From: Gimesia sp.
GTDB taxonomy: Bacteria > Planctomycetota > Planctomycetia > Planctomycetales > Planctomycetaceae
Direction of reading: 5' to 3'
DNA length: 64,000 nt
Assembly (NCBI GenBank): GCA_002706765.1
Contig: PAJV01000024.1
Span: 64,092 to 128,091, forward strand
The notes below the pieces were generated by a model. The model was not told the DNA's origin and searched no databases. It saw only the letters and a list, made by a program, of their open reading frames with translations. The position numbers and the translations under genes were made by a program. Below are positions 1 to 64,000 of this stretch, piece by piece. Positions within the stretch are counted from its first letter, which is position 1; every line of letters begins with the position of its first letter.

Positions 1-81
1 ACTGGTGAATTTTTACAAACAAACTCAGCGGCACGGCATGAGTCGCGGTTTAACGTGTTTAAAAAGGTCTGGAACAGACTC

Positions 82-1236
82 TCATTCGCCGAAGTGCTGT
101 TTGAGGAAGTCGAGGCTTTTGTTGTTGGACCAGCGGTGGCCGCCTTCGAAGAAGTCGGCGTCGATGTTTTCTTCTGCGTCCAGAACCTGGTAAACCTGTT
201 GCAGTTTTTCATATCCTGTGCGGGCGGCTTCGATGGGGAAGATTTTGTCTTCGATGCCATTGATGAGCAGAACCGGACGCGGGGCGTGCAAAGCGACGAC
301 ATCGGACATTTCGCCGAAACGCATCATCTCAGGCATGCACTGACAGAGGCAGTGCGGCATCGCGTAGTAGGAGTCGCGGTAAGTTGAGAAGGCACCGGCG
401 ATCATGGTGAGTTTGACACGCTCGTCGAGGACGGGCAGATACATGGCGGTCGCTCCGCCTCCGGAGAGGCCGGCGGCTGCGATGCGGTCCGGGTCGACCT
501 GGTCCTGGGTCTGCAGGAAATCGATGACGCGCATGGCGTCCCAGCTGCGCTGGCCTTGCGGAGTGCTGCCGATGAGAAGTGCGTTCATGGTCATCTGCAG
601 GCAACTGCGTTTGGTGTGAGAGACGCCGCGATCCTGGTCGCCCGCGGTTTCGTTCCAGCCCCGCATGACGATGGCGGCGGTGATGTAACCGTGCTTTGCG
701 AAGTAGACGGCGTAATCGAGTTCGCTCTGACGGGTCTTCTGTTTGTCGGCCTTGGTTTTGCCTTCATCGATATAGGGAACGATGCCACTGTGTCCGTGCA
801 TGCAGACAATGGCGGGGACTTTTTTCTTTAACTTGTGGGGGACGAAGTAATAGACGGGTGCCCAATAGGCGGCTTCGGTACGGATAAAAACTTTGTGTCG
901 GGTGAAAGTGTCGAACTCTTTCTTTTCCGCCCACTTGACTTCCAGCGGAACTCGCTCAGGCATCTTTCCCAGGATGCGGGTGACGGTGGGATGAAACTGT
1001 TTTCGCCAGGCTTCGTGTTCGGCTTTGTTCGTGGCGTGCCAGGCCTGCAGAGGTTCCATGTTGTCGGCCAACTGCTGATAGCTCTCGGTGACGGTGAACG
1101 GTTTTTCCGCGGGATCGCGTTCTTCGGCGGTCGCCGGGGTGAGGAAGAGGCAGGAGAAGAGAGTGGCGAGCAGGTTGCGGGTGTAAATTTTTCTTCTGGC
1201 AGTACTGCAATCTGAAATGAAAGATAGTTGGTGCAT
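82..1236 (-). CDS. Secreted alpha/beta hydrolase (acetyl xylan esterase / dienelactone hydrolase type)
   Basis: The 384-residue protein probably hydrolyses an ester, plausibly on a carbohydrate, outside the cytoplasm. A hydrophobic stretch at about residues 20-37 ending in ATAEE looks like a signal peptide, although the basic N-region before it is long. The alpha/beta-hydrolase fold is supported by a GHSG strand-turn near residue 148, the nucleophile elbow GLSGGG (Ser258), an acid in NGIED (Asp330) and a base in EGGHRW (His367). These are in the right order and spacing for a Ser-Asp-His triad. The gene stands alone and is divergent from the Fur-family gene. The family assignment is good, but the substrate cannot be read from the sequence. 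Confidence 0.85.
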   Translation of the reverse strand: MHQLSFISDCSTARRKIYTRNLLATLFSCLFLTPATAEERDPAEKPFTVTESYQQLADNMEPLQAWHATNKAEHEAWRKQFHPTVTRILGKMPERVPLEVKWAEKKEFDTFTRHKVFIRTEAAYWAPVYYFVPHKLKKKVPAIVCMHGHSGIVPYIDEGKTKADKQKTRQSELDYAVYFAKHGYITAAIVMRGWNETAGDQDRGVSHTKRSCLQMTMNALLIGSTPQGQRSWDAMRVIDFLQTQDQVDPDRIAAAGLSGGGATAMYLPVLDERVKLTMIAGAFSTYRDSYYAMPHCLCQCMPEMMRFGEMSDVVALHAPRPVLLINGIEDKIFPIEAARTGYEKLQQVYQVLDAEENIDADFFEGGHRWSNNKSLDFLKQHFGE

Positions 1237-1556
1237 CTTGTGTTACCGTCAATAAGAACAGGGGATGTTTCCGGTGATTGGGGAATCGCACTGACAGTTT
1301 CCTGCTCGCTGCGCTCACCCCGAATTGCATTCGGGGCTACCCGATACTCTGAGACTCCATTACAGGGGAAAGCTGGACGAAGATCAAGGTCTGACGGGGC
1401 AGGGTTGGGTTCTCAAGCAGTGTGGTGCGAAGTAATTAGGCAGCAATTCACAATTAATGACCGGTATCTCGTAATTCTTGTATATAATCGTTAATATGAG
1501 CTTCCGTCACTGAATATTAACTCGCCGGCGCTGTGGGGTGCCTTGGATATAACGAC
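1237..1556. other. Intergenic region, hydrolase/Fur gene
   Basis: This gene-free gap of about 320 bp separates two divergent genes. It carries the REP-like element at 1289-1345, listed separately. A TATAAT hexamer at 1483-1488 could be a -10 box for the Fur gene, but no good -35 is visible at the right spacing, so no promoter is claimed. I saw no convincing Fur or Zur box. Confidence 0.4.
1289..1345 (-). repeat. REP-like palindromic element, copy A
   Basis: This 57-bp element matches the reverse complement of 21617-21673 over its full length with no gaps; I count about 48 of 57 identical positions. Its heart is a hairpin, CCCCGAATTGCATTCGGGG on the plus strand. One outer flank reads CACTGACAGTTTCCTG and the other reads GGCTACCCGAT. 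Compared with the second copy, the stem carries a paired change (G-C versus A-T), so base pairing is preserved. Confidence 0.8.
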
Positions 1557-2000
1557 ATGAAAAATCTGTCCCAAGCAGAAGAGATTGATGAAATCCGTAC
1601 GCTGGTTCGCAAGAGCGGTTTACGGAGTACGGCTGCCCGGATCACGGTGATCCAGTTTTTGCGGCAGGCGACTTCACCTCTGACGCATGCTGAGATTGCC
1701 GAAGAGCTGACGCCGATGGGCTTCGATAAAGCCACCGTGTATCGCAACCTGATCGATCTGGCGGAAGCGGGTCTTGTCAAGCGAACCGAACTGGGAGATC
1801 ATGCCTGGCGGTTCGAGCTGCGGAATCCTGATGAACCGGAAGACGCCGAGCACCCGCATTTTGTCTGCACCGAGTGTGGCAGTGTTTCCTGTCTGCATGA
1901 TGTCGAGTTCAAGACACCAAAGAATAAGCAGTGGGCCGCGGTGGGCAAAGTGACCGAAATTCTGCTCAAGGGAATCTGCAGCGAGTGCGACGAAGAATAA
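1557..2000 (+). CDS. Fur-family metal-responsive transcriptional regulator
   Basis: This is a 147-residue dimeric DNA-binding repressor of the Fur/Zur/PerR superfamily. A winged helix spans about residues 20-80, with the recognition-helix pattern FDKATVYRNLIDL. The dimerisation domain has HPHFVCTEC. Two CxxC pairs, Cys104/Cys107 and Cys141/Cys144, form the usual structural zinc site. The ATG at 1557 is preferred over an upstream in-frame GTG at 1533 because it gives the family's normal length. The gene ends 23 bp from the stop of the convergent ZIP-type transporter, so a zinc-sensing (Zur) role is attractive. That role is inferred from context only; PerR or Fur function is not excluded. Confidence 0.9.
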   Translation: MKNLSQAEEIDEIRTLVRKSGLRSTAARITVIQFLRQATSPLTHAEIAEELTPMGFDKATVYRNLIDLAEAGLVKRTELGDHAWRFELRNPDEPEDAEHPHFVCTECGSVSCLHDVEFKTPKNKQWAAVGKVTEILLKGICSECDEE

Positions 2001-2023
2001 GTCGCGTCGGTTGGTCGCTTCAC

Positions 2024-3160
2024 TCAATGAGAATGCGAGTGGCCGTGTTCCGTACCGGTTGCTTCGGAACCGTGTGAATGGCCGCCGTGCTGGTGCGCGT
2101 GTTCCGGCTCGAGGAAGCCGATTCCATAAGCGAGGGCGATGCCCAGCAGCAGCACAAAAGAGAGGCGGAAGCGGTTATGCGAATGGAATTCCATTTCGGG
2201 CAGCAGATCGCCGAGTGAGATACAGAGAAACACGCCTGCGGAAAACGCGAGGGCACAGCCGATGATGATGTGCTGATTTTCTGAAAACTGCTGCACGCCC
2301 AGGAAAAACAGGAGGGCACCCAGTGGACACATCAGCGAAAAGCCGATATTCACAGCGTTCCGCCAGCCTGCAGACCAGCCACTGGCTGCCATCAATGAGG
2401 TAATGGAAACCGCGTCTAACGGTTTATGTAAGGCGATCGCCAGAAAGGTTCCCAGCCCGAACAGGGAGAGGAAGACTTCGTGATGCTGATCGGCGACGAT
2501 GCTGGCACCGAGTGCGAGTCCGTCAATCAGGGTGTGCAAAGCCAGCCCGAAGGCGATGCCGACCCAGCTCAGGTGATGCGAGTGCGCGTGCGTATGAGAA
2601 TGCACGGGAGCATGCGCGTGGTGGTGGTCGCAGTCATGATCGTGGTCGTGTGTGTGTTCTGCTTCTTCCTCCAGTTCCACGGTTCCATGCTGGTGAAAAT
2701 GAAAGGTACGCAGCAGGAAGAACAGGGTGATCACTCCTGCCATCATCCACCAGACGGCCCGGTCGATAGATCCCATTTCGGCAACCGCGTGCGGCAGCAG
2801 ATGAAAGATGCCAATGCCCAGCATGAGTCCGCCGACAAAACTGATCAGTGTTTCCATGCGGGTATGTGTTAAGCGGATCAGGGAAGGCAGCCAGCCCCCC
2901 AGCAACGAAGAACCGACAATCAAAACACAGTAAATCCCCAGCAGGGTATAGGACCAGGTGTTATCAGCGGGCGCTGGTTCTTCCGTTTCTGCGACAGCGG
3001 TTTTCTGATTTTCGTTCTCGGCGTGGACATGCTCATGTTCCGCCGCCATGGTGGGGCGCGTGAGAAAGAAGCCAGGGGCAGTCAGAAAGACAAGTAGTGG
3101 AATCGTCAATAACAGGAGCGTGATTCTCACGTCGTTTTTAAAAGGAGAAAGCGGTTTCAT
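2024..3160 (-). CDS. ZIP-family metal transporter with His-rich loops
   Basis: This 378-residue polytopic inner-membrane protein of the ZIP (zinc/iron permease) family probably moves Zn2+ or a related divalent metal. About eight hydrophobic segments follow a signal-like N-terminal segment (residues 11-34). Metal-path motifs are visible: HLLPHA (120-125), HTLIDG (209-214), HKPLDA (244-249) and DLLPE (318-322). The second transport helix has HK where many ZIPs have HE. A cytoplasmic-type loop at about 168-197 and the C-terminal tail (354-378) are packed with His and Asp, consistent with metal buffering. The gene converges on the Fur-family gene. The family is confident and the metal is inferred. 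Confidence 0.9.
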   Translation of the reverse strand: MKPLSPFKNDVRITLLLLTIPLLVFLTAPGFFLTRPTMAAEHEHVHAENENQKTAVAETEEPAPADNTWSYTLLGIYCVLIVGSSLLGGWLPSLIRLTHTRMETLISFVGGLMLGIGIFHLLPHAVAEMGSIDRAVWWMMAGVITLFFLLRTFHFHQHGTVELEEEAEHTHDHDHDCDHHHAHAPVHSHTHAHSHHLSWVGIAFGLALHTLIDGLALGASIVADQHHEVFLSLFGLGTFLAIALHKPLDAVSITSLMAASGWSAGWRNAVNIGFSLMCPLGALLFFLGVQQFSENQHIIIGCALAFSAGVFLCISLGDLLPEMEFHSHNRFRLSFVLLLGIALAYGIGFLEPEHAHQHGGHSHGSEATGTEHGHSHSH

Positions 3161-3775
3161 CGAGTTAAAAAGCCACCTGTGATTATCACTGTGAGCAGGA
3201 AGAATGTATCGGAATGCTCACTACATCGGCACCCATAGATTGTAATAGCAAACTAATTGCGATTGAATTTAGCTTTTATCAGTAAATGGTACAAGACTCC
3301 CCGGAATTCTTATCCCGTAAGATTCTGAACTTTTGCACTCTGTGCCCAGCATTCATACTGGAACACAAGCCATAGAAGATGCTTATACGAATTGATTTAG
3401 ATCGCATTTCACCGGAAGTTTAAAGACCTCGATGGCCGGAGCAATGAAAAAGGATGCTGTACAGGTTACCCGGAATAAAGTCTGGCTTTGGAGCGGGTTT
3501 CACAGGGAATTTTTTGTGGATGAGGCAGATCGAATCTAATAAGTCGAGGTTTATCATTCGTTTACCGCGTTAAGCTGTTCCGGTTAGGCGGTTTGTCTGG
3601 CGTGTAGGCATTGTGAGTTCGTATGCGAGTCGTCTTCATCATTTCTTAATATTATCTTTAAATTCGAACCGCCGATAAGCCCTCTAAGGATCAATTTGTT
3701 TCTGCAGGGTTGCCGAGACAGGACCTCACAAAACAGCCCGAAATGGATTCCGGGCTACTCACATCAGGGATGAAG
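3161..3775. other. Intergenic region, ZIP transporter/porin
   Basis: About 615 bp without a credible gene lie between two divergent genes. The only structure I can point to near the porin is the hairpin at 3735-3756, listed separately. There is also a pair of distant arms, GGCGGTT at 3587-3593 and AACCGCC at 3667-3673, which could pair in a leader RNA. The region is clearly more AT-rich than the flanking genes. No sigma-factor promoter could be assigned with confidence. Confidence 0.4.
3735..3756. repeat. Hairpin resembling the core of the REP-like element
   Basis: AGCCCG (3735-3740) pairs with CGGGCT (3751-3756), and inner A/T positions pair partly. On the minus strand it reads AGTAGCCCGGAATCC, which resembles the GGGTAGCCCCGGATG core of the 57-bp REP-like copies. 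The flanks do not match, so it is at most a decayed copy. It lies 19 bp before the porin start, where it could affect mRNA structure. Confidence 0.4.
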
Positions 3776-5380
3776 ATGCGCAAATTTATCAAAACGGCAG
3801 GAATTCTCCTGTTGCTGGGAACGTTGTTCCGTCCGTCGGGTATTCTGGCGGAAGACACGAAAATCAGCTCTGAACAGCTGGAGCGGCTGCTGAATCGGCT
3901 GGAGCAGGCAGAGAAACGGATTCAGGAACTGGAAGAATCGAAGCCAGTCACTCCGCCCCCTACTCCTCAGCCTGAGCCACAGCGTGAGACGATTCCTTTA
4001 CTGCCTCCCCGTCTGGAACGTGCAGCCGGCGGGCTGGACGATTCGGATGAAATGCTGATCAATAATTACACGGATGACTCGGGCTCACCCGCCTTCGAGA
4101 CCCGGCTGTCCACTCTGGAAGAAGACTGGAAAAAATTCTCCGAGTCCGAGCAGGAGAAAAAGGCAAAGGATGCCTCCAAAGCGACCACGATGAAAATCAC
4201 AGGTCGAATTCACCTGGATGGCTGGAATTTTTCTGACAGTACTCCCGGGATCGCTGCATTTAATAATCCAGCTGACCCCATGGATCCGGAAAATAACCTG
4301 GAGTTTCGACGGCTGCGTCTGGGATTTGCGGGTGATATTAAGGACAACATGATTTACAAGCTGGAGTTTGACTTTGATGATGCCAATGACCCCACAATTA
4401 AAGATGCTTATCTCGGGTGGAATGATCTGCCGGTCTTCCAGACACTGTTGATTGGTAATCAGAAGCGCCCGCTGGGTATGGACCACCTCAACAGTAGTCG
4501 CTTCAACTGGTTCCTTGAACGTCCACTGGTGATTGAAGCTTTTAACCAGGATGCCCGTCGTCTGGGGATTGCTGCCTACGGCGTTTCAGAAGAGGAGACC
4601 TGGAACTGGCGCTATGGTATTTACGAGCTGGAAAATATTGCCAATGACTCAGGGTATGCAGGCGACGCAGGCCAGTACAGTCTCAACGCACGTCTGGCCG
4701 GGACTCCCTGGTATGATGAAACTTCGGGGGGGCGTGGTTATCTGCATCTGGGTATTGCCGACATGTGGGCGAAGCCGGACGGAGATCCGAGTGCCACCGC
4801 CTCCAATAACAATGAAGCCCGTTTCCGTACCCGCCCCGAAGCACGTTCCGGCAGCGTTCGCTGGCTGGATACGGGAGCGATTGCCGGAGCAGACTGGTTC
4901 AACACTCTGGGTCTGGAAGCGATGCTGACAGTGGGATCATTCTCAGTTGTCAGTGAATACCAGGTAACCCACGTGGGACGGGGTGCAACGGGACCCGACT
5001 TGACCTTTGAAGGTGCTTATGTCGAGGCCGGTTACTTCCTGACGGGCGAATATCAACCCATCGATCGCAGGACGGGAACCATTGAGCGGGTAAAGCCACT
5101 GGAAAACTTCTTCTGGGTCAATACCTGTGATGGAGAGACTGGTGGTGGCTGGGGAGCCTGGCAGGTGATTGCCCGCTATTCTTACCTGGACCTGTCTGAC
5201 GGTGACATTACCGGTGGTGATGAAAGAAACTTTACCGCTGGTATGGTCTGGTGGTGGAATTCGCATGCCCGTATGCAGTTTAACTACATCCATGCCCAGA
5301 TTGATGACAGGGGGCCCATTGATGGTTACACGGACGGTCGATCAGATATCTTTGGTGTTCGCTTCAGTGTTGATTTCTAG
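3776..5380 (+). CDS. Phosphate-selective (OprO/OprP-type) outer-membrane porin
   Basis: The 534-residue protein has a signal peptide (MRKFIKTAGILLLLGTL, with cleavage probably after ILA), then a coiled-coil/Pro-rich segment at about residues 25-90. A beta-rich C-terminal barrel follows, with many alternating aromatic strands, and ends in Phe (RFSVDF), typical of outer-membrane barrels. The strand starting KITGRIHLDGWNF and the later ENNLEFRRLRLGFAGD match the phosphate-selective porin O/P family. It would form an anion-permeable pore. The start at 3776 is chosen because AGGG lies six bases upstream; an ATG at 3770 is the alternative. The selectivity is a family label, not demonstrated here. 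Confidence 0.85.
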   Translation: MRKFIKTAGILLLLGTLFRPSGILAEDTKISSEQLERLLNRLEQAEKRIQELEESKPVTPPPTPQPEPQRETIPLLPPRLERAAGGLDDSDEMLINNYTDDSGSPAFETRLSTLEEDWKKFSESEQEKKAKDASKATTMKITGRIHLDGWNFSDSTPGIAAFNNPADPMDPENNLEFRRLRLGFAGDIKDNMIYKLEFDFDDANDPTIKDAYLGWNDLPVFQTLLIGNQKRPLGMDHLNSSRFNWFLERPLVIEAFNQDARRLGIAAYGVSEEETWNWRYGIYELENIANDSGYAGDAGQYSLNARLAGTPWYDETSGGRGYLHLGIADMWAKPDGDPSATASNNNEARFRTRPEARSGSVRWLDTGAIAGADWFNTLGLEAMLTVGSFSVVSEYQVTHVGRGATGPDLTFEGAYVEAGYFLTGEYQPIDRRTGTIERVKPLENFFWVNTCDGETGGGWGAWQVIARYSYLDLSDGDITGGDERNFTAGMVWWWNSHARMQFNYIHAQIDDRGPIDGYTDGRSDIFGVRFSVDF

Positions 5381-5534
5381 ACCGCATCATATTTCACCAG
5401 AGCATCTGTCCGTCTTTTGTACCCGGCCCCGATGGTCTTGGAGACGTCACAATAAAACTGGAAACAGTCTCAACTCAATACACTCTCAATGGCTGACATT
5501 ATTTTAAAGTCTGGACTCTCAGAAAGTGAGAATT

Positions 5535-5996
5535 ATGAAATATTTTGGAATTGTTCTGCTGACTGTCACGGTTTGCTTCTCGGGGGGGACGCGCATCTCA
5601 GCCGAATCAGGGACTCCCACTTGCGACAAGGCAAACGGAGCATGTGGAAGTTGCAACAGCTGTAACAGTTGCTCGCACGGTTGCAAAAGCTGTCGACTGC
5701 ATGTGGAAACATTAAAGGTTAAGAAGCACTGTTTTAACATTGAATGCAAAGAGGTCTGTATTCCTCCGGTCCGCTTTCCCTGGCAGAAGTGCTGTGAGCT
5801 CAAATGCGGTAAAATCAAAACCGTACGCGTGTTGAAGAAGCACGAGTACACGTGTGAAAAATGCGGATATAAATGGGATATCGAAAATCTGTGCGGTGCC
5901 TGCCCGGCGGGAAACTGTGAAACAATCGTACCACCGGCCCTCAAAGCGACTGCACTGCCTCCCCTGGCACCGGCGACTTCAGTCAGAAAAAAGTAA
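5535..5996 (+). CDS. Small Cys-rich secreted protein of unknown function
   Basis: I do not recognise a named family. The 153-residue product has a clear signal peptide (MKYFGIVLLTVTVCF...ISA) and a mature part with about 18 cysteines. These comprise a cluster of CxxC repeats (GACGSCNSCNSC and onwards), a middle block containing HCFNIECKEVCIPP and FPWQKCCELKC, and a zinc-ribbon-like YTCEKCGYKW followed by LCGACPAGNC. The pattern suggests a disulfide-rich or metal-binding protein in the periplasm or on the cell surface. The ATG at 5535 is used; a GTG lies at 5526. It follows the porin after about 150 bp on the same strand and may be lineage-specific. Confidence 0.75.
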   Translation: MKYFGIVLLTVTVCFSGGTRISAESGTPTCDKANGACGSCNSCNSCSHGCKSCRLHVETLKVKKHCFNIECKEVCIPPVRFPWQKCCELKCGKIKTVRVLKKHEYTCEKCGYKWDIENLCGACPAGNCETIVPPALKATALPPLAPATSVRKK

Positions 5997-6011
5997 ACCT
6001 GTAGTTATGTT

Positions 6012-6044
6012 TCAGCCGGAAACAGAAATCATGTTCCCGGCTGA
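6012..6044. terminator. Hairpin between convergent genes
   Basis: Arms at 6012-6024 and 6032-6044 form a 13-bp stem (TCAGCCGGAAACA with TGTTCCCGGCTGA) with one A-C mismatch and a 7-base loop. It lies between the stops of the Cys-rich protein and the RND permease. No T-run follows on either strand, so it is a termination or mRNA-stabilising hairpin by position only. Confidence 0.5.
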
Positions 6045-6063
6045 GATTGTAATGCTGTGGATA

Positions 6064-9000
6064 TTATGTTGACGGTTTTAATTTCTGGCGATGTACCAGT
6101 GAATAAATACACGGCACCAGAATCAGTGTCAGCAAGGTGGAGACGACCATGCCACCCAGCAGCGCACGTGCCAGTGGGATCATCGCTTCATTGCCAGGTG
6201 CAATCTGGAAAGAGAGTGGGATCATCGAAGCCACCAGTGTGAGCGATGTCATGAGAATCGGGCGTAATCGCACCTGGGCCGCCGACAGTGCGGCTTCCTG
6301 CGGGGAGAGCCCCTCGTCACGACGCCGATTTGCGAATTCAACCAGTAAAATAGAGTTGTTAACGACGACTCCAATCATCATCAGGGTTCCCATCAATGAT
6401 TGAATGTTGATGTAGGTACCCGTCAGAAACAGAATCAGCAGTACGCCTCCCAGTCCAAGAGGAACCGCAAGCATGATGATCAGTGGATCAACAAAGGAGC
6501 GGAACTGGGCCATCAGAACCAGATAGACCAGAATACCAGCGACCACCAGTCCCATCCCCAGCAGATTCATGCCCGTCTGCATGGTTTCCACGGGTCCGCG
6601 CAGCGTCGTCGAGACACCATTTTCAAATTCCAGTTGATCTAAAGCGTTTCTGATATCCTGGGCCACCGAACCGATATCCCTTCCGACAACATTCACATAC
6701 ACATCATTCACACGCGAAATGTTGTAGTGCGCAATTTCGCCCGGAATCGTAACACGCTCGATGGTGGCAATATTCGACAGGGGGATGGTGACCGGCCCAT
6801 TCGGAGTATTGAGTGAGAGTGGTATGTTTCGGATTTCATCGAGGGTCTGGAAATCATTCGACTTGTATTGCACGCCCATAAAAAAGTCGACGCCCGACTT
6901 GGGATCGATCCAGATTGTGGGAGAGTAACCGACGCTGGAACCCAGAGCCGTTAATACCGTTTGAGCGACTTCTTCCTGGTCCACTCCCAGGTACTTGGCC
7001 CGCGTGCGATCTACCTGAATATCAAACTGTGGGTAGTCGAGTGACTGTGCAATCTGAACGTCCTGCGTACCGGGAATATCCTGAACCACGTCCACAATTC
7101 TTTCAGCAGCATTCCGACATTGATCCAGAGTTCCCGCCGCAACCTGGACGTTGATCGGAGTCGGAACTCCTTCATTCAAAGCCAGATTAATGATACCTCC
7201 CGATACGAACAGGAATTTTTCCATGGGATACTTCTCTGCCAGCTTCCCGCGCAGTTCCTGAATATAGTCCCGGGTACTTGTCGACCGTTTTGCCTGGTTC
7301 AGGTTGACAATCAGGTATGCCGTGTCAGGTCCCGAGTTCGAACTGAGTACAGTCGAGAATCCGGCCCCTTTCCCGACGGGCAACCCGATGTTTGCGATCA
7401 GCGTGTCGATTTCTTCCGGCGGAATCACTTCCTTTACTGTTTCTTCGATACTGGCAACCAGCTTCTCTGTTTCGATCAGCTCTGTACCGGGCAGGGTTTT
7501 GATTCTGATTTCAAATGTTCCCGCATCGACATCAGGGAAGAGCTCGGTACCAATCAAAGGCCAGAGGAAGAAAGTCATTCCGATTCCAGCTGCGATAATG
7601 AACGTGCTCAGGGCAGGAGCTTTCAGTACTGCACTCAGAAAATGTCCGTAGGGACCGTGCGGTTTTGAGTCAGAGAAACTCTCAGCGGCAACCGTTTCTG
7701 TTTCGTTATTTTTGTTACGTATCCGTTCACGGACAAAAGTCGCACAAAAGGCGGGGACGACAGTTAATGCCAGAATATAAGAGGCACCAATGGTAAACGT
7801 TGCCGCCAGTGACAGCGGGGCAAACAGATATTTAATCATGCCTGTCAGAAAGACAGCAGGGAGAAAGACGGCCAACGTGGTGATTGTACCGGCCAGAATC
7901 GCCCCGGAAACTTCGATCGTTCCCTCGCGTGCGGCGTCGAGGGCGGTTTTTCCCATTCGCTGATGCCGAATGATATTTTCAACGACAACAATCCCGGCGT
8001 CCACAACCGTTCCGATGGCTAATGCAATTCCTCCCAGCGTCATGACATTGATCGTCTGCCCGGTAAAAGCAAAGCCGAGACCGCCAATCAGAATGGAGAG
8101 CAGGATCATGGAAACAATGATGAATGTCGGTAACAGCCGACGTAAAAAAATGAAAACGACGACCGCCACGAGCAGAGCCCCCAGTCCTACCTGGCTGTAA
8201 AGGTTGGACATGGCTTGCCTGATGTAATGTGACTGATCTGAGACCAGGGTAACTTCCGTGGCTTCCGGAATATCTCCCCGCTCTTTCATTTTGGGAATTT
8301 CCGCCGCGATTCCCTCATAAATGCGATCGACGACCTCGATAGTGTTTTCTCCGGGCTCTCTTAACAACGGGCAGTAAACACTGCGTTCTCCGTTCACTCT
8401 GACAATATTGTACTGCAGGGCCGCATCGTCTTTCACTTCTCCTAAGTCGCGAATAAAAATCGGGCGTCCCTCGCGCACCGCTACCGGAATCGCTTCAATT
8501 TCGTCAATCGTGGGTAAGGTGTTTTTGGGATGAATCTGGTAGTCCAGGCCTCCCATTCGTGCCGTCCCTGCAGCCAGTACCAGGTTTGATTTTTTCAGCG
8601 CTTCCACAACATCGGTTGTACTGACATGATGTGCCTGAAGCTTCACCGGATCGACATACACCATCATCTGGCGAAATTTCCCGCCAAAGGGGTGTGGGAT
8701 CTGGACGCCTTTTAACCCGCCCATTTTGTTTCGAACGGCGTAGTATCCGATGCTGTAAAGCTCCGATTCACTCAACCCTTTCCCCGAAATCGCAGCCAGA
8801 ACGACCGGCAGGTTGGCAGGTTCACTGCGCAGCGTGAAAGGCCATTCGATGCCCGGGGGTAAATGGAACATGTCACTGGCTTCCAGGTTCACGATATCAT
8901 TCATCGCCGAACTTGGATCAGCGCCCGCCTGGAAGAAAATTTTGATCACGGCTGCACCGGGAACCGTCCGGGATTCCTGATGCTCAATTTTCCCGGCTAA

Positions 9001-9216
9001 AGTCAGTGCGCGTTCCACCCGGGAAGTGACGGATTTTTCCATGTCCAGAGTGGGTAAACCCGGGTAGGAGAAAAAACTGACGACCACCGGCTTCTTGAAG
9101 TCCGGCAGAATATCGATGGTGATTCCCGGAATGACCGCTGCACCGAGCAGACATAATGCGAATGCTCCTGCCAGCACCGCATATCGGTTTTTGAGTGAAA
9201 AATTGATAAGTCCCAT
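6064..9216 (-). CDS. RND efflux transporter permease (AcrB/CusA superfamily)
   Basis: This 1050-residue inner-membrane pump uses the proton gradient to drive substrates out through the adaptor and a TolC-like channel. It has the RND layout: an N-terminal membrane helix (about 12-32), a first large periplasmic loop, a helix block (about 340-500), a second periplasmic loop, and a final helix block with GTLMMIGVVVNNSILLVEFA. The proton-relay helix reads GTVVDAGIVVVEN, with one acidic residue (Asp406) followed by Ala407. AcrB-type drug pumps have two Asp here, while metal pumps of the CusA type have one. The gene lies 72 bp downstream of its adaptor. The substrate is unknown. Confidence 0.92.
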   Translation of the reverse strand: MGLINFSLKNRYAVLAGAFALCLLGAAVIPGITIDILPDFKKPVVVSFFSYPGLPTLDMEKSVTSRVERALTLAGKIEHQESRTVPGAAVIKIFFQAGADPSSAMNDIVNLEASDMFHLPPGIEWPFTLRSEPANLPVVLAAISGKGLSESELYSIGYYAVRNKMGGLKGVQIPHPFGGKFRQMMVYVDPVKLQAHHVSTTDVVEALKKSNLVLAAGTARMGGLDYQIHPKNTLPTIDEIEAIPVAVREGRPIFIRDLGEVKDDAALQYNIVRVNGERSVYCPLLREPGENTIEVVDRIYEGIAAEIPKMKERGDIPEATEVTLVSDQSHYIRQAMSNLYSQVGLGALLVAVVVFIFLRRLLPTFIIVSMILLSILIGGLGFAFTGQTINVMTLGGIALAIGTVVDAGIVVVENIIRHQRMGKTALDAAREGTIEVSGAILAGTITTLAVFLPAVFLTGMIKYLFAPLSLAATFTIGASYILALTVVPAFCATFVRERIRNKNNETETVAAESFSDSKPHGPYGHFLSAVLKAPALSTFIIAAGIGMTFFLWPLIGTELFPDVDAGTFEIRIKTLPGTELIETEKLVASIEETVKEVIPPEEIDTLIANIGLPVGKGAGFSTVLSSNSGPDTAYLIVNLNQAKRSTSTRDYIQELRGKLAEKYPMEKFLFVSGGIINLALNEGVPTPINVQVAAGTLDQCRNAAERIVDVVQDIPGTQDVQIAQSLDYPQFDIQVDRTRAKYLGVDQEEVAQTVLTALGSSVGYSPTIWIDPKSGVDFFMGVQYKSNDFQTLDEIRNIPLSLNTPNGPVTIPLSNIATIERVTIPGEIAHYNISRVNDVYVNVVGRDIGSVAQDIRNALDQLEFENGVSTTLRGPVETMQTGMNLLGMGLVVAGILVYLVLMAQFRSFVDPLIIMLAVPLGLGGVLLILFLTGTYINIQSLMGTLMMIGVVVNNSILLVEFANRRRDEGLSPQEAALSAAQVRLRPILMTSLTLVASMIPLSFQIAPGNEAMIPLARALLGGMVVSTLLTLILVPCIYSLVHRQKLKPST

Positions 9217-9288
9217 AACGCCCGCGCTTTCATGTCTGTCACTGTTTCAGAATCGTCCCCGCCGCTGACTCAACAAAGAAGGTGGTCT

Positions 9289-10614
9289 TTATTGGATCGG
9301 CGCAACTTTTTCGCCCGTTTTGAAGCGTTTCAAATGGGCATCCACGACTTTCTGGCCCGGTTGGAGTCCCGACAGAATTTCAATCGAGTTGCCATTATCC
9401 ATGCCTGTCGTCACGGGAACGACAGAAACGACGTCGTCTGTCACCGCATAGACAAAGGCTTTCCCGCCTTCAAATCGAATTGCTCTTGCCGGCAGCATGT
9501 TGGCTGCTGCGGGAGAGCCCAGAGAGATCGTTGCCTGTCCAAACATGCCAGGGATGAGTTTACGGGAAGGGTTGGGGACTTCAGCTTCTACCAGCATCGT
9601 GCGGGTGTGGGGGTCGAGTTTTCCCGTGAATCGAGTTACTGCGACTTTGAGTTCTTCCTCAGCGGGAAATGAAGGGAAGCTCAACTTTACCACGTCACCG
9701 CGACTGATGAAGGCGGCCTCGATTTCGGGAACAGGTATCTCAACACGTACTTTCTCGATCTGATCAATCTCAAACAGTGGTTCTCCTTTACCGACTTCAT
9801 TTCCTTCACGCACCAGGTCCCCGGGATTGACGGTGCGGCCTGTGATCATGCCTGAAAAAGGCGCTTTGATAGTGGCGTAATTCAACAATACATCCAGCTC
9901 TTCCAACTGGTGCCGCGCGATTGAAGTTTGCGATTTTGCTACCTGCAGGTCTGCTTCAGCAGACTTCTGTTTTGCCCTGGCGACCACCACATCGGCACTC
10001 GCGGAGTTTATGGCAGAAGACACGGTCTGCTGGTTGGCCAGTTCAGAGTCGCGTTTTTTCCGGACTTCATCCAGGACACGACTTTCCAGTGATCTGCGTT
10101 GTACCAGGTCACTGGTCCTGTCAAATTCTGCCTCAGCTGCTGCTACCAGCGCCTTTGTGCGGTTCAGTTCTGATTTCGCCTGCAGCAGTCTCGCTTCTGC
10201 TGACTGTACGTTAGCCTGGCTCAATTGAATTCCGGCCTCGGCCCGTTTTTCTTCTGATTCATTCTGGGAGATTCGTGCTTCGATGATCTGCCGCTGTTTC
10301 TGCAGTTCGGGTACATCGATGACAGCTAAAATCGTGTCCTGTTTGACGTAGTCGCCGATGTCAGCTTTGACCTCTTTCACATAGCCGCTGACCTTTGCTC
10401 GAATCTCTGTCTGATAGAAAGGCAGGACGGTAGCAGGTTGTGTCGTGGTTCTGGCGATCTGTTCCTGTGTCATGGAAATCATCTCAACCGGGACAGGCTG
10501 GGACGATTTTTTCAGGTGTGTGACATCAGTTTCCACAGAACAACCCGTCAAAGCAGCAGACATCGAAAGCGCGCTGATGCTGAGACTCTTAATCAGGGCC
10601 TGGCGTGACTTCAT
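9289..10614 (-). CDS. RND efflux periplasmic adaptor lipoprotein (membrane fusion protein)
   Basis: This is the periplasmic bridge of the tripartite pump. The 441-residue product begins with a lipoprotein signal ending in the lipobox LTGC. Then come a barrel-sandwich half (TEIRAKVSGYVKEV), a long Ala/Gln/Glu-rich coiled-coil hairpin (about 100-250), the second lipoyl half (ATIKAPFSGMITGR), a beta-barrel domain and a membrane-proximal domain. The start at 10614 (MKSRQ) gives a clean lipoprotein signal. An ATG two codons earlier (10620) is equally possible, and the upstream ATG at 10746 adds an unlikely 44 residues. It is co-transcribed with the permease. The family is very clear. Confidence 0.9.
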   Translation of the reverse strand: MKSRQALIKSLSISALSMSAALTGCSVETDVTHLKKSSQPVPVEMISMTQEQIARTTTQPATVLPFYQTEIRAKVSGYVKEVKADIGDYVKQDTILAVIDVPELQKQRQIIEARISQNESEEKRAEAGIQLSQANVQSAEARLLQAKSELNRTKALVAAAEAEFDRTSDLVQRRSLESRVLDEVRKKRDSELANQQTVSSAINSASADVVVARAKQKSAEADLQVAKSQTSIARHQLEELDVLLNYATIKAPFSGMITGRTVNPGDLVREGNEVGKGEPLFEIDQIEKVRVEIPVPEIEAAFISRGDVVKLSFPSFPAEEELKVAVTRFTGKLDPHTRTMLVEAEVPNPSRKLIPGMFGQATISLGSPAAANMLPARAIRFEGGKAFVYAVTDDVVSVVPVTTGMDNGNSIEILSGLQPGQKVVDAHLKRFKTGEKVAPIQ

Positions 10615-10905
10615 GTACATTTGACCTTTGGTTTCAGGAAGCGAGTGAGAAAAATACAAATCTACCATTGAAAACAGGCAGATTGTAGAGGGACCCACTG
10701 CAATTGGTACAGTTTTCGGCTTATTTAACCGGAAACCCTTTTCCATGCCGCAAAGTCAGCGTAACCGAGGCAGCTGTTTCAGGTCTTGTAAATCGAAAGT
10801 GATTTGCGTGACCGGGTCGGAATTACCACGGAATCTTGCCGATATAATCCAGACAGGGAGTGTAATCAGATAAATTGCCATAACCACAACACGGAAGGTT
10901 TCACG

Positions 10906-12738
10906 ATGCATCGGAGGAGGAGCAGGGTATGGATTGGATTCGGGCTTGCCTGTCTGACGGGTTGCTCGACAGTTCAAACTGCCTTAACCGGCTCTGCAGA
11001 TGACAGACCTGATGTTCCCAACCGTGCGTCGATCCTGGCCGAAAAAGAGCTGGATGAAGTGCTGCTGGCTCCCCCCTCCCGCAATACACGTTATCTGACA
11101 GGGAAAAAAGCCAGGCTGGTCAGTTTAAAGCCGCGTACCCCTGCCGCGGTTGTTGCTACTCATGAGAACGACATACCGGCCTTGTCTGCAAATAAAATTG
11201 AGCGGGTTGATCATGAGATTAAGACCCTGGCGTCAAAAGCAGGGCCTGCTACCGGAACCTTGACCGTCAACGGTAAAACCTATCGTGTGCAGTTACAGGA
11301 AGAGATCGTGGAACCGGCGGCTGTTCCTGGAACCATTACCACCGCTTCCGTAAATGTACCGCCGCCTGCCCCGGGCACTCTGCCCATTGAGGATTTTGAG
11401 CAGTCAGAGCTGACGGCTGCTGCCGAGGATGCTCTGCGTCTCAATTTACCCACCGCATTGTCAATGATTGGTGGAGAACATCCTGTTGTCGGTTTTGCGC
11501 AATGGCGGGTACAGGAAGCCTATGCCAGGCTGGACCAGGCCAATGTGCTCTGGCTGCCCTCAATCCAGCCAGGCTTCAGTTTTGATCGGCATGATGGAAA
11601 TCTGCAACCCAGTGATGGCTCCATTGTGGATGTCAACCGGAATTCATTTCAGTATGGTCTTGGTGCAGGAGCAACAGGAGCCGGCACGACTCCTGTTCCT
11701 GGCTTAGTGGCTCGGTTTCATCTGGCTGATGCGATCTTTCAGCCTGAGATTGCTGAGAAGACTGCCTGGGCGAGAGGGCATGCGGTTGACGGTGCGCTGA
11801 ACGAGCAGCTGTATAAGGTCGCGTCTGCCTATCTTGAGTTACTGGAATCCGAACAGAATTTGCGGATCCTGGAAGAAACAAGAAATCACACAGCCGGCCT
11901 GGCCAAACTGACCCATGATTATGCGGCGAGTGGTCAGGGGCTGCAGTCTGATGCGGATCGAATGAAAACAGAATTAACCCTTGATAAGAATCGGGTTGTG
12001 ACCGGTCGTGAACGGATTGCGATTGCCTCGGCTCGGCTTTCAGAATCACTGAGCATCGATACGGGCCAGTCCATCGTACCACTCGATTTCACAGTCGTTC
12101 CCCTTGAGCTGGTGAATCCGGATTTGGATAAAGGAACCCTCATCAGCACGGGTCTGGCGAATCGTCCCGAACTGAAAGAAGCCCAGTCGCTGGTGGCCGT
12201 TGCCTGCGAACAATACAAACGACAGAAATATGCTCCCTTCATACCCAGCGTCTTACTGGGCTTCAGTAGTGGTGGTTTTGGCGGAGGTCTGAGTGACAGC
12301 CTGAACGATGTGGGAGGCCGTTATGATTTTGATGCGCTGGTGACCTGGGAAATTCGTAACCTGGGCTTTGGTGAAGGGGCTGCCCGTCGGGAAACCCAGG
12401 CACAGATTGAACAGGCAAAGTTCCAGCAGATCAAAATGCTCGATCAGGTCGCACGCGAAATTTCAGAAGCCCAGACTCAAGTGAAGCACCGGGCTGAAAG
12501 CATTAAGATTACTCGAGAAGGAATCAAAGCTGCAGAAGAGTCCTACCAGAGAAATCTGAGTCGAATTCGTGATGGCCAGGGACTTCCGATTGAGGTATTG
12601 CAGTCTGTCAGAGCACTCGAAGCGGCACGGCATGCCTACCTGACCGCCGTCGTCCAGTACAATCAGGCGCAGTTTCGACTGCAGTGGGCATTGGGCTGGC
12701 CTGTCTTCGATCCCTCAGAGTCCGCTGAGAATGGCTAG
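10906..12738 (+). CDS. TolC-family outer-membrane efflux lipoprotein
   Basis: The 610-residue protein is the probable exit duct for the divergent RND pump. It starts with a lipoprotein signal (lipobox LTGCS), a feature of NodT/OprM-type factors. A variable linker of about 170 residues comes next, then the TolC fold: two repeats of helical and strand segments, with long amphipathic helices (for example ALNEQLYKVASAYLELLESE, and RDGQGLPIEVLQSVRALEAA near the end). The ATG at 10906 is chosen because GGAAGG lies eight bases upstream and it gives a lipobox; the longer ORF from 10804 lacks a plausible signal. About 290 bp of shared upstream DNA could coordinate both transcripts. Confidence 0.9.
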   Translation: MHRRRSRVWIGFGLACLTGCSTVQTALTGSADDRPDVPNRASILAEKELDEVLLAPPSRNTRYLTGKKARLVSLKPRTPAAVVATHENDIPALSANKIERVDHEIKTLASKAGPATGTLTVNGKTYRVQLQEEIVEPAAVPGTITTASVNVPPPAPGTLPIEDFEQSELTAAAEDALRLNLPTALSMIGGEHPVVGFAQWRVQEAYARLDQANVLWLPSIQPGFSFDRHDGNLQPSDGSIVDVNRNSFQYGLGAGATGAGTTPVPGLVARFHLADAIFQPEIAEKTAWARGHAVDGALNEQLYKVASAYLELLESEQNLRILEETRNHTAGLAKLTHDYAASGQGLQSDADRMKTELTLDKNRVVTGRERIAIASARLSESLSIDTGQSIVPLDFTVVPLELVNPDLDKGTLISTGLANRPELKEAQSLVAVACEQYKRQKYAPFIPSVLLGFSSGGFGGGLSDSLNDVGGRYDFDALVTWEIRNLGFGEGAARRETQAQIEQAKFQQIKMLDQVAREISEAQTQVKHRAESIKITREGIKAAEESYQRNLSRIRDGQGLPIEVLQSVRALEAARHAYLTAVVQYNQAQFRLQWALGWPVFDPSESAENG

Positions 12739-12926
12739 CGGCTACCTCCGTGATCAGGGAAGATGGCATTCGCTCCCAGGGCCACCAGAAGTAAAAGAAT
12801 CAAACCGGACGAACTATTTCTTCCTTTCAATACTCGGCAAATCTGGCATAATTAACGGACTCTGGATCTGGTTTCACCGCGCGGCCGATCATTGCTCAGC
12901 TCAGTTCTCTTTGATTGTGTGACATC

Positions 12927-14393
12927 ATGATTTGTATTTCTGTGACTCCGGAATCCCGTAACTTTGCCAAGGTGGATATTCTGAATGCCGCCGCCCAGTC
13001 TGACCTGGTGGAGCTCTGTCTGGATCGACTGATTAAAACTCCCGATATCGGCGACCTGATTTCAGGCTTCGAGACACCCATCCTGGTTTCCTGTCGACGA
13101 CCGGAAGACGGGGGACAGTTCAAAGGCACGGAAGCGGAACGCATCCAGCTGTTGAAGCAGGCGATCATCGCGGAACCGGCCTACATTGAGCTGGATCTGG
13201 AAACCGCAAAGCAGATCCCCCGTTTTGGGAAGACCAAACGGGTCATCAGTTATACCAGCCTGAAAAAGCCGCTGTCGCAGGTCGATGATATTTTTGACGA
13301 AATGACAGAAGCCCGGGCCGACGTGGTAAAATTCACCTGGCCGACACCAACCCTGCAGACCGCGTGGCCTCTGCTGGCGGCGATCAGTCAGAAGCGGGAC
13401 ATTCCGGTGGTCGGCATGGGGCTGGGTGCAGCGGGCATTACGTTTTCACTGCTGGGGGTGAAGTATGGCAGTCCCTGGATTTATGCCGCCCTGGAAAAAG
13501 GGATGGAGGCGTTTGAAGGGCAGCCGACGGTGGCGGAGCTGAATGAAGTCTTTCACTATCCAAAGATTTCGGCGAAAACCCGCTTCATCGGCGTCGCCGG
13601 AGTGGGAGTCGCAGAGCGGCGGACGATTGAAGTTTTCAACAGGGCTTCCGAACAACTCGGGCTGGATTACGTCTGCCTGCCCCTGGTGATCAATGATTTC
13701 AAGCAGGTCCACAAGATGCTGGGGATTCTGAAAATCCGCTCGCTGGTGGTAAGCCCGCGGATGGGCGAGTTCATTCTGCCGCTGGCGGAGCATCTGGAAG
13801 AGGCTTCTGAAAAGACCGGTTATGGAGATCTGCAGTTAAATCAACCAGATGGCTGGCACGCGTATGATACCGTCAGGCGAAGTGCCATCAAAAGCCTGGA
13901 AGCGACGCTGGAAAAGAAATCGCCGGGTTCCGGTTCGTCATTTCAGCGTAAAAATATCCTGGTGCTGGGGCAGAGCGGGTTGACGAAAGCAGTGGTTTAC
14001 AGTCTGACGCAGCAGGGGGGCATCGTGAGTGTGACTTCCCAGAATGATAAAGCCGCACAGGGAATTGCCCGTGCTTTTGATGTCCGCTATGTTCCCTTCG
14101 CAAACCTGTATGACACGCTGTCCGATGTGGTGGTACAGACCGACCCTGAATTGAAACTGGGACACAGCAAAGAACAGTTGAATCCTTCCTATCTGCGGGA
14201 GAGCATGACGGTGATGGATATCAGCCAGTTGCCGGAACCGACGGAACTGATGCGGGAAGCCGAGAACAGGGGCTGTGAAATCGTATGTGTGGATGATGTC
14301 TACCGCAGACAGCTCAGCCAGATTTTCAAAGCGATCACTGCGTCAGAGATACCGGACGACGTGTTCGAAACCCGCAGCGAATATACACGTTGA
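12927..14393 (+). CDS. AroD-AroE-like fusion with degenerate active sites
   Basis: The 488-residue protein has a type I 3-dehydroquinate dehydratase-like half (about 1-210) and a shikimate dehydrogenase-like half (about 217-470), the order of the plant bifunctional enzyme. The Schiff-base lysine survives (ADVVKF, Lys135). The catalytic His is Thr110 (VISYTS), the substrate Arg of ELRLD is Cys31 (ELCLD), and the Arg before the GS loop is Ser174. In the second half the SxS..HN motif is absent (VGVAERR), the VTVPxK lysine is Met279 (VVSPRM) and the NTD aspartate is Val315 (AYDTV). The Rossmann glycine motif is altered to GQSGLTKA. Activity in either step is therefore doubtful. Family ancestry is clear; the function is unknown. 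Confidence 0.75.
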   Translation: MICISVTPESRNFAKVDILNAAAQSDLVELCLDRLIKTPDIGDLISGFETPILVSCRRPEDGGQFKGTEAERIQLLKQAIIAEPAYIELDLETAKQIPRFGKTKRVISYTSLKKPLSQVDDIFDEMTEARADVVKFTWPTPTLQTAWPLLAAISQKRDIPVVGMGLGAAGITFSLLGVKYGSPWIYAALEKGMEAFEGQPTVAELNEVFHYPKISAKTRFIGVAGVGVAERRTIEVFNRASEQLGLDYVCLPLVINDFKQVHKMLGILKIRSLVVSPRMGEFILPLAEHLEEASEKTGYGDLQLNQPDGWHAYDTVRRSAIKSLEATLEKKSPGSGSSFQRKNILVLGQSGLTKAVVYSLTQQGGIVSVTSQNDKAAQGIARAFDVRYVPFANLYDTLSDVVVQTDPELKLGHSKEQLNPSYLRESMTVMDISQLPEPTELMREAENRGCEIVCVDDVYRRQLSQIFKAITASEIPDDVFETRSEYTR

Positions 14394-14412
14394 ACTGAGC
14401 AGCTCAGTTTTT
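14393..14412 (+). terminator. Rho-independent terminator overlapping two stop codons
   Basis: AACTGAG (14393-14399) pairs with CTCAGTT (14403-14409) around a 3-base loop, and a run of T follows (14408-14412). The stem begins on the last base of the AroD-AroE-like stop codon and contains the stop codon of the convergent P-type ATPase, so the two genes share one compact end. Confidence 0.7.
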
Positions 14413-16605
14413 GTCGGACGCATTGCTGACGGGAGACTGCAGCAGGCGCAGGCCGTTGAAAATGACCAGCAGCGAGGCGCCCATGTCGGCGGCGATGGCT
14501 GCCCAGAGAGAGGCGTGGTTCAGCACCATCAGCAGCATGAACAGGGCCTTGATGCTCAGTGCGAAGATGATGTTCTGGCGGATGATCTTCAAAGTGCGTT
14601 GAGAGTGATTGATCAACCAGGGAATTTTCGTGAGATCATCTGTCATCAGCGCGATGTCGGCTGATTCAATGGCGACATCACTGCCGGCGGCCCCCATGGC
14701 GATGCCCAGGCTGGCGCGGCTCATGGCGGGGGCATCGTTCACCCCGTCACCTACCATCGCCACGAATTCGTATTCTTTGACCAGGGATTCGATCACAGCG
14801 ACTTTGTCTTCCGGCAGTAATTCAGAATGCACCCGGTCCATGCCGACTTCGTCTGCCACTGCCTGCGCCGTTCCTGCGTTATCACCGGTGAGCATGACCA
14901 GTTGCTTGATGCCCGCCTGATGCAGCGCTTTGATGACAGACGCTGACGTTTCGCGCACCTGGTCCGCCAGTGCGATGAAACCACAGACGTGGGATTCATT
15001 GCCGATGACCACCACGGTCTGCCCGGCATTGGAAAGTGCTTCCAGCTGCTGATGGACTTCGGTGGTTTCTTCCTTGCGTTCTTCCAGGTAGCGATGCGAA
15101 CCCAGCCAGAATTCTCTGCCGTTGATGGTTGCGGTGGCGCCTTTGCCTTGAATGATCTGGTAATCTTCAGCAGCCTGGTAGGAGACCTGCTGTTGTTCTG
15201 CCGCATCCAGAATCGCGATTGCCAGGGGATGATTACTGTGTGCTTCCAGCGCGGCGGCCCGCTCCAGGAGTTCCGATTCAGTGTGTCCATTCAGGGGAAC
15301 TATCTTTGTTACTACCGGTCTGCCTTGCGTGAGGGTTCCTGTTTTATCCAGCGCCAGGGCTTTCAGGTGGGCAGGTGTTTCAACAAACACTCCCCCTTTG
15401 ATCAAGACGCCATTCCGTGCTGCCGCCGCCAGTGCTGCGACGATGCTGACGGGCGTGGAAATTACCAGGGCACACGGGCAGGCGATGACCAGCAGTACCA
15501 GTGCGCGATAGACGGCGTTGTCCCAGCTGACCTGAAACAGAACAGGTAATGAGATCAGGACGAGCAGGGCCAGTGCCATCACGATCGGTGTGTAGATTTT
15601 GGCAAACTTCTCGACCCAGAGTTCCGAAGGAGCCCGTTTCGACTGGGCTTCTCCGACCATGCGAATGATCTGCGCCAGGACGGTATTTTCCGCCAGCCTG
15701 GTGCATTTCGCCTCCAGCAGTCCATCTCCGTTGATCGTGCCGGCATAAAGTTCATCGGTTTCCCGTTTGCCGACCGGAATGGATTCGCCGGTAATGGGTG
15801 CCTGATTGACTTCGCTGAAGCCTTTAATGACTTCACCATCCAGGGGGATTTTTTCACCCGGGCGAATAATGAATGTGGTGCCGACGGTGACAGCTTCGGC
15901 GTTGACCGTGATTTCCCTGCCGTCTGCATCGCGAACGCGGGCGATGGGCGTGGATAAATCCATCAGGGCGGCGACGGCGCGGCGTGCCCGTCCGACACTC
16001 CAGGCTTCGAGCAATTGTGAGAAGGCGAACAGAAACGCGACGGCTGCCGCTTCAAACCATTCATCAATGCAGAGTGCGCCGACGACGGCGGTAAACATCA
16101 GCAGGTTCATGTCGGGCCGTAACCGTTTCAGAGAGAACCAGGCTTTGGGCAGTACAAACCAGATGCCGGCGATGATTGCGACCAGGTATTGCAGACGCAC
16201 CGGCAGCGGCATCGCGCCATGCGCCGCCTGTTCCGCGCCCAGCGCGGCGCCGATGCTGCCTGTCAGATAGACGTGCGTCAGAAACGCGGTTCCCATGCAG
16301 ACGCCACTGACGGTTGTCAGTATGGTTCGGCCCTGGCGAGACCAGAGTGTGCCTTGCTCCGACTGTTTTGCATCGTCATTCCACAGCTCGGCCCGCATGC
16401 CGGTCTGGCTGATGGTTTGCATGATCGATTCTGCAGTGACGTTGTCTGGCTGATCGCGGACCGTCATTCTTCTGTTGAGTACATCAAAGAACAGATGTTC
16501 TTCACCGCCGAGCAGAGGAGCGAGTTCCCGCTTGAGGATCGTGACTTCTTCGACACAATCCATATCCTGGATTTTGAAAATCAGATCGTCGTTTTGTTCA
16601 TTCAT
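14404..16605 (-). CDS. Zn/Cd/Pb-type P1B-ATPase efflux pump
   Basis: This 733-residue ATP-driven heavy-metal exporter sits in the inner membrane. An N-terminal HMA-like domain carries only one Cys of the usual pair (MDCVEE, Cys17). Membrane helices follow, then the actuator (TGES, about 272), the metal-site motif CPC (376-378), the phosphorylation motif DKTGTLT (Asp420), the hinge GDGVNDAP and a last helix pair containing ADMGASLLVIFNGL. That last motif and CPC point to the ZntA/CadA (P1B-2) group rather than copper pumps. The ATG at 16605 is well placed. With the ZIP and Fur-family genes, the window holds both uptake-type and export-type divalent-metal genes. Confidence 0.92.
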   Translation of the reverse strand: MNEQNDDLIFKIQDMDCVEEVTILKRELAPLLGGEEHLFFDVLNRRMTVRDQPDNVTAESIMQTISQTGMRAELWNDDAKQSEQGTLWSRQGRTILTTVSGVCMGTAFLTHVYLTGSIGAALGAEQAAHGAMPLPVRLQYLVAIIAGIWFVLPKAWFSLKRLRPDMNLLMFTAVVGALCIDEWFEAAAVAFLFAFSQLLEAWSVGRARRAVAALMDLSTPIARVRDADGREITVNAEAVTVGTTFIIRPGEKIPLDGEVIKGFSEVNQAPITGESIPVGKRETDELYAGTINGDGLLEAKCTRLAENTVLAQIIRMVGEAQSKRAPSELWVEKFAKIYTPIVMALALLVLISLPVLFQVSWDNAVYRALVLLVIACPCALVISTPVSIVAALAAAARNGVLIKGGVFVETPAHLKALALDKTGTLTQGRPVVTKIVPLNGHTESELLERAAALEAHSNHPLAIAILDAAEQQQVSYQAAEDYQIIQGKGATATINGREFWLGSHRYLEERKEETTEVHQQLEALSNAGQTVVVIGNESHVCGFIALADQVRETSASVIKALHQAGIKQLVMLTGDNAGTAQAVADEVGMDRVHSELLPEDKVAVIESLVKEYEFVAMVGDGVNDAPAMSRASLGIAMGAAGSDVAIESADIALMTDDLTKIPWLINHSQRTLKIIRQNIIFALSIKALFMLLMVLNHASLWAAIAADMGASLLVIFNGLRLLQSPVSNASDKN

Positions 16606-16753
16606 GCAGCATCGATTTTCAGAAAAAGAATGTGGTATCAGGCGGGAATGCAGAGCTTCTGTATGCTGAAATCATAGCACTTCAAACCGGGAAACTGAAA
16701 CTTCGGTTTTTTTTCTTCGCAAAAATCTGCTAAAAGAGATAAGATCCGCCATG

Positions 16754-16768
16754 ACCGGTTTAACCGGT
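16754..16768. promoter_or_regulatory. Perfect 15-bp palindrome, possible operator
   Basis: ACCGGTT (16754-16760) and AACCGGT (16762-16768) flank a single T. It lies in the 245-bp gap between the metal P-type ATPase (149 bp from its start) and the divergent M24 peptidase (82 bp from its start). Such short perfect palindromes are typical dimeric-regulator sites, but nothing ties it to a specific regulator. Confidence 0.35.
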
Positions 16769-16850
16769 GAACTCTGAATCGAATAAAAACCAGACAGTCA
16801 GTTCGCTCTGCATTCATACAGCGACTGACTATATTTAATAAAGGACCATC

Positions 16851-17948
16851 ATGAGTAAGGATTATCTGGCTGCCCGCAGGAAGAAACTGATTTCGCTGCT
16901 GAAACGCAGGGGGGCCGAGGCCATGCTGATTACCTGCGAAACGAATGTTACTTATCTGACGGGATTCAGCGGGGATTCCAGTTATCTGCTGATCGGCACA
17001 GGGCAGACGGTGCTGATCAGTGACGGACGCTATACGACCCAGCTGGAAGAAGAGTGCCCGGACCTGGATATTCACATTCGGAAAGCAACCGAATCGATGA
17101 TCTCAGCGGTGGAGCAGGTGCTTAAGAAATCGCATCTGCCCAAACTGGGTTTCGAAAGTCATATTGTGACCTGTGAACTGCTGGATGCGATGAGCGGGAT
17201 CACCCCTGCCGCCCAGTGGATTCCGATTGCAGGTCTGGTAGAAGAACTGCGGATGATTAAAGACGTCTCGGAAATTCAGGAAATCCGCGAGGCAATCCAG
17301 CAGGCCCAGCGCGGCTTTGAAGTGTTTCGAGCGATGCTGACCCCAGAGATGTCGGAACTGCAGGGAGCCCATGAACTGGAGCATGCGATGCGACGGTTTG
17401 GCGCCCGCCAGGCAGCCTTCGATCCGATTGTGGCAGTGGGGGAGCGGGCCGCTTTACCGCATGCGATGCCTACGGAGAAACTCCTGGCAGACTCACCGTT
17501 TTTACTGGTGGACTGGGGGGCGATGACTCAGAAAGGCTACCGAAGTGATCTCACCCGGATGATCATTCACGGGCGTCCGCCGGCCAAACTGGAAAAAGTG
17601 TATCAGACCGTTCTGAAAGCGCAGCTGGCGGCGATCAAAGCGATTCGCCCCGGTGTTCTCTGCCAGGACGTGGATCGTGTGGCCCGCGCGGTGATTGAAA
17701 AAGCCGGGTTTGGCAAGCTGTTTACCCACAGCCTCGGGCATGGGATCGGTCTGGATATCCATGAAGGCCCGCGCCTGGGAGGGAATGTGTCGACTGAGCT
17801 GAAGCCGGGCATGATCGTGACAGTGGAACCGGGTATTTATCTCCCGGGCTGGGGTGGGGTGCGGATTGAAGATGATGTGCTGGTGACGCGAAATGGACAT
17901 GAGGTTATGACCAGTGTTCCCAAAGAGTATGAATCGGCTCGCCTTTAA
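16851..17948 (+). CDS. M24-family Xaa-Pro aminopeptidase/dipeptidase
   Basis: This 365-residue cytoplasmic metallopeptidase removes N-terminal residues before proline or cleaves Xaa-Pro dipeptides. A creatinase-like N-terminal domain (about 1-130) precedes the pita-bread catalytic domain. All five metal ligands are visible: Asp221 and Asp233 (DWGAMTQKGYRSDLTR), His297 (HSLGHGIG), Glu326 (VEPGIY) and Glu340 (IEDDVLV). The start has AAGGA upstream. In many bacteria a peptidase of this type precedes efp-accB-accC; here accB follows after 396 bp with no efp between. The family is clear; PepP and PepQ types cannot be separated by eye. Confidence 0.9.
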   Translation: MSKDYLAARRKKLISLLKRRGAEAMLITCETNVTYLTGFSGDSSYLLIGTGQTVLISDGRYTTQLEEECPDLDIHIRKATESMISAVEQVLKKSHLPKLGFESHIVTCELLDAMSGITPAAQWIPIAGLVEELRMIKDVSEIQEIREAIQQAQRGFEVFRAMLTPEMSELQGAHELEHAMRRFGARQAAFDPIVAVGERAALPHAMPTEKLLADSPFLLVDWGAMTQKGYRSDLTRMIIHGRPPAKLEKVYQTVLKAQLAAIKAIRPGVLCQDVDRVARAVIEKAGFGKLFTHSLGHGIGLDIHEGPRLGGNVSTELKPGMIVTVEPGIYLPGWGGVRIEDDVLVTRNGHEVMTSVPKEYESARL

Positions 17949-18344
17949 ACCGTGGGCCGGAGTGGTGTTCGTATGTATTGTCCTTGAGGCTGGGATCTAA
18001 TTTGGAGCATGGTGTCGTCTTAATGATCGTTAAAGGTATTATGGCAGGAACTTACGTTGCAGGAGCCCAGGCGGGAAATCGACTTGAATTGTGCCTGATT
18101 TTATTAGAGAAACTCCCCTGTTTCGCTTGGTTTTCTGATGTGATTTGGCTTAGAATCTGAATCTTATACATGTCAGGCGGGGTAGAGCGTGCGCGCCAGT
18201 CGTAAGCGTTTGGACCCTTTCCCAATATTGTCAGCAAGAGAATGAAAATCTGGAACGTGTTGCTGAGGGACGCTATTGTCAGTCGGTCCTTTCTACAGCA
18301 GGCAATACGAATGCAGCTTGAGAATACGAAAATAAGGTAGGTCA
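17949..18344. other. Intergenic region upstream of accB
   Basis: A 396-bp gap lies between the M24 peptidase and accB. I see no coding pattern: short ORFs on either strand lack start signals and recognisable content. The gap probably holds the accBC promoter and a long leader, but no -35/-10 pair with correct spacing could be identified. This is the position where efp is found in the common peptidase-efp-accB-accC order. Confidence 0.4.
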
Positions 18345-18842
18345 ATGGCAAAAAACGAGGTGCCGAAAGGCGAACCTTTCGATTTGGAAAAACTTCAGAC
18401 TCTGTTTGAAATGATGGAAAAGCACGGACTGACCGAGGTCAATCTGAAGCGCGGTGAAGAGACCTGGAAATTGCGACGCGGACCGCAGGAGACCTTTTCG
18501 ATGGTTCCCGCTGCCGCTCCTCAGATGGCGCCGGCTCCTGTCGCGGCTGCACCTGCTCCCGCCCCGGCACCCCCGACCGAAGCGGCGCCTGCTGCTGACG
18601 CGGGTCCGGTAATCAAGAGCCCGACCGTGGGAACATACTATGCCTCTCCGAGCCCTGACGATCCACCGTTTGTCAGCGTGGGTTCCAAGGTGAGCTCGGA
18701 TACCGTCGTCTGTATCGTCGAAGCAATGAAAGTGTTCAATCAGATTCCGGCTGAGATGAATGGAACGATTACCGAGATTCTGGTGAAAGATGGTGAAGCG
18801 GTCGAGTTCGGCCAGCCTCTGTTCCGAATCTCTCAGGGCTGA
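18345..18842 (+). CDS. accB: Biotin carboxyl carrier protein of acetyl-CoA carboxylase
   Basis: This 165-residue subunit carries the biotin that shuttles CO2 from the carboxylase to the transferase in the first committed step of fatty acid synthesis. The N-terminal region (1-50) is followed by an Ala/Pro-rich flexible linker (about 55-88), then the biotinyl domain with the attachment motif EAMKVFNQI (Lys129). An AAGG sequence precedes the ATG. accC follows after 92 bp, the standard pairing. The linker and thumb segment ([16 protein letters not shown]) are normal for AccB. Confidence 0.96.
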
Positions 18843-18934
18843 TGCCTGTTGTCGTAGAAAGTTCGCGATGAAGCAGGTCATGCAGTTGCGTTCAGAAACT
18901 CAGATGTAGGGTCCTTTTACCAAGTCAAAAACAA

Positions 18935-20272
18935 ATGTTTCAAAGAATACTGGTTGCAAACCGAGGTGAGATCGCACTGCGGGTGATTCGTGCCTGCCAT
19001 GAAATGGGTATCGAAACCGTTGCGGTTTTCAGTGAAGCCGATCGAGGCGCACATTATCTTTCACTGGCCGACGAGGCGATCTGTATCGGACCGCCAGCTG
19101 CGACCGACAGCTATCTGATGATCAATCGGATTATCAGCGCTGCGGAAATCGGAAACGTGCAGGCCATTCACCCCGGTTACGGGTTCCTGGCGGAAAACGC
19201 ACACTTCGCGGAAGTCTGCCGCAGCTGTAATATCGAATTCATCGGACCTCCCCACGAAGCGATGGCCCAGCTCGGCGATAAAGTCTCTGCCCGGGAAATT
19301 GCCAAGGCTGCCAACGTGCATGTTTCGCCGGGAACCGAAGGTCTGGTGACCGACGAAGGAGAAGCACTCAAGGTGGCCCAGGAGATCGGTTATCCCGTGC
19401 TGATCAAAGCGACCGCTGGTGGCGGTGGTAAAGGGATGCGTGTGGCCCGCAATGATATCTCGCTGAAAGCAGGCCTGAAAGCGGCGGCAGCAGAAGCAGA
19501 AGCCGCCTTCAAAAATTCCGGCGTCTACATCGAAAAATACATTGAAAATCCCCGGCACGTCGAAGTGCAGATCTTGGCCGACAATCACGGCAACGTGCTC
19601 CACTTGTGGGAGCGTGACTGCAGCCTGCAGCGTCGTCACCAGAAGCTGGTGGAAGAGAGCCCGGCACCCAACCTGCCTCACTCGGTACGCGAAGATATCT
19701 GCAAAGCCGCCTGTCGACTCATTGAAGCGGCCGGTTACACCAATGCCGGTACGGTCGAATTTCTGGTCGGCCCCGATAACCAGTTTTATTTCATCGAAGT
19801 CAATGCGCGAATTCAGGTCGAACACCCGGTCAGCGAACTGGTGACCGGTATCGATTTGATCAAACAGCAGATCCGCATCGCTGCCGGCGAAAAGCTGGAT
19901 CTGAAACAGAAAAATGTCCCCTGCCTGGGGTCTGCCATCGAACTGCGTATCAATGCGGAAGATCCCGAAAATGATTTTCGCGGATCGCCCGGTAAAATCA
20001 CAAAGCTGCGGGTTCCCGGCGGGCCGGGGGTCCGGTTTGACTCGCATATTTACGAGGGCTACACCGTGGGCCCTTATTACGATTCTCTGATTGGTAAACT
20101 CATCGTTCATCGGCCGACCCGTGAAGAGTCGCTGGCCTGTATGAGGCGTTGCCTGGATGAATTCGTAATTGAAGGCATCAAAACCACGATTCCCCTGGCG
20201 AAGAAGATCTTTAATCACTCGGCGTTCATTGAGGGTAAAGTCGATACCACGTTTATCGAACGAACCTGGTAA
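18935..20272 (+). CDS. accC: Biotin carboxylase subunit of acetyl-CoA carboxylase
   Basis: This 445-residue cytoplasmic enzyme uses ATP and bicarbonate to carboxylate the biotin on AccB. It shows the N-terminal [20 protein letters not shown] signature, the [10 protein letters not shown] motif, an ATP-grasp glycine loop ([12 protein letters not shown]), the [11 protein letters not shown] segment, the active-site [14 protein letters not shown] and the C-terminal biotin-carboxylase domain. The length matches the family (about 450). It is directly downstream of accB and almost certainly co-transcribed. Confidence 0.97.
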
Positions 20273-20491
20273 ATCGTTCCCGAAGATTAGTACGACGACA
20301 TAACGGTTGTTTTGTATTGTGACAGACCTGCGGGCATTCACTTCGCTTATCCGCCAGCGGTCTCGTGTCGGCAGAACGAATCAGTCCCGGAAGAGAAGTT
20401 TCGCTCACTTCCAATTGTAAGCTGGTCATTTTTGAGTCTCTCAATCCTAGTCAGAGACGTTACTTTTTTGAAAACAGGTACAGGTAGTATA

Positions 20492-21526
20492 ATGAGAGTT
20501 GGTATTTTAACGGGTGGTGGAGATTGTCCTGGTTTGAACCCGGTGATTCGTGGCGCCGTACGCGTCATCTGCAATGCGGGCGGCGAAGTGTATGGCCTGC
20601 TGGAAGGCTGGCGCGGCGCGATTGAAGGTAACTACATCGAACTGAATTCAGAAAACACAGACGACATCATCTTCAAAGGGGGAACCATCCTGGGATCTTC
20701 CCGTACCAACCCTTATAAAAACGAGGAAGAAGATGTACCCCGGGTACTGGCGACACTCGAAAAACTGGGCCTGGACTGTCTGATTGCCATCGGCGGTGAT
20801 GACACCCTGGGCGTAGCCAACAAACTCTGGAACGATCATAAAGCACCCGTGATCGGCTGCCCCAAGACCATTGATAACGACCTGAGTTCGACCGATGTGA
20901 CATTCGGTTTCGATACATCGATCAACATCGTGATGGAAGCCGTCGACCGTCTGCGTACCACGGCTGAATCACATCGACGCATCATGGTGGTTGAAACCAT
21001 GGGACGTCATGCAGGCTGGATCGCGCTGTTCTCCGGTCTGGCAACGGCCGCCGATTACACGCTGGTCCCCGAGCAGCCGATCGAAATGGACCGTATGATT
21101 GATGTGTTGAAACGACGTCGTGCCAACGGCAAAAAGTACGGCATTGTGATCGTCAGCGAAGGCGCCCAGTTCAGCGAAGAGTCCGGCTTGACAACCCAGG
21201 ACGGCGAAGTCGACGATTTCGGTCACGTCAAACTGGGCGGCATTGGTGAAACCGTTGCCCACATGATTGAAGAACGCACCGGTTTCGAAACACGTCACGT
21301 GACCCTCGGTCACCTGCAGCGTGGTGGTTCACCCAGTGCAGCAGACCGCGTACTCGGGACACGCTGCGGCGTCCATGCCGGCTGGCTGGCTCTGAAGCAT
21401 CACTTCGGTTACATGGTCGCGCTGCGGGGAACACAGATTGTTCCCGTCGCACTGGCAGACGCCGTCGGCGAAATGCGGGCACTCGAAAAGAACTTCCTCG
21501 AAGAAGCAGAAGTCTTCCTGCAGTAA
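20492..21526 (+). CDS. 6-phosphofructokinase, probably pyrophosphate-dependent
   Basis: This 344-residue enzyme of the PfkA superfamily converts fructose 6-phosphate to the 1,6-bisphosphate. The phosphoryl-donor site reads GGDDT (101-105) and PKTIDND (124-130). Asp104 and Lys125 are the residues associated with PPi-dependent enzymes, whereas ATP-dependent enzymes usually have GGDGS/T and GTIDND. The reaction would then be reversible and save [16 protein letters not shown] and [15 protein letters not shown] are the substrate-binding segments. The start at 20492 matches the family N-terminus; the upstream in-frame extension lacks homology. A terminator follows. Confidence 0.9.
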
Positions 21527-21557
21527 GCGGGATCTTTTCAATCGAGAACATGAGACC

Positions 21558-21582
21558 AGGCGCTGGCAACAGCGCCTTTTTT
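21558..21582 (+). terminator. Rho-independent terminator after the phosphofructokinase gene
   Basis: AGGCGCTG (21558-21565) pairs with CAGCGCCT (21570-21577) around the loop GCAA, followed by six T. It lies 32 bp after the phosphofructokinase stop codon. It is the strongest plus-strand terminator in the window. Confidence 0.85.
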
Positions 21583-21616
21583 GTGCGCTATTGTATCAGT
21601 CGCACGTGTGTCACCG

Positions 21617-21673
21617 ATCGGGTAGCCCCGGATGTAATCCGGGGTTGTCGCAGACAACAGGAAACTGTCAGTG
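21617..21673 (+). repeat. REP-like palindromic element, copy B
   Basis: This 57-bp element equals the reverse complement of 1289-1345 at about 48 of 57 positions without gaps. It has a first hairpin (CCCCGGATGTAATCCGGGG) and a second small one (GTTGTC, loop GCA, GACAAC), then the conserved tail CAGGAAACTGTCAGTG. The tail and the first hairpin are the best conserved parts. It lies between the terminator and the next gene. Confidence 0.8.
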
Positions 21674-22000
21674 AAAGCACTCTATATCGAATCAGGCTTC
21701 CAATATACATTTCACAGTCGGACGAACTGTAAAGGCCGGATGCATAGGTCACTCACGTTCGCATAACTTGTATATACTCTCACCGCCGCTTTTCCCTTGG
21801 CGGGAATTTCTTAACAATCCTGTCTATTGCGTATTCTCTGCTTTCACGCTGGATAATGATGCCTGCGTCTGTTTAAGATAGTAGGACTGACTCAAACCAG
21901 CTCTTCTTATCTGTAGCCTGTATTCATCTGGAAACAGCGAGAGCCTGCCAGAGCGAATTACAACGGTTCTCAACGATTTGATATTCTCCCGGAGGAACGA
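21674..22000. other. Intergenic region upstream of the DUF1080 gene
   Basis: The remaining roughly 330 bp before the DUF1080/ThuA gene hold no coding pattern. A strong Shine-Dalgarno (GGAGGAA) at the right edge fixes the downstream start. No further repeat or stem of note was seen. Confidence 0.4.
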
Positions 22001-23617
22001 ATGACACTGCCGCGCTTGACTCGCATTTCCGCCTCACTGCTTCTGATCCTGTTCTGTGTCACCCTGTTTTTCGCTCCGCAAACAGTCGCCGCCGGTGGGA
22101 AAGGCTTCAAGCCGATCTTTGATGGCAAAACACTCGACAACTGGGACGGAGACCCCCGATTCTGGTCTGTGGAAGATGGTGCCATCACTGGCCGCACAAC
22201 CAAAGACAACCCGACCAAGGGGAACACGTTCCTGATCTGGAAGGGTGGCACACCGGGCGATTTTGTTCTGAAGCTGCAATACAAAATCATCGGTCACAAT
22301 TCCGGCGTCCAGTACCGCAGTTTCACTTTACCCGATGCAGCCGACCAATGGCGCGTGGGCGGATACCAGGCTGACATGGAAGCCGGCGATAAGTATTCAG
22401 GGATTCTTTACGAAGAACGAAAACGGGGCATTCTGGCTCTACGCGGACAGAAAACAGTCGTTGGAAAAGATAAAAAAATTGATGTAGTCGGTTATCTCGG
22501 CGATACGAATGCGATTCAGAAGAAGATCAAAAAAGAAGACTGGAACGATTACGAGATCATCGCCCGCGGGAATCACCTGATCCATAAAATCAACGGAGTG
22601 GTGACTGCCGACGTTACCGATAACGACCCTGAACAGCGCCGCGCCGATGGAATTATTGCCCTGCAGTTACACGCGGGTCCTCCAATGGTTGTGCAGTTTC
22701 GTGATATTGAACTGAAAGAACTGCCGGCTGGCGAAGAGACTTCTGCCACGGACGGCGCTAAAAAAAAAGTAGTGCTGATCGCCGGTAAGAAGAGTCACGG
22801 TTACGGTGCCCACGAGCATCGTGCCGGCTGTCTGCTGCTGGCCGAAGCGTTGAATCACAGTGGTCTGAATATTGTAACCACAGTGGTCACGGAAGGCTGG
22901 CCTGAAGATGCGAGTGTGCTGAATGATGCCGACTCGATCGTGATTTACTGCGATGGCGGCGGACGTCATCCTTACAATGAACATCTGGATGAACTCAGCA
23001 GGCTGGCAGAAAAAGGTGTGGGCATGGTGAACCTGCACTATGGCGTGGAAGTTCCCAAAGGCGCCTCCGGGGATGCCTTTCTTCGCTGGATCGGCGGATA
23101 CTTTGAAGAATGGTGGTCGGTCAATCCACACTGGACCGCCGACTATCAAAGTCTGCCCGATCATCCGATTTCGCAGGGCGTGAAGCCTTTCAGCATCAAC
23201 GATGAATGGTACTATCACATGCGATTTCAGCCTGAAATGAAAAATGTGCAGCCGATCCTGACTGCCGTGCCTCCCAAAGAAACATTAAATCGCCCCGATG
23301 GTGCCCACAGCGGCAATCCTGATGTGCGAAAGACCATCGGGCAGCCCCAGCATATGGCGTGGGCCTACGAACGCCCGGACGGCGGTCGCGGATTCGGTTT
23401 TACCGGCGGTCACTATCACTGGAACTGGGGACACAACGATTTTCGGAAACTCGTATTGAATGCGATTGCCTGGACGGCTCATGCTGAAGTCCCTTCACAG
23501 GGAGTGGGATCGGCGTCAGTGACCGTCGAACAGCTGGAAAAAAATCAGGATTACGAAAAACCGGACAACTATAATCCCGCCCGGATTAAAGCATTACTCA
23601 AAGAGTGGAATCAATAA
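22001..23617 (+). CDS. Secreted DUF1080 (3-keto-disaccharide hydrolase-like) plus ThuA-like protein
   Basis: This 538-residue exported protein has a signal peptide (hydrophobic core about 11-26, cleavage after TVAA). The DUF1080 laminin-G-like domain covers about 35-245, with the typical FKPIFDGKTLDNWDGD start and HNSGVQYRS. A ThuA-like, glutamine-amidotransferase-fold domain covers about 255-500, starting KKVVLIAGKKSHGYGAHEHR with GMVNLHYGVEVPKG inside. Both families are expanded in planctomycetes and linked to unusual (keto-)sugar metabolism. The gene is followed 75 bp later by the PVC heme protein on the same strand, a common partner. The exact substrate is unknown. Confidence 0.88.
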   Translation: MTLPRLTRISASLLLILFCVTLFFAPQTVAAGGKGFKPIFDGKTLDNWDGDPRFWSVEDGAITGRTTKDNPTKGNTFLIWKGGTPGDFVLKLQYKIIGHNSGVQYRSFTLPDAADQWRVGGYQADMEAGDKYSGILYEERKRGILALRGQKTVVGKDKKIDVVGYLGDTNAIQKKIKKEDWNDYEIIARGNHLIHKINGVVTADVTDNDPEQRRADGIIALQLHAGPPMVVQFRDIELKELPAGEETSATDGAKKKVVLIAGKKSHGYGAHEHRAGCLLLAEALNHSGLNIVTTVVTEGWPEDASVLNDADSIVIYCDGGGRHPYNEHLDELSRLAEKGVGMVNLHYGVEVPKGASGDAFLRWIGGYFEEWWSVNPHWTADYQSLPDHPISQGVKPFSINDEWYYHMRFQPEMKNVQPILTAVPPKETLNRPDGAHSGNPDVRKTIGQPQHMAWAYERPDGGRGFGFTGGHYHWNWGHNDFRKLVLNAIAWTAHAEVPSQGVGSASVTVEQLEKNQDYEKPDNYNPARIKALLKEWNQ

Positions 23618-23692
23618 ACGCGATTCGTTTAGAATGACTGATTGACACAGACCCGGGACAGCAACTTGAATCAAAAAAAGGAAACTGACTCC

Positions 23693-26600
23693 ATGAAGTA
23701 CCGTTGGCTTGCCATCCTTCCCGCCCTGCTGCTGATTACCAGTACCGCTTCCTCTTTTGTCTCCGCGCAAACCGAACATGATCCCGAACAGGCCGTACCC
23801 AGCCTGACGGTGGCCCCCGGTCTGAAAGCGACGCTGTTTACTTCCGAACCGCAAATCAGCAGCCCGTCCAGTATGGATGTCGATTCACAAGGGCGTGTCT
23901 GGATTTGTGAAATCGTCAATTATCGCGCCAACCTGCGTGATATCACCACTCGTAAAGAGGGGGACCGGATTCTGATTCTGGAAGATACGGACGGCGACGG
24001 CAAAGCCGACAAGACAACAGTGTTCTACCAGGGCAATGATGTAAACGGTTCACAGGGAATCTGTGTGCTGGGGAATAAAGTGATTGTCGCTGCTTCGCCG
24101 AATGTGTTTCTGTTTACTGATGAAGACAACGACGGCAAAGCGGACAGGAAAGAACTGCTGTTCAAGACCGCCGGGGGCGAGCATGATCACTCGGCCCATG
24201 CTGCTGTCTTTGGACCCGATGGCAAACTCTACTGGAATTTCGGCAACAGCGGTAAGCAGGTGTTCGACGCTGCCGGCAAACCGATTCTGGAACGCGATGG
24301 TCACCCCGTCCTGGATAACGGCAAACCTTACTGGGGCGGGATGGTGTTTCGCTGTAACCTGGATGGCAGCGACTTTGAAGTCCTGGCTCACAATTTCCGT
24401 AACAACTATGAAATCACCGTCGATTCGTTCGGCACACTCTGGCAGTCAGACAACGATGATGACGGCAACCGGGGTGTCCGCATTAATTATGTCATGGAAT
24501 TCGGGAACTATGGTTACCTCGATCAACTGACGGGTGCCCGCTGGAATACGCCACGCACCGGCATGCATCAGGAAATACCGCTGCGGCACTGGCACCTGCG
24601 GGATCCGGGTGTCGTCCCTAACCTGCTGCAGACTGGAGCCGGCTCACCCACGGGCATCTGTGTTTACGAAGGATCCCTGCTGCCGAAAAAATACCAGGGT
24701 GAAATCATTCACTCCGACGCCGGCCCGAATGTTGTGCGTGCGTATCCCGTGAAAAAGGACGGCGCCGGCTATGAAGCCGAAATCGCGAATATCATTACCA
24801 GCGAACAGGACAAGTGGTTCCGTCCTTCCGATGTGTGCATTGCCCCCGATGGTTCTCTGTTCGTTGCCGACTGGTATGACCCGGGTGTCGGCGGTCACCG
24901 GATTGGCGATCAGGAGCGGGGCCGCATTTTCCGGATTGCTCCCGCAGAGGCAAAATATGTATTCGACAAACTGGATCTGAGTACAATCGAAGGTGCGATT
25001 GAGGGGATTAAAAACCCGAACCTGGCGCGACGCTACCTGGCCTGGAACGCTTTGCATGCCCTGCAGGAGCAGGCGCTGCCTCAACTGGAAGAACTCTATC
25101 AGTCTGACAACCAGAGGAACCGTGCTCGCGCCCTCTGGCTGTTGGCCGGCATCAAGGGGAAAACCGGCGAATACGTTTCCCGGGCGATTCAGGATAAAAA
25201 CTCCGATATCCGCATTACCGGTTTGCGTGCGGCCCGCCGTTACAATCAGGATGTGATTCCCTATGTCAGCCAGCTGGTCAAGGATCCTTCACCCCAGGTG
25301 CGTCGCGAATGCGCGATCGCTTTGCATCACAACACGTCGCCCGAAGCGCCCGCGCTGTGGGTGACGCTGGCGGATCAGTATGACGGCAAAGATCGCTGGT
25401 ACCTGGAAGCACTGGGGATCGGCATGGATGAGCAGGAACAAAAATTCCTGACAGCCTGGCTCAAACAGGCCGGCGATCACTGGAATACGCCCGTCGGCCG
25501 CGACCTGATCTGGCGATCTAAAATTCCGATGGCGGTGCCTTACCTGGTCAAGATCATTGAAGACCCGCAGACAGAACTCGATTCTCTGCCACGTTACTTC
25601 CGTGCTTTGGACTTTATCCCGGGTAAAGAAAAGAATTCCGCCGTCGCAGAACTGGCATTGCTGAAAGAGCCCGCGAATAAAAAGCGTGAGACATACATCA
25701 TCGCGGAAGCAATATCCCGTATGCCCGCCAATACGGTGATGCAGGATTCCAAATACAAACAGGCGCTCGCCCAGGTCATCGACAGCAGCCGGGGGACTCC
25801 CGAGTTCATCAAGCTGGTTCAGAAGTTTAAAGCTTCTGAATACTATCCTGAACTGGTCGCAATAGCCTCGCAGGCGGGGAAGTCTCAAACATCAGTGGAC
25901 GCGATTCGTGCTGCTCTGAGTTTGAAGCAGAATGCTTTGATCAGAAAATCTCTGGAGAACAAAGCCGACACGGAAAAAGAACAGAATCAGAAACTCGATC
26001 TGATCTGGGCTCTGGGAAGTGCAGGGCATAATGGTGCGAACGGGATTCTGCTGAAGCTCATCACCGATCAGGATGAACCGCTGGTGGATCGTCGCGAAGC
26101 GGTCCGCGCGCTTGCCAAGTCCCGCTCGGGCGCCCATGCGCTGCTGGATCTGGCTGAGAAAAAAGACTTCGATCCGCAGTTGAGTCAGACGGTGGCAGCC
26201 GCGATGTCATCCACGATTATGAAGGATGTCAAAGAGCGGGCCGCCAGGCTGTATCCGGCGCCACCTACGAAAGACAACAAGCCTCTGCCTCCCATTAATG
26301 TGCTGGCAAGCATGAAAGGGGATACGCTGGATGGTCGCGTGATGTTCAATACCAAGGGGACGTGTGCCAAGTGTCACGTGGTGAATGGCATGGGGAAAGA
26401 GGTCGGCCCGAACCTGTCTGAGATCGGCAAGAAACTGAGCCGCGAAGCGTTGTTCGAATCGATCCTGTTTCCCAGCGCGGGCATCAGCCACAACTTCGAA
26501 TCGTATACGGTGATCCTCGCCTCAGGCAACGTTGTGAATGGGCTGCTGGTTAACAAAACCGACGATGCGATCACGATCAAAGATGCCGAAGCGATTTCAC

Positions 26601-26761
26601 GAACCTTCAAAATGGAAGACGTCGATGAGATCATTCAGCAGAAGATCTCACTGATGCCCGCCGACCTGCAGAAAGTGCTCACCCAGGAAGAACTCGTCAA
26701 CATCGTCGAGTACATGACAACACTCAAACAGGCCGAACCCATCAAAAAAGCCAGCCGGTAA
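23693..26761 (+). CDS. PVC-type heme-binding (CxxCH) membrane-bound dehydrogenase-like protein
   Basis: This 1023-residue exported protein has a signal peptide (about 6-25), a PQQ/NHL-like beta-propeller (about 40-430) with repeated DxDxDG motifs (LEDTDGDGKADK, TDEDNDGKADR), a HEAT-like helical region (about 440-860) and a C-terminal cytochrome-c-like domain. The heme motif CAKCH (Cys891, Cys894, His895) and the following GPNLSEIGKKLSREALFESI are hallmarks of the PVC heme-binding family. It probably oxidises a sugar or alcohol in the periplasm and passes electrons to the heme. The ATG at 23693 gives a clean signal peptide. It is likely co-transcribed with the DUF1080/ThuA gene. Confidence 0.9.
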   Translation: MKYRWLAILPALLLITSTASSFVSAQTEHDPEQAVPSLTVAPGLKATLFTSEPQISSPSSMDVDSQGRVWICEIVNYRANLRDITTRKEGDRILILEDTDGDGKADKTTVFYQGNDVNGSQGICVLGNKVIVAASPNVFLFTDEDNDGKADRKELLFKTAGGEHDHSAHAAVFGPDGKLYWNFGNSGKQVFDAAGKPILERDGHPVLDNGKPYWGGMVFRCNLDGSDFEVLAHNFRNNYEITVDSFGTLWQSDNDDDGNRGVRINYVMEFGNYGYLDQLTGARWNTPRTGMHQEIPLRHWHLRDPGVVPNLLQTGAGSPTGICVYEGSLLPKKYQGEIIHSDAGPNVVRAYPVKKDGAGYEAEIANIITSEQDKWFRPSDVCIAPDGSLFVADWYDPGVGGHRIGDQERGRIFRIAPAEAKYVFDKLDLSTIEGAIEGIKNPNLARRYLAWNALHALQEQALPQLEELYQSDNQRNRARALWLLAGIKGKTGEYVSRAIQDKNSDIRITGLRAARRYNQDVIPYVSQLVKDPSPQVRRECAIALHHNTSPEAPALWVTLADQYDGKDRWYLEALGIGMDEQEQKFLTAWLKQAGDHWNTPVGRDLIWRSKIPMAVPYLVKIIEDPQTELDSLPRYFRALDFIPGKEKNSAVAELALLKEPANKKRETYIIAEAISRMPANTVMQDSKYKQALAQVIDSSRGTPEFIKLVQKFKASEYYPELVAIASQAGKSQTSVDAIRAALSLKQNALIRKSLENKADTEKEQNQKLDLIWALGSAGHNGANGILLKLITDQDEPLVDRREAVRALAKSRSGAHALLDLAEKKDFDPQLSQTVAAAMSSTIMKDVKERAARLYPAPPTKDNKPLPPINVLASMKGDTLDGRVMFNTKGTCAKCHVVNGMGKEVGPNLSEIGKKLSREALFESILFPSAGISHNFESYTVILASGNVVNGLLVNKTDDAITIKDAEAISRTFKMEDVDEIIQQKISLMPADLQKVLTQEELVNIVEYMTTLKQAEPIKKASR

Positions 26762-26788
26762 ATTTGAAGGGAAACTCGTAGTATAACT

Positions 26789-27844
26789 ATGCCTGAATTC
26801 GCCCGTTATCGTGAGATTGAAGTTGCCGGTTTGCCGTTTGAAATGGGGCGGCAGATCGGGGAGGCGGCGCGGGAGGAAATTGCGGCTTTCTGTGAACTGG
26901 CTCTGGATCGGCTGCGGGAGATGCTGGATGTCAGCAGTCAGCAGGCACGCGCCCATGCGGAGCACTGTTTATCTTATGCCGAGCAATACAGTTCTGATTC
27001 GGTCGCAGAGCTGCGAGGCATCGCGGAGGCGGCGGATCTCCCTTTCTGGAAAATTATGCTGCTGCAGATTCGCAATCAGTTTACACCGGATGCGGATGCC
27101 GGCTGCACGTCGCTCAGTCTGCCGCCAACTTCCACGCGGGGGCCGATTGTCGCCCAGAACTGGGACAACGATCCGGCCCTTGATCCGTTTACGATCGTAC
27201 TCACACGCCGCCCCGTGGGAAAGCCGGCGCTGATGACGGTGACACAGGCAGGGCTGATTTCATACGTCGGTTTCAACGACGCGGGCATCGGGGCCTGTCT
27301 GAACAGTCTGCCGGCTCCCAGCCGTTCCACGGGAGTGCCCCACTATTTCACGTTGCGCGAACTGTATGAGTCCACCAGTCTCGAAGCGGCTGTCCAGGCA
27401 ATTCGTCGAGCCGAGCGGGCGATCCCGGCAAATATCATGCTGACGACCCCCGAAGGACCCGTGGACCTCGAAGTGACTCTGGAAACCGTGCAGGTTTTGA
27501 GACCCGCGGAAACCAACTGGATCACGCATACCAATCATTGCCTGCATCCGGAACTGTGTGAGTATAACGAGCAGTTCCCCGAACTGATCGGCTCACATCC
27601 CCGCAAGGCACGCATTGATGCTCTGTTGCAGGCATGCGGTGACGAAATCAGCGTCGACGACATTAAGGGGGCGCTCACCGATCACCGGGGATATCCGCGG
27701 TCGTTATGTCGGCATGTGAACGATGATGCGGACACCGGTTACTGGCAGACGGTTTTTTCCGTGATCATCGAACCGGAGCAGCAGCGGATGCTGGTTTCGC
27801 GGGGGACGCCCTGCAGTGCCGGTTACGAGTTGTACCAGCTTTGA
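26789..27844 (+). CDS. C45-like autoproteolytic acyltransferase/amidohydrolase
   Basis: This 351-residue member of the acyl-CoA:6-aminopenicillanate acyltransferase-like (peptidase C45, Ntn-hydrolase) family probably cuts or forms an amide bond. The family N-terminus (GLPFEMGRQIGEAAREEI) is present. The self-cleavage site is DAGCTSLSL, with Cys106 as the expected new N-terminal nucleophile, followed by VAQNWDNDP, the conserved WD segment. HTNHCLHP and the C-terminal SVIIEPEQQRMLVSRG complete the fold. It follows the PVC heme protein by 27 bp and may belong to that transcript. The substrate is unknown; penicillin chemistry is not implied. Confidence 0.85.
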   Translation: MPEFARYREIEVAGLPFEMGRQIGEAAREEIAAFCELALDRLREMLDVSSQQARAHAEHCLSYAEQYSSDSVAELRGIAEAADLPFWKIMLLQIRNQFTPDADAGCTSLSLPPTSTRGPIVAQNWDNDPALDPFTIVLTRRPVGKPALMTVTQAGLISYVGFNDAGIGACLNSLPAPSRSTGVPHYFTLRELYESTSLEAAVQAIRRAERAIPANIMLTTPEGPVDLEVTLETVQVLRPAETNWITHTNHCLHPELCEYNEQFPELIGSHPRKARIDALLQACGDEISVDDIKGALTDHRGYPRSLCRHVNDDADTGYWQTVFSVIIEPEQQRMLVSRGTPCSAGYELYQL

Positions 27845-27850
27845 AGTTTA

Positions 27851-28240
27851 TTATTCATCTTTTTCCGGCTCATCCCTTTCTTCATCTGCTGACTTGACTG
27901 AGGCATCATAATATTTGAGCAAGAGTCGATCAGAGCGAAAACCAGTGAAGGCGAGCATCAGATTTAATCCTATTTGCAGCAGGGTCACGCCACCTAGAAA
28001 ACCAATCGTAAAACCGGCTGAAATACTGATTCCTAAAAAAGGCGCATTTTCCGGTTGAATCATTTCAGACAAATCTTGGACGGCAACTGGTATAATCCAG
28101 AAGAAAGCAACAAATAAAGCAATGGCGAACAGTAAGAAGAGGTAGCGCCAATATTCCCAGAATACGATCTGGCGGCGAAGACGAACAACATACTCCTCGT
28201 CGGGTTCCGTCATCCAGCGGGGTTTCAGATTCCATTTCAT
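27851..28240 (-). CDS. Small two-helix membrane protein of unknown function
   Basis: I do not recognise a family. The 129-residue product has a basic N-terminal segment, two hydrophobic helices (about 33-55 and 70-97) joined by a short acidic loop, and a charged C-terminal tail ending in DEERDEPEKDE. Both ends probably face the cytoplasm. It converges on the C45-like gene with a 6-bp gap. The ORF is supported by an ATG, codon pattern and membrane topology. Confidence 0.65.
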   Translation of the reverse strand: MKWNLKPRWMTEPDEEYVVRLRRQIVFWEYWRYLFLLFAIALFVAFFWIIPVAVQDLSEMIQPENAPFLGISISAGFTIGFLGGVTLLQIGLNLMLAFTGFRSDRLLLKYYDASVKSADEERDEPEKDE

Positions 28241-28365
28241 CAGGCTGGTCTTTCTATAATGTTTCGACTGTCTGCTGTTATCTCTATAATAATACGTGGA
28301 TTACAATAAGCTGGATTAAAGTATCATCCGATTTTGCTTTGAAAATATGGCATTTCTTCTCCAAT

Positions 28366-28896
28366 ATGAATCTAAAAATAGACCTCAAGCGTGGCATCGA
28401 ATATCATACCCAGGGGCAGTTGAACCAGGCGCTCGCCGACTATAGTCAAGTGATCGACAGCGCCGCGGCTGAAGTTGTCGAACTGATGTGCCTGGCTTTG
28501 TATTACCGGGGATCGGTCTATCAGCGACTCGGTGAGCATCAGCGGTTGACTGACGATATGAACCGGATCATTGAGTGTCAGGGTGAAATTCCCGCTGAAC
28601 TCCTTGCCCACGCGTATGCGATGCGAGGGGAAAGTTACGTGGCTCAAAAAAAACTGGATGCAGCAGTCCAGGATTATACTGTGATCATCGAGTCACTGGA
28701 GGGACTGCCGACGGGCATGGTACTCAGTGCGGTATTGTGTCGCGGGGAAACCTGTTTTGCACAGGCAGACTACGCCCGGGCTGCGGAGGACCTCAAGCAG
28801 GTTCTTTCCAGTCAATGGCTGGAAACGACAGGCCATGAGAACGCACAGGAATTACTGGCGGAGTGTGAAAAGCGACTTCGTGGTTCGACAAGTTGA
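28366..28896 (+). CDS. TPR-repeat protein
   Basis: This 176-residue soluble protein is built of about four tetratricopeptide-like helix pairs. Examples are GIEYHTQGQLNQALADYSQV, ALYYRGSVYQRLGEHQRLTD, AYAMRGESYVAQKKLDAAVQ and VLCRGETCFAQADYARAAED. Such modules mediate protein contacts, and the partner is unknown. The ATG at 28366 is used; an in-frame TTG at 28339 would add nine residues. No signal peptide is evident, so it is probably cytoplasmic. It stands alone between two minus-strand genes. Confidence 0.75.
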   Translation: MNLKIDLKRGIEYHTQGQLNQALADYSQVIDSAAAEVVELMCLALYYRGSVYQRLGEHQRLTDDMNRIIECQGEIPAELLAHAYAMRGESYVAQKKLDAAVQDYTVIIESLEGLPTGMVLSAVLCRGETCFAQADYARAAEDLKQVLSSQWLETTGHENAQELLAECEKRLRGSTS

Positions 28897-28985
28897 AACG
28901 AACAGTGTTTCTCAGTACCCCTCTATAAATTCAAAACAACTGCCGGTCTACTATGAATTAGTTCCAGGCTGCGATTCGAATTTCT

Positions 28986-30527
28986 CTACTGGTCCATTTC
29001 TGAAGAACGCCCATACTTCAGATAAAACTGATTCTGGAACAGTTCGCCCGGATCATAGGTTCGCTTGAGTGCAAAAAACTGGTTTGCCTGCGGGTAGGCT
29101 CTGTGAAACTGTTGCGGTGTCGCGTGCAGTCGGTAGGGCAGGTAATAGCGTCCTCCGGTTTGAAGTGCCGCTTCAATGAGTTCCATGGACAGGCTTTCCA
29201 TCTGGCGGTCACCTGCCTCCGTTCGGGGTTGATGAAACAGCATCACAAACGCAAACAGCGGCTGGTCTGCATACCGCAGGAATGTATCTTGATCCTCTTC
29301 GACCTGCCGAATCGTGACGTTCAACAAATCCTGGTTATGACGGGGTATGATTTCATGTAGGGCTGTGGTGAATTCTTCGAGACCGTCGCGGGGGATAAAG
29401 TATTCATGCAGGATATCTGTGTAATCTGCGGAGCGGTTCTCAAATATTTCCACCCCTTCATTGAGCAACTGATTCCGGGAATAGTAACTCTGCCGCAGAT
29501 AAGGTTGCAGTTTTGTCTCTGTCTGCCAGCGCAATTTTTTACCATAATCGCTATTACTGGATCCTCGAAAAACGGGGCGTCTGATTGCCGCCAGGGGCAG
29601 GTCAGTCAGCTCAGGCAACGTTTCCGAGGGGGTAGCCTCATGGTAGAATACAGTGATGATGACATTCCTCAGAAATTGATCGGGGGTGATATTCATGCGA
29701 GCGAATGTCATTGCGACGTTGGGATCTTCGATCATTTCATCGAACGTGCTGAGAGCCTGTTCGGCAGGTACAATCTTTTGTTCCAGGCGATAACGTTCAT
29801 TGGGTACGACGCGTAAGTTGACATCAAGGATCAGGCCCAACAGACCATAGCCTCCCAGAGCCAATGAAAATAATTCCGAATTCTCAGTCCGACTGCAGTT
29901 GAGAATATTTCCGTCGGCTCCCATCAGGCGAAACGATTCCACGGATGAAGCGATGGGAGGGCAGCCATACTGCCAGCCATGACAGTTCACGCTGATGGAA
30001 CCGCCGACGGTAAAAGAATTATTCGACTGCATAATCGCTACCGATTTTCCCCGCTCGTCGAGCCAGGGAATGATCTGACTCCATTTGGCCCCTGCTTGAA
30101 CGTGCAACAGATTTTGAGTTTCATCCAGCGCCATTTTATTAAAGGATGTCATGTCTACCATGATCCCGCCGGGAACCAGTGTATGGCCACCCATACTGTG
30201 TCGAGCACCGGCGATAGAAATGGGCAATCCTTCACGATGTGCGCGTGCAAGTAATTGTGCGAGTTGTGCTTCGGCTTCGCGGGTGTCGAGGGGAACAGGC
30301 CAGACCTCGCTGATTTCCATCGCATTCATACGACTGGCATCGTCAACAAAACCTTCCTTCAGAGGTTCTTTCGCCGCGGTATCCTTCCAGGCAGTTTGTG
30401 CTAAGTGCAGTACTGGTCGCCCGATAAGTGCCGACACCAGTAATAATGTCAATAAGATAATGACTGCACACTTCCGACCTGGTTTGTGTGGCTTACGAAG
30501 TCGAACTGACGAGAAGGTCCAGCGCAT
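28986..30527 (-). CDS. Membrane-anchored FAD-binding oxidoreductase (aldonolactone-oxidase-like)
   Basis: This 513-residue flavoprotein of the PCMH/GlcD type is related to L-gulonolactone and arabinonolactone oxidases. An N-terminal helix (about 20-42) anchors or exports it. The FAD-binding domain shows ISIAGARHSMGGHT, then NNSFTVGGSISVNCHGWQYG and an ALGGYGLLGLILDVNLRV segment. The C-terminal part contains the ALO-like substrate cap and a final FFALKRTYDPGELFQNQFY, the typical end of this family. The ATG at 30527 is chosen because GGGAGA lies eight bases upstream, while the ORF from 30587 has no such signal. It probably oxidises a sugar lactone or related alcohol. Confidence 0.85.
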   Translation of the reverse strand: MRWTFSSVRLRKPHKPGRKCAVIILLTLLLVSALIGRPVLHLAQTAWKDTAAKEPLKEGFVDDASRMNAMEISEVWPVPLDTREAEAQLAQLLARAHREGLPISIAGARHSMGGHTLVPGGIMVDMTSFNKMALDETQNLLHVQAGAKWSQIIPWLDERGKSVAIMQSNNSFTVGGSISVNCHGWQYGCPPIASSVESFRLMGADGNILNCSRTENSELFSLALGGYGLLGLILDVNLRVVPNERYRLEQKIVPAEQALSTFDEMIEDPNVAMTFARMNITPDQFLRNVIITVFYHEATPSETLPELTDLPLAAIRRPVFRGSSNSDYGKKLRWQTETKLQPYLRQSYYSRNQLLNEGVEIFENRSADYTDILHEYFIPRDGLEEFTTALHEIIPRHNQDLLNVTIRQVEEDQDTFLRYADQPLFAFVMLFHQPRTEAGDRQMESLSMELIEAALQTGGRYYLPYRLHATPQQFHRAYPQANQFFALKRTYDPGELFQNQFYLKYGRSSEMDQ

Positions 30528-30646
30528 CTTGAAATCTCCCTGATAAAAATAAGTACTATCAGGGCGGACTGGATCAGCAGGTATCACGGAGAAAGTCTGT
30601 GATTTTCAAAAATAACTCAAAGATATGTGAGTACGCTGCCTGGTCA

Positions 30647-33376
30647 CTATGATGCATTGATTTCTTCGGAGTAGTTCCGTTCTCCGCTTGTCACTTTCTC
30701 TACTGAATCCTGGATATAGCTGGCAAGCATTTCGACGAGCTTTCTGCGGTCGATGGGCTTGGCGAGATAGTCATCGCAGCCGGCATCCAGGCATTTCTGG
30801 CGGTCGCCGCTCATGGCATGGGCGGTTAACGCGATGATCGGGCCCCGGTAGTCGGCTTCTCTCAGTTTTTTTGTCGCCTGGTAACCATCCAGTACGGGCA
30901 TCTGCATGTCCATCAGAATGGCGTCAAAAGGCTCACCGGCTGCCATGGCAGCGGTTGCCAGTTCGAGGGAAATCTGGCCGTTTTCTGCAATCACGGTTTC
31001 AGCGCCCGATTTATGCAGGATGAAACTGATCAGTTTCTGATTATCGGGGCCGTCCTCGGTTAACAGGAAGCGATAGTTTTTCAGAGGCAGACTATCGAAT
31101 ATTTCGGTCTGGTGCGATTCCGTTTCAGAAACAATCCGGATGGGACGGGCATCGATCAAAGCCACATTTTCCAATGATCCCGTTTCGATCGAGATCGAAA
31201 ACGTACTCCCCTTTCCGGGTTCACTGGTCACGGTAATTTCGCCGCCCAGCAGTTCTGTCAGACGTTTACTGATGGTCAGACCCAGTCCGGTACCACCAAA
31301 CTTCCGTGTCATCGAACCATCGGCCTGGGTGAACGGTTTGAACAGGGAGTCAATATTTGCCTTATCGATTCCAATGCCGGAATCGATGACATCAAATTGC
31401 AACCGGGCAGGTTGCTCCGGCTGCTCGATCAGGCGGGTGACGACAGTGACTGAACCGGTTTCTGTGAATTTGATCGCGTTGCCGATCATGTTGATCAGAA
31501 TCTGTCGTAAACGTGTAGGGTCTGAAGAAATCGTTTCCGGGATGGGGCCGTCGATCAGGAAATTGAGAGGCAGTCCCTTGGAGATCGCACGCACATTCAT
31601 CAGCGAATAAATATTGTTGAGCAGCGCATGCGGAGAACAGGGAACGTGTTCCACTTCCATTTTCTCCGCTTCGATTTTGGAAAGGTCCAGAATGTCATTG
31701 ATGAGCCTGATCAGATACTGGCCGTTTTCTTTAATCGTGCGGGCGGCTTCGATGTTTGTCGGCTGGCTGACCCCATCCAGTAGAATATCATTGAAGCCGA
31801 GAATGGCATTCATGGGGGTACGGATTTCGTGGCTCATATTTGCCAGGAAGGCACTCTTGGCCCGGTTGGCTGCTTCGGCTGCTTCTTTGGCATGAATCAG
31901 ATCACGCTCGGCCTGTTTACGCGAAGTGATATCCGTTCCATACAGATTGACATACCGTTCTTTGATGATCGGGATGATGTTCAATGAGTAGCAGTGCTCC
32001 CCGGTCTCCAGTTCGATTTCAATTGATTCGTTGGAGTTCAATACCTGCTGACAGGTGGTGTAGATTTTCTGCGGTAACGAACTGCCCACCTGCGCTTCCC
32101 AGTATTCCAGCAGCTCCCGACTGGATGAATTGGCATAAATCAGGGTTCCTTCTGCCGAGGCGCGCATCACGGGGTTGCAGTCTTCATCCGGAAAACGCGA
32201 CAGTCGTTCAATTTCCCTGGCTGTCCGCTGCTGTTCGGTGATATCCAGGATTACGGCAACAAACACCTGCCTGTTACCCAGGTAGGAAGTTTCGACATGC
32301 ACTTCAATCGGGTATTCGGAACCATCTTTACGGCGATGGATGCCTGTGACTTCCACGTAACTTTGCAGACCCTGTTTGAGTGGTGTCAGCAGTTGATCCA
32401 GGGCATGGTATTCCAGGTTGGTGTTGAGTTCTACCGGCGTCAGTTTCTGGAGTTCTTCAAGGTTATAGCCGATGTTGAGCCGGGCACCCCGGTTGGCGTG
32501 GATGAACTGATATGTTTCTGCATCCAAAATATAGATTTCGTTGTGTGACTGGTCCAGAATTTTACCGAAGGCACTGAGCTGCTCAGCTTTTTCATTTGCC
32601 GCCCGCAGTTCGATGGCCTGTTGTTTGAACTCCTCTGTCCGCAGCTCAAGGACGTCATTTTTCTCGGAGATCATCCGGTTTGCAGAATGCAGTTCGTGAG
32701 TCCGCTTCTGTACTTCCGATTCCACAAAGGCTTTTGTCTCTTCCAGCACGGCACGATGTCTTGCCATGGATTTCATCTCGCGTACATTCTGCTGAATGGC
32801 GATCATCAGGAACAGCACTTCAAACACAACCCACGCGCCGTGTTCCACAATCCGCCAGGGACTGGCCGTGAGTACGCCAAAGACGGCCTGCGGATAAAAC
32901 AGACCAAAGATCGAATGGTCGAGGACCACAACGGTGGTCGCGGAGAGCAGGACGCGCCAGTCTCGATAGAACGCCAGAAACGCCAGCGATCCGAAAATAT
33001 GGAAGTGTGTTTCAATCCGGCCGCCACTCAGGTGAATGAGCAGGGAGGAAGTCAGCATCTGACTGACGGCGATTACATGTCGCGTTAATGTGGTTCCGGG
33101 ACGCAGGAGAGTCAGCAATACGGGAAACAGGGTAATCAGTCCGCCCAGCAGGCAGGCCGTCCAGACATGGAGGTGCGTTTCGCTATCAATACCGATCCAG
33201 GTGCGCGGGGTAATCCAGAAAGCAGCGGCCATCGCTGCCAGCCACTGCACCACCATCAGGCAGGCAAACAGACGATCGGTTCTGAGGTAGAGCTGATGCT
33301 GATTTTCCTGAAGCAGTTCCTGGGTTCGCTTCGCGATGGCAGGATGGTGGCCTTTTGTCAGAACGGATAACGACAT
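30647..33376 (-). CDS. Hybrid sensor histidine kinase/response regulator with PAS domains
   Basis: This 909-residue inner-membrane signalling protein has a membrane sensor of about six helices (30-200) with a His-rich turn ([20 protein letters not shown]). A coiled coil follows, then PAS domains at about 270-385 and 395-490 and a HisKA domain (SHEIRTPMN, phosphorylated His516). The ATPase domain carries the N box (IGNAIKF), DSGIGI and [11 protein letters not shown]. The C-terminal receiver domain has Asp823 (LMDMQMP) and Lys873 (AKPID). GGAGGG stands before the ATG at 33376, whose last base overlaps the redB-like stop in TAATG. No DNA-binding output partner is adjacent, so phosphate probably passes to a separate protein. 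The signal is unknown. Confidence 0.92.
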
Positions 33377-34059
33377 TACAGTCCCTCCTGGTGGGAGACG
33401 GATTGCTCTCCCGACAATGGACATCCAAAGGTGAATGTTTCAGTTCGCTCTGCAGTTCCCTGCAGTAGAATCGATTCAATGGCCGATCGGCCGGCATTGT
33501 CACCGGTGTGTCCCCGCGATCCGGTAATTCCGCCGTGAAACAGCAGCTTGCCCTGGGTGTCATAAAGCAATGTGTATCCAGAGGTGGTCGCGTTAAACAG
33601 TTTGGCAGTGGAACCATCGAGGTCACTGAAAACCGAGACACCCGGAATGGCGGCAGCCGTTTTCCAGAGAGCCGTTTTTTCCCAGCCTTCGGGAAAAGCA
33701 GATGATTTGAAAAAGATAACCCGGGCATCAATCCGTTCCGGGCCGAGTCTCACAATCTTCGCCAGTTCATTCAGGCTGGCGGTGGTACAGGGACAGCGGG
33801 GATGCGCAAACATCACCAGCGTTGGTCGCATGGAATTGAATTTCATCTGACTGTTGTCGGGCCAGGCCGCAGCTGCCAGCGATGTTTCCCCCGGCGTTGC
33901 CTGGTGCTGCAGGAGTACAAACATTCCATATACCACGGCACCGAACCAGAAAAATGTCAATACAGGTACCACGAGAGGCCAGGTATTCCTGTGATGTGGA
34001 ATTGAAAAAGGCTCTCCTGTCTGTTTCGGTGGTGACAGGTTGATACTGCTGACGTTCAT
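33376..34059 (-). CDS. RedB-like membrane-anchored thioredoxin-fold protein
   Basis: The 227-residue protein has one N-terminal membrane helix (about 27-50) and a periplasmic thioredoxin-like domain. The domain contains [19 protein letters not shown], with a CPC motif instead of the CxxC of true thioredoxins. The C-terminal part ([19 protein letters not shown]) matches the beta-strand end of the fold. Proteins like this are annotated RedB in planctomycetes. Its stop overlaps the start of the hybrid kinase (TAATG), so translation is coupled. A redox or metal sensing role with the kinase is my inference. AAGAAGAGA precedes the start. Confidence 0.75.
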
Positions 34060-34417
34060 ATTCTCTTCTTAAACGGGAATGCAGAAAGATTCCGATTTCT
34101 GCAGGTGTAAAATGGAAAGTGACTGATATAAAATCATATTTTGCAATTTCCTGTGTGGTGGAAATTTCAATGCAATATATGATCCCATTGTCCAAATTAG
34201 TCTGCGTGGAATAGAGAGCCTTTATAACCGGCAAAAAACGATAAAAAGCAGGAGGGATTCCCATTCAGTTTTTCGACGGATTAGTGAGCAGATGGATCAG
34301 GTGGTGAAGCGTTGCGTGCAGGGAAAAAACGCATTTTTTCAGCCTGCAGGAGGGACTTACCGGCTGTCATCCTGAAGTGCAGGTTCGAAGAGGGAGCGCA
34401 GGTGTGTCTGGTGCCCC
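34060..34417. other. Intergenic region, redB-like gene/transglutaminase gene
   Basis: About 360 bp have no gene. Two hairpins are present. A 7-bp stem (GCAGAAA 34081-34087 with TTTCTGC 34096-34102) lies 22 bp before the redB-like start. A longer composite stem (34317-34348) lies downstream of the transglutaminase gene and is listed separately. Confidence 0.4.
34317..34348 (-). terminator. Composite hairpin downstream of the transglutaminase gene
   Basis: Outer arms TGCAGG (34317-34322) and CCTGCA (34343-34348) enclose an inner stem GAAAAAA (34323-34329) and TTTTTTC (34334-34340) with loop CGCA. On the minus strand the gene ends 70 bp before it. The T-run lies inside the stem, so it is an unusual terminator and could instead be a processing or stability hairpin. 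Confidence 0.4.
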
Positions 34418-35224
34418 TCAATACACGGGCGGGGAGATCTGTTCGACGCTGACATTCATGCTCAGCAGATCGACCGGGTCGCCGAACTGGGTGTAGACGG
34501 CGACGTCTGCGGCATCGCGACCGTAGGCAATCGCCACCCGTCCCCCCTTCAGATTGTCCTGGGTCGGGTCGAAGGTATACCAGCGTCCGCCGACATAGGC
34601 TTCAAACCAGGCGTGCAGGTCCATCGGCTGCAGCGTTTCCAGGTATCCGACAACCAGTCGCGAGGGAATCGACAGCGCGCGACAGCAGGCGATTCCCAGG
34701 TGCGCCATATCACGGCAGACCGCCTGGGGCTTCTGATTGACTTCGCAGGCGCTGATGATTTCCTGCCCTTCGCCGGGCGCATATTTGATGTTTGTGCGAA
34801 TGTATTCGACAATCTTCTGGCACTGATCGTAGCCGGGAGAGACTCCTTCTACGAGTGAAGAAGCCATCTGTGTGAAGCGATCTGATTCGCAGTAGCGGCT
34901 GGGCAGCAGGAAGGGCAGGGTTTCTTCAGGCAGCTGTTCGACGGGCATAAAGGGCGCACCGGGAGATGCATCCGAAGCGTCAGCGACTTGAATATCAAAT
35001 GAAGTCTGCACCGAAAACGAGCCGGCAGGCGCCACAAGTCGCTGACAGAGATTCCCGAACGGATCGGTGAACTCAATCGCGGAGACACCGGGGTTCAGCA
35101 CATATTGCTCGCGGCCCACCCATTGCTGACTTCCACTGCGGGGCCGCAGCATGAGCAGAAACGGTGTATTCACGGGGATGTTGAATTCGAGTAAGCACGA
35201 AGCATGCAGCCACATAAAGCACAT
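34418..35224 (-). CDS. Transglutaminase-like cysteine peptidase family protein
   Basis: This 268-residue protein of the transglutaminase-like superfamily probably hydrolyses peptide or amide bonds. An N-terminal beta-sandwich ([20 protein letters not shown]) precedes the papain-like core. The catalytic Cys is in [18 protein letters not shown], the His in [17 protein letters not shown] and the Asp in FDPTQDN. No signal peptide is seen. The start is uncertain: ATGs lie at 35224 and 35215 and a TTG at 35230, none with a clear Shine-Dalgarno. I use the first ATG. The gene is alone on its strand. The substrate is unknown. Confidence 0.85.
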
Positions 35225-35411
35225 TTTCAATCAGGGATTCCCACGTTTCCGATTCCGCGGGCAGGATTCAGAAACAGAACATTCGACGTCTCAAGCTGAG
35301 ATCAGCAGCGAACTCAGATCGTCTGGAACGCATTATCCTCTACTGTGAGGTAAAAGATAGCCTCAATTTACTCTGCCAGACGTTTACAGACAAAATGACG
35401 GACACACTATC

Positions 35412-36734
35412 TCAGATCAGTTCGATGATCAATTCCCGGCGTTCGAGGATGTACCGGGGGCGGCCGCTATGATCCAGAAATGTGGTAGACGGGTCGATGC
35501 CCAGGTGGCGGTAGAGCATTGCCAGTACATTTTCGGGACGATACGGCGCGTCGACCGGCGAGCCGCCTTCCGCATCGGATGAGCCGATCACCTGGCCGGT
35601 TTTGATGTTGCCGCCCGCCAGCGCCACGCTCATCACACGTCCCCAGTGATCGCGGCCGGCGTTCTTGTTGAACTTCGGCGTCCGCCCGAATTCGCCCATC
35701 GCTACGACCATCACTTTTTTGTCGAGGCCCCGTGCATGCAGATCTTCCACGAGGGCCGCGAAGGCGCGGTCGTAGGGAATCGCTTTCTGCCGCATGCGTT
35801 TGACCAGGTCACGATGATCGTCCCAACTGGGGCCGGTCACCCGCACGGAAGCGACGGTCACACCATGTTCCACCAGGCGGCGGGCCAGCAGAATGTTCTG
35901 TCCAAAAGAGTTCCTGCCGTAACGGTCGCGCGTGGCTTCATCTTCCTGGGAAATGTCAAAGGCATTCCGCGCTGAATCCCCGGCGACCATCTCGAAGGCT
36001 TCGCGTGTGAATTGATCCATGGCATCACCGACGCCGTTGTTGTCGATAATTTCGCGGGTAGCGTCGAAGCTTTTCAAGAGGGCTTTGCGATCCTGCAGAC
36101 GCTTTGAAGTCAATCCTCGCAACAGGGTCAGGTTGGGAACCTCGAAGTTTTTGGTGTCTGCATCGCGGGCGGTGATGAAGGGATTGTAACCTTTTCCCAG
36201 CCAGGCGGCACGACCAAAACGCATGTCGCGTGGCAGAGAGACGAAGGCGGGAATGCCCTGTTCGTTACTGCCGCGCACCCGGGAGGTAATACAGCCGATG
36301 CTCGGCATTTCGTTTTCATTACTCTGGCGATCACGCAGATAATACCCGGTTTGTGTCAGATGGCTGCTGGTGCGATGGCTGCCGGAATCGTGATGAATCG
36401 AGCGGATGACCGCCAGCTTATCCATCACCCGCGCCTGCTCTTTCATGAATTCACTGAACTGCACTCCCGGGACGGCCGTCTTGATGGGATTGAGCGGACC
36501 GCGGTATTCCGAGGGGGCATTGGGCTTGGGATCATAGGTTTCATGCTGCGCCGGACCGCCGGCCAGTTCCAGAAAGATGATCGCCGTATCCTGCCTTGCA
36601 TGTCCTGCTTCCGCAGCCTGCGCCCGAAGGCGGAGAATATCGGGAAGAGAGACGCCCATCAGGCCGGTCAGACCTGCCTTGATGACGGACCGTCGTGAAA
36701 CGCCATCACAAAATTCTGCAGTTCGCTGAGACAT
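35412..36734 (-). CDS. DUF1501 Tat-exported protein
   Basis: This 440-residue protein of the DUF1501 family (alkaline-phosphatase/sulfatase-like fold) is abundant in planctomycetes. The N-terminus has a twin-arginine signal (SRRSVIKAGLTGLMGVS). Family markers are IIFLELAGGPAQHETYDPKP, RSIHHDSGSHRTSSHLTQTG and MGEFGRTPKFNKNAGRDHWG. The last is a likely metal-site motif by analogy with sulfatases. An AAGGAG signal precedes the ATG. DUF1501 genes usually pair with a DUF1549/DUF1553 cytochrome-like gene, but no such partner is present here. The function is not established. Confidence 0.9.
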   Translation of the reverse strand: MSQRTAEFCDGVSRRSVIKAGLTGLMGVSLPDILRLRAQAAEAGHARQDTAIIFLELAGGPAQHETYDPKPNAPSEYRGPLNPIKTAVPGVQFSEFMKEQARVMDKLAVIRSIHHDSGSHRTSSHLTQTGYYLRDRQSNENEMPSIGCITSRVRGSNEQGIPAFVSLPRDMRFGRAAWLGKGYNPFITARDADTKNFEVPNLTLLRGLTSKRLQDRKALLKSFDATREIIDNNGVGDAMDQFTREAFEMVAGDSARNAFDISQEDEATRDRYGRNSFGQNILLARRLVEHGVTVASVRVTGPSWDDHRDLVKRMRQKAIPYDRAFAALVEDLHARGLDKKVMVVAMGEFGRTPKFNKNAGRDHWGRVMSVALAGGNIKTGQVIGSSDAEGGSPVDAPYRPENVLAMLYRHLGIDPSTTFLDHSGRPRYILERRELIIELI

Positions 36735-36967
36735 TCCTGCTCCTTTCCCTGGTGAGTCTGGTGGGATGGTTGCGGGGTTGGCATCATTGCCGGTAGGTGG
36801 GATGATTAAATATCTGCACTTGTGATTATATCGGAATAAGAAACATGCATCAACACTCGTTAATGTGTTGGGGCCGAATTTGCCTCCGAAAATGAGTCTG
36901 AAACCGCTTTAAGTCTGAAAGATTCGTTATCTTAACATCACCGACCGTGTTGATTTCCCGGCTATGT

Positions 36968-37372
36968 TTAGCCGTTTTTATCTTCACTGACACAGCGAAC
37001 CAGCGTTGAGCTGATATTCACTTGACGGAGACCATCCTGAATCCATGCGAGTGTCGTTTTCGTCCCTCTCAAGTCATTTAACAAGGCCTTGGCATCCTGT
37101 AATGAAATCTGTCTGCGCTTTCTGAGTACTCGCAGCGCAGGCACAACATCGTTTTGATCGTCCAGTACTAATTGCCATTCACCTTCTTCCAGCAGAATCG
37201 CCGGTTTCAATTCTTCTGGCAGGTCACCCTGGCCATCAAATTCAATGGTCGAACCACAGGATTTGCAATTAGCGTAGCCCGACCAATACAACTCTCCCTT
37301 TATTAAATGTTGACGATAATTGACAATCTCCGTTGCGCCGCAACTGGAACAGATTTGTGTGTATTGAGCCAT
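36968..37372 (-). CDS. Zinc-ribbon protein of unknown function
   Basis: The 134-residue soluble protein begins with two Cys pairs (CSSCG at about 8-12 and CKSCG at about 37-41) that form a probable zinc ribbon. The C-terminal segment (LRVLRKRRQISLQDAKALLN) is helical and resembles the small ribosomal L7/L12 C-terminal-like fold seen in some hypothetical proteins; that resemblance is by eye and weak. It has an ATG start. Neighbours are DUF1501 and a sulfatase, with gaps of more than 200 bp, so no operon is implied. Confidence 0.6.
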   Translation of the reverse strand: MAQYTQICSSCGATEIVNYRQHLIKGELYWSGYANCKSCGSTIEFDGQGDLPEELKPAILLEEGEWQLVLDDQNDVVPALRVLRKRRQISLQDAKALLNDLRGTKTTLAWIQDGLRQVNISSTLVRCVSEDKNG

Positions 37373-37605
37373 TGGTTAGTTATCCATACTGCCAATTCCA
37401 TTAGCAATCTCAAACGAGATTCCCCTGCCTGCGTCAACTCCACCAGTTCCCCCGGCACCTGAATGCTCAGCAGATGATGCCGGCATATTTTGATATACCT
37501 TTGGATCACAAAACTATTTCTGAAAGTAAGGATGCAGATGATTATCGTCGATACAGCCAGTTCATTGTCCTGATTTACCCCAGTAGGATTTGTCTTCTTC
37601 AACCA

Positions 37606-39033
37606 TTAATCATGCGGATTCACAATATTTCGCCAGTCCGGGTAGATCGGACGTGCCGAAGCGTTCGGGCCTCCTTTGACGGGCGGCGCGGGGGGAATAT
37701 TCTTGAGGGTCTGCTGCAGCAACTGGCGGGACTGTTCTCCCAGTTTGCCTGCCTGACCGGTGGCGAGATTCTGGCTCTCGGTCAGATCCTGGGGCACATG
37801 GAAAAACCGTCCATCGTGGTACAGTTTGAAGTCGGCGGTTCGCACATATTGATCCCCGGTGAATCGTCCCCAGTAGGGCTGGTAGTGATTCAGTACCCAG
37901 GTGCGGGGTTGTCCTGTTTTCCCGTTTAACTGGGGCAAAAAGCTGCGGCCGTCGATGGGATCGTCTTTCCCGAGTTTGACATCCGCCATTGCGGCGAAGG
38001 TGGGGTAGAAGTCGGTGAAGTCGATCAGGTCATTCAGCACTGCTCCCTGTGGCGTGTGCCCTTTCCAGTACGCGACGAGCGGCACATGGGTGCCCATGTC
38101 GGTGGTCGAACCTTTGCCGCCATGAATGGTTCGACCATTCCATTGTGAGGTGATTTGCACGTTTGTGCCATTGTCGGCGGTAAACAGGATCAGCGTGTTG
38201 TCCAACTGGCCGACGTCCTCCACCTGTTTGACAATCTTGCCGACAATTTTATCGAGGTAATTGACCATCGCCACAAAGTTGGCTTTGCGGGCCTGCTTGC
38301 CTTTGGGCTGTTTGTTGGCAGCCTGTGTACGTGGTGCGTCTCCAATGGTATCGGGTGTCGGCACAAACGGATTATGAACCAGCGTCGTCGGATAATAGAC
38401 AAAGAACGGCTCATCTTTGTGCCTTTTGATGAAGTCACACAGGAAGTCCGACATGATGTCCGGGCCGTATTTGTCCGCATTGTCTTTGATCGTGAGGAAC
38501 CTGCCGTTCTGCTCCAGTGGCGGACTCCAGAAACGCTCGCCGCCCCCTTCTTTAATTTTGGTTTTCGTCGTCACCTGCCAGAGACAAAATTCATCGAAGC
38601 CCGCCTGGAACGGCCGCGTATTGTCGGCGTGCCCTTCCGCACCGTGATACAGTCCGTTCAACTGCCACTTACCGGCGATGGCGGTTTTGTAACCCGCGGA
38701 CTGCAGCATCTGGCCGAACGTTTTCTCTTTGGGATTCAGATAACCGAAATGGGTGTAGTTGCGAAAATTGTATTTGCCCGTCATCAGCTTGACGCGGGAC
38801 GGCGTGCAGAGGGGCGTGGAATAACAGTTCGTAAACCGCATTCCCTGCTGCGCCAGCCTGTCGATGTGCGGCGTTTGATAATCGTCCGCACCGTAACTGC
38901 CGAAACATTCCCAGCTGACATCATCGGCCATGATCAGGATGATGTTCGGCTTGCGGCTTTCTTGTGCGGCGGCTGCGTTGGCAAAGAAGCCTGCTGTGAA
39001 TAGCAATAATAAACTGAAAACGAGTTGCTTCAT
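37606..39033 (-). CDS. Secreted Cys-type sulfatase (first of pair by position)
   Basis: This 475-residue arylsulfatase-family enzyme is exported by a signal peptide (about 5-23, cleavage after AAA). The formylglycine motif is Cys76-Thr-Pro-Ser-Arg80, preceded by the metal-binding start IILIMADDVSWECFGSYGAD. The second metal motif FTADNGTNVQI and the lysine-containing GGKGSTTDMGTHVPLVAYW segment are present. The Cys must be matured by a formylglycine-generating enzyme or anaerobic sulfatase-maturing enzyme elsewhere. It would desulfate a polysaccharide or other organic sulfate. Its start overlaps the stop of the upstream sulfatase by four bases (ATGA), so the two are translated together. Confidence 0.93.
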   Translation of the reverse strand: MKQLVFSLLLLFTAGFFANAAAAQESRKPNIILIMADDVSWECFGSYGADDYQTPHIDRLAQQGMRFTNCYSTPLCTPSRVKLMTGKYNFRNYTHFGYLNPKEKTFGQMLQSAGYKTAIAGKWQLNGLYHGAEGHADNTRPFQAGFDEFCLWQVTTKTKIKEGGGERFWSPPLEQNGRFLTIKDNADKYGPDIMSDFLCDFIKRHKDEPFFVYYPTTLVHNPFVPTPDTIGDAPRTQAANKQPKGKQARKANFVAMVNYLDKIVGKIVKQVEDVGQLDNTLILFTADNGTNVQITSQWNGRTIHGGKGSTTDMGTHVPLVAYWKGHTPQGAVLNDLIDFTDFYPTFAAMADVKLGKDDPIDGRSFLPQLNGKTGQPRTWVLNHYQPYWGRFTGDQYVRTADFKLYHDGRFFHVPQDLTESQNLATGQAGKLGEQSRQLLQQTLKNIPPAPPVKGGPNASARPIYPDWRNIVNPHD

Positions 39034-40409
39034 TTGTTTTTCCGTTTCTTTTTCTTCCCACCATTTTTTGTGTGCTGGTCGGCTTCGAGTTCGGTCTGCT
39101 GGCCTTTGTCGCCGCAGTGTTTCATCCAGGCGTCCAGCTCTGCTTTGAGTTTGGCCTGCACGGCCGCGTACTCCGGTTTGCCGGCCAGGTTATGCCACTC
39201 GAACGGGTCTTTGTGGATGTCGTAAAGTTCAATTGCGGGGCGTTTTCTGTAGCGGCGCACTTTATCGGCAGCGTCGGCATCGGCGGCGGCTTTCGCTTCC
39301 CAGCTTTTGAACTCGGGCGATTTCATGGCGACGTTGCGAAATTCGATGTCCGGTGTGAAGTTCCAGATGTACTTGAAGTCTTTCGTACGCACGGAACGAA
39401 TGCCAAACGTGGAGGAGCCATTGATGATGCCCCGCGTGGTCATTTCGCCGAACACATGGTCTTTATGCTCCTGTTTACCTGCGAACACCGGCAGCAGACT
39501 TTTCCCATCCAGCACCGGTGCAGGCGTGCCTCCCGCGGCTTCCACATACGTGGGGACCAGATCGACGTATTCAATCATGGCGTGGTTGACAGTGCCGGGT
39601 TGAATTTTGCCGGGCCAGCGGGCAATCATCGCGGATTGCAGGCCGGAATCGTAACAGGTCCACTTGGCAAACGGCATGCTGCTGCCCTGTTCGCTGACGA
39701 CGATGACCAGTGTGTTGTCGCGAAACCCATGTTTGTCGAGTTGATTAAGGATGCCGCCCACTTCGTCATCGAACACGGTGATTTCCGCCAGATAGCGGGT
39801 CATGGCTTCGCGTGTTTCCGGGGTATCGACGAAGTACGGGGGCAGCTTCAACTGGCTGGCATCGTAGCGGCTTGGATCTCCCTGATCCCAGGGTGAGTGT
39901 GGTTCACGGGAGCAGAAGAAGATGCAGAATGGATCGTCGCGTCCCTGGCATTCCCGGAAAAAATGATCGGCTGCAGCCACCAGTCCCTCACCTTCCGGTT
40001 TCTCAAAGGGGAAGACGGCTTTCGGACCGACATGGCTTTTACCGCTGAGGGCCACGCGATAGCCGAGCGGTTTCAGGTAGTGCACAATGCTTTTCGTTCC
40101 GCGATTGGCCTGCGTGTGATTGGGATAGGCTCCGGTTTTCACCGGATACTGGCCGGTATAAATATTGTGCCGGGTAGGGGAGCACATGGGAGCTGCCTGA
40201 AAGCAGCGGGTGAACCGCATGCCTTCGGTTGCCAGCCGATCGATGTGCGGTGTATGTGCTTGGCCGCCGTAACAGCCGATATCGCGAAACGTACAATCGT
40301 CGGCGATGATGAAGACAAAGTTAGGCTGCTTCGCTTCTGCCTGTCGGGTCACTGCCAGACAGAGCATGGTTACAAACGCAAAGAAGGGAATCCAGCATCG
40401 ACTGCGCAT
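39030..40409 (-). CDS. Secreted Cys-type sulfatase (upstream gene of the pair)
   Basis: This 459-residue sulfatase has a signal peptide (cleavage near QAEA). The metal-binding start is FVFIIADDCTFRDIGCYGG and the formylglycine motif is Cys76-Ser-Pro-Thr-Arg80. VVSEQGSSMPFAKWTCYDSG represents the second metal site. The C-terminus ends in a short Lys-rich tail (KNGGKKKKRKNK), which is unusual. AGGAAAGTG precedes the ATG at 40409. It shares an ATGA overlap with the next sulfatase. The different sequences around the active sites suggest distinct sulfate positions on one substrate; this is inference. Confidence 0.93.
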   Translation of the reverse strand: MRSRCWIPFFAFVTMLCLAVTRQAEAKQPNFVFIIADDCTFRDIGCYGGQAHTPHIDRLATEGMRFTRCFQAAPMCSPTRHNIYTGQYPVKTGAYPNHTQANRGTKSIVHYLKPLGYRVALSGKSHVGPKAVFPFEKPEGEGLVAAADHFFRECQGRDDPFCIFFCSREPHSPWDQGDPSRYDASQLKLPPYFVDTPETREAMTRYLAEITVFDDEVGGILNQLDKHGFRDNTLVIVVSEQGSSMPFAKWTCYDSGLQSAMIARWPGKIQPGTVNHAMIEYVDLVPTYVEAAGGTPAPVLDGKSLLPVFAGKQEHKDHVFGEMTTRGIINGSSTFGIRSVRTKDFKYIWNFTPDIEFRNVAMKSPEFKSWEAKAAADADAADKVRRYRKRPAIELYDIHKDPFEWHNLAGKPEYAAVQAKLKAELDAWMKHCGDKGQQTELEADQHTKNGGKKKKRKNK

Positions 40410-41275
40410 GATATCACTTTCCTGATGAGCGCCTCAGAGGACAGAATCGTTGATATCATGCTACCCGGTGAAGTTGTCTCTGCACAGCTATTTTCGGGGA
40501 ATTCAGGTGGGGAACAAACAGGAAAAAGCGATGTAGAAAAATCAAACCAGACGAAAAGATCTGACTCACCTGGAGATCGCTGATTATGATGGCTACAGGA
40601 TCGACTATAAGAGTCTGGACGGTATTATCAATCAGCTTCAGCAGATCAAAGTTCCGGACCGATCAAACTAATATCTCTGAATGCCGGAGTTTAGATCAGA
40701 TTCATTGTTTTTATCCAGTACTCAATTTTCATCTCTCGGGTTGCGTTCTCTTTTTCTATAATGTGCGTCGGGTGAGATGTCTGGTTTTCGGGCAGTGTCG
40801 GACGAGCCGACGAAGGGCATCCGTTGGTTTAGTGAGTAGAGCGAGGTGGACCTTTGATGTTTCTTATTCGAGTATGTAATCTCATGATGTTGTACATTCG
40901 CATGTCAATTCCATTGATCCGATTTTCTGCAGGGGCGCGGGCGCGTCAAGGGGGGATGAATAAAATCGGGTGGCGATACGGGTTGATGTGGGCGGTTATG
41001 GGGGCGACGCCGGGGTGGGCCGGGGCGATGCCGGGGCGTTGTGTGTCGATACGCACGACATGTTTGAGCAGGCTTTTGAAAAATCGTGCGGAAACGAGCG
41101 GGTTTCATACTGCTGATTTCTGCCGTGGTTCGACTTTTTTAAGTGAAGAAATACTGGACCACGCGCGCGACTCAGTTTAGTGCTTATTTTGTTTCGCGGC
41201 GAGGCGGAGTCAAGTCGAATATTTTCAGTGGGAATAGCAGACAGGCGATGAAAAAAGATGAGAGAGGGAACTGAA
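40410..41275. other. Gene-poor region with coding remnants
   Basis: About 866 bp lie between the sulfatase pair and the Sel1 gene. A frame at 40537-40671 without a good start reads like protein (it contains LEIADYDGYRIDYKSLDGI and ends at TAA 40669-40671), suggesting the end of a decayed gene. An ORF from an ATG at 40857 to 41180 has GC-rich runs and no recognisable content; I do not call it. No repeat or integrase was found. Confidence 0.4.
40537..40671 (+). pseudogene. Possible C-terminal remnant of a decayed gene
   Basis: In this frame 44 codons run from just after a TAG (40534-40536) to TAA (40669-40671) and give a plausible charged/aromatic helix sequence, including IADYDGYRIDYKSLDGI and NQLQQIKVPDRSN. 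No ATG, GTG or TTG with a ribosome site lies in frame. The pattern (short strand pair, then helix) is loosely like small phage head-tail joining proteins, but this is too weak to name. It may be chance. Confidence 0.3.
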
Positions 41276-42046
41276 ATGAATTATGAACGCGGGGTACTCT
41301 CGTTAGTTGTTTGTGGTTTGATTTTGATTAGTGGTTGTCAGGATAATCAAGGCGTCAATCCACAACCTGAATCAGAAGCCAATTCGGTTCAGTCCGAGCA
41401 GTTAAAAAAAGAGATGCGACAGGAGTTTGAACGGTGTCTTAATGCTGCTGAGTCTGGGGATGCCATGGAACAAAGCAATTTAGGGGTCTTGTATGCCAAT
41501 GGTGTGGGGGTCGAGCAAGATCCATTCAAAGCCATGGAGTGGTATCAAAAAGCTGCAAAGCAAGGGAATCGCGTCGGACAATATCATATAGGAACTATGT
41601 ATCTTAATGGGGAAGGTGTTAAGCAGGACCACAACCAGGCGATAGAGTGGTTTCGTAAATCTGCTGAGCAAGGATTTGACGCTGCACAATTTAATATAGG
41701 AGCAATGTATCGTGACGGAGAAGGTGTAAAGCAGGATTACAGGCAAGCGCTGGAGTGGTTTCGAAAGGCTGCAGAACAGCAGAATGCCGATGCACAATAC
41801 AATCTAGGATTCATGTATTATAAAGGAGAGGGTGTTAAGCAAGACTTAAAGCAATCGCTGGAGTGGTTTCTCAAATCTGCTGAACAGGGAGAAACCGATG
41901 CACAATATAATCTGGGAATCATGTATGCTAATGGAAAAGGCGTTAAGCAGGACTACAACCAAGCGGTGGCGTGGTTTCGCAAAGCTGCCAGTCAGGGACA
42001 TGAATTAGCCAAAGAAACTTTATCGGAATTGGGAGAGTCTCCTTAA
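41276..42046 (+). CDS. Sel1-repeat lipoprotein
   Basis: The 256-residue protein has a lipoprotein signal with lipobox LISGC (mature Cys at about 21), a short acidic linker and five consecutive 36-residue Sel1-like repeats. An example is DAQYNLGFMYYKGEGVKQD; the repeats have the pattern NLGxMYxxGxGVxQD..A..WFxKAAxQG. These alpha/alpha repeats act as protein-binding scaffolds, here in the periplasm or outer membrane. The ATG at 41276 is chosen because GAGAGGGA lies just upstream. The gene is visibly more AT-rich than its neighbours and sits alone next to tRNA-Leu, which may indicate recent acquisition. Confidence 0.85.
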   Translation: MNYERGVLSLVVCGLILISGCQDNQGVNPQPESEANSVQSEQLKKEMRQEFERCLNAAESGDAMEQSNLGVLYANGVGVEQDPFKAMEWYQKAAKQGNRVGQYHIGTMYLNGEGVKQDHNQAIEWFRKSAEQGFDAAQFNIGAMYRDGEGVKQDYRQALEWFRKAAEQQNADAQYNLGFMYYKGEGVKQDLKQSLEWFLKSAEQGETDAQYNLGIMYANGKGVKQDYNQAVAWFRKAASQGHELAKETLSELGESP

Positions 42047-42091
42047 TGAGAGGAATTTCAGGTGGATGGACAGGCTGAGTCAGTCGGCACG

Positions 42092-42127
42092 AAAAAAGGA
42101 CTTAGAGCTGAATTGCCCTAAGTCCTT
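42092..42127 (-). terminator. Terminator of tRNA-Leu
   Basis: On the minus strand AAGGACTTAG (42127-42118) pairs with CTAAGTCCTT (42105-42096), followed by a six-T run at 42097-42092. It lies 12 bp beyond the 3' end of the tRNA. The stem is a 10-bp perfect match with a 12-base loop. Confidence 0.8.
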
Positions 42128-42138
42128 ATGTTTCAAAG

Positions 42139-42223
42139 TGCCCAAGAGAGGACTCGAACCTCCACGGGGATTACCCCCACTAGCCCCTCAAGCTAGCGCG
42201 TCTGCCAATTCCGCCACTTGGGC
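42139..42223 (-). tRNA. tRNA-Leu (anticodon GAG)
   Basis: The 85-base gene folds as a class II tRNA. The acceptor arms are GCCCAAG and CTTGGGC with discriminator A. The anticodon stem CTAGC/GCTAG encloses loop TTGAGGG, giving anticodon GAG. There is a long variable arm (GGGGGTAATCCCC) and a T arm GGAGG-TTCGAGT-CCTC. The CCA end is not encoded. It reads CTC/CTT leucine codons. Confidence 0.95.
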
Positions 42224-42497
42224 TCATTTGTGACTCAAATCAGATGACCTGTACGGATGACTGAAAATGGTCTCAATGAAGAGGATTTCCCAGTATAACA
42301 ATCCGGGGAGGGCCATCAAGGGAAGTGGATGGCAATCTGGGGATGAAATGACCGGGATTTCAGGAAAATGCTCCTGCAATGCGTTTAAACTTCCCCTCCC
42401 GTAAAATCTGCATTTTTTGTAAACTAAACAGACCTGATTTCAAGAGCAACGGAGGCCTGCTGCTCTGTGACGCGTTTTATTCGAACAAGGATGTCCG

Positions 42498-45400
42498 ATG
42501 CTGTTTCTAACCCGAAAGAACGAAAAACTCCCCGTGCGCTGTCTGCTGTGGGGATTGCTCTTCCTGTTCGGCTGCTGTTTGAATCTGCCGTCCCTGTCTG
42601 CTGACACGCCTTCCCCGTCTGCAGGTTCGCCTCTGCTGGACGATGCGAATCTGCATGCCGTCCAGTTTCTGGGCAAGAATACCGGCTGGGCCGTGGGGGA
42701 CCGGGGCGTGATTCGCAAGACCGAAGATGGGGGCCGCACCTGGAAGTTCGTGGCGAGTCCCGTGGATTGTCCGTTGAAGAGCATCTGCTTCCTGACAAAC
42801 CAGATTGGCTGGATCGCAGGTGGAGGCACCGCGGCTTACGGGCATCTGAACCAGGGCGTGCTGCTATTCACAAAAGATGGAGGCCAGACCTGGCAGGAAC
42901 TGGTGCAGAAACGTTTGCCGCGCCTGCATTACGTGCGTTTTTTCGGAATGGATGAAGGCGTGGTGATCGGCGACAGTTCGGTGCAGCATGCGACAGGTGT
43001 TTTCAAAACCACAGACGGCGGCCAGACCTGGCAGGATGTGACCGGGTACGAGTCCGCCGGTTATCGGAGTGCCGCGTTTTTTGATGTCGATACGGGACTG
43101 GTGGCCGGTTCGCAGGGACGGATGACGCTCGTCGGTGGCGGAACGGTTCTGCCTCCGCGATTTCCGCCCCAGGGATTACGCGGGCTGCAGGATGTCCAGG
43201 TTCCCATGACGGGGGCTGGCTGGATGGTCGGCGATGGCGCTCTGTTGAGAAAGACGGAGAACCGGGGGATCGTATGGGAGATGCCGGAAACGGCGCTGCC
43301 CGATCAGCTCAAAGACTTTGTTGATTTCAAAACGGTCGAAGTTCGCGGCGAACGGATCTGGGTGGCCGGTGATCCGGGATCGGTGATCTGGCATTCAGAC
43401 GATCGGGGTAGAACCTGGCGGCAGCAGTGGACCGGTGAGAGTGCGCCGCTGGCTTCGATTGATTTTGTGGACGATCAGAACGGTTACGCCGTCGGTGCGC
43501 TGGGAACGATTCTTTCGACAGACGATGGCGGGCGGACTTGGCGCTCGAATCATGCGGATCCCCGTCGCGTGGCGTTCATGTGTGTGCACGCTCAGACGCA
43601 ACAGGTTTCGTTTGATCTGTTGAGTAAATATGCCGGCGATCAGGGTTATCGCAGTCTGGTGGTGTTGCCGATTCGTCGGGACATGGGTTCGGAAGGACAA
43701 CAGAATGCAGACCTGGATTTGCGACTGAATGAAGCAGTGACCAGTGTGGGTGGCGCAGTGGGAAGTATGGACTGGCGTTTTCCGGTGCAGATTCCCGAAC
43801 TGGAACAGAACGCGGATCGCCTGATTGAGGAATGGAATCGGCACACGGAAGGTCGGTTGGCATCGGTCACGTTGAGTCGCTTTGTCGCTCAGTTGCGAAC
43901 GTGGCGACCGGAAGTCGTGATTCTGGATCAGCCGGTGGGAAAGGATGCGGCTTCGACGTTGATGAAAGATGCGATGCTGCAGGCCGTGCGTTATGCCGCC
44001 GATCCCACACGCTATATTGAGCATCGAGAACAGGCGGGGCTGGGCCCGTGGAAAGTCAGGAAAGTCTATCTGCGACTGCCTGAGGGGAGTTCGGGAAACG
44101 TGTCTGTAGACGCGGACGAATATCTGCCACGACTGGGAACGACGGCTTCGACGGTCTCGGCGACCGGAAAACAGATTCTCGGAAAAGAACTGAGTTCCGA
44201 TGCCGCCCGCAGTGTGTATCGACTGATTGACGTAAATGAGGGCGAGCAGGCGGCGATCAGCGGGGGAAGCCTGTTTGCCGGCATTGGTCTGGCGCCGGGT
44301 TCGGATGCCCGCCGGATGCTGAATGAAATCAATGCTGACGACGAAGAACGCAATCGCAAGCTGGCAGAGCGCCAGCGGAATATCAGGGCGATGGCAGCGA
44401 AGCTGATTGATGATCCGTTGTTTTCTGCGCAGCTGATGTCGCATTTGAAAACGATTACGCAGGGGCTTTCGCGTCGACAGGCGGCGTTGCAGTTGGAGCA
44501 ACTGGCGCAGCAGTATGTGGCCAGTTATGACCTGGTGAAAGCAGAAGCCACCTACCAGGAACTGGTGGAACAGTTCCCGCGCGAGCCGGAAGCGGTGCGG
44601 GGGATGCTGTGGCTGTTCCAGCTCTGGTCGAGTGAAGAAATCGCATGGCAGCGCAATCGTGGTGTGCCTGTGGAGCGAACGCGATCGACGAGTAATCCCG
44701 CGCAGGCAGCAAGTGCGGTACAGAATGCAGCCCGGTTTTCAGAACAGCTGCCTTCCCCGTCTCTGGAGACGGTGAGACAGGTGGGCCAGATCAATACGGG
44801 GGCTCCCGAGAACGGGAGTACGCAGACATCGGAGAGCTGGAAGAAGCAGGCGCTGTCTGCGGTCCGCTGGTTCCAGAAGTTTGCACCGGCGTTTTATGAA
44901 ACACCCGAAGTACAGATTCCGCTGGCATCGCTGTATCGGCTGATCGGTTCGCACGGCAAAGCGGACGACATCTTTCATAACTTCCATAAGCCGGAAGCGA
45001 ATGAATCGTGGCGAAACATCGCGAAAGCAGAAAACTGGTTGCTGCATCCGGCGAGTACGCCGCCACGCCCCGTGTATCTGTGTCGCTTTACAAAAACACG
45101 ACCGGTGCTGGATGGGCTGTTGTCAGACGAATGCTGGCAGGCTGCGAATGAATTGACGCTGTCTGAGAAGCCGGCCGCCGGGATGGAAAATAAAGCGGAT
45201 GCCGGCGTCGATCCGTTGGACCGGGCTTTTGTGCTGCTGTCTTATGACAACGAAAATCTTTATATCGCGGCCAGTATTCCGATTAAGGAGGGCCTGGAAT
45301 ATCCGGCGGCTCCTGATAGTGGGCGCGGGTATGATGCGGATCTCAAACTGCAGGATCGACTGTCGCTGGCATTCGATATCGACCGGGATTACACCACGTT

Positions 45401-45683
45401 TTACCAGCTGGAAATTGATCATCGGGGCTGGACGAGTGATCGCTGCTGGATTGATCGCAGCTGGAATCCACGCTGGTATGTGGCCCGGGAAAAGGATCAG
45501 CAGACCTGGCGGACGGAGATCGCGATTCCCCTGTCTGAACTGGCGCCTGCGACTCGTTTGAAACGCAGCACGTGGGGGCTTTCGGTCATACGGATTCTGC
45601 CTGCGATGGGCCTGGAGGGTTGGAATCATCCGCTGACGGTGGAGCCACGACCCGATACGTTCGGTCTGATTCGTTTTGAATAG
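42498..45683 (+). CDS. Large secreted BNR/YCF48-like protein with PIG-L-like middle and CBM9-like end
   Basis: The 1061-residue exported protein has a signal peptide (about 13-35). The N-terminal half (about 45-355) is a beta-propeller of BNR/YCF48-like repeats, for example GWAVGDRGVIRKTEDGGRTW, TTDGGQTWQDV and DDGGRTWRS. Residues about 355-550 resemble a PIG-L/LmbE deacetylase (VAFMCVHAQ, YAGDQGYRSLVVLP, LRTWRPEVVILDQP), but the metal motif AHPDD is missing. A helical linker follows, then a C-terminal CBM9-like domain (about 850-1061, RPVLDGLLSDECWQ) of the type seen in xylanases. It probably binds a carbohydrate. The domain calls are by eye, with the middle one least certain. Confidence 0.8.
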   Translation: MLFLTRKNEKLPVRCLLWGLLFLFGCCLNLPSLSADTPSPSAGSPLLDDANLHAVQFLGKNTGWAVGDRGVIRKTEDGGRTWKFVASPVDCPLKSICFLTNQIGWIAGGGTAAYGHLNQGVLLFTKDGGQTWQELVQKRLPRLHYVRFFGMDEGVVIGDSSVQHATGVFKTTDGGQTWQDVTGYESAGYRSAAFFDVDTGLVAGSQGRMTLVGGGTVLPPRFPPQGLRGLQDVQVPMTGAGWMVGDGALLRKTENRGIVWEMPETALPDQLKDFVDFKTVEVRGERIWVAGDPGSVIWHSDDRGRTWRQQWTGESAPLASIDFVDDQNGYAVGALGTILSTDDGGRTWRSNHADPRRVAFMCVHAQTQQVSFDLLSKYAGDQGYRSLVVLPIRRDMGSEGQQNADLDLRLNEAVTSVGGAVGSMDWRFPVQIPELEQNADRLIEEWNRHTEGRLASVTLSRFVAQLRTWRPEVVILDQPVGKDAASTLMKDAMLQAVRYAADPTRYIEHREQAGLGPWKVRKVYLRLPEGSSGNVSVDADEYLPRLGTTASTVSATGKQILGKELSSDAARSVYRLIDVNEGEQAAISGGSLFAGIGLAPGSDARRMLNEINADDEERNRKLAERQRNIRAMAAKLIDDPLFSAQLMSHLKTITQGLSRRQAALQLEQLAQQYVASYDLVKAEATYQELVEQFPREPEAVRGMLWLFQLWSSEEIAWQRNRGVPVERTRSTSNPAQAASAVQNAARFSEQLPSPSLETVRQVGQINTGAPENGSTQTSESWKKQALSAVRWFQKFAPAFYETPEVQIPLASLYRLIGSHGKADDIFHNFHKPEANESWRNIAKAENWLLHPASTPPRPVYLCRFTKTRPVLDGLLSDECWQAANELTLSEKPAAGMENKADAGVDPLDRAFVLLSYDNENLYIAASIPIKEGLEYPAAPDSGRGYDADLKLQDRLSLAFDIDRDYTTFYQLEIDHRGWTSDRCWIDRSWNPRWYVAREKDQQTWRTEIAIPLSELAPATRLKRSTWGLSVIRILPAMGLEGWNHPLTVEPRPDTFGLIRFE

Positions 45684-45832
45684 ACGAAGTCTGGCCGGGA
45701 ATCAAAGTGGATTTCGGTTTTGGCGGGTGGTCAACGTTTCGTTGCTGAGAGGAATGTTTTATCATGGCTCGAAGGTAATTCCGCGGAGACGTGAGCTCTG
45801 CAACGCGTTCCTTAAGCAGACAGTGATTGACA

Positions 45833-46795
45833 ATGGGATTGATTATCGGCATGGATGAAGCTGGCTACGGTCCCAACCTGGGGCCGCTGGTGATCACTGC
45901 CAGTTTGTGGAAATTACCCGATGATCCGCGGCAGTTTGATTTCTGGTCGGCATTAGAATCGGTGATTTCACAAACCAGGCCTCGCAAGAACTCGAAGCAT
46001 CTGCACGTGGCCGATTCCAAACAGGTACACTCCGCGAGTGCGGGCCTGGCGCCGCTGGAACGTTCGACGCTGCCGTTTCTGCAACTGCACAATCGGACGG
46101 AGCGACTGGCTTCGCTGGGAGAGTTATGGCGGTTACTGATTGCGTCTCCCGCCCATCTGGATGAAATACAGGGAGAACCGTGGAGTGGAGAGCGTCGGTT
46201 TGAACTGCCAGCCGTGGTCGACGTTGAGACGGTTGAGGAGTCTCAAGACTGTCTGCAGCAGGCGCTGGACTCAGCGGGCATTGAGCTGCGGGGGATCTGC
46301 TCGGAGATTGTATTACCCGCACGGTTCAATGCGTTGTGCCGCGAGTATGGCAGTAAAGGAGTGATGCTGACGCGACTGTGTATGAATCTGCTGACGCGGG
46401 TCTGGGATCGGGAGACATCTGAACCGACGTTGATTATCGGCGATAAACATGGCGGGCGGAATCGTTATGATGAATTTCTGGATGAAATTCTGGACGGGGA
46501 GATGATCTTTCGTGTGGAAGAATCGACCCAGAAGAGTGTGTATAAGATTGGCAATACGGAAGTCCGGTTTCAGACGAGGGCAGAAGAGCATTTTCCGGTG
46601 GCGGTCTCTTCAATGGTCTGCAAATACACGCGGGAAGTAATGATGGAACAGTTCAATCAATACTGGTGTCAGCATGTGACGGATCTGAAGCCGACCAAGG
46701 GGTATCCAGTGGATGCGCGTCGCTTCAAAAGTGAGATTGCAATGGCACAGGAGCGACTGGAGATTTCGGACCAGATTCTGTGGCGCGGGCAGTGA
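45833..46795 (+). CDS. RNase HII-like protein with variant active site
   Basis: The 320-residue cytoplasmic protein belongs to the RNase H fold. It opens with IIGMDEAGYGPNLGPLV, matching the RNase HII signature GxDEAGRGP but with Tyr12 for Arg. ADSKQVHS matches the DSKKL strand, and IIGDKHGGRNRY and SSMVCKYTREVMM match the later motifs. The last catalytic Asp of the usual KVTRD is Glu here (KYTRE). It is longer than typical RNase HII (about 200-250) because of a middle insertion. It may process RNA in RNA/DNA hybrids or another nucleic acid. The ATG at 45833 is used; an in-frame TTG at 45827 is less likely. Confidence 0.7.
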   Translation: MGLIIGMDEAGYGPNLGPLVITASLWKLPDDPRQFDFWSALESVISQTRPRKNSKHLHVADSKQVHSASAGLAPLERSTLPFLQLHNRTERLASLGELWRLLIASPAHLDEIQGEPWSGERRFELPAVVDVETVEESQDCLQQALDSAGIELRGICSEIVLPARFNALCREYGSKGVMLTRLCMNLLTRVWDRETSEPTLIIGDKHGGRNRYDEFLDEILDGEMIFRVEESTQKSVYKIGNTEVRFQTRAEEHFPVAVSSMVCKYTREVMMEQFNQYWCQHVTDLKPTKGYPVDARRFKSEIAMAQERLEISDQILWRGQ

Positions 46796-46804
46796 AGCGA
46801 GAAG

Positions 46805-48340
46805 TTAATCTTCAGCCAGAATTTGTGACTGCGGAAGAAATCGGCTGCTGGCTATCCCGACTATGAAAACAGTGGCAGCACCGACTAAAGTGTACCACGG
46901 CCAGGCGACTTCCTGTTTCATAGCGAACGCCACGTAGAGCACGACCGCGAGCCCGATAACGAAACCGAGCAGGGCGGATGCCTGTGAAGCCTGTCTGCTG
47001 AAGGTCGCCAGGAAAAAGATGCCGAGGATCAGCCCGGTGGAAATGCCGGCAATCGCCAGTACGCTGCCGACCACACTGCTGGAAATGGACTGACTGGCGA
47101 TGCCGACCGCGATTTGGGCACAACCAAACAAGGCAGTGAAGATACGGCTCAGCCTGACCAGTTCGGACTGCTGTTTGTGAGTTGATGTCAGGGGCAGATA
47201 AAAATCATTCACCAGGGCGCTGGTGGTGGAACTGAGTGAACTGGAGAGCGTCGACATGGCAGCAGCGAAGACGGCGGCGAGCGTCAGCCCTTTTACTCCC
47301 ACGGGCAGATGATCGATGATGAAAGAGGCGAAGACTTCGTCCGTTTTCTCGAAGGGAACCGCGGGAGGAAATGCTGAGTAGAAAGCTGCCAACGCGACGC
47401 CCAGCAGTAGAAACAATGCGAACTGTGCGAAGACGAGAAAGCCGCTGAATCCCAGTGCCCGGGCGGCCTCTTTCTGGTTCTTTGCACCGAGGTAACGCTG
47501 AATCATGAGCTGGTCGGCTCCGTGCGTCGCCATCGAGAGAAACATGCCTCCTACCAGGCCGGCCCAGAAGGTATAGCTCTTCGCGAGGTTCCAGTCGAAA
47601 TCGAACATGGTGAATTTCTGGTTGGCGGCTGCGTACTGCTGATAACTGCTCCAGCCATCCGGCAGATCATTGATGATCACGGCGAACGCAAACACAGCAC
47701 CGGCGATATAGATGACGAACTGCAGACAGTCGTTCCAGACTACGGATTTCATGCCCCCCAGGCAGGTGTAGACAATGGTGCCAATGCCGATGACCACCAC
47801 GCAGAGAGGAAGTGGGATGCCGACCACTTTTTCCAGAACGAGAGCCGTCAGGTAGAGCCTGAGACCATCGGCGAGTGTCCGCATGACGATAAAGGTCAGG
47901 GAGGAGACCCGTTCGGTGGTGCCCCCGAATCGCTGTTTGAAGACTTCGTAAGCCGAGTAGATTTCACCCCGAAAATAGAGGGGGAGCAGAAACAGGATGA
48001 CGAGGAAGCGGCCCACGATATAGCCGAGGGGGAGTTGCAGAAACTGCAGGTTACCTCCCGGCGCAAAGGCGATGCCCGGTACACTGAGAAAGGTGACGGT
48101 ACTGGTTTCGGTGGCGACAATTGAACCCAGAATCGCCCACCAGGGCAGTGTTTTCCCGCCGAGCAGGTAATCGGACAGGTCTTTCTGGCGACCGCCGATC
48201 CAGGAACCGAACAGTACCACGGCTGTGAGGTACAGGAGCAGGATGATCAGATCTGTGGTTCCGATGGCGATATTCACTGCGGCGACACCTGAAATCAGGG
48301 ATGGTGTGTGGAGTTGAAGAGCACGAACGAATTGTGACAA
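46805..48340 (-). CDS. Sodium:solute symporter (SSS family)
   Basis: This inner-membrane Na+-coupled permease of up to 511 residues has about 13 hydrophobic helices, starting VNIAIGTTDLIILLLYLTAVV. Family features include the unwound-helix region DYLLGGKTLPWWAILGSIVA, ATETSTVTFLSVPG in helix 2 and SMATHGADQLMIQRYLGAKN. The start is uncertain: TTG at 48340 gives the listed end, while GTG at 48277 would give a family-like N-terminus. It is divergent from murQ with about 185-250 bp between, suggesting it imports the amino sugar used by MurQ and the kinase. The substrate is inferred from the neighbourhood only. Confidence 0.85.
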   Translation of the reverse strand: MSQFVRALQLHTPSLISGVAAVNIAIGTTDLIILLLYLTAVVLFGSWIGGRQKDLSDYLLGGKTLPWWAILGSIVATETSTVTFLSVPGIAFAPGGNLQFLQLPLGYIVGRFLVILFLLPLYFRGEIYSAYEVFKQRFGGTTERVSSLTFIVMRTLADGLRLYLTALVLEKVVGIPLPLCVVVIGIGTIVYTCLGGMKSVVWNDCLQFVIYIAGAVFAFAVIINDLPDGWSSYQQYAAANQKFTMFDFDWNLAKSYTFWAGLVGGMFLSMATHGADQLMIQRYLGAKNQKEAARALGFSGFLVFAQFALFLLLGVALAAFYSAFPPAVPFEKTDEVFASFIIDHLPVGVKGLTLAAVFAAAMSTLSSSLSSTTSALVNDFYLPLTSTHKQQSELVRLSRIFTALFGCAQIAVGIASQSISSSVVGSVLAIAGISTGLILGIFFLATFSRQASQASALLGFVIGLAVVLYVAFAMKQEVAWPWYTLVGAATVFIVGIASSRFLPQSQILAED

Positions 48341-48525
48341 CTGGTACGAACCTGATCAGAAGCGAATGATCCTGATTCAGAATCATGAGTTCTATCCTTT
48401 CAGGATTCGGGAACCCGGTTATCATAGTAACTGGCCGATTTCGTATTGGACAGGCCACGGTGATTTCAAAGTTTTGATTGCCTCCAGATCACGACCGTTA
48501 ACTCAGAGTGGATTTCGACTAAATC

Positions 48526-49422
48526 ATGTTAGAACATTTGACGACAGAGCAGCGTAATCCGGCATCAGACCAGATTGATTCGATGAACAGTCTGGAAATT
48601 GTTCAGTTGATGAATGAGGAAGATGCCAGGATCGCGGCGGCTGTGGAGCAGGAAGCGACTTCGATCGCTGCAGCCATTGATCTGATTACCGAGGCGTTTC
48701 TGCAGGGAGGTCGTCTGATATATATGGGAGCGGGAACATCGGGGCGACTGGGGGTGCTGGATGCCAGCGAGTGTCCTCCCACGTTTAACAGCCTGCCTGA
48801 ACTGGTGGTGGGTTTGATCGCCGGCGGTACAGCAGCGCTGACGAATGCGATTGAAGGAGCGGAAGACCAGGGGGAGGCTGGCAGAGCCGATTTGCAGAGT
48901 GTGAGTTTCAGCAAAGCTGACGTGCTGGTAGGAATCGCCACCAGTGGGCGGACGCCTTATGTCATCGCAGGTTTGAAGTACGCGCAGAAGCTGGGTGCTC
49001 AGACGATTGCGCTGACGTGCAATCAGGAGAACCAGTTGTCCGAAGTAGCGGCGTTGACCATCTGCCCGGTGGTTGGGCCGGAAGTCGTGACTGGTTCGAC
49101 GCGACTGAAAGCAGGAACCGCTACGAAAATGGTCTTGAACATGCTGACGACGGGGGCGATGGTTCGTGTGGGGAAAACATATGGGAATCTGATGGTGGAT
49201 TTACGGGCCACGAATCAGAAACTGAAAGACCGTTCGGTTCGGATTCTGATGGCGTTTACCGATCTATCCCGTGAAGAGGCAGCCGCTGTGCTGGGGCAAT
49301 GTGCTGGTAGATTAAAAACCGCGATTGTCCATGTCAAACGGAATGTTTCTCCCGAGGTAGCGGAAGAGCTGTTGAGCCGGGCAGAGGGGCATCTGCGACG
49401 GGTTCTGGAAGAGCGACAGTGA
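48526..49422 (+). CDS. murQ: N-acetylmuramic acid 6-phosphate etherase
   Basis: This 298-residue cytoplasmic enzyme removes D-lactate from MurNAc-6-phosphate, giving GlcNAc-6-phosphate in cell-wall recycling. The family start LTTEQRNPASDQIDSMNSLE, the SIS-domain loop MGAGTSGRLGVLDASECPPTF and the segment IEGAEDQGEAG carry the two catalytic Glu positions. GIATSGRTPYVIAGLKYAQ is the second sugar-phosphate loop. The length matches E. coli MurQ (298). The next gene begins 1 bp after the stop, so the two form an operon. Confidence 0.95.
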   Translation: MLEHLTTEQRNPASDQIDSMNSLEIVQLMNEEDARIAAAVEQEATSIAAAIDLITEAFLQGGRLIYMGAGTSGRLGVLDASECPPTFNSLPELVVGLIAGGTAALTNAIEGAEDQGEAGRADLQSVSFSKADVLVGIATSGRTPYVIAGLKYAQKLGAQTIALTCNQENQLSEVAALTICPVVGPEVVTGSTRLKAGTATKMVLNMLTTGAMVRVGKTYGNLMVDLRATNQKLKDRSVRILMAFTDLSREEAAAVLGQCAGRLKTAIVHVKRNVSPEVAEELLSRAEGHLRRVLEERQ

Positions 49423-49423
49423 T

Positions 49424-50377
49424 ATGAATCTGCATTCAAAACAGCTGGTACTGGGAATCGACGGCGGGGGCTCTACAACACGGGCTGCGCTGGCGGTGGT
49501 TACGGAAACATGTGACTTTCATGTTGCCGGTCGTGGAACTGCGGGGGCATCGAATTTTAATTCCTGTGGCTGGCAGGTGGCGACGCGTCAGGTTCAGCGG
49601 GCGATTCAAAGTGCGTTTGAGTCGGCGGGAACAGAGCCGCATGCCGTCGCTGCGATCTGCCTGGGGATGTCGGGAGCGGGTCGAAGTGCTGAGCAGCAGG
49701 CGTGGTTGCGCTGGGCAGAGGAGAGCGGCATCGCAGAACAGGTAACTGTGGTGACGGATGCGGAAACCGTGCTGGCAGCAGGAACGCCGGATGGAACAGG
49801 AGTAGCGCTGATTGCCGGAACAGGATCGCTGGCGTTTGGCAAAAACGCAGCAGTTGAAAGTGCCCGCGCGGGAGGCTGGGGTTATCTGCTGGGAGACGAA
49901 GGCAGCGGCTATCAGATCGCGCTGGCGGCGCTGAAGGGGATTGCCCGCGCTGTTGATGGACGGGGACCAGAGACGAGTCTGCAAGCTGCGTTTCTGAAAG
50001 CTCTGGCTCTGAATGATCCGCGGGCATTGATCGGGTATCTGTATCATCCGGAGAGAGAAAGAAGTGAAATCGCGAGTTTGTCGCGACTGGTGTTTGCAGC
50101 AGCAGCGCAGGGAGATGTTGTGGCGCTTGATATTCTGCAGCAGGCGGTACTGGAACTGACGGAGCTGGTGCAGTCGGTGGTGACTCAATTATCTTTTTCC
50201 AGTGGTGAGTATGGGCTGGCATTGACGGGGGGCATCCTGCTGCATCAGCGCGGGTTTCGCGTTTCTTTGCTGGAATGCCTGCAGGAGCAGGAACTGGAGC
50301 CCACGGCGATTGAATGTGTGGAAGATGCGAGTCTGGGCGCGGTTCGACTGGCGATCAAGGGTTTGCAGAAGGCATGA
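49424..50377 (+). CDS. BadF/BcrA-type amino-sugar kinase (MurK/NagK-like)
   Basis: The 317-residue ASKHA-fold kinase begins LVLGIDGGGSTTRAALAVV, the phosphate-1 motif, and contains VALIAGTGSLAFGKN (phosphate-2) and GWGYLLGDEGSGY. It fits the BadF/BadG/BcrA/BcrD family, which includes GlcNAc kinases and the MurNAc/GlcNAc kinase MurK. It starts 1 bp after the murQ stop and would supply MurNAc-6-phosphate from imported MurNAc, avoiding a PTS. This assignment rests on the family plus the operon. Confidence 0.85.
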   Translation: MNLHSKQLVLGIDGGGSTTRAALAVVTETCDFHVAGRGTAGASNFNSCGWQVATRQVQRAIQSAFESAGTEPHAVAAICLGMSGAGRSAEQQAWLRWAEESGIAEQVTVVTDAETVLAAGTPDGTGVALIAGTGSLAFGKNAAVESARAGGWGYLLGDEGSGYQIALAALKGIARAVDGRGPETSLQAAFLKALALNDPRALIGYLYHPERERSEIASLSRLVFAAAAQGDVVALDILQQAVLELTELVQSVVTQLSFSSGEYGLALTGGILLHQRGFRVSLLECLQEQELEPTAIECVEDASLGAVRLAIKGLQKA

Positions 50378-50388
50378 GTCAGAGTCAC

Positions 50389-51207
50389 TTAGTTCTGGGG
50401 AAATTCGGAGGGCAACTGCAGGTGTTTGATCGAGTAGGGGCTGCATTGCTGTTTCCAGCCGCCGTCTACTGTGATGGTAGTGCCTGTGAGGTAGCTGGCG
50501 TCATCGCTGGCCAGCATCACGATGACGCGTGCGATTTCTTCGGGTTGTGCCCAGCGCCGGAGGGGGATCATGTCTTCTGAGGCCTGCCGGATTTTCTGAC
50601 TGGTCGCCTGTTGCTGGTCAGTGGCGATATCTTTCCCCATGGCGGTGTCGATGGCACCCGGATTGACACTGAGCACGCGAATTCCCGAAGGTCCATATAA
50701 GGTTGCCAGTTCGTAGGTGAGTGAGTCGAGCGCTCCTTTGGCGGCAACATATGCGGGGGCGATGCCGGCTGCCATCTGTGACTGGATGCTGGAGACATTG
50801 ATGATCACGCCCCGTTGTCGGGCTTCCATATGTTCGGCGCACCAGCGCGAGAGAAAAGCGGGAGCGGTCAGACAGACACGCAGCGTTTTTTCCCAGCTGG
50901 CGAGTTCGATTTTCCGCATCGAAGTGATTTCGCGCCAGGCGGCGTTATTGACGAGGACATCGATGCGGCCCCAGTGTGAGATACATTGTTCGACGGCGGA
51001 TCGGGCATAATCCAGATCGGCCAGATCGCCGAGGCAGGTCAGGAACTGTGCTCCCGTTTGTTCGATGCGGCTGGTGACAGGTTGCAGGTCGTCACCCGGC
51101 AGAGCCAGCAGTACGCAGTCGTAGCCTTGTTCTGCAAAGCGAACTGCGGTTTCGCCGCCGATGCCTCCTGCGGCGCCGGTGATCATCGCTACGGGTCGCT
51201 GATTCAT
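50389..51207 (-). CDS. Short-chain dehydrogenase/reductase
   Basis: The 272-residue cytoplasmic NAD(P)-dependent oxidoreductase has the cofactor motif TGAAGGIG, the NNAA motif (LVNNAAWREI) and the catalytic Ser in INVSSIQSQM. The Tyr/Lys pair is in YVAAKGALDSL, and the C-terminal LTGTTITVDGGW is typical of glucose dehydrogenase/3-oxoacyl-ACP reductase-like members. AAGGA precedes the ATG. It ends 11 bp from the convergent kinase stop. The substrate is unknown. Confidence 0.9.
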   Translation of the reverse strand: MNQRPVAMITGAAGGIGGETAVRFAEQGYDCVLLALPGDDLQPVTSRIEQTGAQFLTCLGDLADLDYARSAVEQCISHWGRIDVLVNNAAWREITSMRKIELASWEKTLRVCLTAPAFLSRWCAEHMEARQRGVIINVSSIQSQMAAGIAPAYVAAKGALDSLTYELATLYGPSGIRVLSVNPGAIDTAMGKDIATDQQQATSQKIRQASEDMIPLRRWAQPEEIARVIVMLASDDASYLTGTTITVDGGWKQQCSPYSIKHLQLPSEFPQN

Positions 51208-51256
51208 GGTCTGGTCCTTTGATTCTTGACAGGGTGACAGAATTGTACGGATTTGA

Positions 51257-52165
51257 TTAAGTGCGTTCCGTTTCCAGAATCACTGCCAGCCATTCGTTTT
51301 GTTCGACATAGGGTAAAGTGCGGAGCCCGAGAATGACCCCGGTTTGATTTGCAGAAACGGTTGTGTTCTGATCGCCGAGGACCGAGGAGATGGTTCCCAG
51401 TGCGTCGCCGGCCTGAACGCGATCCATCAGTTGTACGGCAGGTTCAAAGAAACCGGCTACGGGCGCGTTGTTGTGCAGCTGTAGATGACCGCTCTCACTG
51501 CTGTCATCTTCAATGTGGTACAGAGGTGATTTTCGTTCGATGGATACTTCCAGCATCTGCAGTTCCGCCAGCACGGAGAGACAGCCTGTGGTGTAGCCTG
51601 AAACCGCTTCCGGATTGCAGCCGCTGCCGCCCCCCCATTCGGCATAGATGGCGGGGACACCCAGATCGCGGGCAGCAGAAAGCGAGCGACCATTGAGATG
51701 CGCCGAGGTTCCCCAGACGACGGGCAGGTTGAGTGCGAGTGCCATCCTGCGCTGCATGTCCAGAATTTCAGGATTGGAATGCAGGGTGTAACCAGAGAAG
51801 GGGGCCAGGTTGGAAATGACACCTCCGGTATGCAGGTCGATCAGGTAGTCGGCTGATTGAATGAGTTGCGTTGCCTGGCTGGCGATCTGTTCTGTAATGG
51901 TTCCATCAGGCGATCCGGGAAAGGTGCGGGCCAGGTCCAGATCATCCGGGCCGGTGCGGCTGGTGCGTTCATAAGCGGGCTCATTCACGACCGGGACGAG
52001 GGTGACTTTTCCGGTCAGTTTTGATTTGTCGATGCTTGTAATCAGTTTGCGAACGGCGGCCATCGGCTCATATTCATCGCCGTGAATGCCTCCCAGGATC
52101 AGCAGGTGAGGGCCGGGCTGCTTGCCTTCAAGGATTACGGATTGAAACAGACTCTGCACTGGCAT
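51257..52165 (-). CDS. Succinylglutamate desuccinylase/aspartoacylase-family metalloenzyme
   Basis: The 302-residue zinc enzyme of the AstE/ASPA (M14-like) family cleaves an N-acyl amino acid or related amide. The zinc ligands are visible in GGIHGDEYEP (His28, Glu31) and YLIDLHTGG. The C-terminal beta domain (TVSANQTGVILGLRTLPYVE) is usual for this family. The ATG at 52165 gives the standard N-terminus and avoids a 197-bp overlap with the upstream parvulin gene, unlike the longer ORF reaching 52396. It is close behind the parvulin gene (34 bp) on the same strand. Confidence 0.87.
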   Translation of the reverse strand: MPVQSLFQSVILEGKQPGPHLLILGGIHGDEYEPMAAVRKLITSIDKSKLTGKVTLVPVVNEPAYERTSRTGPDDLDLARTFPGSPDGTITEQIASQATQLIQSADYLIDLHTGGVISNLAPFSGYTLHSNPEILDMQRRMALALNLPVVWGTSAHLNGRSLSAARDLGVPAIYAEWGGGSGCNPEAVSGYTTGCLSVLAELQMLEVSIERKSPLYHIEDDSSESGHLQLHNNAPVAGFFEPAVQLMDRVQAGDALGTISSVLGDQNTTVSANQTGVILGLRTLPYVEQNEWLAVILETERT

Positions 52166-52199
52166 AAATGTATTCCAGGGTGGTAGGGGGAATGTGAAC

Positions 52200-53153
52200 T
52201 CAGCTGGGGCGATCTGTTTTCCAGTCGATTTTGGCAGAGCTGCGTAATGACTGAATCGTTTTGTCCCAGAGGGAGCGCGAGAGGCTGCGATAAATTTCGC
52301 TGCGGACATCTTCCAGGCTGAACTGTCCGGGATGTTTTTTATTGAGTCTGGCGATGTGAATGCCAAACGGAGTTTGAAACGGTTCGCTGATGGCACCTTC
52401 TTCGAGCGGAAAGATGTTCTGTGTTAAGACGAGGGGCATTTTGCCGCGATAGGCGGACGGTACGAGTTTGCCGCCATCCTGTTTGCTGGGAGCAGCCGAG
52501 TATTGTGCGGCGGCTGCTGCAAAGGTCAGTTTGCCGTCCATGATCTGTTTGCGGATATCGGCCAGTTGTGCTTTGGCTTTGTCGACGGCTTCCTGGTTCG
52601 AGGGATCTTCCAGTTTCAGTAAGATATGGCTGGCTTCAATACGGGTGCCGTCCAGTTCTTCACGGTGCGTTTCGAAATACTTCTGGATTTTTTCCGGTGT
52701 GATCTGGCTGCCGGCAAAGATGTTCCATGCGAGTGGCAGTTCGATGGCAGCCCGCAGTTTTTCCGGGGGAAAGCCCAGTTCAGACAGGGTTTGATCCGGA
52801 TCTCCCTCTTTTTTTCTGATGATGGATCTGATGCGGGACACATTTTGATCGAGTACCTCTGCGGGGACTGTGATTTTTTTATCAGCCAGAAAGTCCTGGA
52901 TCAGTCGCTGGTTGATCAGACTTTCCAGAAGTGGTGCCGGGGCAGGATTCTGGTCGCCGGCCATTTTGCGGGAGAGCGTTGCAAAATCGAGATCTGCCTG
53001 GGTGACCGGCTGGCCGTTGACAGTGACCAGGACTTTGGTGGTGTCTTTTATTGTCGGAGCCTGGTTGGCGGCTGAAAGTGGGGCTGGTGCAGGGGAACAG
53101 ACAACGAGCGCCAGCGAACTGACGATAAGAAAGGAGCGGCGAGAGATAAACAT
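52200..53153 (-). CDS. Exported parvulin-type peptidyl-prolyl isomerase (SurA/PrsA-like)
   Basis: The 317-residue foldase has a signal peptide (RRSFLIVSSLALVVCS, cleavage near LSA), a SurA-like N-terminal helical domain (about 40-170) and one parvulin domain (about 178-285). The domain is marked by EASHILLKLED, FAAAAAQYSAAPSKQDGGKL and TPFGIHIARLNKK. It would help fold periplasmic or outer-membrane proteins. The ATG at 53153 is used instead of the TTG at 53180. Coverage of the parvulin core is complete. Confidence 0.9.
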   Translation of the reverse strand: MFISRRSFLIVSSLALVVCSPAPAPLSAANQAPTIKDTTKVLVTVNGQPVTQADLDFATLSRKMAGDQNPAPAPLLESLINQRLIQDFLADKKITVPAEVLDQNVSRIRSIIRKKEGDPDQTLSELGFPPEKLRAAIELPLAWNIFAGSQITPEKIQKYFETHREELDGTRIEASHILLKLEDPSNQEAVDKAKAQLADIRKQIMDGKLTFAAAAAQYSAAPSKQDGGKLVPSAYRGKMPLVLTQNIFPLEEGAISEPFQTPFGIHIARLNKKHPGQFSLEDVRSEIYRSLSRSLWDKTIQSLRSSAKIDWKTDRPS

Positions 53154-53507
53154 TCCAGGTTGCTTCCTGCGAAAAAACAATTCGAAATCAAAACCGGCTA
53201 CGCTGGTGTATCATGGCAGATTGTAGTATCTCGAGGCTGGCTTGTCAGTCTGAATCCCGTTTGCAAAATTATGAAATTCCAAGTTGGACTCTAACAGAAA
53301 ACTACCTAGACTGTGTCCAGTTATGCTGCAGCGTCTCCGGGGGCATTCGGTCCGAATAGACCAGATTGAGTGACGCTATGGTTCAATGCGCTGCGCTTTC
53401 AAATCTTGCCTGTCAGTCGCGGGCGTTCTGTCTGATATATGAAAATATCGACCGCACGCAGTTTCTGGAGCAGATCCATTTTCATTTCAATCAGAGGAGT
53501 CCAGACG
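53154..53507. other. Intergenic region, parvulin/mscS
   Basis: This gap of about 350 bp between divergent genes contains copy 1 of the 92-bp repeat (53308-53399). The rest has no coding pattern. A purine-rich AGAGGA near 53493 serves the mscS start. Confidence 0.4.
53308..53399 (+). repeat. 92-bp intergenic repeat, copy 1
   Basis: It starts AGACTGTGTCCAG, has left core AGCGTCTC (53330-53337), a middle GGCATTCGGTCCGAATAGA and right core GTGACGCT, then ends ATGCGCTGCGCTTT. It aligns without gaps to copies at 56998, 59141 and 62399 apart from a single base. Left and right cores pair over six bases here (AGCGTC/GACGCT). Confidence 0.85.
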
Positions 53508-54404
53508 ATGTGGTCGATAATATTTGCCCAGGAGAAGCCTGCGAAAACAGAAGATTCGCTGCATGCCGTCACTGGAATCTGGGATACCGTCAAAGAATAT
53601 CTGGCTACACAGGGAACCCAGTTAGGCATCAACATTGTTCTGTCGCTGCTGATTTTTCTGATAGGTAAGTGGATTACCAACATTCTCAGTCGCTTCTGTA
53701 ACCGGTTGATGAAACAGGCGAAGGTCGATGACACGCTGGCCCGTTTTCTGTCGAACATCATCTATTCCGTACTGATGGTGATCGTAATTCTGGCAGCCAT
53801 TTCCAAGCTGGGAATCAATACAAACTCCCTGGCTGCTGTACTGGCGGCTGCTGGATTTGCGATTGGCATGGCGTTTCAGGGGACGCTGGGGAATTTTGCA
53901 TCGGGGGTGATGCTGATCCTGTTCAAGCCATTTCGTGTGGGAGATTATATCGAAGCAGGTGGAACGGCAGGCATTGTGGAAGAAATTCAGATCTTCTCCA
54001 CATATCTGCGTACCGGGGATAATATCGCGATCGTTGTACCCAATGGCCAGATCACCGGAGGCACGATCAGGAATTTTTCAAAAAAGCCAACCAGGAGGAT
54101 CGATCTGGTAATTGGTTGTGGATACGACGATGACCTGAGAGCTGTCAAATCGTTTCTGGAGGAAGTGGTGCAGGGAGACGAGCGGGTTCTGGCAGATCCT
54201 GCTCCCGTGGTTGCCGTGAGTGAACTGGGTGACAGCAGTGTGAACTTCGTGGTTCGTCCCTGGGTCAATAATGCAGATTACTGGACGACACGCTGGGATC
54301 TGACCGAACGGATCAAACTGGGCTTCGATGAACGCGGATTCAACATTCCCTATCCCACTCGTGATCTGCATGTTTATAACGAGTCCCCTGTCGCGGGTGA
54401 CTGA
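53508..54404 (+). CDS. MscS-family mechanosensitive ion channel
   Basis: The 298-residue inner-membrane channel opens on membrane tension and protects against osmotic downshock. Three membrane helices are visible at about 38-60, 80-100 and 105-135. The pore helix has the Gly/Ala pattern LAAAGFAIGMAFQGTLGNF, followed by FASGVMLILFKPFRVGDYI and the beta domain (AIVVPNGQITGGTIRNFS). The ATG at 53508 with an AGAGGA signal gives a normal N-terminus for small MscS proteins. Copy 1 of the 92-bp repeat lies about 110 bp upstream. Confidence 0.93.
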   Translation: MWSIIFAQEKPAKTEDSLHAVTGIWDTVKEYLATQGTQLGINIVLSLLIFLIGKWITNILSRFCNRLMKQAKVDDTLARFLSNIIYSVLMVIVILAAISKLGINTNSLAAVLAAAGFAIGMAFQGTLGNFASGVMLILFKPFRVGDYIEAGGTAGIVEEIQIFSTYLRTGDNIAIVVPNGQITGGTIRNFSKKPTRRIDLVIGCGYDDDLRAVKSFLEEVVQGDERVLADPAPVVAVSELGDSSVNFVVRPWVNNADYWTTRWDLTERIKLGFDERGFNIPYPTRDLHVYNESPVAGD

Positions 54405-55250
54405 CTGGTTCTTATTTCCTGTCAGTTTGGAAAAGTAAAGTCTCATGACAGGATACTGTTGCGAGGCTTTTTTCTTTGCCAGCAAGCGGAAAACAGTCTG
54501 GTTTGCAGCGCTTGAGCAGAGCGACTGATCCTGCTGGAAGTATTTTTCGAGATCCGATCCCACTCACGCCCCTCTGGTTTCGTACTAATAAGAGGTGTGT
54601 GATTCAGTCGATTTGATCCGATCTCTCCGTTATTAAATTGGATCTCCGTTGAGATTTTTCCGATCAGAATTACTGTTTGAATTGACAGTATCTGGAATAA
54701 TCGGAACATCCTTCCTTTTAATCGATCTAATTGTCCAATTTTAAGGGGGTCACCTCCACGTCTCCACTTCAGATGTGGTTTATACTTAGTTCAGAAGTCA
54801 TCAGAAACAGGAACTTTTCCGCTGATTTAAATCTATAAATAGAGACGATTTCTCAATAATTCACTCTTCAAGTTACCCGGTTGATCAAATCTGGTAGATG
54901 CCAACTCAAGCAGGCCCGAGTTGACTTCTGTTTGATCAATCGGGTCTTTTTACGTCTGGACAGTACGGAAAGTCCAATCCGGTTTCATATCTGAAACCAA
55001 AGCTGAAAAATGCCTGAGATGAAAAAATGAATAGTAATGCTTTGCGGGGCATTTGTAATTATGTGAAGAATCCGTATTATATTAAGTTACAGCGACAGGA
55101 CGTTTCACTTTTCTGCAGCCTTCGCTCGCCTGGCTGCACCGATCTTTTGAGGGCCTGTTCTCGCTTTTAATGATGTTCAAGTGATTTGTTGAATTAATCT
55201 GGCAACCTGTCGTTGTTAACTTCATTTCTTTCGATATACGTAGAGTGACT
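54405..55250. other. Long gene-free region between mscS and the ROK gene
   Basis: The 846-bp region is AT-rich and free of credible genes. It holds a 7-bp inverted pair near mscS (CCTGTCA/TGACAGG around 54420-54450) and a strong isolated hairpin with T-tract (54875-54951), listed separately. A 47-codon ORF at 55027-55170 has no ribosome site or recognisable content. A TTGACA at 54682-54687 has no matching -10 at 16-18 bp. Confidence 0.5.
54875..54951 (+). ncRNA. Candidate structured RNA or orphan terminator
   Basis: An outer 15-bp stem pairs 54875-54889 with 54931-54945 (ACCCGGTTGATCAAA with TTTGATCAATCGGGT, one G-T wobble). An inner stem pairs CAACTC (54902-54907) with GAGTTG (54918-54923). 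A T-run (54947-54951) follows. No gene ends within 470 bp upstream on this strand, and the next gene (ROK) starts 300 bp downstream. It may be the end of an unannotated small RNA or an attenuator for the ROK gene. Confidence 0.5.
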
Positions 55251-56414
55251 ATGCAATCCCCACACCGACCGAGCTTACTACGAAAAATGAACGTTCGTAA
55301 GGTTCTGGAAGTTATCCAGAGCCAGGGAACATTAACACGCGCTGACGTCATGCGATGCTCAGGAATCAGTGCTCCTACCGTATCGAAAGCCGTGAGTGCT
55401 CTGCTGGACGCCGGTCTGCTGGAAGAACGGGAGACGGCTGAGTTTTCAGTAGGCCGCCCGGGCAAGTTATTACAGCTTCCCCGTTTCAGTGCCCAGGTGA
55501 TTGGAGTCGTTCTGGAATGGGATTATTGCTCGGTCGTGGCATCCGGTCTGGACGGACATTTACATGAAGACAAGCTGGACCGCTTTAAGACGCCGCAGTC
55601 TTACTCAGAGCTGATTGAAATTATCTCCGGAAAGATTCTGAACCTGGTTGAGAAAGAAGAGATTCCTGCTCTGGGAGTCGGTATTACCGTGCCGGGGCTG
55701 GTGAACAGTAATGATGGTCGGATTTTTCTGGCGTCGAATCTGCACATTGTTGATGGACAGTCTCCGGCGGTCGACATTGCCAGCCGTACTGATCTGGAAT
55801 GTGTACTTGTGCAGAAATCGACTTCATTGTGCCTGTCAGAGAAAACATATGGAGCAGGTCAGTCGGTAGATGATTTTATTAACCTCGATGTGACTTCAGG
55901 ATTTGGAATGGGTGTGTTTACGGGTGGTCAGCTGCTGGATGGCCAGCATGGTCTGGCAGGTGAAATTGCCCATATCACAGTGGAACCCCAGGGGGGACGT
56001 GTCTGTGGTTGTGGAAATCTGGGATGTCTGGAAACCGTGGCTACTGATCTGGCATTGACGCATTATGTTTCGAAGCGAATAGGTAAGGACCTCGAATTCG
56101 AAGCGATTGCAGAACTCGTCAAGCAGGGCGAGCTTGATATCACTCCCGAATTAGACCGCACAATTGAGTTTCTGGCGATAGGTGTTGCGGCGGCGATCAA
56201 TATCTTCAATCCGGCAAATATCTTTATCACTGCCCGCCTGTTCGATCTGCGTGATGACGTATTCGATAAAATGTGTAAGATTGCAAAAGGTCGCGCTTTG
56301 CAGCCTTCCTCAAGTTCCTGTGAAATTGAACGATCCAAAGGGAATAAGTATCTGGGTGCAGTCGCCGGTATCATCAACCATCTGGCAAATGCATTAGGAC
56401 CCCGTCTGACTTAG
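55251..56414 (+). CDS. ROK-family transcriptional regulator
   Basis: The 387-residue protein has an N-terminal winged helix-turn-helix (about 15-65, LTRADVMRCSGISAPTVSKA) and a C-terminal ROK sugar-kinase-like domain. The domain shows VGITVPGLVNS, the Gly-rich LDVTSGFGMGVFTGGQLLDG, GEIAHITVEPQG and the zinc motif CGCGNLGCLE. This pairing marks NagC/XylR-type regulators that respond to a sugar or sugar phosphate. The ATG at 55251 is used; a GTG lies at 55245. Since murQ and the kinase are nearby, an amino-sugar signal is possible but not shown. It may have no kinase activity. Confidence 0.9.
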   Translation: MQSPHRPSLLRKMNVRKVLEVIQSQGTLTRADVMRCSGISAPTVSKAVSALLDAGLLEERETAEFSVGRPGKLLQLPRFSAQVIGVVLEWDYCSVVASGLDGHLHEDKLDRFKTPQSYSELIEIISGKILNLVEKEEIPALGVGITVPGLVNSNDGRIFLASNLHIVDGQSPAVDIASRTDLECVLVQKSTSLCLSEKTYGAGQSVDDFINLDVTSGFGMGVFTGGQLLDGQHGLAGEIAHITVEPQGGRVCGCGNLGCLETVATDLALTHYVSKRIGKDLEFEAIAELVKQGELDITPELDRTIEFLAIGVAAAINIFNPANIFITARLFDLRDDVFDKMCKIAKGRALQPSSSSCEIERSKGNKYLGAVAGIINHLANALGPRLT

Positions 56415-56462
56415 CCTGCAGCAGACTGTTCCCGCTTCAACGTGGAGGGAGATCACCAGGAG

Positions 56463-56987
56463 ATGTCATCTGCTGCCGACCAGATAACCCGCGAGTACCT
56501 TTCGGAATCGATCCATTTACTGGAAGAGTCTGTACGCAAAATAGAACACTGTCTGAAACAGCTGGATCTCAATCAGGTGTGGTGGCGACCCGAACCGGAG
56601 CTCAACAGTATTGGGAATCTGATCCTGCATATCTGCGGTAATCTGAACCAGTGGGCCATCAATGGAATCCCGGCACGACAGGCTGAGCGGCAGCGTGAGC
56701 AGGAATTCAGTCCGGACACCAGACTCTCACTGGATGAGTTACGGGGAATGCTGAATCAGACGGTCGCACAGGCAGTCGACTCCCTGCATTCGATTTCGCC
56801 TGAAACCTTACTGGAAACGCGTCAGATCCAGGGGTTCACAGTGACGGTTCTGGGAGCGATTTCTCATACGGTTCCCCATTTTGTGGGACACACCCATCAG
56901 ATCATCTATCTGACCCGTCTGCAACGGGGCAAAACGTACCAGTTTGACTGGTCCCCGGATTCGCAGCAGAAACGGGTACCGCTTTAA
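56463..56987 (+). CDS. DinB-like putative metal-dependent protein (DUF1572-type)
   Basis: The 174-residue protein is a four-helix bundle of the DinB/YfiT superfamily. The metal-binding His residues of the family are visible in LILHICGNLNQWAI and HFVGHTHQIIYL. QLDLNQVWWRPEPELNSIGN is the characteristic first motif. Related proteins include thiol transferases and proteins of unknown function, so no reaction is assigned. The ATG at 56463 directly follows CAGGAG; a GTG at 56442 is the alternative. It lies 48 bp after the ROK gene and may share its transcript. Confidence 0.8.
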   Translation: MSSAADQITREYLSESIHLLEESVRKIEHCLKQLDLNQVWWRPEPELNSIGNLILHICGNLNQWAINGIPARQAERQREQEFSPDTRLSLDELRGMLNQTVAQAVDSLHSISPETLLETRQIQGFTVTVLGAISHTVPHFVGHTHQIIYLTRLQRGKTYQFDWSPDSQQKRVPL

Positions 56988-56997
56988 ACAGATGTCG

Positions 56998-57089
56998 AGA
57001 CTGTGTCCAGATTTATTGCAGCGTCTACAGGGCCATTTGGACCGGGTAAAATAGATCGAAAGACGCTACGGTTAAATATGATGCGCTTT
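56998..57089 (+). repeat. 92-bp intergenic repeat, copy 2
   Basis: It starts AGACTGTGTCCAG ten bases after the DinB-like stop. The left core AGCGTCT and right core AGACGCT pair over seven bases, with the middle CCATTTGGACCGGGTAAA. The end is TGATGCGCTTT. It has the same length and orientation as copy 1 and lies 174 bp before the next gene. Confidence 0.85.
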
Positions 57090-57262
57090 AGATCCCTGCA
57101 ATTCATTTTTTCTGTTTCTCTCTGAATTTTGAAGCGGAATCACTCTGTCGAGAATCTCAACTCCAGAAGACCATGTTTGTTTTTTAGAGGCAGGGCCTGC
57201 GTTACAATATTTGAAAAGAGTCTCCGTTCCTTCCCGTTGAGATCCGTAAAGGCGTTTATGAT

Positions 57263-59050
57263 ATGTCCCGTAAAGGAAAAAAGTCTTCCAGCAGGACTGA
57301 GAAACGGGTGCCTGAAAAAACGGCTGGATCCGGACCCGCTGCAGCTGATATTCCTGAAGATCGGAATCGGCAATCTTCCCTCTTTCCGCGTGTGAGTCGT
57401 CTCCCTGTTGAGCTGAGTTTTTTATCGCTCCTGCTGCTGTGGACGTTTCTGGTAGCCTGTTTTCCTTTACGTAATATGGATATCTGGTGGCATTTGCGGA
57501 CAGGACAATTGATTCTGGAACGTGGTACCGTTCCGTATTTCGACTGGTTTACTTTTATCGATTATGATCGTCCCTGGATTGATCTGCACTGGGGATTTCA
57601 GATTCTGGTGACCTGGCTTTATCGCTGGGGTGGCGTGGATTTACTGGTACTGACCAAGTCGTGCTGCCTCGCTCTGACAATAGGTGTGGCCTGGTATGCT
57701 TCTGGCAGGTCCTTGCCCGCCTGCTGGAAAGCGCTATGCTGGGTCTTACCTGTCGTCTGTCTTTCCGGTCGTTCTGTTGTTCGTCCCGAAATGTTATCAC
57801 TGCTGTATCTTGCGGTCTGGATGTATGTCATCAGTCGCCTCCCCACGCATCCCAGGTTGATCTATCTGATCCCCCTCGTCACGTTGCTGTGGGTCAACAG
57901 CCATGCCTTGTTCGTACTGGGATTGGTCGTCAGTGGACTGTTTGTGACTGATTTTGTGATTCGCATTTTGGCACAGGGACGCTTTGGTATCGACCCGCCT
58001 GACGATTCGCTGTCGGTCATTATGCTGGTCAGAGCAGGCGTGTTGACGGTGATTGCCTGTTTTCTGAATCCCTATTTTGAGCAGGGGGTTTTATTTCCGC
58101 TGACCCTGTATGAAAAGTTCTCAGTCGATCAGGCATTTTATTCGGTGAGAGTCGGTGAATTTCAACGGCCGCTGGATTTCATCAGGCAGAATGGTCTGGG
58201 GAACCTGTTTCTGCTCTCGCAGGTTCTACTGGCGATATTAACTTTTTGCAGTTTCATTCCTCTCTTAAAGTCCCGGCGAGTCAACCCGTTTCGGATCTTA
58301 CTTTTTATTGCCTTCACTCATCTGGCATTGAAGGCCTCACGCAATACGGCAATCTTTGCACTGATTTCGGGGATGGTCTTATGTGACAATTTATCGGACT
58401 GGTTGCGAATGACTGTGACTCGACCAACACGGGGTCAGAAAGAAACCGGTACCAGGAGATCACTGCGATTATTCGATGAATCGTTATTGAAAAACGGGAG
58501 CAGCGCTGTCGTATTGCTGTTTCTGCTGCTTAGTGTCATTACCGGTTACTGGCATGCGTGGGGAGGGGAAGGAAAAGTTCTGGGACTGGGAGAACAGGAA
58601 GCATGGTATGCGCATGCAGCATCAAAATTCGCGGGACAGCCAGGCATGCCGGATCGTGCTTTTGTTTCCAATAATGGACAGGCGGCTGTGTATATATTTC
58701 ATAATGGTCCCGAGAGAAAAGTGTTTTTCGATGGCCGACTGGAAGTGAATTCTAAAGAGACATTTCAGTTGTATGAACAGTTTAAGCAACAGATGTCGTT
58801 TAACAGTTCCGGCTGGGCCTATCTGCTGGAAGACAAAGAAGGGCATCTTCCGGCGATTATCCTGGACAGCCGATATTCTCGAAACGAGATCAATGGCCTG
58901 TTAAACAATCCACAATGGCGCCTCGTCTTTGCTGATGAGACCGCCGCCGTGTTTCTCGATCAGAAGACTGCAGACCGGCTGAAATTGACTGTAGTAGATC
59001 CGACACCCCTCATTTCTCCACCAGGGATGAAAATTCTTAAAAGTAAATGA
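57263..59050 (+). CDS. Polytopic membrane protein, GT-C glycosyltransferase-like
   Basis: The 595-residue protein has a charged cytoplasmic N-terminus (1-45) and roughly ten hydrophobic segments between about 50 and 430, then a soluble C-terminal domain (about 430-595). The first loop, NMDIWWHLRTGQLILERGT with YFDWFTFIDYDRPWIDLHWG, has the acidic/aromatic pattern of GT-C-fold glycosyltransferases that use lipid-linked sugars. I cannot assign a donor or acceptor. The C-terminal part (DRAFVSNNGQAAVYIFHNGP) is typical of these large planctomycete membrane proteins. An AAAGG signal precedes the ATG. Confidence 0.65.
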   Translation: MSRKGKKSSSRTEKRVPEKTAGSGPAAADIPEDRNRQSSLFPRVSRLPVELSFLSLLLLWTFLVACFPLRNMDIWWHLRTGQLILERGTVPYFDWFTFIDYDRPWIDLHWGFQILVTWLYRWGGVDLLVLTKSCCLALTIGVAWYASGRSLPACWKALCWVLPVVCLSGRSVVRPEMLSLLYLAVWMYVISRLPTHPRLIYLIPLVTLLWVNSHALFVLGLVVSGLFVTDFVIRILAQGRFGIDPPDDSLSVIMLVRAGVLTVIACFLNPYFEQGVLFPLTLYEKFSVDQAFYSVRVGEFQRPLDFIRQNGLGNLFLLSQVLLAILTFCSFIPLLKSRRVNPFRILLFIAFTHLALKASRNTAIFALISGMVLCDNLSDWLRMTVTRPTRGQKETGTRRSLRLFDESLLKNGSSAVVLLFLLLSVITGYWHAWGGEGKVLGLGEQEAWYAHAASKFAGQPGMPDRAFVSNNGQAAVYIFHNGPERKVFFDGRLEVNSKETFQLYEQFKQQMSFNSSGWAYLLEDKEGHLPAIILDSRYSRNEINGLLNNPQWRLVFADETAAVFLDQKTADRLKLTVVDPTPLISPPGMKILKSK

Positions 59051-59390
59051 ACGACAGCAGGTCTGAACCAGTGGGGTTGACTGAAATTAAACTGTCAAAA
59101 TGAATTGGCGCTTGCAAAAAGGAACTGATCACAGGACATTAGATTATGTCCATTTTTACTGTAGCGTCTCCGGGTCATTTGAACCGAGTGTCATAGATTG
59201 AGAGACGCTATGGTGATAGGTGATACGCTCCAGCTTGTGTCCTGTCTGCAGACAGAAGCTTCCATGAGTCATCAGGTTTGCGGATGATGAGTTTGAATTC
59301 GGGACAGGCTCGGAAGTTCAATCAGTGTTAAACGGCCTGCATGATTCTGCATACAGGTCTCTATTCTATAATTGCTACAGGAGAAACAAC
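59051..59390. other. Intergenic region upstream of the SGNH hydrolase
   Basis: This gap of about 340 bp contains copy 3 of the 92-bp repeat (59141-59231). Apart from the repeat and the CAGGAG ribosome site before 59391 nothing is visible. Confidence 0.4.
59141..59231 (+). repeat. 92-bp intergenic repeat, copy 3
   Basis: It starts AGATTATGTCCA. The left core AGCGTCTC (59163-59170) and right core GAGACGCT (59202-59209) form a perfect 8-bp inverted repeat. The middle reads CATTTGAACCGAGTGTCA and the end is TGATACGCTCC. It is 91 bp, one base shorter than the others, and has the same orientation. Confidence 0.85.
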
Positions 59391-60785
59391 ATGAAACGTT
59401 TAATGGTCAGAACAAAACTGATCTATACGATTACGCTGGGGATGTTTTTGATGTCAACTGGTCTGTTGCAGGCTCAGGAGGCCCAGCAGCAGGCATACAA
59501 AACACCACTCTCAAAGCTGGAATTGAAATCAGGAGATTCCATCGTATTTCTGGGTGACAGCATTACTCACCAGTGCCTGTATACACAATATGTGGAAGAC
59601 TTCTTTTACACACGCTATCCCAAAATGCGATTGAAATTTCATAATGCGGGTGTCGGCGGAGCGAAAGCCTGGGATGCGCTGGTGCGGTTTGATCGGGATG
59701 TGGCAGCTTATAAACCCAAGTACGTTACGGTACTGCTGGGGATGAATGACGGGCAGTATCAGCCATTCAATGAGGCGATCTTTCAGACTTATTACAATGA
59801 CATGAAAGAGTTGATCACAAAAATTGAAGCGATCAAGGCAACACCCATTTTAATGACCCCCACGATGTTCGATGCACGGGCTGCCAGAATGGGCACGCGG
59901 AAGCGTGATCCCAGTGCTGTCGAATTATACAACTCGGTACTCGCCTATTATGGAGCCTGGTTGCGTGAAGTAGCAGCGGAATCTGGCTTTGGATTTGTCG
60001 ACATGTACGGCCCTTTAAATAACATCACGATTGCTGCCCGCCAGAAAGATCCTCACTTTACGCTGATTCGTGATGCTATTCATCCCGATGAGCCAGGACA
60101 GGTTGTGATGGCAGTTGCTTTGCTCTCAGACATGAATGTGCAACGACAGGTTTCCCGGATCACGATCAGTGAGAAAGCTAATGGCGAGCCAGCGGCAGTC
60201 GTACGGGGAGGCAAGCTGACGGATCTGGTTTATGATGCAGACGGAGTTTCGTTCACCTGGCAGGCAGACAGTCTACCCTGGGTCGTGCCCCAAGATGCAC
60301 AGCTGGGAGCTGAACTGACGAAGCTGGGACATCGTATGAGCCAGGAAGCATTGTCGATTCATGGCCTGCCTGCTGGACGCTATGAACTGACGATTGATGA
60401 TGCAGTGGTTGGACAGTATTCGAATACTACTTTAGCACAGCATATTGAGTTACAGGGTAACTCAAAAACTCCTCAATACCAGCAGGCGATGAAAGTGGCG
60501 CTGCTGAATCAGGAACGCAATGATGGTCCTGTGAAAGCTAAACGGAACATCTGGCGGGCATTTCAACAGTTCGCCCGTAACAAACGTAAACTGGATGCAG
60601 AGGAAGGTGAAAAGAACACTCAGAAGCTGGAGGGCCTGGAGAAGCAGTTAGCCGGTCAGGAAAAAACGATCCAGGAGAGTGAAGCGGCAGCACTGGCTTT
60701 GGAAGATAAAATTTACGAAGTGAATCAGCCGGTAGCGCGGAAATATGTCTTGAAAAAAGTAGCCGCTGGTAAGAAGCAGAAATGA
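59391..60785 (+). CDS. Secreted SGNH/GDSL-type esterase
   Basis: The 464-residue exported hydrolase has a signal peptide (about 9-28, cleavage after LQA). All SGNH blocks are present: FLGDSITH (Ser57), the Gly in AGVGGAKAWD, the Asn in LLGMNDGQYQ, and Asp/His in DAIHPDE. It probably deacylates a carbohydrate or lipid. The C-terminal extension (about 330-464) includes a Lys/Glu-rich coiled coil (about 390-440). CAGGAG precedes the ATG at 59391. Related genes are common beside planctomycete sulfatases, though none is adjacent here. Confidence 0.9.
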   Translation: MKRLMVRTKLIYTITLGMFLMSTGLLQAQEAQQQAYKTPLSKLELKSGDSIVFLGDSITHQCLYTQYVEDFFYTRYPKMRLKFHNAGVGGAKAWDALVRFDRDVAAYKPKYVTVLLGMNDGQYQPFNEAIFQTYYNDMKELITKIEAIKATPILMTPTMFDARAARMGTRKRDPSAVELYNSVLAYYGAWLREVAAESGFGFVDMYGPLNNITIAARQKDPHFTLIRDAIHPDEPGQVVMAVALLSDMNVQRQVSRITISEKANGEPAAVVRGGKLTDLVYDADGVSFTWQADSLPWVVPQDAQLGAELTKLGHRMSQEALSIHGLPAGRYELTIDDAVVGQYSNTTLAQHIELQGNSKTPQYQQAMKVALLNQERNDGPVKAKRNIWRAFQQFARNKRKLDAEEGEKNTQKLEGLEKQLAGQEKTIQESEAAALALEDKIYEVNQPVARKYVLKKVAAGKKQK

Positions 60786-60818
60786 AGCGGCAGCGATCTG
60801 GAATAGAGTATTGAATTG

Positions 60819-60859
60819 AAAACAGGCAGCCGGAGAACTCTTCTTGGGCTGCCTGTTTT
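60819..60859. terminator. Bidirectional terminator between convergent genes
   Basis: The 13-bp perfect arms AAAACAGGCAGCC (60819-60831) and GGCTGCCTGTTTT (60847-60859) with a 15-base loop give A/T-run ends in both directions. It lies between the stops of the SGNH hydrolase and the antiporter. Confidence 0.85.
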
Positions 60860-60891
60860 AATTGCTCTAATGATAGATTCCCAGCGTTTGT

Positions 60892-62331
60892 TTAAACCAG
60901 GAACACAAACGTCAGCAAAATCGACAATGGTAACAGCACGATACAGCTGTAAATCATATAACCGAAAAAGCTGGGCATGCGGATGTTATTCTTTTCGGCA
61001 ATGGCTTTGACCATAAAGTTAGGGCCGTTTCCGATGTAAGTCATGGCACCCATGAAGACCGAACCCAGACTGATGGCGATGAGTGCAAGTTCATTGACTC
61101 CTGCAATCTCGGGTCCAGCGGTGGGAGCCGCTTTTGCTGTCTCAAAGAAGACCACATAAGTAGGGGCATTATCCAAGAAGCTGGAGAGACTGCCTGTGGC
61201 CCAGTAAAACTTCCAGGGGGCATCAATTCCCAGTGAGCCACCATACACGTTCAAGATTTGAACCGGCGCCTGCATGCAGATAAAGATCCCCACAAATAAC
61301 GCAGCGACTTCCAGAATGGCATCGTAGTTGAAGGAGTTCTGCTCCCGGATGCTTTTCGGTGTGGTCAGTAATGAGATGCCTGCCAGGCCGAACATGCAGA
61401 CTTCCCTGAAAAAGTGAGGCGCATGCCAGCCGTTTGTGTAAGGGACCGGTTTCGAGGGATCAAGTAAAGCCACACAGAAAATGACCAGCAGCAACCAGAG
61501 AAAGTTAAGCCCGCCTCGGAGTGCGAAGGGCTCGATGTTTTCCGGCGGTGCTTCGACCTTTTCCCGGTTTTCTTTCTTGTAACGAATTGTGTCGTAGATG
61601 AAATAAACCGCCAGCAGGCAGAGATTCATCGCCAGCCACATCGGCCACAGATTGAGTGTCCATGTAAAAGGTACGCCTCTCAAGAACCCCAGGAAAAGGG
61701 GAGGGTCGCCGATCGGCAGCAGACATCCGCCGGTATTACAGACGACAAAAATGAAAAAGATGATCGTATGAGCCACGTAATCCCGTTTTGCATTTGCTTT
61801 CAGCAGGGGGCGAATCAGCAACATGGCAGCGCCGGTCGTTCCAATGAAACTGGAAATCGCAGCCCCAATCGCGAGGATGGCGGTGTTCAGCCTGGGGCGA
61901 CCTACCAGATTCCCATTGAAAGCGATTCCACCGCTGATCACATACAGGCTGAAAAGCAGGGCGATAAAGGGAATGTATTCCACCAGGATCGCATTTTTCA
62001 GAACGACTATTGCAGCCGGGATCCCGGGAGCAGAGAGTTCATGAGTGCCATGGTCGACAACGCCATGCCCGTAGATGAATGTGTAATAGAGTAGAGTGAC
62101 CAGACCGAGGCTGACCGCGACCAGCAGACGGTTTTTGTTATGTTCCCACCATTCTTCCGTTTTATGGATCAGCGGCAGAAATGCGATACACAGCAGGAGC
62201 AAGGCGAACGGAATGACACTGTAGAATGCAGGGGGCTCAGCGTGAGCATGCTGCTCTGTGTGTGGCTGTTCTGTTGTGGATACTAAGTGTGTTGCATCCA
62301 GTTGCGCAGACGTATCAGCGATTAAGTTCAT
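60892..62331 (-). CDS. nhaD: NhaD-type Na+/H+ antiporter
   Basis: This 479-residue inner-membrane protein of the IT/CitM superfamily, NhaD branch, exchanges Na+ (or Li+) for H+. About 12-13 helices are visible after a His/Glu-rich N-terminal tail. Markers are [39 protein letters not shown] and [14 protein letters not shown]. The last two contain the conserved Asn/Asp pairs of the ion path. The gene has GGAGGG before the ATG. Sodium export fits a marine lifestyle, which is inference. Copy 4 of the 92-bp repeat lies 68 bp upstream in the opposite sense. Confidence 0.9.
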
Positions 62332-62398
62332 CTCAATCGCCCTCCATAATTTGGGGAATATTGTATGTGGGTTAAATCCGGAAAATCCATTTTCGTTT

Positions 62399-62490
62399 AG
62401 ACAGTGTCCAGTTTTTCTGTAGTGTCTCTAAAGCCATTGGGGACGAGTATCACAGATTCAGAGACGTCAGGGTGAAATCTGATACCCTCT
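62399..62490 (+). repeat. 92-bp intergenic repeat, copy 4
   Basis: It starts AGACAGTGTCCAG. The left core GTCTCT and right core AGAGAC form a six-pair stem, and the next position is a T-G wobble. The middle reads CCATTGGGGACGAGTATCA and the end is TGATACCCTCT. It is the most divergent copy but keeps length and orientation. It lies between the NhaD start and the GGDEF gene. Confidence 0.8.
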
Positions 62491-62604
62491 ATCACTGTGA
62501 ACACAAGCAGCCTGCTTGTTTAGGGGCGGAATTTAAAATCTGTGGATTATGGCATGATCAGGGATTGTGTACAATGTCCAAATCATCTGGAATTTCAATT
62601 CCAT

Positions 62605-63999
62605 TTATGAATTCGCTAACAGATTTCGACGCTCATCCGCGGATATTGAACAGGGTTTCATTTCTGCCAGATATTGCCGGATCAGCTCAGCTGCCTGGCT
62701 GCTTTCCAGCAATTCCAGCGAAATTAATGTTTTCCCCAGTACGATGGGCGGTTCAACCTGCAAGGCCAGGAGATATGCCGTCTGTTCCTCTGTCAGAAAT
62801 TTCTGCTGGATCGCGATTTCTCCAAATCGCAAACCCTTGAGTTGCTGCAGTTCCAGGATCTGGGAGACGTCGTTCTCGGAGAGCAGTTTCTCAGCAATGG
62901 CAAGTTCACCCATACGAGTCTGGTTCTGTTGTTTCGGGCATTTCAGCAGTGCTTTTGATATCGTGGGAATATCAAAGACTTCCTTTGTGACCAGCCAGCG
63001 ACTGAATCGGCAGCGTTTGATCTGCTTATGAAGTTCCTGATCTTCTTTGCTGATAATCGAACGGACGTGAACCTGATTTCTGCCGTTTTCTTTGGACTCG
63101 TACATCGCTTCATCGGCTTCAGCAACGAGACGCTCTGCGAATCCTGTTAAATCTCTCGGAGGAATTCCAACGACTGCTCCCAGGCTGGCGGTCACGGGAA
63201 CGCGGTTTCCTTCAAACTCGATGACTTCGTTTTCAATCAGTTTTCGAAGACGTTCTGCCAGGTCACGAATTCCATTCTCAGACGGGTTATTGACCATGAT
63301 CACGAACTCTTCTCCACCATAGCGACAGAATACATCTGAGCGTCTGGTGGCTTCGCTGGCTACTTTGGCGACGCGCTGTAATACCAGGTCACCAAACTGA
63401 TGTCCGTAAGTATCATTCAGAACTTTGAAGCGATCAATATCGGAAAAGATAATACCAATCGGTTGTGCAGCGCGAGCACAGGCATAAAGTTCCTTTTCGA
63501 AATTTTCATTGAAGTAACTGCGATTATAGGTTTTGGTCAGAGGATCATGTATGGCTTTGCTCTGGAGCTGTTTGTTTTCTGATTCCAGTTTGTTTTTCTG
63601 TTCTTCAATGACAGCCTGGCGGGCGAACGCCTGTGTGGTATCGACCTGAGCCTTCATGGTCATCTGCACTAACTGCTCGTTGGCTCTGGCCATGATTTCA
63701 AACGGGGATTCAATGTCGTCCATATTGACCGAGAAAATCTGCGCCGCTTCTTCAAAGCGTGACTGCACCTGTTCCAGAAATCCATGTGTGTCATCGTGTG
63801 GCATATTGTAAAATTCAGACGTTAAATCCTGAAGTCTCTGTAATGCCAGTCCGCTGTTAGGAGAGCAGAAGTAGTCACCAATTGCTGCAGAAGTGGCAAT
63901 GATGATAATCAGGTTGAAGTCCGGATGTGAATCAAGTGCTTTCAATTCGGCCAGAGAGTCATGATGATGCTGAATCGCAGTCTGGAACTGTTCTGACAA
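62605..63999 (-). CDS. HDOD-GGDEF diguanylate cyclase with PilB-N-like tail (5' end outside window)
   Basis: The visible 464 residues belong to a longer protein whose start lies beyond the window edge. The first residues (AIQHHHDSLAELKALD) match the end of an HDOD domain. A coiled coil (about 120-150) leads to a GGDEF domain (about 155-315) with active motif RYGGEEFVIM and FSDIDRFKVLNDTYGHQFGD. This motif makes c-di-GMP, and the usual RxxD inhibitory site is not evident at its normal position. The C-terminal part (MGELAIAEKLLSENDVSQIL, then FGEIAIQQKFLTEEQTAYLL) is a tandem of the repeat found at the N-terminus of PilB/GspE ATPases. Confidence 0.85.
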   Translation of the reverse strand: MSEQFQTAIQHHHDSLAELKALDSHPDFNLIIIIATSAAIGDYFCSPNSGLALQRLQDLTSEFYNMPHDDTHGFLEQVQSRFEEAAQIFSVNMDDIESPFEIMARANEQLVQMTMKAQVDTTQAFARQAVIEEQKNKLESENKQLQSKAIHDPLTKTYNRSYFNENFEKELYACARAAQPIGIIFSDIDRFKVLNDTYGHQFGDLVLQRVAKVASEATRRSDVFCRYGGEEFVIMVNNPSENGIRDLAERLRKLIENEVIEFEGNRVPVTASLGAVVGIPPRDLTGFAERLVAEADEAMYESKENGRNQVHVRSIISKEDQELHKQIKRCRFSRWLVTKEVFDIPTISKALLKCPKQQNQTRMGELAIAEKLLSENDVSQILELQQLKGLRFGEIAIQQKFLTEEQTAYLLALQVEPPIVLGKTLISLELLESSQAAELIRQYLAEMKPCSISADERRNLLANS

Positions 64000-64000
64000 T

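Follow-up and report, generated by a model that had tools for sequence, protein, structure and literature searches.

Repeat copies in the window and structure of the element

The window, that is, the whole analysed stretch of 64,000 nucleotides, carries five copies of a short repeat (Table 1). Four of them had been found in the preliminary description, and their common orientation, their places and their gene neighbourhoods (before mscS, the GT-C-like gene and the SGNH gene, and in the nhaD gap) agree with our data; they align over about 94 bp with one 1-bp gap, in copy 3. The fifth, on the opposite strand, lies in the first 53 kb, which had been reported to be free of copies. Scores were obtained with a profile of 33 copies, the four former window copies included, in a search of 344 kb (E from 1.7e-16 to 6.1e-21 for these four).

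Table 1. Copies of the repeat in the window, their terminal dinucleotides, surroundings and profile scores.
Feature	Position	Strand	Terminal TA	Location	Score (bits)
MITE copy 1	53307..53400	+	right TA decayed to TC	gap upstream of mscS	84.5
MITE copy 2	56997..57090	+	left TA decayed to GA	between DinB-like ORF and GT-C-like gene	103.8
MITE copy 3	59140..59232	+	right TA decayed to CA	upstream of SGNH gene	95.7
MITE copy 4	62398..62491	+	TA to TA	67 bp upstream of minus-strand nhaD-like gene	86.3
MITE copy 5	5378..5471	-		TA inside stop codon of ORF 3710-5380	72.4

According to the oriented alignment of copies, the element occupies 90 bp between TA dinucleotides, or 94 bp with both of them (TA-GACTGTGTCCAGTTTTACTGTAGCGTCTCC ... 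GAGACGCTATGGTTAAATGTGATGCGCTC-TA); its left end is GACTGTGTCCAGTTTTACTGTAGCG, its right end, read inwards, is GAGCGCATCACATTTAACCATAGCG, and both ends start with a G. The inverted repeat proposed earlier, with limits of 91–92 bp and 8-bp arms, does exist, but the true limits run from TA to TA (93–94 bp including both TAs), and the repeat is not confined to the arms: it takes up the whole terminal 27–31 bp or so. These terminal inverted repeats of about 27 bp are imperfect (17 of 27 positions match in the consensus), with a nearly perfect inner part of about 12 bp, and the AGCGTCTC/GAGACGCT stem described before is this inner, best-matching part. The majority sequence is identical among the examined copies of the window's own genome (G000) and its two closest congeners, G002 and G009. 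The element holds no gene, as the translated consensus has stops in five of six frames or is at most about 30 codons long. Different copies have unrelated flanks, which speaks against parts of one larger duplicated segment. The window repeats are copies, decayed for the most part, of a mobile element that is 90 bp long and carries no gene.

A promoter reading was rejected on inspection only: the consensus contains TATAAT, but no good -35 at the usual spacing.

Filled and empty sites

A 280-kb region that includes the window was set against its counterparts in G002 and G009 (identity of the SGNH protein 90 and 89%, respectively); an orthologous site counted as element-free when it lacked more than 60 bp relative to the filled one. 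A sequence profile finds 14 copies in the region of the window's contig, and six and 11 in those of G002 and G009, respectively, 31 in total, some of them mutually orthologous. An element-free site in at least one other genome was found for 19 of these 31 copies, six have no such site, and six lack matching flanks. The size difference is 90–93 bp in 18 out of 30 filled/empty comparisons and 68–198 bp in the rest. The clearest junction, CAGAC-TA-[element]-TA-GAACAA in G009 versus CAGAC-TA-GAACAA in G002, shows that the TA is duplicated.

Among 159 located copies (153 of them distinct), the TA is retained at 123 left and 120 right ends, the second TA often having decayed in old copies. The preceding base, the TA and the first base of the element together read CTAG or TTAG at 109 left and 96 right ends of the 159. 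A TA duplication in a CTAG-like site points to the IS630 family.

For copy 1 of the window, the site is empty in both G002 and G009, which are shorter there by 92 and 93 bp. Copies 2, 3 and 4 are absent from both genomes: at copy 2, divergence makes the junctions unreadable; at copy 3, both relatives show, by eye, the left junction ACAT-TA-G followed by GCTTGT; at copy 4, the size difference is 93 and 92 bp, and the TA is no longer visible at the empty site. Copy 5 has an empty site in G009, the sole relative comparable there.

Copy number, distribution and age

The genome of the window (7.9 Mb in 78 contigs) contains at least 150 profile matches on both strands, the weakest listed having E 5.4e-8, whereas the order sample gives no match at E ≤ 1e-4 in 152 of its 170 genomes; the matches clearly exceed chance. 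The common orientation of the four former copies holds for them and not genome-wide, since 41 of the 86 listed copies in G002 lie on the plus strand. By extrapolation, the own genome would hold about 400 copies, if the density in the 280-kb region is typical and weak matches are counted.

All 17 genomes of the window's genus carry the element at E ≤ 0.001, three with at least 150 copies, ten with 18–68, and four with a single copy. In the family sample, matches at E ≤ 0.001 occur in 13 of 150 genomes and three of 58 genera. In the order sample, matches at 1e-4 occur in 18 of 170 genomes and two of 58 genera; with 170 genomes it was no larger than the family search, and its reach is not visibly wider. 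Outside the window's genus, many copies are present only in G051 (83 matches at E ≤ 1), and a further genus yields one weak match (E 3.5e-4). An exact 47-base pattern has no match in a genome-contig collection where near relatives of the window may be missing, and an exact 24-base pattern matches eight stretches there, one in an uncultured Gimesia MAG, six in one Planctomycetaceae MAG and one in another planctomycete MAG. By the first of these matches, the window's genus is probably Gimesia.

Mean pairwise identity is 0.774 in G000 (59 copies), 0.919 in G002 (21 copies) and 0.924 in G051 (31 copies), figures that are flattering because the copies were fetched mostly for their best scores. The G051 copies, which share 65 of 94 consensus positions with the family of the window, are a separate young subfamily, or burst, in another genus.

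In none of G002 (37 of 86), G009 (15 of 27), G001 (13 of 27) and G008 (10 of 19) does the strand of the copies follow the chromosome half, counting listed or top-ranked copies only and with the halves set without a true origin, so that a replication-strand bias was rejected.

Candidate IS630 partner

Complete 1025-bp IS630-family elements, running from TA to TA, are present in two congeners, one in G008 and one in G005 (L146/L147). They have two TAGAGCGCATCACA-type ends, 22 of 26 positions being identical between the two, and two overlapping frames across an A-run. The second frame matches the NCBIfam IS630 model NF033545 with 144.1 bits (cut-off 100), and the transposase also contains the Pfam domain PF13358 (DDE_3; 116.1 bits, cut-off 28.6) and an HTH domain. 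The right end of the short repeat is identical to the ends of these elements at 24 and 25 of 27 positions. Its left end matches them at 17–18 of 27, a level that is reached by shuffles (best 20, from 100 shuffles of a 3.35-kb locus with four queries on two strands). The search for an autonomous element, suggested earlier, has thus produced complete candidates with one closely matching end, and the other end stays at the shuffle level.

The own genome has five DDE_3 (PF13358) matches. Two of these loci (L034 and L035) begin with TAGAGCGCGTCACATTTTAGTCTAGCG, close to the right end of the repeat, and are cut short by other sequence; one more (L033) is a fragment with an end similar to the right end. 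The longest DDE_3 copy of this genome (L031), and also L032, have no such ends; hence IS with MITE-like ends are present here as remnants only (L033, L034, L035). We rejected as partners the DDE_3 loci without matching ends in this genus (L031, L032, L148–L154 and L157–L166), their best ends matching at 15–18 of 27, again the shuffle level. Despite at least 150 copies of the repeat in each, G002 has a single DDE_3 match, without matching ends, and G009 has none, both at E ≤ 1e-5. Beyond the genus, the nearest IS630 relative found, with 71% identity, is in G051, and in G041, of another genus, one IS (L179) combines one GAGCGC-type end with one resembling the left end of the repeat (21 of 27; one case).

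As far as sequence comparison can tell, the link to the IS630 family appears firm for one end of the repeat and for the TA target. Taking all this into account, the repeats are very probably a 90-bp MITE with imperfect inverted ends, moved in trans by a TA-duplicating transposase of the IS630 family (Tc1/mariner-type). The MITE-like reading of the preliminary description gains from the copies in both orientations, the TA duplication, and the IS630-family element with one close end in congeners.

The poor match of the left end, the presence of IS remnants only in the own genome, and the lack of a matching IS in G002 and G009 count against this reading, as do the six of 31 copies for which no element-free site turned up. 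The left end and the situation in G002 and G009 favour an alternative that differs in one respect, namely, that the same kind of MITE was moved by a transposase other than that of an L146-type IS630, e.g., that of an extinct IS one of whose ends was of the GACTGTGTCC type; the IS of G041 with its two differing ends points the same way. The close right end, the remnants of L146/L147-type IS in the own genome, and the TA target common to the MITE and these IS argue for the L146/L147 type, and we consider another transposase to be the less likely source, about one chance in several.

Insertion in stop codons

An ORF of at least 100 codons ends in the terminal TA of the MITE in 43 of the 153 distinct copies. 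In a control, 50 of 373 (13.4%) non-coding YTAR sites of the own 280-kb region have this property, so that the number of stop-codon copies is about twice the expected one (binomial p 1.3e-6; for G000 alone, 18 of 61, p 8e-4); the counts include copies shared by descent between genomes, the control represents one region of one genome, and the genes are ORF calls. ORF ends, duplicates still included, number 46 at offset 0 versus 14 at all other positions of the element. Hence, this is not mere gene cutting, which would end ORFs in all three frames.

With a G as its outermost base on each side, the element turns the TA of a TAA or TAG into TAG whatever its orientation. At copy 5 of the window, the ORF stop is TAG, and the same codon is TAA in the element-free G009. 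When seven stop-codon copies were compared with orthologues, the same codon was TAA or TAG in an element-free relative for three of them, a fourth lay one or two codons at most from the stops of the relatives, and three sites were filled or ambiguous there.

Of the 31 copies in the three 280-kb regions, where 86–88% of bases belong to greedy ORFs, none lies within an ORF continuing for more than 60 nt on both sides; three are nonetheless covered by an ORF call to 95–100%. The excess in stop codons could result from selection against other sites. More speculatively, and in our view less likely than not, the element or its transposase may prefer YTAR in stop codons beyond what survival explains, the ends rebuilding TAG, so that the MITE colonises 3' ends of genes cheaply and converts TAA to TAG. 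If so, many mRNAs would carry the G.U-rich hairpin of the plus strand at their 3' ends, where it might influence them.

RNA folding and other explanations

The repeats might also be a dispersed structured RNA under selection (a small-RNA gene, a terminator or an mRNA-stability hairpin), since a transcribed plus strand would form a near-continuous hairpin. The plus strand of the consensus folds with -33.4 kcal/mol (z -4.0, 0 of 200 shuffles) and the minus strand with -21.1 (z -1.9, 13 of 200); the difference arises because all six transition mismatches between the consensus ends are, by eye, G.U on the plus strand. The lack of copies within ORFs that run on at both sides would suit such an RNA as well. 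However, the pairing that had been said to be kept in the stem does not exceed chance: among 33 copies, one of 19 pairs is changed on both sides, versus 1.0 in shuffles, and 94.3% of the cells are paired, versus 93.8% in shuffles (26 of 500 at least as high). Three of four window copies fold at the shuffled level and one better (z -0.9, -0.3, -2.5 and -0.5), the positions of 19 of the 31 copies are empty in a close relative, and the transition mismatches of G051 are, by eye, four of G.U and two of A.C type. Rfam at the gathering threshold yields, over the whole window, only a tRNA at 42139-42223 and nothing at the copies. The G.U pattern could also have come about if a palindrome suffered C-to-T change on one of its strands, and we regard the fold as belonging to the mobile unit rather than to individual copies. 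Because there is no covariation and the positions are mostly not common to close relatives, a MITE is preferred to an RNA gene; the latter seems very unlikely, and the small-RNA and regulatory-cassette readings of the preliminary description, which also lack an Rfam match, find no support here.

A palindrome of the REP/RAYT type, spread by a tyrosine (HUH) transposase, would account for many intergenic copies of an imperfect palindrome, but the TA duplication at empty sites and the end in common with a DDE element make it scarcely credible, as HUH elements are not known to make a target duplication.

Comparison with known elements and implications

In the preferred reading, that of a MITE mobilised by an IS630-family transposase, a DDE transposase supplied in trans by an L146/L147-type IS would cut the MITE out at its ends, presumably by cut-and-paste chemistry, and insert it at a TA, mostly in YTAR context, with duplication of the TA. 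An insertion at the TA of TAA or TAG would leave a TAG stop and an unchanged protein, and copies would persist between genes or in stop codons.

IS630 reportedly prefers TA in CTAG, a preference credited to Tenzen and Ohtsubo in 1991. The MITE likewise shows a TA duplication, with CTAG or TTAG around most insertion sites; unlike IS630 and ISY100, it has no transposase gene, and it could depend on such an IS for its movement. ISY100 inserts almost only at TA, and TA insertion has been shown for it in vitro (PMC2170065).

RUP of Streptococcus pneumoniae is a non-coding repeat of about 107 bp in 108–110 mostly intergenic copies, with a TA target and ends like those of the resident IS630-Spn1, which is supposed to move it in trans (PMC2229807; PMC3049150). 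The planctomycete MITE resembles this pair in being short, non-coding, multi-copy, inserted at TA and, as proposed here, moved in trans. The two differ in that RUP, from a host of a different phylum, is described as having a 9-bp TIR and favouring IS elements, whereas the MITE has ends of about 27 bp, one of them close to the IS, and is over-represented in stop codons. By mechanism, the only level compared, RUP with IS630-Spn1 is the closest described case. Correia/NEMIS and ERIC, from other hosts and with other sequences, are likewise described as short repeats without coding capacity that end in TA, have inverted ends and duplicate their target (PMC2229807). No description of this repeat family, or of an IS630 MITE in planctomycetes, was found in open-licence papers.

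The more unusual feature of this otherwise familiar kind of element is its occurrence in stop codons. The planctomycete genus gains a defined MITE family with a candidate IS630 partner, whose filled and empty sites can be mapped across 17 genomes. Since 43 of 153 copies lie in stop codons restored by the element, the family also lends itself to studying, in a natural setting, how small transposons manage to persist.

Strand and orientation

The two strands of the family consensus differ in their predicted hairpin: by computed folding, the plus strand forms a much better structure than the minus strand, and every transition mismatch between its ends (6/6, counted by eye) becomes a G.U pair on the plus strand. 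The G.U bias of the transition mismatches is weaker in G051, a genome of another genus (4 vs 2, by eye). Around the window, the 280-kb regions compared between G000, G002, and G009 contain 31 copies, of which 25 share one orientation; this excess is not seen among the copies listed for the whole G002 chromosome, where 41/86 lie on the plus strand.

Arrays, shared flanks, and common insertions

Adjacent copies in the G002 array have a TA in common. Eight out of 30 G051 copies fetched share the left flank TTTGCAGGC ahead of the element, and thus seem to have been inserted into, or copied along with, another repeat.

Loci with element copies discussed in this section
Locus	Genome	Coordinates	Description
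L255	G002	C1:5078037-5078321	three head-to-tail copies, period 92 bp
L205, L213, L215, L224, L225, L227, L228, L233	G051		left flank TTTGCAGGC
Stop-codon copy	G000	C24:264651-264746	element in stop codon
L120	G006		only copy in genome
L121	G014		only copy in genome

The stop codon filled in G000 also contains the element at the orthologous sites of G002 and G009 (3/3 genomes). The G000 copy is oriented opposite to the other two, which would reflect either an inversion or an independent insertion. Since L120 and L121 have the same flanks and each lies approximately 12 kb from the SGNH gene, their sequence context identifies them as one old insertion common to G006 and G014.
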